Positions 1 to 51,516 of a stretch of 51,516 bases of DNA are shown here, piece by piece. The DNA comes from an uncultured Chloroflexales bacterium (GTDB lineage Bacteria; Chloroflexota; Chloroflexia; Chloroflexales; Chloroflexaceae). The DNA lies in assembly GCA_937918935.1 (NCBI GenBank), contig CAKZSI010000046.1, positions 1 through 51,516 of the forward strand, given 5' to 3'. Position 1 is the stretch's first letter; each line of letters begins with the position of its first letter. The notes under the pieces are model-generated. The model worked only from the letters and a program-made list of their open reading frames with translations, was not told the origin of the DNA and did no database searches. A program made the position numbers and the translations under genes.

Positions 1-114
1 AGGTTTACACCTACGTTAGCCTTGAGGGTCGCGCGCCCCGAAGTAGCCAGCATGAGCCTGCCACCGCGAGTAGCACAACAGGATCGCAGAGGGCGCAGTC
101 CTCCCGGGAAGCAT

Positions 115-693
115 TCAGCGGAAATCCTCGTTGCCGACGTACTGGCTGAGCAAACGGCGGCTCCGTTCACTCGCCCGCAACGCCATCTGCGCGGCAATCC
201 GCTCGGCAGTAAGCAGACGACGACGCTCAATCTCGCAGCGTTCGGTCTCCTCGATCGCCGCGGCGAGGTCGTCGGCGGCGGCGCGCAGATCGGCGCGCAG
301 GTCGGCGGCGCAGGGCGGGGCGGGCGCGAGCACCTCCAGGGTCGCGGCGAGGCGCAGCACCTCCTGCAACAGCGCGTCGGCACTCCGGGCATGATCAGGG
401 TGGGCCGGCGCGACCACCAGGGCGTGGGACGGGCGGTCGTGGTAGTAGCGTCGCAACTGCCGCTGTGCGTCGGCGTAGATCCGCTGCGCTGCAACTTCGC
501 ACCGCCAGCGGTGAGCGAGGGCGGCCCGCCAGGCCATAAGCGCCTGGGCGCTGCGTGCGCGCTGCTCGACCAGGGTGTCGTTCAGGCGTCGGTGACACTC
601 GAGTTCCTCGCGCAGTTGGGGAAAGTCGGCACAGTGACGTTCCAGCAAGGTGACCAGGCTCCTGGTCGCCTCGACAACGGGAAAATCATCCAT
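115..693 (-). CDS. Hypothetical helical protein
   Basis: 192-residue protein that I do not recognise. It is rich in Ala, Arg, Leu and Glu with heptad-like spacing and almost no Gly or Pro, so it is probably all-helical with coiled-coil stretches. There is no signal peptide, membrane segment or Cys motif, which suggests a cytoplasmic protein. I chose the ATG at 693 because TGAGG lies about 9 nt upstream; a TTG at 708 would add five residues. It is divergent from the zinc-ribbon gene at 949 across about 255 bp. Codon use looks like its neighbours. Function unknown; that it is a real gene is fairly likely because the frame is long and the start is well placed. Confidence 0.6.
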   Translation of the reverse strand: MDDFPVVEATRSLVTLLERHCADFPQLREELECHRRLNDTLVEQRARSAQALMAWRAALAHRWRCEVAAQRIYADAQRQLRRYYHDRPSHALVVAPAHPDHARSADALLQEVLRLAATLEVLAPAPPCAADLRADLRAAADDLAAAIEETERCEIERRRLLTAERIAAQMALRASERSRRLLSQYVGNEDFR

Positions 694-846
694 AGGGAAG
701 AACCTCAAATACTGGCAGGGTTGTTCCAGATGTCAGGGGCGACGCATACCTGCCACAGTTATGGTACGAACCCGGTTCCGTGCCGTCCATAGTACTTATG
801 TGCTTGCTTACCGTGGGACTTACTACCGGTCATCGGAGGGACGATG

Positions 847-855
847 TGCTAGAAT
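847..855 (+). promoter_or_regulatory. Extended -10 promoter element for the zinc-ribbon gene
   Basis: TGC followed by TAGAAT (850-855) forms an extended -10 (TGn plus hexamer), about 95 bp before the ATG at 949. No good -35 hexamer is visible, as is usual for extended -10 promoters. Confidence 0.4.
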
Positions 856-948
856 ATCCGTGGTTGCATCCCTGGTGTTCGCCGGCGCGTCTTATCCTCG
901 GACATGCGCAGACGCGCGCGAGATCAGCACGTCCAAGGAGGCGTCCCG

Positions 949-1398
949 ATGGGTCTTTTAGATCAGCTTAGCCGAACTATAGCGCAGAGCGTTGACCGGG
1001 CCAGATTTGAGGCCGAGAAGTTTCAGAAGACCACTCGCCTGCAGGGCGAGGTGAACGAGCTTCGTCGCCAGGTAGACTCAAAGCTGAATGAGTTGGGGCA
1101 GCGGGCCTACGAGTTGCTCCGAGCGGGTCAGATCCAGTCGGCAACCCTGGCCGAACTGGGCGCGGTGGTGGATCAACTGCGCTCGGCGCTGGTGATGAAG
1201 GAAGAGGAACTGAAGCAGGCGCAGGCCGAGGTCTACGTCGAACCGCCCGCGCCTGCCCCGCCGCCCCCGAGCCAGTCGGTGCCGATTGATTACGGCCCGC
1301 CTGCCAGTACCCCCGCGGTGAAACAGTGCGGCGTCTGCGGCTTCCAGATGCCAGGAACGGCGATGTTCTGCCCCAACTGCGGCACCCGCGTGACGTAG
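949..1398 (+). CDS. Coiled-coil protein with C-terminal zinc ribbon
   Basis: 149-residue protein. Residues about 5-95 form a long charged helix or coiled coil; residues 96-120 are a Pro-rich linker; the C-terminus is a CxxC-x10-CxxC zinc ribbon (Cys127, 130, 141, 144). The start is the ATG at 949, preceded by AAGGAGG; an upstream ATG at 904 would add 15 residues without a better ribosome site. Zinc-ribbon proteins of this build are common and mostly uncharacterised, and often mediate protein or nucleic-acid contacts. No signal peptide, so probably cytoplasmic. A 13-bp inverted repeat lies about 58 bp downstream. Function not assigned. Confidence 0.75.
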   Translation: MGLLDQLSRTIAQSVDRARFEAEKFQKTTRLQGEVNELRRQVDSKLNELGQRAYELLRAGQIQSATLAELGAVVDQLRSALVMKEEELKQAQAEVYVEPPAPAPPPPSQSVPIDYGPPASTPAVKQCGVCGFQMPGTAMFCPNCGTRVT

Positions 1399-1455
1399 AG
1401 CGTCTTTAGTCTGGCACTCCGTCAGCCTATCTGAGGGGTCGGCCCTCACGTAGTA

Positions 1456-1490
1456 AGGCCGCAGCATTGGCGCAGTGAATGCTGCGGCCT
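1456..1490. terminator. Stem-loop downstream of the zinc-ribbon gene
   Basis: Perfect 13-bp arms (1456-1468 and 1478-1490, AGGCCGCAGCATT and its complement) with a 9-nt loop. There is no T-run, so it may act as an RNA 3' stabiliser or a factor-dependent stop rather than a classic intrinsic terminator. Confidence 0.4.
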
Positions 1491-1598
1491 AACGAGCGCA
1501 ACCTGGCAACGAAACTCGGACGCGGGTATTAAACCATACGCCCCTGGCGCCTGAAGAGAAAGTACGCAATTGGCCCGATGAAGCTGAAGCACGTTTAG

Positions 1599-1669
1599 AA
1601 GATTTACTCTTCTGCTGATGTGGTATAGCATGCTAGAGTATTAGTGCAGTAAATCTTGTCAACCACATC
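1599..1669. promoter_or_regulatory. Interleaved inverted repeats in the leader of the OB-fold gene
   Basis: The 386-bp gap 1399-1784 holds two interleaved perfect inverted repeats: AAGATTTACT (1599-1608) with AGTAAATCTT (1648-1657), and GATGTGGT (1617-1624) with ACCACATC (1662-1669). The palindrome TAGCATGCTA (1626-1635) lies between them. The order (5' arm 1, 5' arm 2, 3' arm 1, 3' arm 2) is that of an H-type pseudoknot if transcribed, or of overlapping operators if read as DNA. Which one applies is unknown. Confidence 0.4.
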
Positions 1670-1784
1670 TGCGATCAATAACGCGATACCGGTCCAGGCA
1701 AGCGATTTGCAGGAGAGGTCCTGAACGCTCACCGGGCCTGGTGCATGCACCGCGTACATCCTGTCTAGAACTCAGGGGTGTCTG

Positions 1785-2225
1785 ATGCGTATTCCTCTAC
1801 TGATTCTAGGCCTCTTTGTGGCGATGGGATTTGCTCGACCTGTGGCCGCACAGGGCAACAACCCGACGATTGCCGACATCCAGAGCAACCCGAACGCTTT
1901 TCTGAAGCAGGTGGTCACTCTTTCCGGCGCCGTCGGGGCAGTGATGGATATCAATGAGTTTCTGCTCGATGATGGCACCGGCCAGATTATTGTAGACGCC
2001 GGCCCGCCCTGGTATCAGCGGATTAGCATCCCGGCCGGCACCCCGATCAGGGTTGCCGGTAAGATTGACTGGATGGGGCCGCCTGGCAATCGTCGCGGCA
2101 TTGAACTCGACGCCTGCCGGATTGAGACCCCGAACCAGACGCTGAACATTCGCGACTGTGCCTTCAATGGTCCGCCGCCCTGGGCTGGCGGACCAAACCG
2201 CAGTGGACGTGGGGGACGACCGTAA
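1785..2225 (+). CDS. Secreted OB-fold protein
   Basis: 146 residues. The N-terminus MRIPLLILGLFVAMGF...AAQ is a clear Sec signal peptide with cleavage near residue 23. The mature part (about 25-125) reads as an OB-fold: a phrase of the 'KQVVTLSGAV' type, then 'EFLLDDGTGQIIVDAG', then 'RVAGKID'. This resembles bacterial exported OB-fold proteins (BOF/YgiW-like and single-stranded nucleic-acid-binding-like folds). The tail is Gly/Pro/Arg-rich (PPPWAGGPNRSGRGGRP). There are two Cys, possibly a disulphide. It stands alone, facing lrgB tail to tail, with a large hairpin between them. Fold assignment is by pattern; ligand unknown. Confidence 0.65.
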   Translation: MRIPLLILGLFVAMGFARPVAAQGNNPTIADIQSNPNAFLKQVVTLSGAVGAVMDINEFLLDDGTGQIIVDAGPPWYQRISIPAGTPIRVAGKIDWMGPPGNRRGIELDACRIETPNQTLNIRDCAFNGPPPWAGGPNRSGRGGRP

Positions 2226-2319
2226 TCTGTGCTGAATATGTCCATGCCAGCAGCCGTTTGACGGCGAAGCTTGTTCATAACCAACATCTTTTCGTAGGAA
2301 GAGTTGTAGCGCTTATTGG

Positions 2320-2373
2320 CTCCTGGGAACAATTCCAGTCCAGCGCAGTTTGTAATCGAATTGTTCCCAGGAG
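2320..2373. repeat. Long hairpin between convergent genes
   Basis: Perfect 16-bp inverted repeat: CTCCTGGGAACAATTC at 2320-2335 and its complement at 2358-2373, loop 22 nt. It sits between the converging OB-fold gene and lrgB. No T-run follows on either strand. It differs in sequence from the two hairpin families seen elsewhere in the window. Confidence 0.5.
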
Positions 2374-2459
2374 ATTATGTCGTTATAAATTGTGAATTGT
2401 GATTCATCTATATCATAAGTATGGTAATGGAAGTAAAGCCATCTCTATGGAGATCGGCG

Positions 2460-3158
2460 TTAGTATACCAGGATAGGCAAGAGCACTGCTGTCAGCGCCC
2501 CGTTGAGGATCATGCCCAGCGTGGCAAAAGCGCCCGCCTCGGCGTGGAGTTGCAATGCCCGCGCGGTGCCGATGCCATGAGCGGCCAGTCCTATCGCAAA
2601 GCCGCGAATGGCTGGCTCTTCGACGCGCAGCAGGCGTAACAGGTCGTTGGCGATCAGCGCGCCAATCATCCCCGTCAGGATCACCAGCGCCGCGGTGAGC
2701 GATGGCTCGCCGCCGATCTGTTCGGCCACACCCATAGCGATGGGGGTGGTCACCGAACGCGGCAGGAGCGAACGCAGGGTCAACGTATCGAGCCCCAGGC
2801 TCTGAGCGAGAAGCATCGTGCCGCCGATGGCCGCCAGGGCCCCCGCGCCGAGGGCCAGCGTCAGCGGCAGCGCCATCTGCCGCACGCGATGGATAACCTG
2901 CACCAGCGGTACTGCCAGGGCCACTGTGGCCGGTCCTAGTAAGAAGTGAATAAACTGCGCCCCCTCGAAAAAGGTGGCGTACGAGGTTCCGCTAATCTGC
3001 AACAGGCCAATCAGCATCAGCACCGCGAGCAGCACCGGGTTGCAAAGGGGATGGTTGCTGCTGCGCCGGGCTGCCTCGGAAGCCAGCAGGTAGGTCGCCA
3101 GCGTCAATGCCAGCCAGAGCAGGGGCGTGTGCGCCAGATAGGCCCAGAGTTCAGTCAT
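2460..3158 (-). CDS. lrgB: LrgB/CidB family membrane protein
   Basis: 232-residue, very hydrophobic integral membrane protein with about 6-7 transmembrane segments. Conserved LrgB features are visible: NP near residue 40, the 'LLGPATVALAVPL' stretch, 'RSVTTPIAM' and 'GLAAHGIGTARAL'. LrgB works with the holin-like LrgA to modulate murein hydrolase activity and cell lysis; plant and bacterial relatives also transport small organic acids such as glycolate or pyruvate. The ATG at 3158 overlaps the end of lrgA by 8 nt and has GGAGG inside lrgA, so the two are translationally coupled. Regulation is expected to be from the palindromic promoter upstream of lrgA. Confidence 0.9.
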   Translation of the reverse strand: MTELWAYLAHTPLLWLALTLATYLLASEAARRSSNHPLCNPVLLAVLMLIGLLQISGTSYATFFEGAQFIHFLLGPATVALAVPLVQVIHRVRQMALPLTLALGAGALAAIGGTMLLAQSLGLDTLTLRSLLPRSVTTPIAMGVAEQIGGEPSLTAALVILTGMIGALIANDLLRLLRVEEPAIRGFAIGLAAHGIGTARALQLHAEAGAFATLGMILNGALTAVLLPILVY

Positions 3159-3528
3159 TGCTTGCCTCCACGATAGGCGGCGCTCGGCGCGTGGTGAGAA
3201 CCAGCAGCAGACGCAGGCTCAATGCTGTGACGGCCAGGGTCAGCATCGTGCCCAGCAACAGGGTGAGCAGCAGAGGCAGCCACGCCCGGGCCAGCAGGTC
3301 CGTGTGGGCGATGATCCCCACGCCCGCGGGCACAAACAGCAATCCCAGATGGCGCAACAATCCCTGGGCTGTCGGCTCGAGCCACGCCGGAGGCGCCCCG
3401 CGCCGCAGCAGGAGCGCCACCAGTAGTAGCATACCGACCACCGGACCGGGAACTGGCAGATGCAGCGCCCGAACCACGATTTCGCCGAGCAGTTGGAGTC
3501 CGAGCAGGGTGGAAAAGGCGTGGAGCAT
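3151..3528 (-). CDS. lrgA: LrgA/CidA family holin-like protein
   Basis: 125 residues with about four transmembrane helices. The family signature 'LPVPGPVVGMLLL' is present near residues 24-36 and 'LFVPAGVGII' near 64-73. It is the partner of LrgB, forming the membrane part of the LrgAB/CidAB system that controls autolysis or three-carbon acid export. The ATG at 3528 has only a weak ribosome site (GGAA), and those bases lie inside the 3' arm of a 12-bp inverted repeat. This suggests that operator binding or RNA folding could limit translation. A consensus-like promoter lies just upstream. First gene of a two-gene operon. Confidence 0.88.
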   Translation of the reverse strand: MLHAFSTLLGLQLLGEIVVRALHLPVPGPVVGMLLLVALLLRRGAPPAWLEPTAQGLLRHLGLLFVPAGVGIIAHTDLLARAWLPLLLTLLLGTMLTLAVTALSLRLLLVLTTRRAPPIVEASND

Positions 3529-3534
3529 GAGTGT

Positions 3535-3571
3535 TTTCCGTATTGTAGATTTCTATTTCACAATACGGAAA
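3535..3571 (-). promoter_or_regulatory. Palindromic operator/leader hairpin of lrgAB
   Basis: Perfect 12-bp inverted repeat: TTTCCGTATTGT at 3535-3546 and ACAATACGGAAA at 3560-3571, spacer 13 nt. It begins directly next to the -10 hexamer and ends 7 nt before the lrgA start codon, so it covers the transcription start and the weak ribosome site. It could be a repressor operator or an RNA hairpin. Confidence 0.65.
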
Positions 3572-3599
3572 TTGTATCGTGAACTCTCGGCGATGTCAA
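3571..3599 (-). promoter_or_regulatory. Sigma70-type promoter of lrgAB
   Basis: On the minus strand TTGACA (3599-3594), 17-nt spacer, TACAAT (3576-3571). Predicted transcript start is near 3564, inside the adjoining inverted repeat. Confidence 0.75.
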
Positions 3600-3703
3600 G
3601 GCCCCTGACCCGAGGTGAGATCGAGAGAACCCTCCAGGTATAGGTGCTTCTGGCACATCGTTGTTTCGTACTGACCATCTGGGTCATCAGGAAGCCTCCA
3701 ATG

Positions 3704-3729
3704 CCCCTCTCCTGCGCACAGGAGAGGGG
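3704..3729. repeat. Hairpin downstream of the VanW gene
   Basis: CCCCTCTCCTG (3704-3714), 4-nt loop, and its perfect complement (3719-3729). It lies in the 297-bp gap between the 3' end of the VanW gene and the lrgAB promoter. No T-run. Nothing else gene-like is seen in that gap. Confidence 0.45.
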
Positions 3730-3825
3730 GGCAGGAGGATGACGGTCGTCAGCGTATTCTGATGCCGAAAACCTGTCTCGCTTGAAAAACCTCGCATCTG
3801 AGAGGCAAAGCAACCGGCTTGCTAC

Positions 3826-5073
3826 CTACCTGGCCGGACGATAGACGCTTAGCACGCGCTCGCTCCGCAACAACGCGCCGTTGGGCGCGCGAACGATGCG
3901 CGTATTGATAACCGTCAGCGGGTCGCTGCCGCGAACCTGTGGCGCGCCCAGCGTTACGACGCGCCCATCGCCGCGTCCCCAGAGCCTCAGTGTTGCGTGG
4001 CCGCCACGCGCCGTTACCACGAGGTAGAGGGGTGCGCCGGTATCGTTGCGGATGCGCAGATCCAGAGCGGGATCGGCCACGGCTGCGTCAAGACCGGGCC
4101 GGTCGGCAAAGCTGGTCAGCCAGCGGCTGTGCCCCCGCCGTTCGGTAATCGGCAAACCCGCTTCCCACGCCGCGCGGTAGAGGAGCGTTGCCACGACACA
4201 GACTCCGCCGCCGACCATGGTCTCCACCACCTGGCCACTTACGATGCCCGGCCCCGGCCGGAAACCGCTGGCAGCGGAGATGCCTCCCAGGGTCCTGAGG
4301 AAGGAAAGCTCGGTCCCAGGGGCGAGGACCGTGCCATTGAGGCGCGCGGCTGCCAGTTCGATGTTCGTGCCGCTGCTGCTGCCCGCCCGGTAGCGCATGC
4401 TGGCGCTGGCCAGCAGTTTCAATGGTTGAGGGGCGAACGCCGCGGCGGGCGCTGCGCCAGGGGCCAACCACGCGCCGAGGGGCGCTCGCTGCACTTCATG
4501 TTCGCTGCCGGCATGCTCGGGGTGATAACTCAGCCGTGTCCGTTCAAAATACTGCACCAGCAGCGTCGAACCATCGGGCTGTACTTCGTAGAACTCCTCC
4601 GAGATGGGATACCCGAACAGGGATATGCCCCCGTGCTGGCTGTGGTACCAGGCGAAGGCGCCACCAAGGGTATGCCCCGTCGCACCGAAAAAGACGCGCT
4701 CAGAAGCATGGGGCAGGTCCGGCGCCAGCGGGAGAAACGGCGCCTCGTCCTGGCGGTCGGCGGTGTATTCGCTCCCCAGGCGCGCCAGTTCCACCGTGTC
4801 ACCCCGGCGCTCCAGGCGCACATAGGTGAAGTGCTGCACATAAGCGCGGGTTTCGGTGTCATAGAACTCGGCGCTGAGAGCTGGTCCCGACCACTCCAGG
4901 CCGCCATGGGCCAGAATGAAACTGCGGAACGGCTCCTCAACCACGTAATCGCCGATCTGCAAAACGGGCAGGGCCTGCGACCCCTCCGTCTCGGCGCGGG
5001 CAATCGGCGCAGGAGCAAGCGCTGCGAGGACTGCTGCGACGAGGGCCAGGATGAGCGCGTGACGAAAGTGCAT
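3826..5073 (-). CDS. Exported VanW domain protein
   Basis: 415-residue secreted protein. A signal peptide covers residues 1-28 (hydrophobic core then a PAPIARAE cleavage region). Residues about 30-210 carry motifs seen in exported Chloroflexota proteins, including 'FGYPISEEF' and 'VQYFERTRLSY'. The C-terminal half contains a VanW domain with 'NGTVLAPGTELSFLRTLG', 'GGGVCVVATLLYRAAWEAGLPI' and 'ERRGHSRW'. VanW is a vancomycin-cluster accessory domain of unknown biochemistry, widespread in envelope proteins outside resistance clusters. Start at ATG 5073 because AAGGAGG lies 10 nt upstream; a longer frame to 5121 has no such site. No resistance genes flank it, so a cell-surface role is more likely than drug resistance. 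Confidence 0.82.
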   Translation of the reverse strand: MHFRHALILALVAAVLAALAPAPIARAETEGSQALPVLQIGDYVVEEPFRSFILAHGGLEWSGPALSAEFYDTETRAYVQHFTYVRLERRGDTVELARLGSEYTADRQDEAPFLPLAPDLPHASERVFFGATGHTLGGAFAWYHSQHGGISLFGYPISEEFYEVQPDGSTLLVQYFERTRLSYHPEHAGSEHEVQRAPLGAWLAPGAAPAAAFAPQPLKLLASASMRYRAGSSSGTNIELAAARLNGTVLAPGTELSFLRTLGGISAASGFRPGPGIVSGQVVETMVGGGVCVVATLLYRAAWEAGLPITERRGHSRWLTSFADRPGLDAAVADPALDLRIRNDTGAPLYLVVTARGGHATLRLWGRGDGRVVTLGAPQVRGSDPLTVINTRIVRAPNGALLRSERVLSVYRPAR

Positions 5074-5293
5074 GGCGGGTTTCCCTCCTTCACGCTTGAC
5101 GACGGGCGGCGCGCGCCGCATACTGTGAACCGTTGCCGGCGGGTCGGAGATACGCCTGTCGTTCTTTCCCCACGCCCCTCTGCCGGGCAGGAGCGTCCGG
5201 GCGGCCGCAGCCCTCCCTGGAAAATCCTTTCCTCAACCTGCTTCTGGGTGGCGAAGCCGCATAGATGGCCGGTGGATAAGCAACGGAGGCCGG

Positions 5294-5644
5294 ATGAACG
5301 AAGAACTCGTGCGCCTGATCGAGCAGCGTATTGCTGTGGCGGAGCACTCGTTGACGGATCAAACCGGTGGTACGAACGTCTGTCGGTTGCAACAGGATGG
5401 TCGAGTGACCGGGGGCATGAAATATGACGAGGGGCGACTGGTGGCCTTGAGCGCCCTCAGGCGGCGTCTCAGGGAGGCTGGAGGTGGGGACCCTCGCCCG
5501 ATCGTAGCGCAGGATCTTACAATGTGGCAGGAGGCGCTCCAGGCACAGCAGGCCCGCGAGCGCCCGGCGATCCAGTGGGTCGCTTACAACCAGGGCGGAG
5601 TGGATGCGCTGGAGGAAGTACTGCAGGTGATCGATAGGGCGTAA
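5294..5644 (+). CDS. Hypothetical protein
   Basis: 116-residue acidic, helix-rich soluble protein that I do not recognise. The ATG at 5294 is preceded by GGAGG about 5 nt away. No signal peptide, Cys pair or membrane helix. The opening 'MNEELVRLIEQRIAVAEHSL' and the end 'GVDALEEVLQVIDRA' are amphipathic helices. It is divergent from the VanW gene and ends about 60 bp before the tRNA-Glu gene on the opposite strand. Codon use is typical of the window. Function unknown. Confidence 0.6.
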   Translation: MNEELVRLIEQRIAVAEHSLTDQTGGTNVCRLQQDGRVTGGMKYDEGRLVALSALRRRLREAGGGDPRPIVAQDLTMWQEALQAQQARERPAIQWVAYNQGGVDALEEVLQVIDRA

Positions 5645-5705
5645 CAGGTTGCGCTTCCAGCCAGATAGCCGAAACGCCAGGGCCTTGCCCTGGCGTCCGT
5701 ATATG

Positions 5706-5782
5706 TGGTACCCCCAGCGGGATTCGAACCCGCGATCTTCACCTTGAAAGGGTGACGTCCTAGGCCGCTAGACTATGGGGGC
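5706..5782 (-). tRNA. tRNA-Glu (UUC)
   Basis: Read on the minus strand it folds as a full cloverleaf: acceptor GCCCCCA/TGGGGGT, anticodon stem TCACC/GGTGA with loop CTTTCAA giving anticodon TTC, T-arm GCGGG-TTCGAAT-CCCGC, and an encoded CCA (5706-5708). Anticodon UUC reads glutamate codons. Confidence 0.96.
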
Positions 5783-5793
5783 CAGCGCTCCTT

Positions 5794-5822
5794 ATTATAG
5801 CAAAGAGGCGAAATCCTATCAA
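5794..5822 (-). promoter_or_regulatory. Promoter of tRNA-Glu
   Basis: Minus-strand TTGATA (5822-5817), 17-nt spacer, perfect TATAAT (5799-5794), 12 bp from the mature tRNA 5' end. Confidence 0.75.
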
Positions 5823-5841
5823 GTCGCGGTCAACCGTCAGA

Positions 5842-5963
5842 GCTGATGCAAAGTCGGCCCCTGGCGAGGAGTAGGGGCGGCGTAGCCGCCCGATACGGTC
5901 AGGTTACGCTGGTTGTGGCAGCGTAGCCGCCACAACCCGTAGCCCCAGAGACATTGCATCAGC
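5842..5963. repeat. MITE-like element, copy 1
   Basis: 122-bp block bounded by perfect 9-bp inverted ends GCTGATGCA / TGCATCAGC. It contains two internal hairpins (a GGGCGGC/GCCGCCC pair and a GTTGTGGC/GCCACAAC pair) and no coding frame. Related blocks with GATGCA ends occur at 33152-33247 and 33308-33362. It lies just upstream of the tRNA-Glu promoter. Confidence 0.5.
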
Positions 5964-5971
5964 CCTGCCGG

Positions 5972-6002
5972 GTTGCTGAGAGGGCACAGCCCTCTCAGCA
6001 AC
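5972..6002. repeat. Module A hairpin
   Basis: Perfect 14-bp arms GTTGCTGAGAGGGC (5972-5985) and complement (5989-6002), loop ACA. Member of the GGGAGGGC-type hairpin family, downstream of the gene ending at 6081 on the minus strand. Confidence 0.6.
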
Positions 6003-6080
6003 TGGTCCATGCAAGAACGTGCCGGAGCGCTTGTTGTAATGACCGCCAGCGTCGGTCATAGACGAGCGCCGTTCTGTTGC

Positions 6081-6647
6081 CTATTCCTGCTCCTCGTGGG
6101 CCTCGTAGTAATCGGCCAGGCCGGCAAGGGCCATCTGCGCCAGAAAGGGCGAAACCTCGTTGCCCAGCGCAGTGCGAAAGGCGTTGAAGTCGACCGCGAC
6201 GGCTTCTTTCCAGCGCCGGGTCTCAACGTAGTGGGGGAGGTAGCGTCGCAGTTGGGCCGCGAGCAACCGGCGGGTGTTGGGCGAAGCCACGCTGAGCACC
6301 GCGCGCCGCAGGTAGTCGGAGAAGTGCTGCTCCTCGCCTTCTTCGACCACCGGCGGTTCCCCGACCCGGGCGATCATCTGCTCGACCAGTTCATCCGAGA
6401 AGTGCAACGGCGCGAACGCTGTTCCGCGAAACAACTCGATACAGAACGCGCTGGCGGCGTCCATGTCTCGATAAAACTCGGTCGCGACGGCCCGCTGCTC
6501 CTGCAGGCGCCGCGAAGCCTCGGCGATACGCTCCTGTTCGGCCGCATCGGGCGGCTGCGCCAGCCAGGTGCCGGCGCACCGCGTGAGACGGGTTGCCTCC
6601 TCTCCACCGCCCGCGCGCTCCGCTGTTCGCACCGATCTACCACGCAT
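6081..6647 (-). CDS. Hypothetical protein
   Basis: 188-residue soluble protein that I do not recognise. It is mostly alpha-helical and acidic, with a conserved-looking central block (FYRDMDAASAFCIELFRG) and a glutamate-rich tail (YYEAHEEQE). No signal peptide or membrane helix. The ATG at 6647 has AGGAG 6 nt upstream, which supports it strongly. It is divergent from cysK; the 317-bp gap between them carries the cysK promoter. Function unknown, possibly lineage-specific. Confidence 0.7.
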   Translation of the reverse strand: MRGRSVRTAERAGGGEEATRLTRCAGTWLAQPPDAAEQERIAEASRRLQEQRAVATEFYRDMDAASAFCIELFRGTAFAPLHFSDELVEQMIARVGEPPVVEEGEEQHFSDYLRRAVLSVASPNTRRLLAAQLRRYLPHYVETRRWKEAVAVDFNAFRTALGNEVSPFLAQMALAGLADYYEAHEEQE

Positions 6648-6775
6648 GGCACGCTCCTGGGGTCCTGGGCCGCAAGCACTGGTGCGGCCACTGCCTCGAC
6701 CCCCTGGGCGAGGGCCGACATCAAAGCCCTTCCAGTATACCGCATCGCCGGTACTTGATAATTTTCATCAATAAT

Positions 6776-6804
6776 TTGACTTATCGTGCCGGGGGCGCTA
6801 CAAT
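6776..6804 (+). promoter_or_regulatory. Promoter of cysK
   Basis: TTGACT (6776-6781), 17-nt spacer, TACAAT (6799-6804). TTGAT and ATCAA half-sites, 7 nt apart, lie just upstream near 6755-6771 and may be an operator. The predicted leader is about 150 nt and includes two repeat hairpins. Confidence 0.7.
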
Positions 6805-6843
6805 TTTATAGAGCATGTCTGGCGAACCAGATTATCCGCTTTC

Positions 6844-6872
6844 GGTCAGGGAAGGCCCGGCCTTCCCTGACC
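6844..6872. repeat. Module A-like hairpin in the cysK leader
   Basis: Perfect 13-bp arms GGTCAGGGAAGGC (6844-6856) and complement (6860-6872) with a 3-nt loop. It is followed directly by a module B copy, a composite order also seen elsewhere. Confidence 0.6.
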
Positions 6873-6890
6873 CTCCTCTCAGGCAGGGGC

Positions 6891-6913
6891 GTGGGGAAAC
6901 CAGGTTTTCCCGC
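6891..6913. repeat. Module B hairpin (cysK leader)
   Basis: GGGGAAACC, one base, GGTTTTCCC core after AGGCAGGGGC. Member of the dispersed GGGGAAACC/GGTTTCCCC family. Confidence 0.6.
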
Positions 6914-6964
6914 CTTCCCACAGGTAGCCGCGGCCAGGCCGCGGCCCGTGATCAGGAGCAAGCC

Positions 6965-7894
6965 ATGGCGCGCATCTATAACAGCATTACCGAACTGGTT
7001 GGCAATACTCCGCTGGTGCGCTTGAGCCGCGTGAATGACAGCGATGCTACCGTGGTGGCCAAACTGGAGTTTTTCAATCCGGCCAGTTCGGTCAAGGATC
7101 GCATCGGGTTGGCGATGATCGAAGCCGCTGAGCGTGAAGGCAAGATCCGTCCGGGTGAAACGGTGTTGATCGAGCCGACGAGCGGCAACACCGGCATCGG
7201 CCTGGCCTTTGTGGCTGCGGCCAGGGGCTATCGGCTGATCCTGACCATGCCCGAGACGATGAGCGTCGAACGGCGCAAACTGCTGCGCGGCTACGGCGCC
7301 GAACTGGTGCTGACGCCTGGCGCTGAGGGCATGCCCGGGGCGATCGCCAGAGCCGAGGAGATCCTGGCCGATCTGCCCAACGGCTACATGCTGCAGCAGT
7401 TCAAGAACCCGGCCAACCCGGAGATCCACCGCCGCACCACGGCCGAGGAACTCTGGAACGATACCGACGGGCAGATCGACATTCTGGTGGCGGGCGTAGG
7501 AACAGGCGGCACAATCACCGGGGTGGGCGAAGTGATCAAGGCGCGCAAGCCGGAGTTCAAGACGGTGGCGGTGGAGCCGGAAGGCTCGCCGGTGCTTTCG
7601 GGGGGCAAGCGCGGCCCACATAAGATCCAGGGCATTGGCGCGGGATTCATTCCCGACGTACTCAATACCGGCATCATTGACGAGATCCAGGTCGTCTCGA
7701 ACGAAGATGCCTTCGACATGGCCCGCCGCCTGGCGCGCGAGGAGGGCCTGATGGTCGGCATTTCGAGTGGTGCGGCGGCGGTGGCGGCTATGCGCGTGGC
7801 GCGCCGTCCGGAGAACGCCGGCAAGCTGATCGTCTTTATCGTGCCCAGCAATGGTGAACGTTACCTCAGCACCCCCCTGTACAGTGAAGAGTGA
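6965..7894 (+). CDS. cysK: Cysteine synthase (O-acetylserine sulfhydrylase)
   Basis: 309-residue PLP enzyme that makes L-cysteine and acetate from O-acetylserine and sulfide. It begins with the family N-terminus '[13 protein letters not shown]'. Lys44 in 'SSVKDRIG' is the PLP Schiff-base lysine, 'TSGNTG' (72-77) binds the substrate carboxylate, and 'GTGGT' near 178-183 binds the cofactor phosphate. Length is that of CysK/CysM. The frame opens further upstream to 6815, but that part is repeat-derived, and the ATG at 6965 has AGGAG 8-12 nt before it. A module A hairpin follows the stop. Single gene with its own promoter. Confidence 0.95.
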
Positions 7895-7954
7895 CCCCGC
7901 CGGTCCCTCACTGCGAAGTCGCGGCTCTGCGCCAGCGTTCCTGAGTTGCAAATG

Positions 7955-7985
7955 AGGATTCGGGAGGGTATCGCCCTCCCGAATC
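7955..7985. terminator. Module A hairpin, likely bidirectional terminator
   Basis: Perfect 13-bp arms GGATTCGGGAGGG (7955-7967) and complement (7973-7985), loop TATCG. It sits between cysK and the convergent gene ending at 7992. No long T-run. Confidence 0.55.
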
Positions 7986-7991
7986 CTTCCC

Positions 7992-8447
7992 TCAGGCAGG
8001 AACCTGAGGCAGCACAGATTTCCCCCCTTCCTCCATCCGGCGCAAGGTTTCCATTGCCTCACCCTCAATGATCTGCGTAAAGCGATCATCGCGCAGGTTC
8101 AGCAGGCGCGCCGCCAACCAGGCCAGCGAAAAGGTCGGCACGGTCTGCGTGAAGGGCAGCAGGGCCTCCAGCGCGGCCTTGTTGCGTAATGCCCGCAGGC
8201 CCAGGCGATCGAGGATCACCCAGCTCACCGGCGCGGCGAAGATGTCCAGTCCGAAGTCAAGCAGGTCGAGCAACACCATCAGCAGCAGCGGCACATGGTG
8301 CATGGTGGCGAAGAAGCCTGCCTTCGCGGGAACGTTAAGGCGCTTGACGCTGCGCCATATCAGCGCCAGACCCACACTGGCGATAGTCAGCGCCACCATC
8401 ATCGCTATCAGCAACCCCGTCACGACGCTTCCCAGATGTTCGAGCAT
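7992..8447 (-). CDS. Hypothetical membrane protein
   Basis: 151 residues. Two long hydrophobic regions (about 7-32 and 50-78) indicate 2-4 membrane spans; the C-terminal third is soluble and helical ('RDDRFTQIIEGEAMETLRRMEEGGK'). I place the start at ATG 8447 with GGAG upstream; the open frame runs on to 8804 only through a module B repeat and so is not trusted. It is upstream-adjacent to the YggT-like gene on the same strand, so the two may be co-transcribed. Function unknown. Confidence 0.65.
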   Translation of the reverse strand: MLEHLGSVVTGLLIAMMVALTIASVGLALIWRSVKRLNVPAKAGFFATMHHVPLLLMVLLDLLDFGLDIFAAPVSWVILDRLGLRALRNKAALEALLPFTQTVPTFSLAWLAARLLNLRDDRFTQIIEGEAMETLRRMEEGGKSVLPQVPA

Positions 8448-8531
8448 GGGTGACAACTCCAGAAAACTACAAACGTATGCGGCAACTTTTGTATACGAAT
8501 GGTCGGGGAAGGGGCCATCAGGCCAGAGGGC

Positions 8532-8550
8532 GGGGAAACCTGGTTTTCCC
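8532..8550. repeat. Module B hairpin
   Basis: GGGGAAACC, T, GGTTTTCCC between two same-strand membrane protein genes. Confidence 0.6.
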
Positions 8551-8568
8551 ACCCGCTCCAACCGGCGG

Positions 8569-8934
8569 TCAGCGGCGAATGCGGCGCCCCTGCCCCCGCG
8601 AAGAAACCGATGAATTAGACGCTGGATCACCCGTTGCGGTTGCACGGCGCGAGCGCCAGTACCACAGCGCGAAGCTCCCCAGGAGCGCCAGCAGGGCCAG
8701 GGCCAGCGTGGGCCACTCCAGCGCCGCACCGAAGGGTGGGAGATCGGGCTGCAGGGCCAGAAAGGGTGTGACCAGCGGTCCAGTAATGCCGTATAACAAT
8801 GCAAGGGCCGGATTATCAGGCCGGGCGGCCAGGGCGCGGGCCACCACGCGCGCCAGCAGCAGCGCCTCCAGCGCGCCGGTGAGCCAGATGAGCCAGGTGG
8901 TGGCGGGAAACTTTTTGGAGGGAATCAACGTCAT
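8569..8934 (-). CDS. YggT-family-like membrane protein
   Basis: 121 residues with two membrane segments (about 12-35 and 75-95) and a basic C-terminal tail. The middle 'NPALALLYGITGPLVTPFLAL' resembles the YggT family phrase 'NP...LY.iTdPll.PfR'. YggT proteins are small bacterial membrane proteins linked to osmotic tolerance or cell-division neighbourhoods; the role here is unknown. Start is the ATG at 8934, immediately after an in-frame GTG; neither has a strong ribosome site. Basic residues at the tail (RGQGRRIRR) probably face the cytoplasm. Confidence 0.6.
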   Translation of the reverse strand: MTLIPSKKFPATTWLIWLTGALEALLLARVVARALAARPDNPALALLYGITGPLVTPFLALQPDLPPFGAALEWPTLALALLALLGSFALWYWRSRRATATGDPASNSSVSSRGQGRRIRR

Positions 8935-9027
8935 CACTACACCGGTCTCCCCTCAGGCAGGGGCGCGGGAGGATCCTGGCAAACGTATGAGTGACAATGC
9001 ATCTGGTCTCCCCTGAGGCAGGGGTGC

Positions 9028-9046
9028 GGGGAAACCGGGTTTCCCC
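9028..9046. repeat. Module B hairpin
   Basis: GGGGAAACC, G, GGTTTCCCC: perfect 9-bp arms with one-base centre, preceded by the usual GAGGCAGGGG. Confidence 0.65.
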
Positions 9047-9195
9047 ATTTCTGGTCACGCTATAAGGTCGATGTCAGTGCGCTATGACTTAAGACCTATG
9101 GCATTGGTAATACACTTCTGATACACTAACATAGAGCCTTTTCGTATTCCGTATACTCTACCCGATCAGGTGTAACGCCACGAAGGGAAACCGCC

Positions 9196-9645
9196 GTGAT
9201 CCACGCCACCACGCATGCCGGCGCCGAGAGCGCCCTGCACGAGCGAACCGTTCCGCTGCGTCGGATCGGCCCGCGCACCCTGAGCGTCTTGATCGGGATT
9301 GAACTACTGTTGCTGTTGAGCGCGCTGGCCTGGGCGCTCCTCTACCTCCTGCCACCTGCCACCCCCCTGGCCGCCCCTACCGATCTGCGACCGGTGGTTG
9401 ACGCCATTCGCGAGCGGCTGAGTGGCGCGGTTGCCGACCCGCTGGTTCCGGTGGGCAACGGCCACAGCGCCCGGGCAAGCAATCTGCGCGGCTTTCGACT
9501 AGATGGCAACGTGTACTACTATTACGTCGAGGGCGCGAAGAACTTTGACCCCTTGAGCCGTGGCCTGATCAACCAGGAGCAGGTCGAGATCCTGCTGCGT
9601 GAAGAGAGCAGCGACCGAACCATCGTCATTTACCGAGTGTACTGA
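9196..9645 (+). CDS. Hypothetical membrane-anchored protein
   Basis: 149 residues with one transmembrane helix at about 34-55 (LIGIELLLLLSALAWALLYLL) and an extracytoplasmic domain after it. That domain contains 'NLRGFRLDGNVYYYYVEGAKNFDPLSRG' and 'DRTIVIYRVY'. No known family is recognised. Start GTG at 9196 follows AAGGG; a TATACT -10 element lies at 9152-9157. The stop codon abuts the stop of the convergent gene at 9646. Topology is probably N-in with the C-terminal domain outside. Confidence 0.65.
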   Translation: MIHATTHAGAESALHERTVPLRRIGPRTLSVLIGIELLLLLSALAWALLYLLPPATPLAAPTDLRPVVDAIRERLSGAVADPLVPVGNGHSARASNLRGFRLDGNVYYYYVEGAKNFDPLSRGLINQEQVEILLREESSDRTIVIYRVY

Positions 9646-9924
9646 CTAGACCTTGCGCTTACCCTCGCGCCAGTCGCCCCAGTCACGTTCCTCCGCCGCG
9701 CGAATGGCGCGGCGTTTCGCTGCCCGCCGCGACAGGGGTATGACCTCCTGCAGCACGGCGTAGAGTTGCTCTTCGAGGTGCGGATGGGCGGCCAGGGCCC
9801 CTTGCATCGCCGTTGTATCGAAACCACGCTCGTGCAGGAGGCGCGCCAGACGGCGCGCCTCTTCCGCGTCTCCGGCCAGCAGCGCGGCGACGAGTTGTTC
9901 TTCGAGTGAGGCAGGTGTGTGCAT
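9646..9924 (-). CDS. Hypothetical small helical protein
   Basis: 92 residues, Ala/Glu/Arg-rich, probably two or three amphipathic helices resembling a TPR-like repeat ('LVAALLAGDAEEARRLARLLHERGFD'). The ATG at 9924 has GGAG 5 nt upstream. The basic tail 'WREGKRKV' ends directly against the convergent gene. Cytoplasmic; function unknown. A module B hairpin lies just upstream. Confidence 0.55.
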   Translation of the reverse strand: MHTPASLEEQLVAALLAGDAEEARRLARLLHERGFDTTAMQGALAAHPHLEEQLYAVLQEVIPLSRRAAKRRAIRAAEERDWGDWREGKRKV

Positions 9925-9934
9925 ATGCGCTCCA

Positions 9935-9974
9935 GCAGGGGCGGGGGGGAAACCTGGTTTCTCTACGCCCCTGC
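9935..9974. repeat. Module B hairpin, extended arms
   Basis: GCAGGGGCG (9935-9943) pairs with CGCCCCTGC (9966-9974), and GAAACC pairs with GGTTTC inside. Full-length example of the family. Confidence 0.65.
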
Positions 9975-10082
9975 CCGGTGGCAGGTCTGGTAGAGCCTGG
10001 CTGTCTCAGACCTTCCTGTTCAAGAACTCGCCGGATGGACCACGAAGAGACTATCGGGTAACCTGGTTGTCCGATTCCTTTT

Positions 10083-10105
10083 CTGGGAGGGCGTAATCCT
10101 CCCAG
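10083..10105. repeat. Module A hairpin
   Basis: CTGGGAGG (10083-10090) and its complement (10098-10105), downstream of map. A degenerate module B follows near 10124-10152. Confidence 0.5.
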
Positions 10106-10177
10106 CCCCTCACCGGGGGGAGGGACGTGACGAAAGCCGGTTTCCCCACCTTCCTACAGGAGTTATTCGGATAGGCT

Positions 10178-10960
10178 CTAAGCCGTTAGCAAGATCGGCC
10201 CATCATCGGTGATCGCCAGGGTGTGCTCAAACTGCGCCGAGAGCGACCCATCGGCGGTGCGCACCGTCCAGCCATCGCGATCGAGCCGGGTCTCTGGCCG
10301 CCCGGCGTTGATCATTGGCTCGATGGTAAAGACCATCCCGGCCATAATCTTGCGCGTATTGCGCGGCTCGTCGTAATGGAGCACGGTCGGCTCTTCGTGC
10401 AGGTTCCGCCCGAGGCCGTGACCGGTGTACTCGCGCACCACTGAGAACCCGGCCGTCTCGGCATGGTGCTGGATGACCGTGCCGATGGCGCGCAGGGTGT
10501 TGCCCGCGTAGGCCTGCTCGATGCCCACCTCCAGACACCGGCGCGCCGTATCGAGCAGGCGTTGTGTGGCCGGACTGACGTTGCCAACGGGGAAGGTCTC
10601 ACAGGCATCCCCGATCCAGCCGTTGAGGCGCAGGCCAATATCAATGCCGATGATGTCACCTTCGCGCAGGCGCTCCTTCTTGCTCGGAATGCCGTGGCAG
10701 ATCACATCGTTCACGGACGCGCAGATCGTGCCGGGGAAGGGCGGAGTATTCGACCAGCCGCGCCGGCTGGGGGGCACGTAGCCCTTGTAGACCGGCTCGG
10801 CGCCGTGTTTACGAATGAACTCCTCGGCAATCGCATCCAGCTCCGCCGTCGAGATACCCGGCCGAATATGCTCGCGCAACACCTCAAAGGTTGCCCGCAC
10901 CAGCCGCCCGGACTCGCGCAGCAACTCGATCTGCCGCGGGCTTTTCAGTGTGATCGCCAT
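10178..10960 (-). CDS. map: Methionine aminopeptidase, type I
   Basis: 260-residue metalloprotease that removes the N-terminal methionine from nascent proteins. All five metal-binding positions are recognisable: two Asp in 'GIDIGLRLNGWIGDACETF', His in 'GHGLGRNLHEEP', Glu in 'FTIEPMI' and Glu in 'FEHTLAI'. The substrate-binding His is in 'VICHGIP'. Start chosen at ATG 10960 (MAITLKSPRQIELLRESG), with AAAGG 8 nt upstream; the ATG at 10975 lacks a site. Type I is usual for bacteria. Stand-alone here, not in its common ribosomal-protein context. Confidence 0.95.
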   Translation of the reverse strand: MAITLKSPRQIELLRESGRLVRATFEVLREHIRPGISTAELDAIAEEFIRKHGAEPVYKGYVPPSRRGWSNTPPFPGTICASVNDVICHGIPSKKERLREGDIIGIDIGLRLNGWIGDACETFPVGNVSPATQRLLDTARRCLEVGIEQAYAGNTLRAIGTVIQHHAETAGFSVVREYTGHGLGRNLHEEPTVLHYDEPRNTRKIMAGMVFTIEPMINAGRPETRLDRDGWTVRTADGSLSAQFEHTLAITDDGPILLTA

Positions 10961-11140
10961 CGTGATACCTTTCATCGCTCGTCTGCTACGTAATAGTATA
11001 CTCTATCGCCAGGCGAAGGATGATGGGGAACCCGACGTTCCCTACGCCACGGGAGGGCGCGGCCCCGCCGGGGACACCTTTTCTCTCCCCGGAGGGGGAC
11101 GCCGCCGACTCCTGGGCACAACACACCTGACTTTTCACCG

Positions 11141-11170
11141 TTGACATTCAAACGAAAATCCTGGTACGAT
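11141..11170 (+). promoter_or_regulatory. Promoter of the LysM lipoprotein gene
   Basis: TTGACA (11141-11146), 18-nt spacer, TACGAT (11165-11170), about 98 bp before the ATG. The 308-bp gap 10961-11268 otherwise holds only degenerate repeat sequence. Confidence 0.6.
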
Positions 11171-11268
11171 GAACTAATAATTGTTTCCGATCCAGTAGCG
11201 CATGGATTATTCACATATTTTAAACCTCCTGACCGATCTGTGCTCCCACCGGGTTCGTCATATATATC

Positions 11269-11688
11269 ATGGTAGTTCACCGCTTCCTGCATCCACCGCG
11301 GGCCGTCCTGGTTGCCGGTCTGGCACTGATGTGCGCCGCCTGTGTTCCCACTCCACCCGCAGCCACCCTTCCAACCCTGCCGGCGATCCTCGACATTACC
11401 CCCGCGCCGACCCTCGACGTGGATGCGACGGCCACGACCCTCGCCTCGCTAGAACCCCCCACGCCCACCCCCGCGGTGCTCTACACCGTCCAGCCTGGCG
11501 ACACCCTCAGCACCATCGCCGAGCGCTTCAATACCACGGTTGACGAACTGGTGGCCGCCAACGGCCTGACTGACCCTGACGCCCTGCAGACGGGGCAAAC
11601 GCTGTTGATCCCTTCGCTGCTGCGGACGCCGGTGGTCGGTTCACCGGCGCCGTTGGGTACGCCGACCCCTACCCTCGCTACGCCCTGA
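11269..11688 (+). CDS. LysM-domain lipoprotein
   Basis: 139 residues. A signal sequence ends in a lipobox (LMCAAC, Cys about 25), so it is a predicted membrane-anchored lipoprotein. Residues 26-70 are a Thr/Pro-rich, low-complexity spacer. Residues about 71-115 are one LysM domain ('YTVQPGDTLSTIAERFNTTVDELVAANGL...LQTGQTLLIP'), which binds peptidoglycan N-acetylglucosamine. The tail is again Thr/Pro-rich. It probably links membrane and cell wall or is an orphan wall-binding module. The ATG at 11269 has no clear ribosome site. Confidence 0.85.
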   Translation: MVVHRFLHPPRAVLVAGLALMCAACVPTPPAATLPTLPAILDITPAPTLDVDATATTLASLEPPTPTPAVLYTVQPGDTLSTIAERFNTTVDELVAANGLTDPDALQTGQTLLIPSLLRTPVVGSPAPLGTPTPTLATP

Positions 11689-11830
11689 TGGGACCTGAGG
11701 CAAGTCGTAAGTCCGGGTTTTTTCGGTGGTTTTTGCGGCGTAGCCGTAAACGTTAGCAGCCGCGACACCGCTCTCCTCCCCATCGCAGGAGTTGGACGTT
11801 ACACGAACCCCGAAAAGAGGGTTCTCCGTC

Positions 11831-11859
11831 TTGACACGCATCTGTTCCTTCGTTATAGT
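11831..11859 (+). promoter_or_regulatory. Consensus promoter of a short transcript
   Basis: TTGACA (11831-11836), 17-nt spacer, TATAGT (11854-11859). Predicted start is near 11866. No annotated gene follows on this strand before 13245. Confidence 0.75.
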
Positions 11860-11918
11860 ACCAGTGTTGGCTGTTCCCCAACCAATCAAGCCGTCCAGGC
11901 GCGAAGGAGGTGATGCCC

Positions 11919-11966
11919 ATGAACGATAGTAAGCGTATGGGCGTCGCCGCTGGTGAGGCCCGCTAG
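11919..11966 (+). CDS. Micro-ORF, 15 residues
   Basis: Predicted peptide MNDSKRMGVAAGEAR, too short for gene finders. Its ribosome site (11904-11914, AAGGAGGTGAT) matches the whole anti-Shine-Dalgarno of 16S rRNA, and the GGAGG core is 8 nt before the ATG, which is ideal spacing. An in-frame ATG two codons upstream (11913) would overlap the site and is less likely. The frame ends in a stem-loop arm. With no downstream gene on this strand it is not an attenuator leader. Peptide function unknown; the exceptional initiation signal is the main argument that it is translated. Confidence 0.45.
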   Translation: MNDSKRMGVAAGEAR

Positions 11967-11998
11967 GTCTTACCGAACCGGCGACCCCGCATCCTGCG

Positions 11999-12025
11999 AA
12001 ACGCCCCTGCTCAGCAGGGGCGTTT
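11999..12025. terminator. Perfect hairpin terminator
   Basis: AAACGCCCCTGC (11999-12010), loop TCA, and its complement ending GCGTTT (12014-12025). It has a short T-run on both strands, so it may end both the short plus-strand RNA and the minus-strand methyltransferase transcript. Confidence 0.7.
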
Positions 12026-12113
12026 GCCTTGTGGGCCAGATAAGCTTCCCGGGAGGGCCTGGCCCGTCCCAATCCTTCCAGCGAGCGGGGTATGGGCAAA
12101 CCTGGTTCCCCCT

Positions 12114-12863
12114 TCAGGAAGGGCGAATGGCTTCGTAGACGACGCGCGGGGCATCGGGGGGCGCCAGTTCCCAGGACGGCGCACGGCGCGCGATGAGGCG
12201 CAACCCTGCGCCAGCGAGGGCGTCCAGAACCTCCACATCACTCCAGGCTCGCTCAACGTGATGCTCCTCCCCGCGTCGCCAGCGTCCACCCTCATACATG
12301 AACCAGACCACGCGTCCCTGGGCCAGACGCGCTGTGGCGTCGTAGGCGAGCCGGTGGTAGACGAGGAGACCGTTGGCGTCATAGACGACCTGATCCAGCC
12401 CTTCGCCCCATGTGGCAAACTCGTGCTCAGTGTTGAGATCGAAGATCAGGCGTCCGCCGGGACGCAGCAGGCGCGTCGCGTTGCCGATGACGAGTGCCAG
12501 ATCGCCCGTGCCGGTGAGGTAGTTCAAGCTATCGTAGAGGCAGGTGATCAGGTCAAACGACGCTGGCGCAAGCGTCTCGCCCACGGGCAGGCGCCGGATG
12601 TCGGCGGCGAGCCAGGTGACGGGTAGATCGCGGGCGCGGGCCCGAGCAATGACGAGCATGGCCTCTGAGCGATCAACGCCCACCGTTGCCGCGCCGCTGG
12701 CGGCCAGGACCAGGGTCGCCGCACCGGCGCCGCAGGCCAGGTCGAGGACCCGTTCAGGCGGGACGGGCAGGGCGGCGAGGATGCGGCGCGCGAGCGCCTC
12801 GGCGAAGGCGCCCTGGCCAATGGCGTCGTAGATGGGAGCGTAGCCAGCATAGATATCGGACAT
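12114..12863 (-). CDS. Class I SAM-dependent methyltransferase
   Basis: 249 residues. Begins 'YAGYAPIYDAIGQGAFAEAL', typical of small-molecule methyltransferases. Motif I 'VLDLACGAGAATLVLA' near 38-53 binds S-adenosylmethionine; the acidic end of strand 2 is in 'VGVDRSEAML'; 'ITCLYDSLNYL' and 'LRPGGRLIFDLN' follow as motifs II and III. The substrate cannot be told from sequence. The ATG at 12863 lacks a strong ribosome site; a GTG at 12896 is a possible alternative. It lies immediately downstream of the tRNA-Arg terminator on the same strand. Confidence 0.85.
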   Translation of the reverse strand: MSDIYAGYAPIYDAIGQGAFAEALARRILAALPVPPERVLDLACGAGAATLVLAASGAATVGVDRSEAMLVIARARARDLPVTWLAADIRRLPVGETLAPASFDLITCLYDSLNYLTGTGDLALVIGNATRLLRPGGRLIFDLNTEHEFATWGEGLDQVVYDANGLLVYHRLAYDATARLAQGRVVWFMYEGGRWRRGEEHHVERAWSDVEVLDALAGAGLRLIARRAPSWELAPPDAPRVVYEAIRPS

Positions 12864-12900
12864 GGACGTGGGGCGGTGCGCCGGGCCGGTATGCACGATG

Positions 12901-12927
12901 AAAAAACCGGAGCCGCACGGCTCCGGC
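12901..12927 (-). terminator. Intrinsic terminator of tRNA-Arg
   Basis: Minus strand: CCGGAGCCG, loop, CGGCTCCGG followed by six T. Classic rho-independent terminator, 5 nt after the tRNA CCA end. Confidence 0.9.
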
Positions 12928-12931
12928 TTTC

Positions 12932-13008
12932 TGGCGACCCCGGCGCGACTCGAACGCGCGACCTTTTCCTCCGCAGGGAAACGCTCTAATCCACTGAGCT
13001 ACGGGGTC
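12932..13008 (-). tRNA. tRNA-Arg (GCG)
   Basis: Full cloverleaf on the minus strand: acceptor GACCCCG/CGGGGTC, anticodon stem TTTCC/GGAAA, loop CTGCGGA with anticodon GCG, T-arm GCGCG-TTCGAGT-CGCGC, encoded CCA (12932-12934). Anticodon GCG reads the Arg codon CGC. C35, G36 and the D-loop A fit arginine identity. Most bacteria use an ACG (inosine) tRNA for this box. Confidence 0.92.
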
Positions 13009-13028
13009 CTGTTGATTTCAACGTCATA

Positions 13029-13057
13029 AGTATACCATGTTCAGGAGGTTCGCGCAA
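13029..13057 (-). promoter_or_regulatory. Promoter of tRNA-Arg
   Basis: Minus strand TTGCGC (13057-13052), 17-nt spacer, TATACT (13034-13029). Confidence 0.6.
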
Positions 13058-13244
13058 CCGGGCCGATCGGGGGATCAGGGCAGGGCTGTGGCCCGCAGTT
13101 CAGCGGATGCCGTTCGTTGCACCCGAAGCCACCCCTGCGGCCGGCGCCTTGTGCCTTGCCCCTCATAGCGGTAAAATACGTCACGTCTCGCCACCGGTGC
13201 GCATGCGACCTGCCGGCGGCGATCGCTCAAGAAACGGTTGCCAC

Positions 13245-13835
13245 ATGATGACGGAACGCTCGCGGGGCCTTCCGATGTGGATCTGGGGCGTCCTAGCCGC
13301 ACTGCTGCTGATCGCGCTGAGCAGCCGCGGCAGCTTCGGTGTCGCCAATGAGGCCCTCAGGCAGCGCTTCGCGGCCCAGCCCACCCCCGTGGGCGTCGAT
13401 CTGCCCTTCGATGTGCCCCATCTGGAGCTAGAATCGCTGCCGCCCCGACTCCAGGAAGCGGCCCGCGAGTTACTGCGGGCGCTGAATCGCGGTGAGGCGG
13501 GGCGTCCGGTCGAGCCGGCTGTAGAGAGCGCCCGGCTGCGGATCGAGGTGCGCGAACTGCGCCGCGTGGCCGGTGAGGTGCAGATCCGCGGCCAGGTGAC
13601 CAACATCAGCCGGCGCGAGGTGCAGGTGCCGATCAGCGCCTTTGAACTGCGCGATAGCGCCGGGGTCAGTTACCTCGCCGGCGAGGGTGCGAGTTCCACT
13701 CTCCGCCCCGGCCAGAGTACTCCTCTGGAACTGAGCGTCCCTCTTCCTCCGGGTCGCGGTCTGCTCCTGACCACTACCCTGCCGCCCGATCCTCCCGTCG
13801 AGCAGCGCCTGATTGCCGCCGAGACGAAGCCATGA
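13245..13835 (+). CDS. Hypothetical membrane-anchored protein
   Basis: 196 residues. One N-terminal transmembrane helix (about 9-27, 'PMWIWGVLAALLLIALS'), then an extracytoplasmic part. Residues about 95-190 look like a beta-sandwich resembling FxLYD/DUF4352-type domains ('VRELRRVAGEVQIRGQVTNISRREVQVPISAFELRDSAGVSY...STLRPGQSTPLELSVPL'). Start at 13245 (ATGATG) because the frame upstream is unlikely coding; no clear ribosome site. The stop overlaps the yggS start (ATGA), so the two are translationally coupled. Function unknown. Confidence 0.65.
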   Translation: MMTERSRGLPMWIWGVLAALLLIALSSRGSFGVANEALRQRFAAQPTPVGVDLPFDVPHLELESLPPRLQEAARELLRALNRGEAGRPVEPAVESARLRIEVRELRRVAGEVQIRGQVTNISRREVQVPISAFELRDSAGVSYLAGEGASSTLRPGQSTPLELSVPLPPGRGLLLTTTLPPDPPVEQRLIAAETKP

Positions 13836-14560
13836 ACATCGCGTCCCGCTTCGATCTGGTGCTTGAGCGCATCGCCCGCGCCGCTGCCCGCGCCAACCGC
13901 GATCCCGCCGCCATCACCCTGGTTGCCGTGACCAAGACGCACCCACCCGAGGTCATCGCCGAGGCCATCGCTGCCGGCGCCCGCGATCTGGGCGAGAACC
14001 GCGTCCAGGAGGCCGCGCTCAAGATCCCTCCGCTGGCCGCCGCCTATCCTGACGCCCGCTGGCATCTCATCGGCCATTTGCAGCGCAACAAGGCAAAAAC
14101 CGCCATCGAGTTGTTTGATATGATCCACTCGATTGATAGCCTGCGCCTTGCCGAGACCCTCAATCGCCTCCTCCAGGAACGCGCCGCGGGCCGCCTGCCT
14201 GTCCTGCTACAGGTGAACGTCAGCGGCGAGGCGTCCAAGGAAGGTTTCGATCTGCCCGGCGGCATCGCTAACCGGGCCGGATTGGAGGCGCTGCTCCCCG
14301 AGGTGGAGCGCATTCTGGCTCTGCCCTGCCTCGAGGTGCGTGGGTTGATGACCATCGCCCCGATCGTGGCTGACCCGGAACAGGCCCGCCCCGTCTTCCG
14401 CGCCCTCCGCGAGCTGCGCGACGAACTGGCCCGACGCTTCCCTCGGGCCGCCTGGGCCGAACTTTCCATGGGCATGACCGACGATTTCGAGGCCGCCATC
14501 GCCGAAGGCGCCACCATTGTGCGCGTCGGACGGGCGATCTTTGGAGAGCGGGCAGGGTGA
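13832..14560 (+). CDS. yggS: YggS/PLPBP family PLP homeostasis protein
   Basis: 242-residue protein with the alanine-racemase-like TIM barrel of the YggS (PipY/PROSC) family, which binds pyridoxal phosphate and buffers its level without known catalysis. PLP Lys is Lys35 in '[12 protein letters not shown]'; further signatures are '[12 protein letters not shown]', '[13 protein letters not shown]', '[11 protein letters not shown]', '[13 protein letters not shown]', and '[23 protein letters not shown]' at the C-terminus. Length is normal. In many bacteria yggS sits beside yggT and sepF; here a YggT-like gene is about 5 kb away. The ATG overlaps the preceding stop. Confidence 0.94.
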
Positions 14561-14579
14561 GGGCACCCGGCGCGCCCCT

Positions 14580-15563
14580 TTATCCCCCGGCGTCGCGCGG
14601 GTCCAGCGCGTCGCGCAAACCGTCGCCCAGGAAGGTGAACGACAGCACCAGCAGCGAGATCATGAGTACCGGGAAGAGCAGCATCCACGGCCCCGAACTG
14701 AGGTTGTAGAAGCCATCGGTCATCATCTGGCCCAGGCTGGTGGGAAAGGGCGCGTTCGGGTCCACCGAGGGGCGCATGCCGACGCCGAGGAAGGTGAGGA
14801 TCGCCTCGGCCAGAATGAGCGAGGGGATGCTGAACGACACGGCCACGATGATCGGCCCCAGGGTGTTGGGCAGAATGTGGCGCAGCAGGATGACCCACGT
14901 CGGCACGCCGAGGGCCCGCGCGGCCTCGACGAACTCCTTCTCTTTCAGTGCGAGCACCTGGCCGCGCACCAGCCGCGCCAGGCCCGTCCAGCTCACAATC
15001 GCCAGGGCGGTGAAGATCAACAGCAGGCCCTGGAACGCCTTGCCGAACCATGTCTCGCGGAAGGCCACCGTCAGCGTAATAATGAACAGCAGGTCGGGGA
15101 ACGAGGCGACGATCTCGGTGAAGCGCATGAGCAGGTTGTCGAGCCAGCCGCTGGCGAAGCCGGCAATCAGCCCGATGCTGACCCCGATCGCGACGATGAG
15201 CACCTGCGGGACCACCCCGACGATCAGCGAGACGCGGGTAGCATAGATCAGCCGCGAGAGGATGTCGCGCCCGTTGTTGTCGGTACCCAGGATGTTCTCC
15301 GGGTTGGGTTGCCGGGCCGGGTTGCCGGTGACCCAGACTGGCGGGCGCAGGCTGTTGCGCGGGGTCTGCTCCACCGGGTTCTTCGGGGCCAGCAGCGGCG
15401 CGAAGATCGCCACCAGCACGTAGAGCAGGATCACCAGCGCGCCCGCCACCGCCGCGCGGTTCCGCAGCAGGCGCCGCCAGGCGTCGCCCCAGAGGCTGCG
15501 GGGCCTTGTGACAGCCAGATCCAGCGTGTCGGCACCGGTGAGTGGTCGGGCTTTCGTGCTCAT
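14580..15563 (-). CDS. Peptide-type ABC transporter permease (OppC/DppC family)
   Basis: 327-residue inner-membrane permease with about six transmembrane segments. The N-terminal OppC region ('[29 protein letters not shown]') and '[28 protein letters not shown]' are diagnostic. The EAA loop that contacts the ATPase reads '[31 protein letters not shown]'. It pairs with the OppB-type permease upstream (4-nt gap) and the binding lipoprotein at 16712. No ATPase genes (OppD/F) are in the window, so they must be elsewhere. Converges with yggS, leaving 19 bp. Confidence 0.9.
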
Positions 15564-15567
15564 AAGG

Positions 15568-16572
15568 CTATTTATACGAGATCCGCGGATCGATGATCCC
15601 GTAGGCAATATCCACCAGCAGATTGGCCATCCCCAGAAAAAAGACAAAGATCAGCGCCCCGGCCATGATCATCGAGTAGTCGCGCTTACCGATTGCTTCC
15701 ACCAGCAACTGACCCATTCCCGGCACCTGAAAAATGATCTCCGTGTACAGGGTGCCGGTGATCAGCGCGGCGGCGAGAGGGCCGAGCACCGTCACCACGG
15801 GGATCAGGGCGTTCTTAAGCATGTGCCGCCAGATCACCAGCCGGTCGCCCAGGCCCTTGGCCCTGGCGGTGCGCACATAGTCCTGGCGCTTCACTTCAAG
15901 TACGCTGGAGCGGGTCAGGCGGGTGATGAAGCCCAGGGAGGTGGCGCCGAGGGCCACAGTGGGGAGGATCCAGGGCCGGATCGGCTCGTTCCAGTCGGGG
16001 ATGACCGTGAACCACGGGAGCCAGGTGGCGAAGATGATCACCAGCAAAAAACCGACAATCAGCGTCGAGAGCGAGACGAAGAAGGTCGAGGCGAAGAGCG
16101 CCGCGTAGTCAATCCAGGTGTTCTGTTTGAGCGCGGCGAGCACCCCCAGCGGCACGCCGATCGTCACGGCGAAGAGCAGCGCCTGCAACCCCAGGCGCGC
16201 CGAGTAGTAGAAGCGGCTCGGCTTGCCCCCGCGCGAGCCGAACAGCTCCTGCTGCACAGTGCGCGCCCCGCGCGAGGCGTAGGTGGGGCCGAAATTGCCG
16301 CCGATGGCGCCCCACAGGATGCGGCGCTCGCCCGTCTTCGGGTCGGTCACGAGGTCGAAGAACATGTAGCGGGTAAACTGGCGCCAGATGGGCAGATCCA
16401 TGCCAAACTTCTCGCGCAGCACCGCTTCCACCCGCGGCGAGAGCTGGCGCCGGCTGGGGTCGGTGTCGAAGGGGCCGCCCGGGGTCATGCGGGCGATTGT
16501 GAAGGTCAGTAGCCCCACGATCACCAGCACGGGGATCTGCCAGAGGATGCGGCGAATGATGTATGCGGTCAT
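15568..16572 (-). CDS. Peptide-type ABC transporter permease (OppB/DppB family)
   Basis: 334-residue permease. Starts 'MTAYIIRRILWQIPVLVIVGLLTFTIARMTPGGPFD', the standard OppB N-terminus with its periplasmic PGDP-like segment. The EAA loop is 'DYVRTARAKGLGDRLVIWRHMLKNALIPVVTVLG', and the end 'ANLLVDIAYGIIDPRI' is typical. Start ATG 16572; the frame extends upstream into repeat sequence and is not used. Second gene of a binding protein-OppB-OppC operon. Confidence 0.9.
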   Translation of the reverse strand: MTAYIIRRILWQIPVLVIVGLLTFTIARMTPGGPFDTDPSRRQLSPRVEAVLREKFGMDLPIWRQFTRYMFFDLVTDPKTGERRILWGAIGGNFGPTYASRGARTVQQELFGSRGGKPSRFYYSARLGLQALLFAVTIGVPLGVLAALKQNTWIDYAALFASTFFVSLSTLIVGFLLVIIFATWLPWFTVIPDWNEPIRPWILPTVALGATSLGFITRLTRSSVLEVKRQDYVRTARAKGLGDRLVIWRHMLKNALIPVVTVLGPLAAALITGTLYTEIIFQVPGMGQLLVEAIGKRDYSMIMAGALIFVFFLGMANLLVDIAYGIIDPRISYK

Positions 16573-16646
16573 AGTGTTTTGCGGGTGTCGCGAGCCTCCC
16601 GGCAGGCCCGCCATGGCCACGCCGCGCAACCCCGGGAGGCGGAGGC

Positions 16647-16679
16647 AAGGTGTGGGCGGATCTGCCCCTCCCACACCTT
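16647..16679. repeat. Intercistronic hairpin (module A-like)
   Basis: AAGGTGTGGG (16647-16656) and its complement CCCACACCTT (16670-16679), between the binding-protein gene and oppB. Such a hairpin could lower permease expression relative to the binding protein. Confidence 0.5.
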
Positions 16680-16711
16680 CCCAACCCTGAGCGCCTGACG
16701 GCGGGTTCCGC

Positions 16712-18472
16712 CTACGGTTGCACGTCCACGTTTGGCAGGTTGAAGAAGCCCAGCCAGTAGTCAATCGGCGTGATGGTCTCCTCGGTGACGCCCTGGACGT
16801 AGGGCTTGACCAGCACCGGGCCGCCGTCGTTGCGGGTGACGGCGATCGGCGCGTCGGTGATCAGGATCTTCTCGGCCTCATTGTAGAGCTGTAGCCGCTT
16901 GACCGGGTCCTGCTCGATGTCGGCCTGGCGCACCAGTTCGTCAAACTCGGGGTTCGAGTAGCCCACGCGGGTGCTGAGCAGGCCGTTGGTCTGGAACAGC
17001 GAGATCCAGTTCTGCGGATCGGGGTAGTCGGCGCACCAGCCCAGGGAGAACATCTGCGGCGGGTCCTCCTTGGTCAGTGCGGAGAAGGCGGTCGGGTCCA
17101 CGGGGTCGAGCACAGCGTCAATGCCCAGGTTCTGCTTGAGCTGGTTCGCGATCCATTCAAAGCGAGCGTTGTTGCGGGCGCTGGCCGAGTAGGTCAGTTT
17201 AATCTCGGGCAAGTTCTCCACTCCGCCGTAGGACGACTCGGCAATGGTCGCCCTGGCTGCCTGGGGGTCGAACTCCCAGAGCTTCAGGTCGGGCTGGTGG
17301 CCGGGGAAGCCAGGGGGAATAAAGGTGAAGGCCACGCTGCCGAGGCCGTTAAAGATGTCGCGGTTCCACGCCTCGCGGTCGAAGGCCTGGGCGAAGCCCT
17401 GGCGCACCTTTACGTCGTCGAAGGGCGGTTTTTTGGTGTTGAAGCCGAAGTAGAAGGTACATGACCCGACGGTGTTGACGATCTGCTGGTTGAGTTGCGG
17501 ATCAGACTGGACAGTGGCCAGGTCTTCGGGGGCGACACCCAGGATCTCGAGTTCGCCATTCTGGTAGGCCTGGAAGGCCACCTGCCCCTCGGTGATCATG
17601 TAGTACTCGACACGCTTGAGCTTCACCGGACCCAGCGGCCCGACGTAGTTGGGGTTAGGCGCCCAGATCGCCCGGTTGCCGTGGTCCCACTCCTTGAGCA
17701 CGAAGGGGCCGTTGCCGATGTAGTTCTCGGCGTCGTACCACCAATCCTCGCCGCGTTCGACCAGATCCTGGCGCGCCGGGGCGCCGATCCACAGCGCAGC
17801 CATGGCCGGGAAGTAGGGCGCAGGGGCGGTCAGTTCGATTTCCAGGGTCAGATCATCAATCGCCCGCACGCCGAAGTTGGCGAGCAGTTCGTCCTGGTCG
17901 CGGGCCAGGGCCTCCTCGACGCTGAGACCCTCACAGGCAGCGGCGGAGTACTCACTGTAGCCCTTGATGATGCCGCAGGGCAGGGATTGGTACTCGCCGG
18001 CGGTCTCGGGGTTGGCCAGGCGGCGCCAGGCGTACTCGAAGTTCTGAGCCGTGACGGGTTCACCGTCGGAGAATCTGGCATCGGGGCGCAGCTTGAAGGT
18101 GTAGACCAGGCCATCGGAGGAAACCGCGACGCTCTCGGCGGCAGCGGGGATGGGCTTCATATCCCGGTCGAAGCTCATCAGGGGCTGAAAGGCCATCATG
18201 ATGAACTGGATCTCGACGACGAAACTCGCCTTCTGGGGGTCAACGTTATCGGGTTCACTACCGATGTTCAGCCGCAGCACTCCGGGCTGGGCGTTGCCGG
18301 CGGGGGCCGTGGTGGCCGCCGGGGCCGTGGTTGGCTGGCCGGGGGCCGTGGTGGCCGCCGGGGCCGTGGTCGGCTGTGCGGCGGGGGCGCCGCCACAGGC
18401 GGCGAGGATGGGCACGATGAGCGCGCAAAGTAGCACGCTGGCAACCGTGCCGCGCCAATTCCGGACAGGCAT
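16712..18472 (-). CDS. ABC transporter substrate-binding lipoprotein, family 5
   Basis: 586-residue extracytoplasmic solute-binding protein (OppA/DppA-like). Signal peptide with lipobox 'ILAAC' (Cys26) makes it a lipoprotein. Next comes a low-complexity linker built of repeated TTAPAAT units (about 33-58), presumably a flexible tether. The SBP_bac_5 domain follows ('LRLNIGSEPDNVDPQKASFVVEI', 'RFSDGEPVTAQNFEYAWRRLANPET', 'YIGNGPFVLKEWDHG', 'FQTNGLLSTRVGYSNPEFDELVRQA'). Start at ATG 18472 with AGGAG 8 nt upstream. The probable ligand is an oligopeptide, but the family also binds other solutes. Confidence 0.92.
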   Translation of the reverse strand: MPVRNWRGTVASVLLCALIVPILAACGGAPAAQPTTAPAATTAPGQPTTAPAATTAPAGNAQPGVLRLNIGSEPDNVDPQKASFVVEIQFIMMAFQPLMSFDRDMKPIPAAAESVAVSSDGLVYTFKLRPDARFSDGEPVTAQNFEYAWRRLANPETAGEYQSLPCGIIKGYSEYSAAACEGLSVEEALARDQDELLANFGVRAIDDLTLEIELTAPAPYFPAMAALWIGAPARQDLVERGEDWWYDAENYIGNGPFVLKEWDHGNRAIWAPNPNYVGPLGPVKLKRVEYYMITEGQVAFQAYQNGELEILGVAPEDLATVQSDPQLNQQIVNTVGSCTFYFGFNTKKPPFDDVKVRQGFAQAFDREAWNRDIFNGLGSVAFTFIPPGFPGHQPDLKLWEFDPQAARATIAESSYGGVENLPEIKLTYSASARNNARFEWIANQLKQNLGIDAVLDPVDPTAFSALTKEDPPQMFSLGWCADYPDPQNWISLFQTNGLLSTRVGYSNPEFDELVRQADIEQDPVKRLQLYNEAEKILITDAPIAVTRNDGGPVLVKPYVQGVTEETITPIDYWLGFFNLPNVDVQP

Positions 18473-18725
18473 CTGTGGTCTCCTTTGCTCCTGGTCTTCC
18501 GGCACGCGCCGGAAGCAGTCGCCCCTGGGGGTTGCGCCGCCCGCCACCGGGAAGCGGCAGGAGTTTCGAGGGAGGGCTGCGTCCTTCGGCTCCACGCTTC
18601 GGGTGGGCAGAGGAGGGGGGAAAGACGATCAGGACCCGGGGGCGGGGCGAACCGCAACGGTTCCGCGGCGCGCGCCACGCACAGCTTCAGCCTTACAGGG
18701 CGACAATCGGGATACAATACCGGGG
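18473..18725. other. Long leader between the binding-protein gene and its promoter
   Basis: First part of the 546-bp gap 18473-19018. GC-rich, no convincing gene and no known RNA motif; probably the 5' leader of the minus-strand binding-protein gene. The rest of the gap holds two divergent promoters and the nad operators. Confidence 0.4.
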
Positions 18726-18755
18726 ATGGTACCACAGAGAGGATCGGAGCGTCAA
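18726..18755 (-). promoter_or_regulatory. Possible promoter of the binding-protein operon
   Basis: Minus strand TTGACG (18755-18750), 18-nt spacer, TACCAT (18731-18726). This would give a leader of about 250 nt. Moderate match only. Confidence 0.4.
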
Positions 18756-18793
18756 GCCCGGTTGAGGTAACCCTTGAGCGCACAAAACTGCTC

Positions 18794-18822
18794 TTGACAA
18801 CTCCTGAGCTGCGTCGTATACT
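18794..18822 (+). promoter_or_regulatory. Consensus promoter of nadABC
   Basis: TTGACA (18794-18799), 17-nt spacer, TATACT (18817-18822). Essentially a consensus sigma70-type promoter, with a repressor-like site starting in the -10. Confidence 0.85.
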
Positions 18823-18945
18823 AAGTGTCACTTTCACAACAGGCCGGGCGGCCACTTTTTTCCAGGCAGATTTAGTGTCAAAGAGACACAAATGCTGGTC
18901 GCTCGGCCTCTCTGGTAGGGATATTTAGTGTTATTATTACACTAA
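18822..18945 (+). promoter_or_regulatory. Three 21-bp operator-like palindromes upstream of nadA
   Basis: Three sites share the pattern TwAGTGT-N7-ACA: 18822-18842 (TAAGTGT...ACA, weakest), 18872-18892 (TTAGTGT...ACACAAA) and 18925-18945 (TTAGTGT...ACACTAA, perfect arms). Start-to-start spacings are 50 and 53 bp, close to five helical turns. The first overlaps the -10. Size and placement fit an NAD-biosynthesis repressor such as NrtR or NiaR, but the regulator is not identified. Confidence 0.65.
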
Positions 18946-19018
18946 TAACCTGGCGTTAAGAGCGGCTCCAGGAGTGATCCGCACCGGTTCTAACGCGGGG
19001 TTATCGAGGAGGTTGTCA

Positions 19019-19990
19019 ATGAGCATGGCGCTCACCCACACCGCCCCGGAGGCGGGCGCGGCCCTGGTGGAGGAGATCAACGTCTTGCGCGCCCGGCGCA
19101 ACGCGGTGATCCTGGCCCATAACTATGAGTACGGCGAGATCCAGGATCTTGCCGATTATGTCGGCGACTCGCTGGGGATGGCCCGGTTTGCCGCGCGCAG
19201 CGACGCGCCGGTGCTGGTCGTCTGCGGCGTGCATTTTATGGCCGAGACGGCCGCCATCCTCTCGCCGGAGAAGACCGTGTTGATCCCCGACCCCGAGGCG
19301 GGTTGCTCGCTAGCGGCGTCGATCACCGCCGAGCAACTGCGCGCCTGGAAGGCCGAGCATCCCGGCGCGGTGGTGGTGAGCTACGTCAATACCACCGCCG
19401 AGGTCAAGGCCGAGAGCGATTACTGTTGCACCTCGGGCAACGCCGAGCGGGTCATTCGGGCCATTCCTGAAGATAAAGAGATTCTCTTTCTTCCCGATAT
19501 GTTTCTGGGGAGCTATCTGCAGCGGGTAACTGGACGGCGCATGCAGATCTGGGCGGGAGAGTGCCACGTGCACGCCGCCATTCGCCCGGCGATGGTCGAG
19601 CGCCAGCGCGCCGCCGCGCCCGATGCCGAGTTTCTGATCCACCCCGAGTGCGGCTGTGTGAGCAGCACCATGCACTACCTGGCGAGCGGCAGGCTCGATC
19701 CCCGGGGCACCCATATTCTCTCGACCGAGGGCATGATCCGCCACGCGGCCAGCAGCAGCGCCTCGCGCTTCGTCGTCGCCACCGAGATTGGCGTGCTGCA
19801 CCGCATGCGCAAGGCCAATCCCGAGAAGCAGTTCCTGCCCGTTGATGAGTCGATCAGTTGCAAGTATATGAAGATGATTACCCTGGAGAAGGTGCGCGAT
19901 AGTCTGCGTGACCTGACCCACGTGGTGACGGTGCCGCCCGATCTGGCCGCCCGCGCCCGTACCGCCATCGAGCGCATGATCGCGCTCTAA
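19019..19990 (+). CDS. nadA: Quinolinate synthase
   Basis: 323-residue [4Fe-4S] enzyme that condenses iminoaspartate with dihydroxyacetone phosphate to quinolinate, the second step of de novo NAD synthesis. Early motif 'AVILAHNYEYGEIQDLADYVGDSL' is diagnostic. The three cluster cysteines fit Cys96 ('EAGCSLA'), Cys182 ('GECHVHAAI') and Cys281 ('ISCKYMKMITLEKV'), with spacing like E. coli NadA. Start ATG 19019 with GAGGAGG 6 nt before it. First gene of nadA-nadB-nadC, behind a strong promoter and candidate operators. The cluster is oxygen-labile in known members. Confidence 0.96.
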   Translation: MSMALTHTAPEAGAALVEEINVLRARRNAVILAHNYEYGEIQDLADYVGDSLGMARFAARSDAPVLVVCGVHFMAETAAILSPEKTVLIPDPEAGCSLAASITAEQLRAWKAEHPGAVVVSYVNTTAEVKAESDYCCTSGNAERVIRAIPEDKEILFLPDMFLGSYLQRVTGRRMQIWAGECHVHAAIRPAMVERQRAAAPDAEFLIHPECGCVSSTMHYLASGRLDPRGTHILSTEGMIRHAASSSASRFVVATEIGVLHRMRKANPEKQFLPVDESISCKYMKMITLEKVRDSLRDLTHVVTVPPDLAARARTAIERMIAL

Positions 19991-20079
19991 ACGCTCCGGC
20001 GGGCGCAGGGCAAGCGGGTTGCCCCATTCGCTGCCCCGGCGGGTTGCGCCCCTACCCGTCAGGCACGGGCAGGGGCGTG

Positions 20080-20097
20080 AGGAAACCGGGTTTCTCC
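20080..20097. repeat. Module B hairpin (nadA-nadB gap)
   Basis: GGAAACC, G, GGTTTCTCC with a G-T wobble, preceded by CAGGGGCGTGA. First of two clear copies in this 252-bp gap. Confidence 0.6.
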
Positions 20098-20144
20098 ATC
20101 CCGCAACCCGGAGGCTGTGCTGCCTGTGCCCGGCGGGCAGGGGC

Positions 20145-20167
20145 GTGGGGAAACCTGGTTTCCCCAC
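20145..20167. repeat. Module B hairpin, perfect copy (nadA-nadB gap)
   Basis: GTGGGGAAACC, T, GGTTTCCCCAC: perfect 11-bp arms around a single base, after GGGCAGGGGC. It lies inside the presumed nadA-nadB transcript. Confidence 0.7.
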
Positions 20168-20242
20168 ATCCCTCCAACCGGTTATGGGCAGGTCAGACCC
20201 TATGCGGCTTCGCCGCACTACCCGAAGAAACGAGAGTCAACC

Positions 20243-21892
20243 ATGGAACCGATACCCGCTCCTCGCTTCGCGCTGGCGGCCTGGCCCGCGGCTGCAACGA
20301 CGACCACCGGCGTGCTGGTGATCGGCGCCGGGGCCGCCGGTCTGGCGGCGGCCCTGGCGGCCGCCGAGTACACCGAGGTGCTGGTGCTGGCCCGCGGCGC
20401 CCTGCCCGAGAGTAATTCGGCCCGGGCCCAGGGCGGCATTGCCGCAGCCCTCGATACTGCCGACTCGCCCCGTGCTCATGTCGCCGATACGCTGGTGGCC
20501 GGCGCCGGTCTCTCGGACGCCGAGGCCGTGGCTGCCCTGGCCCACGCCGCGCCGGTGTTGATGCGCGAACTGGCCGCCGCCGGCGTGCCTTTTGAGCGCC
20601 TGGCCTCCGGACGCTTCGCCCTGGGGTTGGAGGGCGGCCATTCGGCCCGTCGCATCGTCCACGTGGGCGACGCGACCGGCCTGGCGGTGGTCACGGCGCT
20701 GATCGCCCGCGCGCGCGTCCATCCGCGGATCACGCTGCTGGAGGGCTGGCAGGTCGCCGATCTGCTCGACCAGGGGGGCCAGATTGTCGGGGCGCTGGCG
20801 CGCGACCCGGCAGGCGCCTGGCATCGCCTGCTGGCCGCGGCGACGATTCTCGCCAGTGGCGGCGCGGGCGCACTCTACGGGCTGACCAGCAATCAGCCCG
20901 CTGCCCTTGGCGAGGGCATCGCCATGGCCTACCGCGCCGGGGCCGAGGTGGCCGATCTGGAGTTCGTGCAGTTCCATCCCACCGTCTACCGCACGCGCGA
21001 CGGCCAGGGCTTCCTGATCACCGAGGCCGCCCGCGGTGAGGGTGGTCTGCTCCGCACGCCCGCCGGTGAACGCTTCATGCCCGATTACGATCCCCGCGCT
21101 GAACTCGCCCCCCGCGACGTGGTGACCCGCGGCATCTACGCCGCTATGCGCCGCTCCGACAGCGACCATGTACTGCTCGACCTGACCCATCTGCCCCGGG
21201 CGACGGTCGAGGCCCATTTTCCGACGATCTGCGCCCGTCTGCGCGAAGACGGGCTTGATCCCGCCGCCACGCCCATCCCGGTGGCCCCGGCGGCGCACTA
21301 CCTCATGGGCGGTGTGCGCACCGATCTGGACGGCGCCACCAGCCTGCCCGGACTGTACGCCGCCGGCGAGGTGGCATGCACCGGCGTGCATGGCGCCAAT
21401 CGTCTGGCCTCCAACTCGCTGCTGGAGTGCCTCGTCTTTGGACGGCGCGCCGGCATCGCCGCCGCTCTGGAGCGTCACCCCGACAAGTTTGCCCTTTCGT
21501 CCGTCCCGTCCAGCCGCGTCGCCGCCCGGACCGCCGGTGCGTTCCCATCGTCGGACTGGCGCGCGGCTCTGGCGGCAACGATGCGCGCCGCCGCCGGGCC
21601 GCTGCGCGACGGCGAGGGTCTGCGCACGGGGGCATTGAGCCTGGCGGCCTGGCCCCAACAGGCCGATCCCGACGACCCGGAGGCGCTCACTGCCGTCAAC
21701 GCGGCGCTGACTGCGCGGCTGATCGTGGCCGGCGCGCTGGTGCGCGAGGAGAGCCGGGGCGGTCACTTCCGCACCGATTTCCCCCACTCCCGCCAGCGCT
21801 GGCAGGCCCATCTGGTGCAGGTCCGGGGCCAGCCCCCGTTTCTGGTCGAAACCATCGCCGCGCCGCTGGCGCGGGCCCACGCGGCTGATTAA
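20243..21892 (+). CDS. nadB: L-aspartate oxidase
   Basis: 549-residue flavoprotein that oxidises L-aspartate to iminoaspartate for NadA. FAD-binding 'VIGAGAAGLAAALAAA' lies near 28-43, followed by 'NSARAQGGIAAAL', 'EGGHSARRIVHVGDATG', 'LEFVQFHPTVY', 'EAARGEGGLL', the active-site region 'PRDVVTRGI', and 'HYLMGGVRTDLDG...LYAAGEVACTGVHGANRLASNSLLE'. The C-terminal helical domain is complete. Start ATG 20243; the frame upstream is repeat sequence. Its N-terminal stretch before the FAD motif is slightly Ala/Thr-rich. Second gene of the nad operon. Confidence 0.96.
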   Translation: MEPIPAPRFALAAWPAAATTTTGVLVIGAGAAGLAAALAAAEYTEVLVLARGALPESNSARAQGGIAAALDTADSPRAHVADTLVAGAGLSDAEAVAALAHAAPVLMRELAAAGVPFERLASGRFALGLEGGHSARRIVHVGDATGLAVVTALIARARVHPRITLLEGWQVADLLDQGGQIVGALARDPAGAWHRLLAAATILASGGAGALYGLTSNQPAALGEGIAMAYRAGAEVADLEFVQFHPTVYRTRDGQGFLITEAARGEGGLLRTPAGERFMPDYDPRAELAPRDVVTRGIYAAMRRSDSDHVLLDLTHLPRATVEAHFPTICARLREDGLDPAATPIPVAPAAHYLMGGVRTDLDGATSLPGLYAAGEVACTGVHGANRLASNSLLECLVFGRRAGIAAALERHPDKFALSSVPSSRVAARTAGAFPSSDWRAALAATMRAAAGPLRDGEGLRTGALSLAAWPQQADPDDPEALTAVNAALTARLIVAGALVREESRGGHFRTDFPHSRQRWQAHLVQVRGQPPFLVETIAAPLARAHAAD

Positions 21893-21901
21893 GAGCTGTG
21901 C

Positions 21902-21924
21902 GCGGGAGGGCGCAGCCCTCCCGC
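21902..21924. repeat. Module A hairpin (nadB-nadC gap)
   Basis: GCGGGAGGGC, GCA, GCCCTCCCGC: perfect 10-bp arms, 10 bp after the nadB stop. Confidence 0.65.
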
Positions 21925-21970
21925 ACCCTTCCCGGCATAATGCCCGGGACGGCAACGTAGGTGTCAAACT

Positions 21971-22834
21971 ATGAATCCCCTCGATCTTCCTCCCGAACTC
22001 GTCCGCGATGTGGTCGCCCGCGCACTCCACGAGGATGTGGGCACGGGCGACCTGACGACCCTGGCGGTTATTCCCCCCGATGCCCGGGCCGAGGCGCACT
22101 TCGTCTTCCGTGAGGCCGGGGTGGTCTGCGGCCTGCGGGTTGTGGCGGCCGTCTTTGCCCTGGTGGACCCGTCTCTGGCGCTGCGGCCACGGGTGGCCGA
22201 GGGCGCGCGGGTATCCGCCGGGGAGCGGGTGGCCACGCTCGCCGGCCCGGCCCGCGGTCTGCTCAGTGGCGAGCGCGTGGCCCTCAATCTCTTCCAGCGC
22301 CTGAGCGGCATCGCCACGCTGACCGCCCGCTACGCCGAGGCAGTGCAAGGTACCAGGGCGCGCATCCTTGACACGCGCAAGACCACGCCGGGCCTGCGGG
22401 CGCTGGAGAAGTACGCCGTGCGCGTCGGGGGAGGCGTCAATCACCGCTTCGGGTTGTACGACGGGGTGATGCTCAAAGACAACCACCTGGCCATCCTGGC
22501 GGCGCAAGGGGTCGATCTGGCCGAAGCGGTGCGCCGGGCGCGGGCGGCGGTGGGGCCGATGGTGCGGGTAGAGGTGGAAGTGGAGAGCGTCGAACAGGCC
22601 GCCGTGGCCGCCGAAGCCGGCGCCGACCTGATCCTGCTCGACAACATGCCCCCCGATCAACTCCGCGCCGCAGTGGCTGTCGTGGCCGGGCGGGCGCGCA
22701 CCGAGGCCAGCGGCGGCATCACCCTGCGGTCAATCCGCGCGGTCGCCGAGAGCGGGGTGGACTATATCAGCGTCGGCGCGCTGACCCACAGCGCCCCGGC
22801 CCTGGATATTGGTCTGGATATCGAGGGAGCGTAG
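21971..22834 (+). CDS. nadC: Nicotinate-nucleotide pyrophosphorylase (carboxylating)
   Basis: 287-residue quinolinate phosphoribosyltransferase. It converts quinolinate and PRPP to nicotinate mononucleotide, CO2 and pyrophosphate. N-terminal 'ALHEDVGTGDLTTLAVIPPDA' and 'GVVCGLRVVAAVF' form the first domain. 'ALNLFQRLSGIATLTARY', 'ILDTRKTTPGLRALEKYAVRVGGGVNHRFGLYDGVMLKDNHL', 'VEVEVES', 'LLDNM' and 'EASGGITL' are the barrel motifs with substrate-binding Arg, His and Lys. Completes the aspartate route to NaMN. A weak module A hairpin follows the stop. Confidence 0.96.
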   Translation: MNPLDLPPELVRDVVARALHEDVGTGDLTTLAVIPPDARAEAHFVFREAGVVCGLRVVAAVFALVDPSLALRPRVAEGARVSAGERVATLAGPARGLLSGERVALNLFQRLSGIATLTARYAEAVQGTRARILDTRKTTPGLRALEKYAVRVGGGVNHRFGLYDGVMLKDNHLAILAAQGVDLAEAVRRARAAVGPMVRVEVEVESVEQAAVAAEAGADLILLDNMPPDQLRAAVAVVAGRARTEASGGITLRSIRAVAESGVDYISVGALTHSAPALDIGLDIEGA

Positions 22835-22977
22835 AGAGTCCCGGATGGCATAGCCCTCCCGGACCCTCCCATCGGCGGCCAGGGTCCGCTCCTCAAACGG
22901 CGGTCTTGCCGGCGCGGTAACCGTATTCGGCGGACTGGGGGATGGGGCAGCCCGGTTACGCCATTGTAACGGCTCGT

Positions 22978-23007
22978 TTGACACATGCGCCTGCCCTTGG
23001 GTAGAAT
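22978..23007 (+). promoter_or_regulatory. Promoter of the glgE operon
   Basis: TTGACA (22978-22983), 18-nt spacer, TAGAAT (23002-23007), about 140 bp before glgE. The 314-bp gap 22835-23148 also holds a degenerate module A at 22841-22862 and nothing else recognisable. Confidence 0.7.
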
Positions 23008-23148
23008 GGTGTCAGCGGGAACAGACGGTTCTCGATTCACAAACGGAAGAACGTTGCTGGTCTGGCGCCGGTCACAGGTAGTGCGCCGGCATTATTGTGT
23101 TGTTTTTCGTCGACCACCTGTAGTAGCGGGCACAGAGGGGAGCCGGTG

Positions 23149-25199
<2,051 letters not shown>

Positions 25200-25200
<1 letters not shown>

Positions 25201-26858
25201 TGCGTTCTGAGGAGCCACCGCTGATCACTATCACTGCGGGTTCGTGGGATGCGATCTTCTGCGATGGGCGTCAGGGCGCCCTGGAGCAGGCGCTGCCGTC
25301 CTATCTGCGCCTGCGGCGCTGGTTCCGGGCCAAGTCGCGCACCATCACGTCGGCGACCATCACCGATGCCGTGCTGCTTCCTTATGCCGATGGTCTGGCC
25401 TGTCTGGTTCTGGTTGTCGTCCGCTATACCGAGGGCCCGTCCGAAACCTATTTCGTGCCCATGGCCCATGCTGCTGGCGAACGGGCGCGGGGCCTCCTCA
25501 GCGAGTGGCGGCACGCCGTGATCGCCCGGCTGGTCATCCATGCCGATGAGGCCCCGGGAGTCATCTTCGACGCGCTGATTGACCCGGGTTTCGCTCTCGG
25601 CCTGCTCGATGTGGTGTTGTCGCAACGGCTCCTGCGCGGCATCAACGGCGGCGAGGCGACTGGCCGTCATTCCCGCGCGCTGCGGGCCGCACCGGCCTGC
25701 GCCGAGAGCCTGGCGCCGCGCGTTGTCACGGCTGAGCAGAGCAACAGTTCGCTGATCTTCGGCAATGCGTTGATCATGAAGATCTTCCGCAAGGTTGAAC
25801 CGGGGATCAACCCCGACCTGGAGATCGGGCGCTATCTCACCGAAGAGCGGGCCTTTCCCTACACGCCGCCGACCGCTGGCGCGCTCGAATACCGGCGTGG
25901 CGGCGCGGCGCCAGTGAGCCTGGCGATGCTCCAGGCCTATGTTGCCAATGAGGGTGATGCATGGGAGTACACCCTCGACGTGGCCGGACGCTCCTATGAC
26001 GAGGCGGGCGCCGATCGGCGCCTGCCCGAGATGACGCTGACCACGGCGGCGTTGCTGGCCGCCGCGGCCGAGGAACCGGCGCCGCCGGCCAGGGAGGTTG
26101 TCGGCGCCTACCTGGAGCAGGTCCGGCTCCTGGGTGAGCGTACTGCCGAGTTGCACCTGGCCCTGGCGGCCGGCACGGCGCCGGCCTTCGCCCCCGAGCC
26201 GTTCTCCCTTCCCTACCAGCGCTCGCTCTACCAGAGCATGTGCGCGCTCACCACGCGGACCTTCCAGGGTCTGCGCACAGTTGCCCCGCGCCTTCCGGAC
26301 ACGCTGCGCGCCCAGGCCGAGGCCGTCCTGGCGTTGGAAGAGGCGCTGCTGGCCCGCTTCCAGCGCGTTACCGCCGCGCCAATCGAAGCGTTGCGGACGC
26401 GCGTCCATGGCGATTTGCACCTGGGCCAGGTGCTCTACACCGGCAATGACTTCATGTTTATCGACTTCGAGGGCGAACCGGTGCGCCCGATCGACGAGCG
26501 ACGCCTTAAACGCTCGCCGCTCCGCGATGTTGCGGGCATGCTGCGCTCGTTCGAGTACGCGGCCTATGCGACACTCTTCAACCGCGCCAGCGGTGCTCAG
26601 CGCGATACCGAGGAGGGCGCGCCGATGCGCCGCTGGGCCGATTGCTGGTCCTTCTGGGTGAGCGCCGCGTACCTCGGCGGCTACCTGCACCGCGCGGCCG
26701 GGGCGCCCTTCATCCCCGTCGCACCCGCCGATCTGGCCGCCCTGCTTGAGATCTTCGTGCTCGAAAAGCTGGTTTACGAGATCGGCTATGAGATGAACAA
26801 CCGCCCGGCCTGGCTGAGCATCCCGCTCAGCGGCGTCCTGTGCCAGGTTGAAGCCTGA
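25200..26858 (+). CDS. mak: Maltokinase (Mak/Pep2)
   Basis: 552-residue kinase with an aminoglycoside-phosphotransferase-like fold that phosphorylates maltose to maltose 1-phosphate with ATP. N-terminal cap domain has 'LEQALPSYLRLRRWFRAKSR' as in maltokinases, and a mid 'NALIMKIFRKVEPGINPDLEIGRYL' with the nucleotide-binding Lys. The catalytic loop is 'RVHGDLHLGQVLYTGNDFMFIDFEGEP' near residue 403, with Asp of HGD and the metal-binding Asp of IDFEGEP. Start ATG 25200 overlaps the glgE stop. In many genomes maltokinase is fused to or next to trehalose synthase (TreS); no treS is seen here. Confidence 0.92.
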
Positions 26859-26900
26859 TCGGTATCAAAGACTCGCGTCTATAGTGGATAAGGAACCATA

Positions 26901-28985
26901 ATGTCGGAAGAGACCACCAGACCCGCGCGCCGCCCCCGCAAAGCCAGGAATGGCACGGCGACTGAGCCTGAAACCGAGGCTGCCGTCGCTGAGCAACCCG
27001 AGGCGCCTGGCGCGGCCGAGCAGGCCGCTGCCCCTGCCGAGGCCCCTACCGATACCGTCGTGGCGGTGATCCCCCCGGCGCCGCCGCACCCGCTGCCGTT
27101 CCTCAGCGACGACGACCTGTACCTCTTTGGTGAAGGCACCCACTTCCGCATCTACGAGAAACTGGGCGCACATATTGCCACGTTGAACGGTGAACAGGGC
27201 ACCTACTTCGCAGTCTGGGCGCCGAACGCCGAGTATGTGGCGGCGGTCGGCGACTGGAACGGTTGGGACCCCGGGAAGAATGCCATGCGCTGCCGGGGGA
27301 ACTCGGGCATCTGGGAGACCTTTGTGCCCGGTGTGGGCAAGGGCGCGCATTACAAGTTCCACATCGCCTCCCGCTACTACGGCTACCGCGAGGATAAGAC
27401 CGACCCCTTCGGGTTCTTCTTCGAGGTCGCGCCCCGCACGGCCTCGATTGTCTGGGACCAGGAGTATGAGTGGGGCGATGGGGCCTGGATGCAGACCCGC
27501 GGCCAGCTTCAGGGTGTGAGCGCCCCCATGTCGATCTACGAGGTGCACCTCGGCTCGTGGATGCGCGTGCCCGAGGAGGGTGGGCGCTCCCTGAGCTACC
27601 GCGAGATTGCCCCGCGTCTGGCCGAGCACGTCAAGCGCGCCGGCTTCACCCATATCGAGTTGCTCCCCGTCACCGAGCATCCGTTCTACGGGTCGTGGGG
27701 CTACCAGTCCACCGGCTACTTCGCGCCGACCAGCCGCTACGGGCCACCGGAGGACTTTAAGTACTTCGTGGATTACCTGCACCAGCAGGGCATCGGCATC
27801 ATTCTCGACTGGGTGCCCTCGCACTTTCCTACCGATGGCTTCGCCCTGAGCTACTTCGATGGTACGCACCTCTTCGAGCACGCCGATCCGCGCAAGGGCT
27901 ACCATCCCGACTGGGGCAGCTACATCTTCAACTACGGGCGCAACGAGGTGCGGAGCTTTCTGATCAGCTCGGCGCTCTTCTGGCTCGATAAGTACCACAT
28001 TGATGGCCTGCGCGTTGACGCAGTGGCGAGTATGCTCTACCTCGACTACTCGCGCCGGCCCGGCGAGTGGATTCCCAACCAGTACGGCGGCAACGAGAAC
28101 ATCGAAGCGATCATGTTCCTCCGCCAGTTCAACACCGAGGTCTACAAGAACTATCCCACGGCCCAGACCTTTGCCGAAGAGAGCACCGCCTGGCCCATGG
28201 TCTCGCGGCCGGTGTACGTGGGTGGATTGGGCTTCGGCTTCAAGTGGGACATGGGCTGGATGAACGACACGCTCAAATACTTCCGCCGCGATCCCATCCA
28301 CCGCCGCTACCACCACAACGAGTTGACCTTCCGCGGCCTGTACATGTTCACCGAGAACTACGTGCTTTCGCTCTCGCACGACGAGGTGGTGCATGGTAAA
28401 GGCTCGTTGCTCGACAAAATGTCGGGCGATGTCTGGCAGAAGTTCGCCAACCTGCGCTTGCTCTACAGCTACCAGTACGGCCAGCCAGGTAAGAAGCTGA
28501 TCTTCATGGGCGGCGAGTTTGGTCAGTGGCGCGAGTGGAAGCACGACGAGAGCCTCGACTGGCACCTGTTGATGTTCCCCTCGCACCAGGGCGTCTTGCA
28601 ACTCCTGGCTGACCTGAACCGGCTGTACGTCAACGAGCCGGCGCTGCACGAGCTTGACTGTGAGCCGGCGGGCTTCGAGTGGATCGACGCCAACGATGCC
28701 GAGAACAGCACCTACTCGTTCATGCGCCGGGCGCGCTCCACCGGCGATCTGATCCTGGTGGTGATGAACTGCACCCCGGTGCCGCGCCACAACTTCCGGA
28801 TCGGTGTGCCCCGCGGGGGCTGGTGGAAGGAGATCTTCAACAGCGACGCCACCGAGTACTGGGGCAGCGGGATCGGCAATGCTGGCGGCGTGATGGCCGA
28901 GGAGCACATGTCGCACGGCCGGCCCTACTCGCTGGTGCTCGACCTGCCGCCGCTCGGGGCGCTCTACTTCAAGAGCGAGGGCTGA
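26901..28985 (+). CDS. glgB: 1,4-alpha-glucan branching enzyme
   Basis: 694-residue GH13 branching enzyme that forms alpha-1,6 branches in glycogen or maltosaccharides. Residues 1-65 are a low-complexity Ala/Pro/Glu tail (with a basic start, [13 protein letters not shown]) that is unusual for the family and probably disordered. A CBM48 domain ('[24 protein letters not shown]') comes next, then the barrel with 'EVHLGSW', '[11 protein letters not shown]', nucleophile Asp373 in '[11 protein letters not shown]', Glu in 'FAEESTAWP' and Asp in '[11 protein letters not shown]'. AAGGA precedes the ATG. It follows maltokinase by 42 bp and matches the GlgE pathway's need for a branching enzyme. Confidence 0.95.
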
Positions 28986-29043
28986 GGGCGTTTCATCATC
29001 TACTACTGCGTCCGAGCGTTGTTATCGGTTGCGCTCGCTGGGT

Positions 29044-29070
29044 GGAGGCATTGGCTCAGCCAATGCCTCC
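29044..29070. repeat. Intercistronic hairpin between glgB and the GH57 gene
   Basis: GGAGGCATTGGC (29044-29055), loop TCA, perfect complement (29059-29070). No T-run. Could protect the glgB mRNA end or partly separate the last gene of the cluster. Confidence 0.55.
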
Positions 29071-29133
29071 GCCTCACCGGGCCAGGGCCAACCCATCACC
29101 CGGGCTCGGACGGAGTACTACTCTGGAAGAAGT

Positions 29134-31560
29134 ATGGCGGAGCGCTACATCTGCATCCATGGGCACTTCTACCAGCCGCCGCGCGAAAATCCATGGCTCG
29201 AGGCGATTGAGCAGCAGGATTCGGCCTATCCGTACCACGACTGGAACGAACGCATCAATGCCGAATGCTACGAGCAGAACGCCGCCTCGCGCATCCTTGA
29301 CGACCAGGGCCAGATCGTCAAGATCGTCAACAACTACAGCCGGATCAGCTTCAACTTTGGCCCCACCCTGCTGAGCTGGCTCGCCGAGAAGGCGCCCGCG
29401 GTCTACGAGGGCATCCTCGCTGCCGATGAAGAGAGTGCGCGCCTGTTCGGACGCGGCTCGGCCATGGCCCAGTGCTACAACCACATCATCATGCCCCTGG
29501 CCTCGCGCCGCGACAAGATTACCCAGGTGGTCTGGGGCATTCGTGACTTTCAATACCGCTTCGGGCGCCTCCCCGACGGCATGTGGCTTCCCGAAACCGC
29601 CGTGGATCTCGAGACCCTGGAGATCATGGCCGAGTACGGCATCCGTTTCACCATCCTCGAACCGCATCAGGTCAACTATATGCGCCGCCTGGGCGACACG
29701 GTCTGGACCGACGTGCGCGGCGGGCGGATCGACCCGACCCGGCCCTACCTGGTGCAGTTGCCCAACCAGCGTTCAATCGCGGTCTTTATCTACGATGGGC
29801 CGGTGTCGCGGGCGGTGGCCTTTGAGCGCTTGCTGGTCAACGGGGCGACCTTCGCCGCGCGCATCGCCGGGATCTTCAACGAGTACCGTCCCTGGCCGCA
29901 GCTTGCCAACATCGCCACCGATGGCGAAACCTACGGCCACCACCACCGTCATGGCGACATGGCCCTGGCCTACGCCCTCCAGCACATCGAGGAACGGGGC
30001 CTGGCGAAGTTGACGAACTATGCCAGCTATCTCGCCAGGTACCCGCCAACGCACGAGGTGCAGATCGTCGAGCGCACCGCCTGGAGTTGCGTGCACGGGT
30101 TGGGGCGCTGGAGCACTGACTGTGGATGCAACACTGGCAGCAATCCCGGCTGGCGGCAGCACTGGCGCGAACCGCTGCGCACGGCTCTCGACTGGCTGCG
30201 TGATACCCTGGCGCCCAGGTTCGAGATACACGGCCGACGTCTGCTGAAGGACCCGTGGGAGGCGCGCAACGATTACATCGAGGTGATCCTCGATCGCTCC
30301 GATGAGGTGGTGAACCGCTTCCTCGCGCGCCACGGGCGCGGCCCCCTCGATAGCGGCCAGTGCATCGCGGCCCTCAAGCTCATGGAACTGCAGCGGCAAC
30401 TGCTGCTGATGTACACTTCCTGCGGCTGGTTCTTCGACGATCTGGCCGGCATCGAGACGATCCAGGTGATCCGCTACGCCGGACGCGCGGTGCAACTGGC
30501 CCGCGAGTTGTTCGGCGAGGATCTGGAGGAGCCATTTCTGGAGCGGCTGGCCCGCGCTCGCAGCAATAACCCGGCAATGGGCGACGGACGGGCGATCTAC
30601 GATCGCTTTGTGCGCCCCGCGGTGGTCGATCTGCGCAAGGTCGGCGCCCACTACGCCATGTCGTCGCTCTTCGAGAGTTTCGAGGAGCGTGAACAGATCT
30701 ACTGCTACCAGGTTGATCGCGAGGATTATCACCTGCTCCCCGCTGGTAAGAACCGCCTCGGGCTCGGACGCATGCGGATCACCTCGACCATCACCCGCGA
30801 GTCGGCCCGCCTGATCTTCGGCATGCTGCATCTGGGCGACCACAATATCTCCGGTGGCGTGCGCGAGTATCAGGATGAAGCCAGCTACCAGGCCCTGGTG
30901 CAGGAAAGTACTGAGTTGTTCCAGCGGGCCGACATCCCCGGTACCATCCGCCTAGTGGACCGCAACTTCGCCCAGGAGGCCTACTCGCTCAAACTACTCT
31001 TCGGTGACGAGCAGCGCAAGATCCTGAACAAGATCCTGACCTCCAGCCTGGCCGAGGCCGAGGCAGCCTACCGGCAGATCTACGAGTATCACGCGCCACT
31101 GATGCGCTTTCTGGCCAGTATTGGCATGCCTGTGCCGCGTGAGTTCCAGATCGCGGCGGAGTTCGCGATCAACACCCAGTTGCGGCGCCTCCTCGGCGCC
31201 GACCATCTCGACCTCGATGCCATCCAGGCCCTGCATCGCGAGGCGGTGCGTTCGGGGGTGACCCTGGATACCGCTGGCCTGGCCTATACCCTGGGCCGGA
31301 CGATCGACCGCATCACTGAAGAGTTCAACGCCTTCCCCGAATCCATCGAATTGCTTGAACAACTCGACGAGGCCGTGGCCCTGGCCCGCTCGCTGCCGTT
31401 CGAGGTTGATGTCTGGAAAACGCAGAACGTGTACTACCGCCTGCTACGCAGCGTGTACGTCGAGTTCCAGCGTGAAGCTGCCCAGGGCTACCAGGATGCG
31501 CGGCAGTGGATCGCCGCATTCACCAGGTTGGGACGCCGCCTGCGCTTTCGGATGCCGTAA
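29134..31560 (+). CDS. Glycoside hydrolase family 57 protein with DUF3536
   Basis: 808-residue cytoplasmic protein. The N-terminal domain begins 'YICIHGHFYQPPRENPW', the signature of GH57 proteins with a C-terminal DUF3536 domain, and continues 'ERINAECYEQNAASRI', 'FNFGPTLLSWL', 'RLPDGMWLPETAVD' and 'NIATDGETYGHHHRHGDMALAYAL'. GH57 enzymes act on alpha-glucans (amylase, branching, 4-alpha-glucanotransferase); the DUF3536 subgroup lacks a settled activity. Start ATG 29134 is preceded by GGAAGAAG. The glycogen cluster context suggests remodelling or turnover of the glucan made by GlgE and GlgB. I do not assign catalytic residues. Confidence 0.85.
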   Translation: MAERYICIHGHFYQPPRENPWLEAIEQQDSAYPYHDWNERINAECYEQNAASRILDDQGQIVKIVNNYSRISFNFGPTLLSWLAEKAPAVYEGILAADEESARLFGRGSAMAQCYNHIIMPLASRRDKITQVVWGIRDFQYRFGRLPDGMWLPETAVDLETLEIMAEYGIRFTILEPHQVNYMRRLGDTVWTDVRGGRIDPTRPYLVQLPNQRSIAVFIYDGPVSRAVAFERLLVNGATFAARIAGIFNEYRPWPQLANIATDGETYGHHHRHGDMALAYALQHIEERGLAKLTNYASYLARYPPTHEVQIVERTAWSCVHGLGRWSTDCGCNTGSNPGWRQHWREPLRTALDWLRDTLAPRFEIHGRRLLKDPWEARNDYIEVILDRSDEVVNRFLARHGRGPLDSGQCIAALKLMELQRQLLLMYTSCGWFFDDLAGIETIQVIRYAGRAVQLARELFGEDLEEPFLERLARARSNNPAMGDGRAIYDRFVRPAVVDLRKVGAHYAMSSLFESFEEREQIYCYQVDREDYHLLPAGKNRLGLGRMRITSTITRESARLIFGMLHLGDHNISGGVREYQDEASYQALVQESTELFQRADIPGTIRLVDRNFAQEAYSLKLLFGDEQRKILNKILTSSLAEAEAAYRQIYEYHAPLMRFLASIGMPVPREFQIAAEFAINTQLRRLLGADHLDLDAIQALHREAVRSGVTLDTAGLAYTLGRTIDRITEEFNAFPESIELLEQLDEAVALARSLPFEVDVWKTQNVYYRLLRSVYVEFQREAAQGYQDARQWIAAFTRLGRRLRFRMP

Positions 31561-31566
31561 AGATCT

Positions 31567-31585
31567 GGGAGGGCTGCACCCTCCC
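31567..31585. repeat. Module A hairpin after the GH57 gene
   Basis: GGGAGGG, CTGCA, CCCTCCC, 6 bp after the stop; CCTCCC follows, as in other copies. Confidence 0.55.
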
Positions 31586-31633
31586 GCATCCTCCCTTTTC
31601 AAGGGAAGGCCCATTGTAGTATCAGGCGAGGCT

Positions 31634-33091
31634 CTACAGCGTAAACAACTCCTCCACCGGCACGAGGCGGAGCGACCCGGTGGGGCAGCGGCTAAGACAG
31701 GCGCGGTCGGCGAAGCCGTGGCAGTGGTCGCACTTATCGGCGCGCTGAGGGGGATGGGGGGGCTGAAGCGGGATGATGGGGTGGCGACGGGCCGAGTCGA
31801 TCAGCTTATGCAGGAATGTGCCCAGTGGCCCGCGCCCCGGATGCGGATCGGGCAGGACGCGCATGCTGATGGCGTCGTAGGGACACGCCGGCACGCACGC
31901 GCCACAGCCGGTGCAGCGATCGGTAATCACGAGTGTCCCGTCGGGGAGGCGTTCGAAGGCGTTTTCGGGGCAGGCTTCCACGCATTCCGGCCCGCTGTTG
32001 CACTGGCGGCAGGCGTCGAGCACGTCGAGCAGCCCGGCGTCGCCGTTGCCGGGCCGCTCAAGGGGCACGCCGTTCAGATGCAGGCGTTGCTGGCCATGCC
32101 GTTCCAGACAGGCTTCCTCGCAGAGGCGGCAGCCGGGCGGGCACAGTTCGGGTGTGCGCACAAACAGGTGCGAGCCGCGCAACATCCCCCTGGTTACGGC
32201 GAGTTGCAACTCCCGGGCGCGGGCGCTATCGTTGCGCATCAGGGCGCCATTTTGCAGCCGGCGTTCGACCTCGGCGCGCAGTTGGGCCTCGAGGTCGGGG
32301 CGGTGCTCGATCAGCCGGTGGAACTCAGCGCCGGGCAGCGCCAGTACATCAGTGGGCGTTAAGGCGCGGACATCGGTGTGGTGGGGCCGGCTGGTAAGTA
32401 AGGCCATTTCGCCGAAGAAATCGCCCTCGCTCAGGGTGGCAATGGTTTGTCCGGCCTGTTCAATTGCTACCTGGCCGGTCTCGATCAGGTAGAGCGAGTC
32501 GGCGGGGGAACCCTGGCGCAGGATCAAGCTGCCGCGGGCGTAGTGCGCCGGTTGCAACAGACCCACAAGCGCCAGACGCTCGGTTGGCGACAACTGGCCG
32601 AGTAGTGGTACACGGGCCAGTGTACATTCTACCAATCGCCGCTGGTAGACCTGACGCAGGGCCGCGGCGAAGCGGGGGAGGGTGTCCAGTGCGCCGCGCA
32701 ACTCGCTCAGGGGGATCTGGAGCAGTTGGCAGTTGCTCTGGGCCAGGGCGCTCATCTGCCGGAAGTAATCGCCGAACAGCGGCCCTTCCCCGCAACAATC
32801 GCCGCGTCCCAGGATGCCCATCAGCACCTCGCGGCCGTTTTTGTCGCGTAGCCGCAACTGCAGGGTGCCGGAGAGCACCAGAAAGAAGTAGAGACCGTGT
32901 TTCTGCTGGCCGAGCACGGTGGCCCCGACCGGGTAAACTCGAAAGACACACAGATCGAGCAGCCGGGCATGTTCATTCGCCGGCACGCCACGCAAACAGT
33001 CGAGGGCGCCGAGAACGTGCACGGCTTCCTGGCGCCGCTGCTGCTGCGCCGCAACTCGCGCCCGGGTCTGTTCCGATATGCGTGCTGTCAT
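31634..33091 (-). CDS. Tandem cyclic-nucleotide-binding and 4Fe-4S ferredoxin-like protein
   Basis: 485 residues. Two consecutive CRP-type cNMP-binding beta barrels (about 25-140 and 150-265; the second has 'LILRQGSPADSLYLIETGQVAI' and 'GDFFGEMALLTSRPHHTDVRAL'), but no helix-turn-helix. The C-terminal half is Cys-rich: 'CPPGCRLCEEAC', then 'CRQCNSGPECVEACP', 'CTGCGACVPACP' and 'CDHCHGFADRACLSRCP', enough for several [4Fe-4S] clusters. It is therefore probably a ligand-gated electron-transfer protein. Start ATG 33091; the frame goes on to 33148 without a ribosome site. Divergent from an aldehyde oxidoreductase whose partner it may be. Confidence 0.85.
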   Translation of the reverse strand: MTARISEQTRARVAAQQQRRQEAVHVLGALDCLRGVPANEHARLLDLCVFRVYPVGATVLGQQKHGLYFFLVLSGTLQLRLRDKNGREVLMGILGRGDCCGEGPLFGDYFRQMSALAQSNCQLLQIPLSELRGALDTLPRFAAALRQVYQRRLVECTLARVPLLGQLSPTERLALVGLLQPAHYARGSLILRQGSPADSLYLIETGQVAIEQAGQTIATLSEGDFFGEMALLTSRPHHTDVRALTPTDVLALPGAEFHRLIEHRPDLEAQLRAEVERRLQNGALMRNDSARARELQLAVTRGMLRGSHLFVRTPELCPPGCRLCEEACLERHGQQRLHLNGVPLERPGNGDAGLLDVLDACRQCNSGPECVEACPENAFERLPDGTLVITDRCTGCGACVPACPYDAISMRVLPDPHPGRGPLGTFLHKLIDSARRHPIIPLQPPHPPQRADKCDHCHGFADRACLSRCPTGSLRLVPVEELFTL

Positions 33092-33151
33092 CTGCCTGCC
33101 GACATGACTCCACGAAGACGTTGACTCAGCCTGGGTATTGTAACACACAGG

Positions 33152-33247
33152 GCTGATGCACCGTTTTCGGAGTGCGCCCCAAAATGTGTCGCTGGTGGGG
33201 GCGGTGTAGCCGCCTTAATCCCCGTGGGAGGCGGACTTTTCATCAGC
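33152..33247. repeat. MITE-like element, copy 2
   Basis: 96-bp block with ends GCTGATGCA / CATCAGC and an internal GGCGGTGTAGCCGCC hairpin, resembling the copy at 5842. Part of the 383-bp gap 33092-33474, which has no gene. Confidence 0.45.
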
Positions 33248-33288
33248 CGCGTTGTAGCACACGCCCTGGCAGGCGCGTCGGGGCTACC

Positions 33289-33297
33289 TGGTATAAT
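33289..33297 (+). promoter_or_regulatory. Extended -10 element upstream of the AOR gene
   Basis: TGG-TATAAT extended -10 (33289-33297). A second TATAAT is at 33370-33375. No strong -35. The elements lie between and after MITE-like copies. Confidence 0.4.
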
Positions 33298-33307
33298 AAT
33301 AGTAGAT

Positions 33308-33362
33308 CTGATGCAAAGTGGGCAGGCCCCAAAACCTACCGCCGGAGGCGGATTTGCATCGG
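33308..33362. repeat. MITE-like element, copy 3 (short)
   Basis: CTGATGCAAA ... TTTGCATCGG ends (8-bp perfect core GATGCAAA/TTTGCATC) around about 35 bp including a CCGCCGGAGGCGG stem. Same end sequence as copy 1. Confidence 0.45.
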
Positions 33363-33474
33363 CCCCGGGTATAATAGTACGGGAGGGTTGGGGAGGACGA
33401 AGCCTTCCCAGGAAAATACACCTCCCCGCGCAGTCGCGCGAACGAATTCGTTGTCACGTTGATCTACATCATCC

Positions 33475-35256
33475 ATGGCACTGCGCACCCTCACAATTGA
33501 TCTGGAGCGCGGGCACGCTCGCCAGAATCTTCCCGCCACCGTCGAGCGCGATTACCTGGGGGGGCGCGGCGCGATCGCCTGGCTGCTCTGGAACCATCTT
33601 CCACCTGATACTCCGCCACTGGCGCCCGAAAACCTGTTGATCTTCGCCGCTGGCCCCCTGGCCGGGCTGAATGCCTTTGCTACCGGGGGCTTTGTCGTGG
33701 GCGCCCGTTCACCCCTCACCGGCTCGATTGGCTACGGCTGGGCGGCCGGGCACTGGGGCGCCGCGCTCCGCTGCGCCGGTTGTGATGTGCTGGTGGTGCG
33801 CGGGCGGGCGCCTGAATGGGTCTATCTCTATATCGATGGAACCAGCGTGCGCCTGCGCCCTGCGGCCCAGTTGATTGGCCTCGACACCGTGGCAACCGAG
33901 GCGGCGCTGCGCGCCACCCTTGGCGATGATGTACGAGTGATCTGTCTCGGCCCGGCGGGTGAGAACGGGGTGGCCTACAGCAGCATCGTTGCCGAGGGGC
34001 GCTACATGGCCGAACCGGCCGGCACCGCCCTCGTGATGGCCCAGAAGCGCCTCAAGGCGATTGTGGTCCGTCCAGGCGCCGGCCCGCTCCCCGTCCACGA
34101 CGAGCAGCGCCTGGCCGCCGCGCTGGAGGTCATTCGCCGGCGCGTGGAACGGAGTCCGGTCGCCGCGGGCATTCGTGAAGCGGGTGACCTGCACCTGCTT
34201 GATCGGGCAAGCGCCCTCGGCGCGCTCAGCGGGCGCAACGGCCGCGATGCACCGGTGGTGCGCGCCGTTCCCCAACTGCCGGGCGAGCGGCGCAGTCGCG
34301 GGTGCGCCGGTTGTCCGATGCCGTGCTATTTTGACCTGGAGACCCCGGTGGGCGTCGCGCCGATGCCGGATCTGGAGACGGTCGCCGGTTTTGGGGGGCG
34401 CTGCGGCATCAGTGATGCCAGGGCGCTCACGGCGCTCGCCGAGCGCTGCCTGCGCCTCGGCCTCGATCCGGCCTCGACCAGCGCCACGGTGGCCTTTCTC
34501 ATGGAGTGCCAGGCCGAGGGGCTCAGCCTGTCCAGCACGCTTGCCTGGGGCGATGCCACGGCGGTGCTGGAGGCGCTCGAACGGCTGGCCACGCCTCAGG
34601 AGCGGCGTGATCTGCTCTCCCTGGGCGTCGGCGAGATTGCCGAGGTGTTCTGGGGGGGGGCGGCCTTTGCACCGCAGAGCAAGGGCCTGGCTATGTCGGC
34701 CCTCGATCCACGGGCGCTTACCGGCTTTTCCCTGGCTATGGCCACAGCCCCTATCGGCGGCGATGTGCGCTACAGTATGCCCTATGCCGACCTGATTGAT
34801 GAGCCGCCTGCCTGGCTGCCGGAAGCCCCTCCTACCCCCTCGAGCGCCCAGAACCAGGCCCTGCGGCTGATCTGGCACGAACGCTTCGCCGCCGCCCTCG
34901 ACGCTGCCGGTGTCTGCCGGCGCCTGGGCCTGCTGGCCTACCAGGTCTCGCCGGGCGAACTGCTGGCCATGATCGGCGCGGCAACGGGGATGGCCATCTC
35001 CGCCGCCGATCTGGTGCGCCTGGGCGAACGGATCGTGACGGTGGAACGGCTCTTCGCGCGCCGCTACGCAGATAACGGTGGACGCGACGACCTGCCCGCC
35101 CGCTGGCGCGAGCAACCGCTCACCGATGGTCCCGCCGCCGGACAACTCCCGCCCCTCGCCGACTTGCTGGCCGAGTATTACCGCCGCCATGGCTGGAATG
35201 CTGAGGGCGATCCGACCCCGGAGCGTCTGGCCGAGTTGGGGATCAGACATGGCTAG
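33475..35256 (+). CDS. Aldehyde:ferredoxin oxidoreductase family protein
   Basis: 593 residues, the normal length of tungsten-pterin AOR-family enzymes, which oxidise aldehydes to acids with ferredoxin. N-terminal 'TLTIDLERGHARQNLPATVERDYLGGRGAIAWLL' and 'GPLAGLNAFATGGFVVGARSPLTGSIGYGWAAGHWGAALRCAGCDVLVVRG' are family hallmarks. The cluster ligands fit 'CAGCPMPC' (CxxCxxxC) near residue 282 plus a late Cys in 'DAAGVCRRLG'. Start ATG 33475. The last 8 nt overlap proB, although the two pathways look unrelated. The divergent 4Fe-4S protein is a plausible electron acceptor. The substrate is unknown. Confidence 0.9.
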   Translation: MALRTLTIDLERGHARQNLPATVERDYLGGRGAIAWLLWNHLPPDTPPLAPENLLIFAAGPLAGLNAFATGGFVVGARSPLTGSIGYGWAAGHWGAALRCAGCDVLVVRGRAPEWVYLYIDGTSVRLRPAAQLIGLDTVATEAALRATLGDDVRVICLGPAGENGVAYSSIVAEGRYMAEPAGTALVMAQKRLKAIVVRPGAGPLPVHDEQRLAAALEVIRRRVERSPVAAGIREAGDLHLLDRASALGALSGRNGRDAPVVRAVPQLPGERRSRGCAGCPMPCYFDLETPVGVAPMPDLETVAGFGGRCGISDARALTALAERCLRLGLDPASTSATVAFLMECQAEGLSLSSTLAWGDATAVLEALERLATPQERRDLLSLGVGEIAEVFWGGAAFAPQSKGLAMSALDPRALTGFSLAMATAPIGGDVRYSMPYADLIDEPPAWLPEAPPTPSSAQNQALRLIWHERFAAALDAAGVCRRLGLLAYQVSPGELLAMIGAATGMAISAADLVRLGERIVTVERLFARRYADNGGRDDLPARWREQPLTDGPAAGQLPPLADLLAEYYRRHGWNAEGDPTPERLAELGIRHG

Positions 35257-36394
35257 CGTCCGGCAGCAATCCGCAACTGAGTTGCCGCGCCGTATGGTGA
35301 TCAAGCTCGGCACCAGCGTGCTCACCGCTGGCACCGACCGGCTCAACCGCCCCTACATGGTTGGTCTGGCGCGGCAGGTAGCGACCCTGCGCGAGCAGGG
35401 CTGCCAGGTGCTGCTCGTCTCATCGGGGGCGATTGCGGCGGGCCGCGAGCGGCTCGGAAGCGCGCCGCACCAGCGTTCGCGCGCCAGTGTGCCCCTCAAG
35501 CAGGTGTTTGCCGCCGTGGGCCAGAGCCGGCTCATGCACCTCTATGAGCAACTCTTCGAGATCTACGGGCTGCAGGTGGCCCAGGCTCTGCTCACCCGCG
35601 ATGACCTGCGCGACCGACGGCGTTACCTGAATGCCCGCAATACCCTCACCCTCTGCCTGGAACGCGGCATTGTACCGATTGTCAACGAAAATGATGCTGT
35701 GGTTACCGCCGAGATCCGCGTGGGAGACAATGACAACCTCTCGGCCCTGGTCGCCGGCCTGGTGGGGGCCGACCTCTTGCTGATCCTCACCGACATCCCC
35801 GGTCTCTACAGCGCCGACCCGCGCAGCGACCCTGCCGCCGAACTGATCCCCGAGGTGCCGGTGATCGACGAACGCATCTGGGCCGTCGCCGGGGGCGCCG
35901 GCACTGCCCGGGGAACCGGCGGCATGCGCACCAAGATCCAGGCCGCCGATCTGGCCACCCGCTCCGGGGCCACAGTGGTTATCGCCTCGGGCGCCGAACC
36001 CGACGTGATCCTGCGCGTGGCTGGCGGCGAACGCCTCGGCACCCGCTTCCCCGCCCATGCCAGTTACCCCGATGCACGCCGTCGCTGGATCCTCGCTGAA
36101 ACGGCGCGCCTCAGCCGGCTGGTGGTTGACGCGGGCGCCGTCAATGCCCTGGTGCGCGATGGTCGTAGCCTGCTGCCGGCGGGGGTCGTCGCCGTGGAGG
36201 GCGAGTTCGACCGGGGACAGACCGTGCGCATCTTCGCCCCCGATGGCCGCGAGATCGCCCGCGGGCTGACCCAGTACCGCGCCGCCGATGTGCGCGCTAT
36301 CAAGGGGTTGCACTCGGCTCAGATTGCCGAGACCCTGGGCTATGACTATGGCCCCGAGGTGGTGCATCGCGATGATATGGTCGTGTTACTGTGA
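35249..36394 (+). CDS. proB: Glutamate 5-kinase
   Basis: 381-residue enzyme for the first step of proline synthesis: L-glutamate and ATP to gamma-glutamyl phosphate. N-terminal 'MVIKLGTSVLTAGTDRLN' and 'VLLVSSGAIAAGRERLG' form the amino-acid kinase domain, with 'ALLTRDDLRDRRRYLNARNTL', 'PIVNENDAVVTAEIRVGDNDNLSALVAGLVGADLLLILTDIPGLY' and 'GTGGMRTKIQAADLA'. A C-terminal PUA domain ('SLLPAGVVAVEGEFDRGQTVRIF') is complete. Start ATG 35249 overlaps the AOR gene by 8 nt. proA is not in the window. A full-length module B hairpin follows the stop by 10 bp. Confidence 0.95.
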   Translation: MASVRQQSATELPRRMVIKLGTSVLTAGTDRLNRPYMVGLARQVATLREQGCQVLLVSSGAIAAGRERLGSAPHQRSRASVPLKQVFAAVGQSRLMHLYEQLFEIYGLQVAQALLTRDDLRDRRRYLNARNTLTLCLERGIVPIVNENDAVVTAEIRVGDNDNLSALVAGLVGADLLLILTDIPGLYSADPRSDPAAELIPEVPVIDERIWAVAGGAGTARGTGGMRTKIQAADLATRSGATVVIASGAEPDVILRVAGGERLGTRFPAHASYPDARRRWILAETARLSRLVVDAGAVNALVRDGRSLLPAGVVAVEGEFDRGQTVRIFAPDGREIARGLTQYRAADVRAIKGLHSAQIAETLGYDYGPEVVHRDDMVVLL

Positions 36395-36404
36395 TCGCGT
36401 TCGA

Positions 36405-36439
36405 AGGGGCATGGGGAAACCTGGTTTCTCCATGCCCCT
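36405..36439. repeat. Module B hairpin with 17-bp arms
   Basis: AGGGGCATGGGGAAACC, T, GGTTTCTCCATGCCCCT with one G-T wobble. Longest copy in the window. It pairs CA/TG where other copies pair CG/CG, a compensatory change. Confidence 0.75.
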
Positions 36440-36468
36440 CTAACTGGCCATTCTAGTGTCAAAAGCCA

Positions 36469-37272
36469 ATGCCAATTGAAATCCGTCCCCTGCGAAGCTA
36501 TGGCGAGTACCTGGCCTGCGAGGAGTTGCAGCGCGAAGTCTGGGGCGCGTTTGGCGCGGCGCCCTACCATTTGCTGCTCACGGCGCAGCGCAACGGCGGG
36601 CTGGTGCTGGGGGCCTTCGACCACGACGCCCCCGGCGCGCCGCTGGTTGGCTTCGTGTTCGGCTTCCTGGGCCGCGATGCCGCCGGGCGGCTCAAGCACG
36701 CCTCGCACATGGCCGCCGTGCTTCCGGCCTACCGCGACGCGGGCATCGGCGAGCGCCTCAAATGGGCCCAGCGCGAGCATGTGCTGGCCCAGGGCCTTGA
36801 TCTGATCACCTGGACCTTCGACCCCCTCATTGCCCGCAACGCCAGGCTCAACCTGCGGAAACTCGGGGGCGTTTGCCGCACCTATATCCGCAATATCTAC
36901 GGCCCCGAGCCAGAGGACCCCCACGGCGAGCTTCCGAGCGACCGCTTTCTGGTGGAGTGGTGGATCGCGTCGGAGCGGGTGGCTGCCCGCGCTGGCGGGA
37001 ACCGGACCCACGATGATCTGCAGGGTCGGGCGCCTCTGGTCAATCCCGATCCCCGCGAACCGTCGATCGAGCCTGCGGGTGAGCGTTTCCTGCTCCAGAT
37101 TCCCGCCGACATTGATGCCCTCCGCGTCAGCGACATGTCAATGGCCCGCGCCTGGCGCTACCAGGTGCGGGCCATCGCCGAGGCGGCCTTCGCCGCGAGC
37201 TATGTGGTCACCGACTTCGCCCCCGCAGGGGCGGCAGGGTTGTATCTGTTTGAACGGCGATCGTTGCCGTGA
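36469..37272 (+). CDS. GNAT-superfamily acetyltransferase (COG3375-like)
   Basis: 267 residues. An N-terminal GNAT fold is visible: 'EYLACEELQREVWG', then 'VGFVFGFLGRD', 'HMAAVLPAYRDAGIGERLKWAQREHVLAQGLDLITWTFDPLIARNARLNLRKLGGVCRTYIRNIYG'. The acetyl-CoA loop corresponds to RDAGIGE and the 'FDPL..RNA..N..KLG' phrase is typical of the COG3375 predicted acetyltransferases. The C-terminal part (about 190-265) is specific to this group. Substrate unknown. ATG 36469 has no clear ribosome site. Single gene. Confidence 0.82.
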   Translation: MPIEIRPLRSYGEYLACEELQREVWGAFGAAPYHLLLTAQRNGGLVLGAFDHDAPGAPLVGFVFGFLGRDAAGRLKHASHMAAVLPAYRDAGIGERLKWAQREHVLAQGLDLITWTFDPLIARNARLNLRKLGGVCRTYIRNIYGPEPEDPHGELPSDRFLVEWWIASERVAARAGGNRTHDDLQGRAPLVNPDPREPSIEPAGERFLLQIPADIDALRVSDMSMARAWRYQVRAIAEAAFAASYVVTDFAPAGAAGLYLFERRSLP

Positions 37273-37280
37273 GCGACGTA

Positions 37281-37303
37281 TTCGGAGGAGCAAAGCCCCT
37301 CCG
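37281..37303. repeat. Module A-like hairpin
   Basis: CGGAGG ... CCTCCG around AGCAAAGCC between the convergent GNAT and MaoC genes; degenerate copy. Confidence 0.45.
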
Positions 37304-37317
37304 AGCCTCCCCGCTTC

Positions 37318-37749
37318 TTACAACGGATCGGCGCCGTCAAGGCGGCACTGATCGCAGTAGACCAGCGACTCTCCCTCCACCACCACCACGCCGTCCTGGT
37401 TGGTGATCGTCGTGTGAAGCGTAACGATCGGCTTATCCTCACGCATCCCGATCACCTCCACCGCGGTGGTCACCGTGTCACCGATATAGATTGGCTTGCG
37501 AAAGTTGAGCGTCTGCTTGAGGTAGATCGTGCCGGGACCGGGCAGCCGCATGCCGAGGACGGCGGAGATCAGCCCTGCGGCGAGCATGCCGTGAGCGATG
37601 CGTCGCCCGAAGCGCGACTCGCGGGCCGACAGTTCATCAATGTGAACGGAGTTTTGATCGCCGGTAATCGCGGCAAAGAGCACGACGTCGGCCTCGGTCA
37701 CCGTTTTGCGCATACTGGCGCGCTGACCGACGCGAAGAATACGATCCAT
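37318..37749 (-). CDS. MaoC-like (R)-specific enoyl-CoA hydratase
   Basis: 143-residue single hot-dog-fold hydratase. The hydratase-2 motif is seen as 'AAITGDQNSVHIDELSARESRFGRRIAHGMLAAGLISAVLG', with Asp and His of 'GDQNSVHID' as the expected catalytic pair. 'LNFRKPIYIGDTVTTAVEV' is the second conserved block. These enzymes hydrate trans-2-enoyl-CoA to (R)-3-hydroxyacyl-CoA for fatty-acid or polyhydroxyalkanoate metabolism, or act on branched acyl-CoAs. Start ATG 37749 has AGGAG 6 nt upstream. It stands alone, so the substrate cannot be deduced. Confidence 0.88.
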   Translation of the reverse strand: MDRILRVGQRASMRKTVTEADVVLFAAITGDQNSVHIDELSARESRFGRRIAHGMLAAGLISAVLGMRLPGPGTIYLKQTLNFRKPIYIGDTVTTAVEVIGMREDKPIVTLHTTITNQDGVVVVEGESLVYCDQCRLDGADPL

Positions 37750-37876
37750 GGTTTGCTCCTGCTGTGGCGCCAAATGGGCGAGTTGCCTCTATCATCGTAT
37801 GCGGTGCGGTTACACGCCAGAGGTGAAGAAGAAGGTTTCCGGGCGGGCCGGGCCTGACCGGCCCCTCCCCTGAGGC

Positions 37877-37911
37877 AGGGGCGTGGCGAAACCGGGTTTG
37901 CCCATACCCCT
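37877..37911. repeat. Module B hairpin
   Basis: AGGGGCGTGGCGAAACC, G, GGTTTGCCCATACCCCT, imperfect full-length copy. Confidence 0.6.
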
Positions 37912-37934
37912 CCCGACGACCAGAAGGCGGGTTC

Positions 37935-37957
37935 CTGGGAGGGCGCCGCCCTCCCAG
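37935..37957. repeat. Module A hairpin
   Basis: CTGGGAGGGC, GCC, GCCCTCCCAG: perfect 10-bp arms, downstream of the hydrolase gene on the minus strand. Confidence 0.65.
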
Positions 37958-37987
37958 ACCCTTCGGAAGGGGGCATCCGCACAGGTC

Positions 37988-38815
37988 TCAGGGCAGGCCG
38001 GCGGCCCATTGCAGCACGACGGTGGCGACGTTGGCGGGGCGTTCCATCGGCACCATGTGGCCGGCATCAAGCTCCACCAGACGGGCGTGGGGCAGGCGCC
38101 GCTGCAACTCCTTCCACGAGCGGTCAATGATCAGGTCGGAGTGGATGCCGCGTAGCAGCAACAACGGCGTCCGCAGGCGCCCGAGGGCGTCCCAGGTATC
38201 CACAGGGATGAGGGAGAAGATATGGGCCTCCCAGGCGCGGGGCCAGGCCAGGGTCAGGCCGCCGTCGGGTGCGGGGCGGAGGGCGCCCTCCAGGTAGCCT
38301 TCGAGGGCCTCGGGGGTAAAGTTGGAGAAGACACCCCGCCCCTGGAAGCGAGCGCGGGCTTCGTCGTGGCTGGCGAAGTGGTCACGCCGGCGGGCGGCGC
38401 CCCGGGCAATGGGGAAGCGCCGGTGCAACCCCAGTCGGCGCCCGGCCCAGAGCAGGGGCAGCATGTGCCGGGGGAAGATCACCGGGTCGAGCAAGGCGAC
38501 CCCGCGAAACAGGTCGGGCCGGTGCACGGCGCAGTAGAGGGTGAGGATGCCGCCGAGGGAGTGGCCGACTGCAATGATCGGGCCATCGGCGACCTGCTGC
38601 AGATCGTCGAGCATGTCGCGTGCCAGGTCGCGCCAGGCCCGCACGTCAGGGGGTGCGTTGCTGGCCCACAGGGGCCGTGGGCGGTAGCCCAGGACGCGGT
38701 AGTGAGGGGTCAGACAGGCTGCCAGCGGGCGGTACGCTTCGGGCGGAAAGCCATTCGCCGGCGCCAGGTGCATTAGCGCCCCGGCGCCGCCAAAGTCGAG
38801 GTAGTGAGGATGCAT
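37988..38815 (-). CDS. Alpha/beta hydrolase
   Basis: 275-residue serine hydrolase. The nucleophile elbow is 'GHSLGG' (Ser86), the catalytic His is in 'DAGHMVPME' near the C-terminus, and an acidic residue lies near 'LLLLRGIHSDLI'. The oxyanion region 'LAPANGFPPEAY' is seen near 17-28. No signal peptide, so cytoplasmic. The fold covers esterases, lipases, haloalkane dehalogenases and others; the substrate is not evident. ATG 38815. Downstream are module A and B hairpins. Confidence 0.87.
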   Translation of the reverse strand: MHPHYLDFGGAGALMHLAPANGFPPEAYRPLAACLTPHYRVLGYRPRPLWASNAPPDVRAWRDLARDMLDDLQQVADGPIIAVGHSLGGILTLYCAVHRPDLFRGVALLDPVIFPRHMLPLLWAGRRLGLHRRFPIARGAARRRDHFASHDEARARFQGRGVFSNFTPEALEGYLEGALRPAPDGGLTLAWPRAWEAHIFSLIPVDTWDALGRLRTPLLLLRGIHSDLIIDRSWKELQRRLPHARLVELDAGHMVPMERPANVATVVLQWAAGLP

Positions 38816-38890
38816 AGGCCCATTCTTGACTGGCAGGGCCGAAGGATTGGCTACGCCTAACCTTCAGCCCTGCTGGAGCGCGACCCTACC

Positions 38891-41128
38891 TCAGCGTCCC
38901 TCGTCGCGCCGGCGCGGGCGCGGGCGATCGCCGCCATCGCGTGATGGGCCGCCCCGATCCGGACGCGGGCCGCCGCTGCGGGGGGCCGCCCCGGCAGCTT
39001 TGCGGTCCTCGGGCGACTCGCCGGTGAGTACGGCGCGGCGGCTCAGGCTGATCTTGCCGGTGGAGGGATCAATGTCAATCACCATCACATTGATCTCATC
39101 GCCCAGTTGCACCACGTCTTCGACGTTCTCCACTCGTTGTTCGGCCAGTTCACTCACGTGCACCATACCATCCTTGCCGGGGAGGATGTTGACAAAGGCG
39201 CCGAAGGGCTTGATGCTGACCACCCGCCCGAGGAAGATATCGCCGATCTTCGCCTCACGGGTCAGCGCCTCAACCATGGCCACGGCCTGTTTGGCGGCCT
39301 CGCCATCAGCAGTGGTGATGAAGACGCGGCCATCGTCCTCCACGTCCACCTGCGCGCCGGTGGCGTCCACAATGCCGCGGATGGTCTTGCCGCCCGGTCC
39401 GATGAGCGCACCGATCTTCTCTACGGGGATCTGCAGGGTAATGATGCGCGGCGCGTGGATGGACAGTTCCTTGCGCGGCGCGCTGAGCACCTGGTTCATT
39501 TTGTCGAGGATGAACAGGCGCCCTGCCCGGGCCTGGGCGAACGCCTCACGCATAATCTCGAAGGTGATCCCGGTGGTCTTGATATCCATCTGCAACCCGG
39601 TCACGCCCGTCGCGGTGCCGGCCACCTTGAAGTCCATATCGCCCAGGGCGTCTTCGAGGCCCTGGATATCGGTCAGCACACGGTACTGGCCATTCTCGCC
39701 AGTGATCAGGCCCATGGCCACGCCGGCCACAGCGGCGCGGATCGGCACGCCGGCATCCATCAGGCTCAACGAGGAGCCGCAGACCGAGGCCATCGAAGAG
39801 GAGCCGTTAGAGGAGAGCACCTCGGAGACCAGGCGCATAGTGTAGGGAAACTCCTCCTGTGGCGGCAGCACGGCGTAGAGCGAGCGTTCGGCGAGGGCCC
39901 CGTGCCCGATGTCGCGGCGGCGCGGCGCACCCAGGCGGCGCACCTCGCCCGTCGAGAAGGGCGGGAAGTTGTAGTGATGGATGTAGCGCTTGGTCGTCTC
40001 GATGCCCAGGTCGTCGAGGCGCTGCTCCTCGCCGGGCGAGCCCAGGGTGGTGATGGTCAGCACCTGGGTCTGCCCGCGGGTGAAGAGGGCCGAGCCATGG
40101 ACACGGGGAATGACGCCCACCTCGATGCTGATGGGGCGGATCTCGTCAAGGGCGCGGCCATCCACGCGGATGCCTTCATCGAGAATGGCCCGCCGCACCT
40201 CCTCCTTCAGCAGACTCTCGAAGACCCTGGCCACCTCCTTGCTGCGGGCGGGGAGCTCTTCCTCCGGTTCATCGGCGATGAAGTGGGCGATGGTCTCCTC
40301 CTTGAGGGCGCCGGTGCGCTCCTCGCGCTCTTGCTTCACCGGGCTGCGCACGGCATCGCGGAGCCGGTGGCCCAGCCAGGCGCTGACGGCGTGCTGCAGC
40401 GACGTGTCAGTGACCGGGGGAGCGAACTCGCGCTTCGGCTTGCCGCAGAGGCGCACCAGCTCCTCCTGGAGTTCGCAGAGTTGCCGGCAGACGGCGTGGC
40501 CCTCCTGCACCGCGCGCAGCATATCCTCTTCGGAGAGTTCATTAGCCCCGGCCTCGACCATCAGTACGGCGTCCTTCGTGCCCGCGACCATCAGGTCGAG
40601 CGCGCTGCGGGCCATGTCGGCCATCGAGGGATTGACCACCAGTTGCCCGTCGATCATGCCCATCTGCACCCCGCCGACGGGGCCGAGGAAGGGGATGTCG
40701 CTGATGGCCAGGGCCGCCGACGCGCCGATAATCGCCAGCGGGCTGGGGTCGTTCACCATATCAATGGAGAACGTGGTGACAATCACCTGCACTTCGTTGG
40801 TGTAGCCCTTCGGAAAGAGCGGGCGCAACGGGCGATCGGTGAGACGGGCAATGAGGATCGCGGTCGTGGTTGGCCGGCTCTCGCGTTTGAAGAAGTTGCC
40901 GGGGATCTTGCCCGCGGCGTACATCTTTTCTTCATAATCCACGGTGAGGGGGAAGAAATCAACCCCTTCCCGCGGTTCCCTGGCACCCACGACGGTGGCA
41001 AGCAACATCGTGTCGCCATAGCGTACGGTCACCGCCCCATCGGCCTGTTCAGCGAACTTGCCGGCCTCCAGCGTGAGCGTGCGGCCTGCAATCTCGGCGC
41101 TGACCGAGAAAACCTGTCGTTCTGTCAT
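38891..41128 (-). CDS. pnp: Polyribonucleotide nucleotidyltransferase
   Basis: 745-residue 3'-5' exoribonuclease/polymerase of the RNA degradosome type. Two RNase PH domains are present (first '[32 protein letters not shown]'; second '[21 protein letters not shown]...[14 protein letters not shown]', with '[16 protein letters not shown]'), then a KH domain ('[15 protein letters not shown]') and an S1 domain ('[33 protein letters not shown]'). The C-terminal tail is Arg/Gly/Asp-rich ([22 protein letters not shown]), probably RNA-contacting. AGGAGG lies 13 nt before the ATG, a long spacing. It follows rpsO, the common bacterial order; the intergenic hairpin may be a processing site. Confidence 0.96.
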
Positions 41129-41221
41129 AGATCTGTGTTATCCTCCTGCACTTAGTGCTGCCACGAGACGGTGTCTCGGCGGGGGGCTTACACCCTCGCC
41201 GTCACCTCCGGCAGGGGTGTC

Positions 41222-41238
41222 GGGAAACCAGGTTTCCC
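41222..41238. repeat. Module B hairpin (rpsO-pnp gap)
   Basis: GGGAAACC, A, GGTTTCCC in the 338-bp rpsO-pnp intergenic region, after GGCAGGGGTGTC. Confidence 0.6.
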
Positions 41239-41384
41239 TCCCTTCATCGGCGGTCAATCAAGTTGAGATTGTTCCACCGCCACGTGGCGCCCAATATCCG
41301 GTCCCGAGGAGGAGGGTTCGGCACTGGAGCCTGTGAACGGACACGCGGCCCCCGCACACGCTCCAATCCCGAACGTCCTCCACC

Positions 41385-41435
41385 GGGAAAACAACACGGG
41401 AGCACCGGCGCTGCATCTGGGCCGGAACTCCCGTG
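41385..41435 (-). terminator. Stem-loop downstream of rpsO
   Basis: Minus strand: CACGGGAG (41435-41428) pairs with CTCCCGTG (41402-41395), with an inner CCGGC/GCCGG stem, followed by TTGTTTTCCC. It may be a partial terminator or an RNase III-type processing hairpin as between rpsO and pnp in other bacteria. Confidence 0.6.
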
Positions 41436-41466
41436 GCGTTCACAATCGATCCATCGCTTCAACCGC

Positions 41467-41736
41467 CTAGCGGCGCAGACCGAGACGATCGATCAGGGCG
41501 CGGTATCGCTCCTTGTCGCGACTCTGCAAATAGTTCAGCAGCCGACGCCGGCGGCCAACCAGTTTGAGCAGACCGCGGCGCGAGTGATGGTCGTGGATGT
41601 GAATGCGCAGGTGATCAATCAGTTGATTGATCCGCTCCGTGAGCAGCGCCACCTGCACTTCCGGCGAGCCGGTATCACTGCCGTGAACCTGGTAGTCGCC
41701 GATGATGTGTTGCTTTTCGTCCTTTTCGAGCGCCAT
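41467..41736 (-). CDS. rpsO: 30S ribosomal protein S15
   Basis: 89 residues, exact family length. Signatures '[69 protein letters not shown]' are characteristic of S15, which binds the 16S rRNA central domain and helps subunit bridging. The ATG at 41736 has GGAGG close upstream. A TATAAT -10 element lies at 41811-41806 on the same strand with no good -35. S15 represses its own translation in several bacteria; I cannot recognise the leader structure here. Followed by pnp. Confidence 0.97.
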
Positions 41737-41805
41737 CTATTCCTCCCGGATAATCGCGAACGGGCCTGGCGCAGCCCGCCGTTCTTTGCTTTTTTCAGTT
41801 ACATA

Positions 41806-41811
41806 ATTATA
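41806..41811 (-). promoter_or_regulatory. -10 element of rpsO
   Basis: Perfect TATAAT on the minus strand, about 70 bp before the start codon; -35 not evident. Confidence 0.45.
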
Positions 41812-41869
41812 GCATATCTTGACGTTGGGTGCGGACAGGTGCATAGGCGGAACCAAACCGGTTGAGAAG

Positions 41870-41892
41870 GTGGGGAAACGGGGTTTCTCCAC
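41870..41892. repeat. Module B hairpin
   Basis: GTGGGGAAAC ... GTTTCTCCAC with one wobble, in the gap between the globin-fusion gene and rpsO. Confidence 0.6.
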
Positions 41893-41962
41893 GTCCCTGC
41901 CCGTGGTGGGCGCGAGCGGCTCCAACGTCGGATCGAGAGGTAGGGAAGCATGCTTCCCCGGA

Positions 41963-42844
41963 CTACCTCCCGGGCGGAAACACCGCCACCTCATCGCCAG
42001 ACTGAACGGGCGCGGCAAAGCCGCCGTGATGGCGCACTTCCCGACCGTTGTGCAGAATCCGCCAACCCGGGCGCGTAACGTATGCCGGAACAACCTCCAT
42101 CCAGAGCGCATCGCTCTTTTCCTCGGCGCGCCAGATACGTTCGAGCGCTTCGGCGCGGGCCTGGGGGAAGTAGTTGAACACTTTGCGCGCCACATCGCCG
42201 ACACAGGCGCCGGGCGCGACCATCACCAGGATCTCGTGCGTCCCTAGTAGTGGGCGCAGGCGCCCAAAGAGCGTGCAACGCACCGCCAGCACACCGGTCC
42301 GCAGTTCCTGAGCGGCGCGGTAGCCAAGGAGCATCTGGTTGAGTTGCACGCTGAGATATTTGCTCCAGGCCGCCATGGCGCTGCCGATCGCTTCCGTCGA
42401 AAGGTCCTCGTGCCCAAGGGTGTTGGCGAAGGCGGCCTGCACCAGCCCGATCGAAGCGGTCACGTATTCGGGCGGGGTGTGAATGTGCCGCGCGCCATGG
42501 CCGGCATGGGCCTTCCCGGCGTGAAAAAGGTACGCGGCAAACTCATCGCTGGTGTCCAGACCGATGGTTCGGGCCAGCCAGAGGGTAAAAAAGCGTCGGC
42601 GCTCTTCCAGGTGCTTTTCATCAATGTGGTGCTCCCAGCCGAGGATGGCGGCCGTCTCCGGGACGTGGGCCAGATGATCGTAGACGTCCACCACCAACTG
42701 GTGTGCGTGTTTGAGCAGTGCCGCGCTCGTTCGCGCTGCCGCGGCCCGGTCGCGCGCGTTCCATCCCACAAAACGGAGCAGACGGCGCCAGGCTTCCTCC
42801 GGTTCGGGCATAAGTTCGTGAAGTTCAAGATCGGGCATAGTCAT
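41963..42844 (-). CDS. Protoglobin-like domain fused to a MoaD/ThiS-like beta-grasp domain
   Basis: 293 residues. Residues about 25-185 resemble the protoglobin/globin-sensor fold: 'LVVDVYDHLAHVPETAAILG', 'ERRRFFTLWLARTIGLDTSDEFAAYLFHAGKAHAGHGARHIHTPPEYVTASIGLVQAAF', with a candidate proximal His in 'KAHAGHG'. Residues about 205-293 read as a MoaD/ThiS-type beta-grasp ('LAVRCTLFGRLRPLLGTHEILVMVAPGACVGDV...HNGREVRHHGGFAAPVQSGDEVAVFPPGR'). The end lacks the Gly-Gly needed for sulfur-carrier adenylation. Start ATG 42844 with GGAGGT 6 nt before it. Last gene of the NnrS-like/DUF2249 operon; a heme-based NO or O2 sensor or scavenger is the likely role. Confidence 0.72.
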   Translation of the reverse strand: MTMPDLELHELMPEPEEAWRRLLRFVGWNARDRAAAARTSAALLKHAHQLVVDVYDHLAHVPETAAILGWEHHIDEKHLEERRRFFTLWLARTIGLDTSDEFAAYLFHAGKAHAGHGARHIHTPPEYVTASIGLVQAAFANTLGHEDLSTEAIGSAMAAWSKYLSVQLNQMLLGYRAAQELRTGVLAVRCTLFGRLRPLLGTHEILVMVAPGACVGDVARKVFNYFPQARAEALERIWRAEEKSDALWMEVVPAYVTRPGWRILHNGREVRHHGGFAAPVQSGDEVAVFPPGR

Positions 42845-42882
42845 GCCTGCACCTCCACTTCCAGGCCAGCCAACCCTGGGAC

Positions 42883-42923
42883 AGGGGCGCGGGCGCGGGG
42901 AAGTCCGGTTTCCCCGTGCCCCT
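42883..42923. repeat. Module B hairpin inside the NnrS-like operon
   Basis: AGGGGC ... GCGGGGAA-GTCCGG-TTTCCCC ... GCCCCT, imperfect full-length copy in the 117-bp gap between the DUF2249 and globin-fusion genes. Confidence 0.5.
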
Positions 42924-42961
42924 TAAACTGGCTCTGTTCACATGCTTGAAGGCGATAGCGT

Positions 42962-43318
42962 TCACTGCTGGCCCGGCCGGCCAACGCGCACCGCGTAGCG
43001 CTCCGGACCAGCCTCCTCGTAGTCCCAACTCCAGGCGACCCCAAACGTGTCGCAGAGGAGCAGGTACAGGTGCCGCGGGTCGTGATCGTTGATGAAGACG
43101 AAGCTCTCGCCGGGCTGCAGCGCCGCAGCCGCCGCGTAGACCTGCGCGCGTCGCGTGGAGCACGGCAACCCGCGCACATCGAGCGCCTGCCCACGTGGCC
43201 TTCCGGCGGGAGCAAGATTAAGCGCCGCCTCGCGATTCGGGGCGGAAGCATGCTCCACGCCTGGTAACGGGTCGGTGTGAGAGGCATTGTCCATGAGCCT
43301 GTCGTCAAGCGGTGCCAT
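42962..43318 (-). CDS. DUF2249 domain protein
   Basis: 118 residues. Residues about 48-114 match the DUF2249 pattern: 'LDVRGLPCSTRRAQVYAAAAALQPGESFVFINDHDPRHLYLLL...WSWDYEEAGPERYAVRVGR'. This small TusA-like fold is often found beside hemerythrin, NO- and nitrite-related proteins; its chemistry is unsettled. The Cys after LDVRGLP could be functional, as in sulfur-relay relatives. The first 45 residues are variable. Start ATG 43318 with AAGGAGG; it overlaps the 3' end of the NnrS-like gene by 14 nt, so translation is coupled. Confidence 0.8.
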   Translation of the reverse strand: MAPLDDRLMDNASHTDPLPGVEHASAPNREAALNLAPAGRPRGQALDVRGLPCSTRRAQVYAAAAALQPGESFVFINDHDPRHLYLLLCDTFGVAWSWDYEEAGPERYAVRVGRPGQQ

Positions 43319-44534
43319 CCTGGACCTCCTTGTTGAGCTTACGACCATCGTCGGTGCTGCGCGCCGTGATCGGGCCGATGCCTGCCGGGGCGCCTGAGGG
43401 GTTGAGCATTTCGATAGGCGCCTCGCGATGTTCTCGCTGCCGGTGCGCCTGGAGGGCGCTGGCAAGGGTAAGCAGCAGAAAGAGCACAATCGCCAGCGCG
43501 TTGAGCATCCCGCCCCAGCGACGGAGGTCGAGGCGCAAGGTCAGATCGCCGGCAACGCGCAGGAGCAGCGACAGGTGGAGCGCCACGAGGGGCAGGTAGC
43601 TCCAGCGACGAAAGTTAAGGGGGATCTGCAACAGGGCAGGGATAATGATCGGCGCGTGGCCGAAGATCATGGCGAAGACGAAGCCGACGAACACGGCGTG
43701 CAGCAAAGCGTCGTATACCGGCCCGGCATAAACAGCGCCAGCGTTCAGGGCGATTATGCCGGCGACCAGCAGCCAGACGCTTCCCGAGAGGATGCACACC
43801 GCGCTGAAGCGCGGCAGCCCCGGTCGTCGAATGGTACGCCGGGCGATGTCGAAAGTCAGCAGCCAGAGGCCGAGGAGAATAAAGCCGGCGCCACTGAGCC
43901 GGACGCCCGTCGCGTAGGCGACCGTGGTTGCACCCAGGCCCAGCAACAGGGTAGCAATACCGAGCACAAAGACCTGCAATGCCCATGCTGGAAGCCGGCG
44001 CAGACGCCCCAGTTCGAGCCGTTCGCCGAGGATCGTCAGGACGAGAAAGCCGGCCCACCAGAGAGACGCTACCGCCAGGGGTCGGCCTCCCAACCACAGC
44101 AGATTGCCAACGAGCCAGGCCGCCGCGCCCAGGGCCATGGTCACGACGAATCGAGCCGGCTGGCGCCTGATAAGCGCGGCGAAAACCAGCAGCAGGCCCA
44201 GGCTGCCGGCAGTGATCAGCAGGGCGCCCAGGCTCACCGGTAGTCCGGCTAGCAGCCCCAACCCGCCCGCCAGGGTGAGCAGCGGTCCGCTAAAGGCCCG
44301 GGGCCGCCCCAGGGCCACAGCCCGTTCCAGGCCGATCACCGTCCCCAGCATCCCGCAGACGAAGAGCGGGCCGTGCAGGGCCGCCAGACCAGACCCGGGT
44401 GCAGGCAGCGTCCAACCCAGCCGCAGCAATCCGCCCCAGAGGGCGCTGAGCAACAGCCCCGATACACCTGCTGCCAGAACGGCGCGGACCAGCAGGGCTC
44501 GACGGCTGAGCGATGAGGGTACAGGTGCGGTCAT
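43305..44534 (-). CDS. NnrS-like polytopic membrane protein
   Basis: 409 residues with about 11-12 transmembrane segments. Conserved-looking His residues occur in membrane contexts: 'LAALHGPLFVCGMLGTVIGLERAVALG' and 'YDALLHAVFVGFVFAMIFGHAPIIIPALL', and also 'LPLVALHLSLLLRVAGD'. This pattern resembles NnrS, a heme- and copper-containing membrane protein that relieves nitric oxide stress. Overall similarity is judged by eye, so a distant relative is possible. ATG 44534 is chosen over 44537 because it sits 5 nt after GGAGG. First gene of a three-gene operon with DUF2249 and globin-fusion proteins. Confidence 0.68.
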   Translation of the reverse strand: MTAPVPSSLSRRALLVRAVLAAGVSGLLLSALWGGLLRLGWTLPAPGSGLAALHGPLFVCGMLGTVIGLERAVALGRPRAFSGPLLTLAGGLGLLAGLPVSLGALLITAGSLGLLLVFAALIRRQPARFVVTMALGAAAWLVGNLLWLGGRPLAVASLWWAGFLVLTILGERLELGRLRRLPAWALQVFVLGIATLLLGLGATTVAYATGVRLSGAGFILLGLWLLTFDIARRTIRRPGLPRFSAVCILSGSVWLLVAGIIALNAGAVYAGPVYDALLHAVFVGFVFAMIFGHAPIIIPALLQIPLNFRRWSYLPLVALHLSLLLRVAGDLTLRLDLRRWGGMLNALAIVLFLLLTLASALQAHRQREHREAPIEMLNPSGAPAGIGPITARSTDDGRKLNKEVQDGTA

Positions 44535-44651
44535 CATAACCTCCGGGTACGCTGGTGGCGCGAGGGTTACCGGCAGGGGCCTTTGTGCCTGACTGCCTCC
44601 CAGTAACCGCCGTGGTAGTGAGGGTTTCAAAAGAATGGCTTGTAGGAGCTT

Positions 44652-44696
44652 AGTCTACCCCGCTTTGATGGCAGCGACTATGACATTTGTCACATA
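44652..44696 (-). promoter_or_regulatory. CRP/FNR-type site with promoter for the NnrS-like operon
   Basis: Minus strand TGTGA-CAAATG-TCATA (44694-44679) fits the TGTGA-N6-TCACA pattern of CRP/FNR-family regulators. A -10-like TAGACT lies at 44657-44652. If transcription starts 12 nt from its first base, the palindrome centre falls at about -41.5, the usual class II activator position. Confidence 0.6.
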
Positions 44697-44760
44697 CAAT
44701 GACCCACGGCGCTACGATCGCTTACGCCCCCCAGGTGTGCAGACGCAAGCGGATCCCCGG

Positions 44761-45660
44761 TCACACGCCGCCGAGCATCGCCGCGGTGAAGACCCGGCCC
44801 GCGACGGCGAAGGCGGAGATGCCCGAGAGCAGGGTGCCAACGGTGCACTTCAGGGCCAGTAATGCACCCCATCCCTGGAGCACGCCGCCGGCCAGCGCGC
44901 TGCTTACGCCCCGCCACGTCGGGCGCGATGGGCTGAAGCGTTCAGAGACCAGGGCGGCAGCCAGGGACCCCGTTACCAGGCCGCTGATCAGCAGGCCGTT
45001 GTTGGTGATGGTGCGAACGACCTGGGTGGCGCAGCCGGGCAGCGTATCCAGTCCGTAGAGCCGGGCGCGCAGCAACCCGGCGCCATCCAGGGCAGTGCGG
45101 GCCAGGCTGCCGAGTTGCGAGGTGACTCCGAGGCCGGCAGTGGCGCCGAGCAGGGCGAACGGGGCGCGGGTCGAGCCTTCACCCAGGCGGTAGAGGTGGC
45201 CGCTGATGCACGCGCCAGAGAGCGCCATCCCCAGGCCAGAGGCCAGGCCCGCCACCACCAGCACCCAGCTCACCGGCCCGATGTGCGCCTCAGCCGGCAG
45301 GCGCCCCACGAACGGGCTGGGCAGAAAGCCCCCCAGCACCAGCGCGTAGCCGATCGAACCGGCGGCCAGCGCAGCCAGAATGGCGTAGCTTGGACCGGTG
45401 TTGCGGTGCTCGATCCCGTCGCGCAATATGCAGAAGAAACAGAAGCGCCCCCGCTCGAACACGATCCCCGGTGCCAGTCCCAGGAGCAGCGACAGCGCCG
45501 CCGGCGCGCCCCGGCCCGGAGTGACGTGAAGACCCCGGGCCAGGGCCAGCAGCGCCACGAGGATCAACACCGCCGCCGCCGCCCGTAGCGCGCCGGCGTA
45601 ACGTGGTACGAAAGCCGCAGCCCGATCGTTCGAGCTGCGCGTGACAGGAGGGAGATTCAT
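44761..45660 (-). CDS. YeeE/YedE family sulfur-compound transporter
   Basis: 299-residue membrane protein with about nine hydrophobic segments and family signatures 'ERGRFCFFCILRDG', 'LSGACISGHLYRLGEGS' and 'LKCTVGTLLSGISAFAVAGRVF', each with the conserved Cys. YeeE (TsuA) proteins import thiosulfate; relatives move other sulfur or selenium species. The protein ends abruptly after 'VFTAAMLGGV'; the same frame after the TGA reads PGIRLRLHTWGA, which could be a lost C-terminus. It is preceded by a rhodanese remnant on the same strand, a functional match for sulfur handling. Confidence 0.85.
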   Translation of the reverse strand: MNLPPVTRSSNDRAAAFVPRYAGALRAAAAVLILVALLALARGLHVTPGRGAPAALSLLLGLAPGIVFERGRFCFFCILRDGIEHRNTGPSYAILAALAAGSIGYALVLGGFLPSPFVGRLPAEAHIGPVSWVLVVAGLASGLGMALSGACISGHLYRLGEGSTRAPFALLGATAGLGVTSQLGSLARTALDGAGLLRARLYGLDTLPGCATQVVRTITNNGLLISGLVTGSLAAALVSERFSPSRPTWRGVSSALAGGVLQGWGALLALKCTVGTLLSGISAFAVAGRVFTAAMLGGV

Positions 45661-45680
45661 ACGAATGCTATTATGCTAGA

Positions 45681-45702
45681 ATACTAGCTTATTAGGATAC
45701 TA
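45681..45702 (-). promoter_or_regulatory. AT-rich promoter region of the YeeE-like gene
   Basis: Two TAGTAT hexamers (minus strand, 45702-45697 and 45686-45681), 16 bp apart, in an unusually AT-rich stretch just before the start codon. Either could be the -10; a CTAG-N4-CTAG palindrome overlaps the second. Confidence 0.4.
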
Positions 45703-45798
45703 TATGTATTACCGGGGAGACCAGAGCCGTACTCGGGGCTGTCCCAATCCGGTAGAGGCTGTGTTCGCTCGGACGTTCTGTCCGCTCCCTCAACCCGG

Positions 45799-45839
45799 CG
45801 GGAGGGTGTGGGAGGGCGCAGCCCTTCCACACCCTCCCG
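45799..45839. repeat. Module A hairpin with 19-bp arms
   Basis: Arms at 45799-45817 and 45821-45839 pair over 19 positions with one G-T wobble, loop GCA. It begins just downstream of the in-family stop codon (45847) of the rhodanese remnant. Confidence 0.7.
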
Positions 45840-45846
45840 GATCTCC

Positions 45847-46364
45847 TTACTGCCCACCCCAGACCGTGCCGATGGGGTTCTCGATTCGGTCCACGAACCA
45901 TCGTAGAGGGCCACGTCATAGCCCAGGATCTGGCTTAGTACGAACCAGGTGTGGCTGGCCCGTTCGCCGATGCGACAGTAGGTGATGATCGGCTTGCTGC
46001 CGTCAATGCCCTTCCCGGCGTACAGGGTGCGCAGTTCCTGCTCCGACTTGAAGGTGCCGTTCTCGTTCAGGGCCTGCTTCCAGGGGATGTTGACCGCGCC
46101 GGGAATGTGGCCGGCGCGCACGGCCAGTTCCTGGAAGCCCTCGGGGGCGAAGATCTTCCCGGAGAACTCATCGGGCAAGCGGATGTCAATCAGAGCCTTG
46201 TCCTGCTGCCCCTCGACCACTTGCAGCACATCGGGCAGTTTCACGCGCAACTGTTCCCGCTGGCTCACGGTAAAGTCGCCCGGGGAGGGAGCGGGCGGGG
46301 TGAGGGCCAGTTCGCGGTTCTCGGCTTCCCAGAGGGCGCGCCCGCCATCGAGGAGCCGCACATC
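45847..46364 (-). pseudogene. Rhodanese (thiosulfate sulfurtransferase) remnant
   Basis: Homology starts in mid-protein at 'DVRLLDGGRALWEAENRELAL', normally the end of rhodanese domain 1, and goes on through a full domain 2 with catalytic Cys in 'TYCRIGERASHTWF'. The first domain is missing, and a module A repeat (46383-46403) sits where it would be. After 'YDGSWTE' the open frame leaves the family pattern and runs through a second repeat to 45684; a shifted frame reads 'RIENPIGTVWGGQ' and stops at 45847. So the gene looks 5'-truncated and 3'-frameshifted, although domain 2 could still fold. Sits upstream of the YeeE-like transporter. Confidence 0.65.
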
Positions 46365-46382
46365 GCGCTGTACGGGAGGGTC

Positions 46383-46403
46383 GGGGAGGGCCTGGCCCTC
46401 TCG
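46383..46403. repeat. Module A hairpin at the truncated end of the rhodanese
   Basis: GGGGAGGGC, CTG, GCCCTCTC. Lies directly before the break in the rhodanese homology. Confidence 0.55.
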
Positions 46404-46435
46404 GGAACACTTCCTTACGGCGCGCCGCAAGGCCC

Positions 46436-46660
46436 CTAACGCCAGAAGCGCCCGATCAGGTTCGCCAGGAGGGTCAGAACCAGACTGATGAGGAGCATGG
46501 TTCCGAGGGGGATGTAGATGGTGAGACCCGGGCGCTCGATCACGATGTCGCCCGGCAGGCGCCCCAGCCAGGGCACGCGCCCCAGGAGCAGAAACAGCAA
46601 CCCCAGCCCCACCAGGGCCACGCCGATGCCAATCAGCCAGCGTCCAATGTCACCAAACAT
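46436..46660 (-). CDS. DUF2905 family membrane protein
   Basis: 74-residue protein with two transmembrane helices. The family pattern is clear: 'MFGDIGRWLIGIGVALVGLGLLFLLLGRVPWLGRLPGDIVIERPGLTIYIPLGTMLLISLVLTLLANL'. DUF2905 proteins are small inner-membrane proteins of unknown role, often encoded near the Holliday-junction genes ruvAB. Here it lies 7 bp after cbpM on the same strand, so it is probably co-transcribed with the chaperone genes. Only a weak ribosome site before the ATG. Confidence 0.88.
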   Translation of the reverse strand: MFGDIGRWLIGIGVALVGLGLLFLLLGRVPWLGRLPGDIVIERPGLTIYIPLGTMLLISLVLTLLANLIGRFWR

Positions 46661-46667
46661 AGGCCAC

Positions 46668-46988
46668 TCAACTATCGCTCCATTCGGCCTCGACCCACAG
46701 TGTCACTCGATCAGGGCGGCGCTGCCGGTGCAGCTCGGTCCGCAGTCGCGCCACCTCCCGTTGCAGCGCCAGCATACGTTTGCGCATGCACAGGATCACC
46801 AGCACCGCCTCCTGATCCAGCCCCAGATCGCTGATGAGGCGCTGCATCCGGCGCAACTCGGCCAGGTCCTCTTCGGTCACCTCCGGCCCTTCTTCGATCA
46901 CGCCCAGGTCCAGCAACTGCCGCAGCGTCTCGGTCGGCAGACCGGCCCGCGCGGCAAGTTCATCGAGCTTGGTTCGACGCGCCAGCAT
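46668..46988 (-). CDS. cbpM: Chaperone modulator CbpM-like / MerR-like protein
   Basis: 106 residues. N-terminal part resembles a MerR-type winged-helix start ('TKLDELAARAGLPTETLRQLLDLGVIEE') and the rest is a coiled coil ('DLGLDQEAVLVILCMRKRMLALQREVARLRTEL'). This is the layout of CbpM, which binds the J-domain of CbpA and inhibits it. The gene follows the DnaJ-family gene by 59 bp on the same strand, supporting that role. ATG 46988 has GAGGAG upstream. A small MerR-family regulator is the alternative reading. Confidence 0.78.
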   Translation of the reverse strand: MLARRTKLDELAARAGLPTETLRQLLDLGVIEEGPEVTEEDLAELRRMQRLISDLGLDQEAVLVILCMRKRMLALQREVARLRTELHRQRRPDRVTLWVEAEWSDS

Positions 46989-47047
46989 TGCGGTGCTCCT
47001 CAGGATAGCAAATATGAAGATACGGTTTGGGGGTTGCGCTACGCGCC

Positions 47048-47971
47048 TCACGCCGCCCGGCGGCGGGCCAGATCGCGCAGCGTCTCGATTTCCGCCTCGG
47101 AGAGCGCCTCGGGCAGCACCAGTTTGACCCGCGCAAACAGGTCACCTCGCTCCGTGGGCCGGTCAAGACGCGGCATACCCTTGCCTTTGAGTCGGAACAC
47201 GCGATCGGCCGGGGTGCGCGGGGGAATCTTGAGCTTCACCGTCCCGTCCAGGGTTGGCACGCGCACTTCACCGCCGGCCGCCGCGGTGAGGAAATCCACC
47301 GGGACGACGGTGGTCAGATCGTCGCCATCGCGCTCGAACTGCGGATGGGGTTCCACTTCGACCACCAGGTAGAGGTCGCCCGGCGGCCCGCCCGCGCGTC
47401 CGGGGCGGCCCTGCCCTGCCAGACGCACGCGGGTGCCGGTTTGCACGCCGGGAGGGATGCGGGCCTCGATCCGCCGGTCGCCAATCTGCAGCGAGCGGGT
47501 GGCGCCACGAAAGGCCTCTTCGAGCGAGATGGCAACCGGCGCCTCCACGTCGCGCCCGCGGCGCGGACGTTCCGGCCCGCGCGCCCGGGGCTGGCCGTAG
47601 ATGGAACTGAAGAACTCGGAGAACGGGCTGCCTTCGCCGAAGAGATCTTCGAAATCCTCCGGGGCCACGTTGCTCGTGTAGACGTACTGGCCCGGCGCGC
47701 TCTGCCACTGCGACCAGTTGAAATCGCCGCTACCACGCTGCTGCCAGTTCTGGTACTGCGCGCGTAGCTCGTCGTACTTGCGACGGCGTTCGGGGTCGCC
47801 GAGGGCCTGATAGGCCTCGTTGATCTCCTTGAAGCGCGCCTCGGCCTCCTTGTCGTCGGGGTTCACGTCGGGGTGGTGCTGGCGCGCCAGGTTGCGATAG
47901 GCCTTCTTGATTGTCTGTTCGTCGGCGTCGGGTGAGACGCCCAGAATGGCATAGTAGTCTTTGAATTCCAT
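47048..47971 (-). CDS. cbpA: DnaJ-family co-chaperone, CbpA type
   Basis: 307 residues. The J-domain covers 1-70 with 'HHPDVNP' containing the HPD tripeptide (33-35) that stimulates DnaK. A Gly/Ser/Gln-rich linker (about 75-130) and C-terminal peptide-binding domains ('DVEAPVAISLEEAFRGATRSL', 'IPPGVQTGTRVRLAGQG', 'GDLYLVVEVEPHPQFERDGDDL', 'LKGKGMPRL') follow. There is no Cys-rich zinc finger, which separates it from DnaJ proper. Start ATG 47971. Paired with cbpM; acts in the cytoplasm on unfolded proteins. Confidence 0.92.
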   Translation of the reverse strand: MEFKDYYAILGVSPDADEQTIKKAYRNLARQHHPDVNPDDKEAEARFKEINEAYQALGDPERRRKYDELRAQYQNWQQRGSGDFNWSQWQSAPGQYVYTSNVAPEDFEDLFGEGSPFSEFFSSIYGQPRARGPERPRRGRDVEAPVAISLEEAFRGATRSLQIGDRRIEARIPPGVQTGTRVRLAGQGRPGRAGGPPGDLYLVVEVEPHPQFERDGDDLTTVVPVDFLTAAAGGEVRVPTLDGTVKLKIPPRTPADRVFRLKGKGMPRLDRPTERGDLFARVKLVLPEALSEAEIETLRDLARRRAA

Positions 47972-48122
47972 AGGCTGGCACCGCCTGTCTGACCCGGGGG
48001 TCATGCCGGTGAACCAGGTTTGCCCCGGGGCGCGCCTTGTCCATGGCTACTATTATAGTCCCTTCTGCGGCCGCGCCGCCCTCAAATTGAGAATGTGGGA
48101 GGGCATGGTCCTCCAAACCACC

Positions 48123-48150
48123 TTGCAATGCGCTCCAGGAACAGTATAAT
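48123..48150 (+). promoter_or_regulatory. Promoter of the thiamine operon
   Basis: TTGCAA (48123-48128), 16-nt spacer, perfect TATAAT (48145-48150). The predicted leader starts near 48157 and includes a module B hairpin and the riboswitch. The 619-bp gap 47972-48590 contains no other gene. Confidence 0.65.
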
Positions 48151-48209
48151 GACTTCTATCGCAGTGAAAGAAAGGAAGCGTGACCCCTGCCCTGCGGCGG
48201 GCGGGGCCC

Positions 48210-48231
48210 GTGGGGAAACCGGGGTTCCCCG
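48210..48231. repeat. Module B hairpin in the thi leader
   Basis: GTGGGGAAACC paired with GGGTTCCCCGC, imperfect copy, upstream of the riboswitch in the same predicted RNA. Confidence 0.55.
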
Positions 48232-48264
48232 CGCCAGACAACCGAATGCCACGGTTCGTGTGGC

Positions 48265-48363
48265 CATGCTAGGGGTGCCAGAAGAGTCTGGCTGAGAGTG
48301 CGGCCCGATTGATGCCGCTAACCCTTGGAACCTGACCTGGATCATGCCAGCGTAGGGAAGCAT
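48265..48363 (+). promoter_or_regulatory. TPP riboswitch (THI element)
   Basis: Contains the conserved blocks AGGGGTGCC, GGCTGAGAG, ACCCTTGGAACCTGA, GGATCATGCCAGCGTAGGGAA, and a closing P1 stem ATGCT (48266-48270) with AGCAT (48359-48363). Binds thiamine pyrophosphate and precedes thiEML. Confidence 0.95.
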
Positions 48364-48377
48364 CGGCAGTTGCCTTC

Positions 48378-48410
48378 AACGCCGCTGATCCCTGCGATCG
48401 GCGGCGTTTT
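48378..48410 (+). terminator. Riboswitch-controlled intrinsic terminator
   Basis: AACGCCGCTGATC (48378-48390), loop CCTGC, complement GATCGGCGGCGTT (48396-48408) with TTTT at the end. Directly after the riboswitch, consistent with transcription attenuation when TPP binds. Confidence 0.85.
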
Positions 48411-48590
48411 GATGTTCCGCACTCAGAGGATCGCAGAGGGCACGGCCCTCCGCACCTCCGCCGGACGGCAGGCCAGAAGGCCGCGAACCGGGCGCCTCCC
48501 CACGGTGGGGAGAGGTTGGAAGGGGAGCAGAACCCCGCGAACGGCAACCCGTCCGTGAAACCATGTCTGAAGTAGAAAGGGTTGGCGACC

Positions 48591-49247
48591 ATGACTGGAT
48601 CGTCCCTCCCCCCGCCTGACTGGGCGCTCTACGTCATCACCGACCACCACGCCGCCGCGGGCCGTCCGCTGCTCGACCTGGTGCGGGCGGCGTTGCGCGG
48701 CGGGGCGACGGTGGTGCAACTGCGGATGAAGCACGGCTCGACCCGTGAGATGCTGGCCCTGGGGCAGGCGCTGCACGAGGTGACCCGCGCGGCCGGGGCG
48801 CCCTTGATCGTCAACGATCGCCTCGATGTGGCCCTGGCCCTCGATGCCGAGGGCGTGCACCTGGGGCAGGAGGATCTGCCGGCCCATCTGGCACGCCGGC
48901 TGATCGGGCCGGACCGGCTCCTCGGCGTTTCGGTCGAGACGGTGGAGCAGGCCGAGCAGGCCCGGCGCGATGGCGCCGATTACCTGGGTGTTGGCGACCT
49001 TTTTGGCACGCCGAGCAAGCCCGATGCCGGTCCGCCTATCGGCCTGGAGGCGCTGCGGGCGATTGCCCGCGCCGTTCCCCTGCCCAGCGTTGGCATCGGC
49101 GGCGTCACGCCGGAGAATGCCGGCGCGGTGATTGACGCGGGGGCCGTGGGGGTGGCGGTGATCTCGGCGGTTATCGGCGCCGCCGATCCGGAGCAGGCGG
49201 CCCGCGATCTGCGGGCGATTGTTGAGCAACGAAGGAGGCGAGCATGA
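48591..49247 (+). CDS. thiE: Thiamine-phosphate synthase
   Basis: 218-residue TIM-barrel enzyme joining HMP pyrophosphate and HET phosphate to thiamine phosphate. Family blocks: 'WALYVITDHHAAAGRPLLDLVRAALRGGATVVQLR', 'LIVNDRLDVALALDAEGVHLGQEDLP', 'LLGVSVETVEQAEQARRDGADYLGVGDLFGTPSK' and 'PSVGIGGVTPENAGAVIDAGAVGVAVISAVIGA'. I choose ATG 48591 with AAAGG upstream; a TTG at 48582 is an alternative. The stop overlaps thiM (ATGA). First gene after the TPP riboswitch. Confidence 0.95.
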   Translation: MTGSSLPPPDWALYVITDHHAAAGRPLLDLVRAALRGGATVVQLRMKHGSTREMLALGQALHEVTRAAGAPLIVNDRLDVALALDAEGVHLGQEDLPAHLARRLIGPDRLLGVSVETVEQAEQARRDGADYLGVGDLFGTPSKPDAGPPIGLEALRAIARAVPLPSVGIGGVTPENAGAVIDAGAVGVAVISAVIGAADPEQAARDLRAIVEQRRRRA

Positions 49248-50050
49248 GCGAGCTGGCGAACCGTGTCGCGGCGATCCTGGGGCGCGTCCGCGCCGAGAAG
49301 CCGCTGATCCACCACATCACCAACCTGGTGGTGATGAACGATACTGCCAATGTTACTCTGCACGTGGGGGCGCTGCCGGTGATGGCCCATGCCGCCGAAG
49401 AGGTGGCCGAAATGGTCACCTTGGCCGGGGCGCTGGTGCTCAACCCCGGCACCCTGACCGCCGACTGGGTCACGTCCATGTTGATCGCCGGGCGGCAGGC
49501 CAATGCCCGTAGCATTCCGGTGATCCTCGACCCCGTGGGCGCGGGAGCGACCACGCTGCGCACGCAAACGAACCTGCGGCTCCTCGACGAGCTGCAGATC
49601 GCCGTGCTGCGCGGCAACAGCGGCGAGATCGGCGCCCTGAGCGGGGCAGGCGGCGTGGTCAAAGGCGTCGAGAGCGTCGAGGGCGTGCGCGATCCCCTGG
49701 CCGTGGCCCGCGGGCTGGCCCGCGAACGCAACCTGGTGGTTGCCATTACCGGGCCACGCGACATCATCGCCGATGGCGAGCGGGCCGTCGCCGTGGACAA
49801 TGGCCACCCCTGGCTGGCCACTCTCACCGGCACCGGCTGCATGGCGACGACGATGGTGGCCGCCTTTGCCGCTGTCGAGCGCGACTATCTGCTGGCCACC
49901 GCCGGGGCGCTGGCCGCCTTTGGCCTGGCCGCCGAACTGGCCGCGGCTCAGTCCCACGGTCCGGCCAGTTTCAAGGTGGCGCTCTTTGATCATCTGTATC
50001 ACCTTACCCCCGAGCAACTGGCCGCCGGGGCGCGGATCACGGCGCTGTAG
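49244..50050 (+). CDS. thiM: Hydroxyethylthiazole kinase
   Basis: 268-residue salvage kinase phosphorylating 4-methyl-5-(2-hydroxyethyl)thiazole, which supplies ThiE. N-terminal 'PLIHHITNLVVMNDTANVTLHVGALPVMAHAAEEVAEM', 'LVLNPGTL', 'PVILDPVGAGATTLRT', 'VLRGNSGEI' and the ATP-site 'VDNGHPWLATLTGTGCMATT', with the catalytic Cys in GTGCM, are typical. Start overlaps the thiE stop by 4 nt. A module A hairpin follows 20 bp after the stop. Confidence 0.95.
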   Translation: MSELANRVAAILGRVRAEKPLIHHITNLVVMNDTANVTLHVGALPVMAHAAEEVAEMVTLAGALVLNPGTLTADWVTSMLIAGRQANARSIPVILDPVGAGATTLRTQTNLRLLDELQIAVLRGNSGEIGALSGAGGVVKGVESVEGVRDPLAVARGLARERNLVVAITGPRDIIADGERAVAVDNGHPWLATLTGTGCMATTMVAAFAAVERDYLLATAGALAAFGLAAELAAAQSHGPASFKVALFDHLYHLTPEQLAAGARITAL

Positions 50051-50070
50051 GCCCCCGCAGGAGCCTGTTC

Positions 50071-50093
50071 CCGGGAGGGCGAAGCCCTCCCGG
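50071..50093. repeat. Module A hairpin after thiM
   Basis: CCGGGAGGGC, GAA, GCCCTCCCGG: perfect 10-bp arms, followed by ACCCTCCC. Confidence 0.65.
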
Positions 50094-50128
50094 ACCCTCC
50101 CATCGGGCGGGGGCGGCCTTCGAGGCGT

Positions 50129-50325
50129 GGGCGCGTGCCACCCGCGGGGGCGTGGGGACACCGGGTGTCCCCGCACTGCTCTAACCGGGGCCGGGGGGCG
50201 CGGGCGCGTGCCACCCGGGGGGCGTGGGGACACCGGGTGTCCCCGCACTGCTCCAACCGGGGCCGGGGGGGCCACAGCGCGTACCACCCGGCAGGGGCAG
50301 GAGGAAACCCAGTTTCCCCGTTTTT
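50129..50325. repeat. Tandem repeat array built on module B variants
   Basis: Two near-identical units start at 50129 and 50202 (period 73), with a third, decayed one from about 50271. Each has GGGGACACC, G, GGTGTCCCC (50154-50172 and 50226-50244), flanked by GGGCGCGTGCCACCC and CTAACCGGGGCC-like sequence. The third reverts to a GGAAACC/AGTTTCC form. They fill most of the 302-bp thiM-thiL gap. Confidence 0.75.
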
Positions 50326-50352
50326 CATATCACCCATTCGAAGGAGAGGCCC

Positions 50353-51369
50353 ATGCGCATCGCCGACATCGGAGAGTTCGCGCTGATCGAGCGGTTACAC
50401 GGCCTGGTCGCGATGGAGCGACCCGACGTCATCGTCGGCATTGGCGACGATGTGGCGGTACTGTCGGTTGATGGCGATCAGTGGCTCCTGGCCACAGTGG
50501 ATTGCCAGGTAGAAGACGTGCATTTTCTGCGCCGCGCGATTACCCCCGCCCAGTTAGGCCGGCGGGCGCTCGCCATCAATCTGAGCGATCTCGCCGCTAT
50601 AGGGGGATACCCCCTCTTCGCGCTGGTCTCCCTCGGCCTGCCCAACAGCCTGGATGTTTTGTGGGTTGAAGAGTTGTACCACGGTCTGGGCCATGAAGCC
50701 AGACAGCATGGGGTCGCGATTGTTGGCGGCAACATGACCCGCTCGCCCGGCGGGATCTGGGTTGACGTGACGGTGCTGGGGCGGGTACGGCGCGACGAGG
50801 TGATCCTGCGCTCGGGCGCGCGACCGGGCGACTTGGTGCTGGTGACCGGGCAGCTCGGCGCGGCGGCAGCGGGTCTGCAACTCCTGCTCGATCCTGAACT
50901 GACGCACGTGGTTGGCGACCCTGAGCCGGCCCTGACCCGGCACTTCACGCCTACCCCGCGCCTGGCCGAGGCCGCCGTGATCGCCCGCTCGCGCCAGGCG
51001 ACGGCGATGATTGACCTGAGCGACGGCCTGAGCAGCGACATCGGGCACATCTGCGAGCAAAGCGGCGTTGGCGTGCGCCTGTGGGCCGCGGCACTGCCCA
51101 TCGCCCCGGCGGCGCGGGCCATCGCCGCAGCGCGCGGGGAGCCGCCGTGGAACATCGCTCTGGCGGGAGGCGAAGATTACGAACTGTGTTTCACCGCACC
51201 CCCTGACGCCGCCGCCAGCCTCGCCGCAGCCATCCAGGAGCAGACCGGCGCCCTGGTGACGGTTGTCGGCGAGATCCTGCCTGCCGAGGCCGGACGCTGG
51301 ATGCGCCTGCCCGAGGGCGACGCCATACCTCTGGCTCCGCGCGGGTGGGAGCATTTCAAGCCCGTATGA
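50353..51369 (+). CDS. thiL: Thiamine-monophosphate kinase
   Basis: 338-residue kinase making thiamine pyrophosphate from thiamine phosphate and ATP, the last step of the pathway. PurM/SelD-like fold motifs are present: 'IADIGEFALIERL', 'IVGIGDDVAVLSVDG', 'DCQVEDVHFLRRAITPAQLGRRALAINLSDLAAIGGYP', 'GGNMTRSPGGIWVDVTVLG', 'PGDLVLVTGQLG', 'MIDLSDGLSSDIGHICEQSGVGVRL' and 'LAGGEDYELCFT'. Start ATG 50353 with AAGGAG 6-8 nt before it; the upstream open frame is repeat-derived. Separated from thiM by the tandem repeat array, so co-transcription under the riboswitch is likely but not certain. Confidence 0.95.
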   Translation: MRIADIGEFALIERLHGLVAMERPDVIVGIGDDVAVLSVDGDQWLLATVDCQVEDVHFLRRAITPAQLGRRALAINLSDLAAIGGYPLFALVSLGLPNSLDVLWVEELYHGLGHEARQHGVAIVGGNMTRSPGGIWVDVTVLGRVRRDEVILRSGARPGDLVLVTGQLGAAAAGLQLLLDPELTHVVGDPEPALTRHFTPTPRLAEAAVIARSRQATAMIDLSDGLSSDIGHICEQSGVGVRLWAAALPIAPAARAIAAARGEPPWNIALAGGEDYELCFTAPPDAAASLAAAIQEQTGALVTVVGEILPAEAGRWMRLPEGDAIPLAPRGWEHFKPV

Positions 51370-51385
51370 AAAACAACTTTTCTGT

Positions 51386-51516
51386 GGGGGCAAAGCCCAC
51401 CCATCGGCAGGGGCATGGGGAACCTGCAATCCGGTTGGCCCCGCACCGGTCCCTTCTTTCGGGGGCAAAGCCCACCCATCGGCAGGGGCATGGGGAACCT
51501 GCAATCCGGTTGGCCC
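51386..51516. repeat. Tandem 56-bp direct repeat at the window end
   Basis: Two identical 56-bp units (51386-51441 and 51461-51516), period 75, spacer 19 bp. Each begins GGGGGCAAAGCCCACCC (a stem) and continues with a module B-like GGCAGGGGCATGGGGAACC ... CGGTTGGCCC. The array may continue past the window edge. Confidence 0.85.

Follow-up and report, generated by a model that had tools for sequence, protein, structure and literature searches.

A putative stand-alone RNA with a short open frame and competing helices, shared by Chloroflexota and Cyanobacteria

Attenuator leaders carry a short leader open reading frame (ORF) preceded by a Shine-Dalgarno (SD) sequence and ending in a stop codon between mutually exclusive segments, followed by a terminator, and they yield a short free RNA. 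In erm-type translational leaders, translation of a micro-ORF selects between alternative helices, one of which masks a ribosome-binding site (RBS). Dual-function small RNAs such as SgrS/SgrT and RNAIII have their own promoter and combine a structured RNA with a short ORF, and in type I toxin mRNAs such as hok an exchangeable internal helix sequesters the SD. The Sinorhizobium trp leader, peTrpL, is an attenuator leader with trans-acting products (PMC7298713), and Chloroflexi-1 RNA (RF01698) is a reported structured RNA candidate from Chloroflexus aggregans (PMC2864571).

Here we describe a unit at positions 11831 to 12025 (+ strand) of a 51,516-nt stretch of DNA from an uncultured Chloroflexales bacterium; this whole stretch is referred to as the window. 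Like attenuator leaders, the unit has an SD-led short ORF that ends between exclusive segments and a terminator-like hairpin; unlike them, it has no conserved downstream operon, its terminator, judged by eye, appears to lie outside the exclusive pairing, and its SD is an 11-nt complement of the anti-SD. In contrast to the RBS masked in erm-type leaders, the one masked here is that of the micro-ORF itself, and no second ORF is conserved after it. A promoter (48 of 50 loci), a terminator-like hairpin (41 of 50), an ORF, and helices are shared with SgrS/SgrT and RNAIII, expression of the element being inferred, but its ORF lies within the conserved helices, its peptide is weakly conserved, and no target has been identified. 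As in hok, an internal helix that can be exchanged is predicted to sequester the SD; unlike hok, the element does not, as judged by eye, encode a hydrophobic toxin peptide. With regard to Chloroflexi-1 RNA, no Rfam family was found at threshold here, and the sequences were not compared directly.

A sequence-only reading of the window had proposed a transcription unit composed of a TTGACA-17-TATAGT promoter, an extreme SD, an ATG opening a 15-codon frame, internal stems, and a 12-bp hairpin. Each of these parts is present where it had been placed, and the unit as now annotated comprises the following.

11831 to 11859, + strand: sigma-70-type promoter, TTGACA-17-TATAGT, 11/12 consensus
11890 to 11900, + strand: small 5' hairpin GCCGTCCAGGC, with the motif CCRNNYAGG
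11904 to 11914, + strand: SD AAGGAGGTGAT, an 11-nt complement of the 16S rRNA 3' end, in invariant or near-invariant columns of alignment A1 (described below)
11909 to 11920, + strand: segment 1, GGTGATGCCCAT, taking in the 3' half of the SD and reaching two bases into the AUG; its partner is segment 2
11919 to 11966, + strand: micro-ORF MNDSKRMGVAAGEAR, 15 codons plus TAG (11964 to 11966)
11937 to 11949, + strand: segment 2, ATGGGCGTCGCCG, within the micro-ORF; its partner is segment 1 or segment 3
11952 to 11974, + strand: inner hairpin GGTGAGGCC/GGTCTTACC, from the minimum-energy fold, without a covariation count
11979 to 11988, + strand: segment 3, CGGCGACCCC, beyond the micro-ORF stop; its partner is segment 2
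11999 to 12025, + strand: terminator-like hairpin with a 12-bp stem, a TCA loop, and no separate T run

The stem reported earlier is formed by GTCGCCG (11943 to 11949) and CGGCGAC (11979 to 11985) and belongs to helix 2:3. A second helix, which had been missed, competes with it: in helix 1:2, GGTGATGCCCAT (11909 to 11920) pairs with ATGGGCGTCGCC (11937 to 11948) through 12 pairs, including two G-U pairs, and masks half of the SD together with two start-codon bases. The 3' arm of the inner hairpin begins at the final base of the micro-ORF stop codon, and the only T stretch of the 12-bp hairpin consists of the last three bases of its stem. Promoter and hairpin together predict a unit about 160 nt long, for which there are no expression data. 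None of 200 dinucleotide shuffles was predicted to fold as well as its RNA (z of -5.4). Between positions 8000 and 16000, promoter-like sites numbered 2, with 1.4 expected from shuffles, so the promoter by itself is no proof; terminator-like sites in the promoter and terminator scan numbered 6, with 4.6 expected. With counts this near to chance, the scan was rejected as stand-alone evidence, being useless without conservation.

Of 61 related genomes searched by BLASTN, its own among them, 49 carry the unit. An 18-mer core, with at most one mismatch, occurred in 44 of 301 genomes of the phylum, compared to 0 of 301 for the reversed pattern, and this conservation places the unit above chance. 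A covariance model, R1, was built from the 49 sequences of alignment A1, all from the order, and matched 89 of 399 phylum genomes (at least 90% complete) at an E value of 0.01 or better: 74 of 77 within the class and 15 of 322 elsewhere in the phylum. No random-genome control stands behind these counts. The figure of 74 of 77 covers genomes labeled as own, genus, family, order, or class and assumes that 290 unlisted, nonmatching genomes are more distant; "order" and "class" are kinship labels throughout, and equating them with Chloroflexales and Chloroflexia is inferred. Some matches were weak, with 10 of the 15 outside the class at 22.9 to 31.1 bits and one of the 74 (G021) at 26.4 bits. The element is mostly single copy, with two strong copies in each of two genomes (G043, contigs C51 and C81; G045, contigs C4 and C7). 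R1 also yielded 20 further loci, found through the model and not through the exact 18-mer, 19 of them outside the order; two of the 20 (L248 and L257) repeat earlier contigs.

The sequence-only reading had named the lack of a transcript, together with the absence of promoter, frame, and stems from close relatives, as grounds for refutation; when the comparison with relatives was run, all three were found to be kept. At 48 of the 50 homologous loci the promoter reached a score of at least 10/12, compared to 0.8% of shuffles, and the -35 box lay 65 to 79 nt 5' of the SD in the 49 loci scoring 9 or more. CCRNNYAGG was present in 46 of 50 order loci and in 0.7% of shuffles, and a crude scan found a terminator-like hairpin in 41 of 50. 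Terminator stems, compared by eye, differ freely between genera while segments 1 to 3 stay. Two Chloroflexi metagenome-assembled genomes (L144 and L145) have the SD core and a frame, MDVSCKSRAASVRSR, with a different stem, GGCCGC.../...GCGGCC, and possibly represent a diverged variant.

The SD had been described as extreme. The 16S gene of this genome (L240, found by Rfam) ends in GGATCACCTCCTT, from which it follows that the SD is an 11-nt complement of the anti-SD, and that part of the description stands. The string AAGGAGGTGAT occurs once in the window, both strands considered; the 4.6-Mb genome has four copies, counting the present one and leaving out the antisense of the 16S end. Two of the other copies precede ordinary ORFs (L239, RidA-like by eye, and L241), so the SD is less special than it had seemed; the remaining copy (L242) has no obvious start after it. 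This bears on one alternative explanation, that the RNA is directed at the ribosome, its 11- to 12-nt anti-SD complement holding 30S subunits or titrating the anti-SD and its short frame releasing them. The length of the complement and its near invariance in A1 speak for such a role, as does the strong consensus promoter of 48 of 50 loci. Against it, an 11-mer found before two ordinary ORFs is no mark of the element alone, the SD is predicted to be mostly paired, and some relatives have a weaker SD (AAGGGGG in 3 and TAGGAGG in 1 of the 20 further loci). We regard this explanation as distinctly unlikely.

Outside the phylum, an exact scan of genome contigs with the 18-mer gave at least 117 stretches, at least 72 of which are cyanobacterial loci of one type. 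These are lower bounds, and the absence of a taxon among the matches carries no meaning; by arithmetic with equal base frequencies, chance alone would give about 7.5 exact matches in 257 Gb. Judging by title, the cyanobacterial loci among the matches listed come from Nostocales, Oscillatoriales, Xenococcaceae, Acaryochloris, Leptolyngbya, and others, and their frames span 23 to 25 codons (for example, MIESSKRMGHQVAVSRLCAGAVL). For Nostoc sp. PCC 7120, the sequence suggests an RNA of about 290 nt. The filter for this type passed 73 loci, including L118 (Desulfovibrio), which lacks the motif; the other 72 carry cyanobacterial titles. A cyanobacterial locus with a 35-codon frame (L132) falls outside the filter.

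Having served as the search key, the 18-mer is no evidence of kinship at these loci, and other features were tested. Among the matches listed, CCRNNYAGG was found in 69 of 72 cyanobacterial loci and in 0 of 22 background 18-mer sites, the latter excluding two duplicates (L199 and L206) and the ambiguous L130, which lacks the motif. R1 gave 31.5 to 46.5 bits for 28 cyanobacterial loci (27 of the 72 plus L132), 26.1 to 62.9 bits for 16 other loci, and 11.8 to 24.3 bits for 22 of 23 background loci with the identical 18-mer. The exception in the background, L130 (Dehalococcoidia), reached 30.3 bits, above the 26.1 bits of L145, a Chloroflexi locus counted as family. Among the matches listed, the crude terminator scan picked up a hairpin at 18 of the 73 loci passed by the cyanobacterial filter and at 3 of the 22 background loci; in the cyanobacterial loci read by eye, a clear terminator hairpin is visible. 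The expectation that the Chloroflexota and Cyanobacteria elements form one family was thus met, at the level of sequence comparison, by features beyond the search key (R1 scores and CCRNNYAGG).

Matches to the 18-mer in Bacillota, Pseudomonadota, and archaea were treated as background. In two of them, from Paenibacillus and Lachnospiraceae (L057, 2001 to 2018, - strand; L060, 2993 to 3010, - strand), the identical 18-nt core precedes peptides of 24 to 27 residues that are hydrophobic and by eye resemble small holin-like toxins. These sites lend something to the notion that the unit is an mRNA resembling those of type I toxins, its SD being sequestered, as do the strong SD, the sequestering helix, and the micro-ORF; the peptides of the element family, on the other hand, look hydrophilic by eye, and we consider a toxin extremely improbable. 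A Bdellovibrionales locus (L107, 6375 to 6489, - strand) has the SD core, a 13-codon frame MNNSYEMRITLNG, a GCGCATCACC segment, and a T-rich terminator, and it scored 33.8 bits with R1. It possibly reflects a third phylum or horizontal transfer and is a lead only. Viral contigs were rejected as carriers: 10 exact 18-mer stretches occurred on them, none with the layout by eye, and the 8 that were scored fell in the background range. A plasmid collection gave no match to the window element or to a cyanobacterial one.

The surroundings of the unit in the window are as follows.

11269 to 11688, + strand: LysM-type ORF (named by eye), upstream of the element
12114 to 12896, - strand: convergent ORF, methyltransferase-like by eye, downstream
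12932 to 13008, - strand: tRNA-Arg(gcg), identified by ARAGORN
From 13107, + strand: next downstream ORF on that strand

The window also holds a tRNA-Glu(ttc) at 5706 to 5782 (- strand; ARAGORN) and a TPP riboswitch at 48261 to 48375 (+ strand; 74 bits, Rfam). Downstream of the element, two + strand ORFs of at least 80 amino acids overlap the convergent ORF at 12114 to 12896 and are apparently its shadows, and the next is the ORF at 13107; the earlier reading had seen no gene on the same strand for more than 1 kb. The upstream LysM gene is kept in 31 of 50 loci, including three genomes of family f3 of the order (L046, L047, and L049); 46 of the 50 have at least 700 nt of upstream sequence. It was not found within 1.5 kb in five loci of the genus Chloroflexus. 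As a functional partner in these loci the LysM gene was rejected, its retention being read as vertical synteny.

We considered whether the unit might be a cis-acting leader, an attenuator of a downstream gene that has been orphaned in the order. Its anatomy is similar, with a leader ORF that ends between exclusive segments, and 40 cyanobacterial loci among the matches listed have, no more than 3.5 kb downstream, a gene that by eye is pterin-4a-carbinolamine-dehydratase-like, at one locus (L067) about 10 nt beyond the T run of the terminator; regulation of this gene is untested. Also among the matches listed, porin-like genes lie downstream in 45 cyanobacterial loci and psbD-like genes upstream in 23 (both by eye, -2.5 to +3.5 kb), and 66 of the 72 cyanobacterial loci have at least 1 kb of downstream sequence. 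Within the order, no downstream gene was common to more than 8 of 50 loci (25 clusters listed; frames overlapping the element excluded), and an attenuator for a downstream gene was rejected there on this ground. The same result supports the earlier view that the transcription unit is an orphan and no attenuator leader; that reading had offered a micro-peptide, a regulatory RNA, and a ribosome-interacting RNA as options. By eye, the genes that come next in other classes resemble a luciferase-type oxidoreductase, a PIG-L deacetylase, recN, or chorismate mutase, and no downstream gene was common across lineages. That downstream genes vary by lineage and are often convergent, and that terminator stems, as judged by eye, vary freely between genera while segments 1 to 3 are kept, weighs against a leader, which we hold to be very unlikely.

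Evidence for the two helices came from covariation. In the 49 rows of A1, 93.9% of the cells of helix 2:3 were paired, and 6 of its 10 pairs had changed on both sides. Across the whole counted structure, A1 contained 56 double-change cells, compared to 17.3 in shuffles, and 93.4% of cells were paired, compared to 26 to 48% when the structure was slid; on one of five covariation measures, further pair types, 80 of 500 shuffles reached the A1 value. These shuffles leave relatedness in place, so the figures are not probabilities. Helix 1:2 was also paired in 93.4% of A1 cells, its outer two pairs being unpaired in 20 and 13 of 49 rows. Segment 1 was near invariant and segment 2 varied mainly by G-U-compatible changes; helix 1:2 has little two-sided covariation because segment 1, as part of the 18-mer search key, hardly varies. 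RNAalifold on the order alignment recovered helix 2:3 and not helix 1:2.

For Cyanobacteria, alignment A2 held 44 of 71 prepared sequences, near-duplicates having been removed by hand and L072 and L118 having no recognized segment 3. There, helix 2:3 takes the form GGGTC..CAGGTTG/CAACCTG..GACCC, with 8 pairs changed on both sides among the matches listed, and A2 had 64 double-change cells, compared to 20.6 in shuffles. RNAalifold on A2 gave 32 pairs, 13 of them with two-sided changes, and included five pairs of the 1:2 hairpin; helix 1:2 itself was 88.9% paired without two-sided changes. The GTCGCCG/CGGCGAC stem claimed from the window alone is thus conserved with compensatory changes in both the order and the Cyanobacteria. 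At the 20 further loci, segment 1 itself differs in several with pairing kept (at L244, GCCCGGA with TCCGGGC), and the outer pairs of helix 1:2 are lost in others (L245 and L254). Segment 3 forms 9 or 10 of 10 pairs without a bulge in 14 of them and 7 or 8 of 10 in 6; with one bulged base allowed, all 20 reach 9 pairs, as do 14.6% of shuffles.

The frame is open throughout. It spans 12 to 24 codons in 67 of 67 unique sequences (from 79 loci; the ATG of this set is part of the search key) and 14 to 16 codons in all 20 further loci. From start codon to segment 2 the distance is 2 mod 3 (17, 20, 23, or 26 nt) in 59 of 63 sequences, L107 included, and 1 mod 3 (28 or 31 nt) in 4, all Ardenticatenia-type. 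This count excludes four loci in which segment 2 is unclear, two of which (L046 and L047) suit phase 2 by eye while L144 and L145 read phase 1 with 7 of 10 pairs. All 71 cyanobacterial loci among the matches listed at which it could be measured have a distance of 23 or 26 nt (not found at L072), and among the further loci phase 2 holds in 19 and phase 1 in 1; at 9 of these 20, the AUG has moved 3 to 4 nt relative to the SD and still lies 20 nt from segment 2. The stop-to-segment-3 and segment-2-to-segment-3 distances occur in all three phases. The stop precedes the script-assigned segment 3 in 62 of 67 sequences and in 20 of 20 further loci, the exceptions being L004 and L029, whose frames run past the usual stop, and L046, L047, and L107, whose segment 3 is doubtful. 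At several loci GGAGG recurs within the frame, a little ahead of the stop (for example, at L105 and L262), possibly as a pause site or as part of the inner hairpin.

An alternative explanation would be a micro-protein gene, with the short peptide as its product and helices that do no more than tune translation of that peptide. Besides the frame being open in every sequence examined, two observations favor it. In Cyanobacteria, in-frame synonymous changes were enriched (0.336, compared to 0.210 and 0.132), and certain residues recur, SK or KR before segment 2 and E-V-x-R/K near the end of the frame, the latter in both reading frames of segment 2. The E-V-x-R/K signature, a pattern in predicted peptides, is the best argument for a peptide role. 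In the order, however, a codon-position comparison detected no in-frame synonymous excess and hence no selection on the peptide by this measure (0.353, compared to 0.364 and 0.229; 0.278, compared to 0.377 and 0.500), and between the two phyla peptide length and most residues differ. Moreover, segment 2 is kept though it is read in two frames: at the phase-1 loci its RNA string encodes WASPE, WALPE, or GASPE and not GIT or GIA, which for the four Ardenticatenia-type loci indicates that the RNA and not the protein is conserved. A micro-protein is in our judgment rather unlikely. The kept frame phase, the two-frame reading of segment 2, and the synonymous fractions together indicate selection for translatability; selection on the peptide is at most weak in the order and present to some degree in Cyanobacteria.

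Conserved stems had earlier been set against conserved codons as a comparison to make. Both sides are upheld, in that the stems carry compensatory changes and the frame stays open, but the amino acids are only weakly conserved. This combination makes a pure micro-peptide less likely and RNA folding that depends on ribosome loading more likely.

When mutually exclusive 1:2 and 2:3 folds were enforced in thermodynamic predictions, the median difference over 47 RNAs was 0.4 kcal/mol, with 24 of 47 favoring 2:3; for the window's own RNA the 1:2 fold was better by 5.3 kcal/mol. The modeled energies are compatible with bistability over the 47 RNAs, the window RNA itself preferring 1:2. In equilibrium folding, the mean unpaired fraction of the SD was 0.34 with segment 3, 0.25 without it, and 0.23 with segment 3 shuffled. 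Relative to RNAs without segment 3, SD exposure rose by more than 0.05 in 27 of 47 and AUG exposure in 19 of 47; SD exposure was higher with the native than with the shuffled segment 3 in 32 of 47. The equilibrium-folding and energy sets exclude L046, L047, and L049. Equilibrium models thus show little change in SD exposure with segment 3 and no clean switch. In the window's own RNA the two helices can in part form side by side, which leaves room for a static fold.

No known family accounts for the element. Rfam 15 gave no family at the gathering threshold for this locus or for 14 loci with the element, where its only hit was a tRNA elsewhere in L052. With E values up to 10 (280 nt), three subthreshold matches appeared, all at the terminator hairpin, and a cyanobacterial element had no match at E values up to 1. 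A tmRNA is not indicated, ARAGORN finding only two tRNAs in the window. In the open-access literature we found no description of the element; subscription papers, supplements, and preprints lay outside this coverage, so an earlier report is possible, especially in tables of cyanobacterial dRNA-seq data. The string AGGAGGTGATGCCC occurred in that literature under unrelated, mostly medical titles. The accessible portion of PMC8632094 does not mention Chloroflexus, Roseiflexus, Anabaena, or Nostoc, and that of PMC4734099 has no match to the terms queried.

We conclude that an uncatalogued family of conserved RNAs very likely exists and that this unit is a putative member. What the alignments demonstrate, in the absence of any experiment, is conservation of the promoter, the long SD, the AUG, a frame open through segment 2, and the exclusive segments. 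To explain these features, we propose that the unit is a stand-alone RNA gene of a family common to Chloroflexota and Cyanobacteria whose folding depends on translation of the frame more than on the peptide, a reading to which we give close to an even chance. Segment 2 can pair either with the SD and AUG region (segment 1) or with segment 3. A 30S subunit gaining the SD would open helix 1:2, and translation would clear segment 2; if both inferences hold, ribosome traffic would decide which helix exists. The RNA would then exist in two forms, translated and not translated. One of them, as yet unidentified, may act elsewhere, with a second RNA, a protein, or the ribosome as its target. Selection would mainly keep the act of translation and not the peptide sequence.

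A more ambitious reading, which we offer as speculation and think rather improbable, is that the element, present in nearly all sampled genomes of the class and widespread in Cyanobacteria, is an ancient sensor of ribosome state: the full anti-SD complement of this dedicated RNA would measure free mature 30S subunits, set one of two folds, and thereby regulate translation or gene expression globally. If that were so, it would represent a regulator that senses by translating a frame whose product is under little constraint.

No Rfam family matches the element, and usual gene finding would pass over so short a frame. Its presence in 74 of 77 sampled genomes of the class, together with its being recognizable in a second phylum, suggests that the RNA likely does something important. 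If the proposed dependence of folding on translation is correct, the element would be a stand-alone RNA whose signal is the act of translating and not the product.
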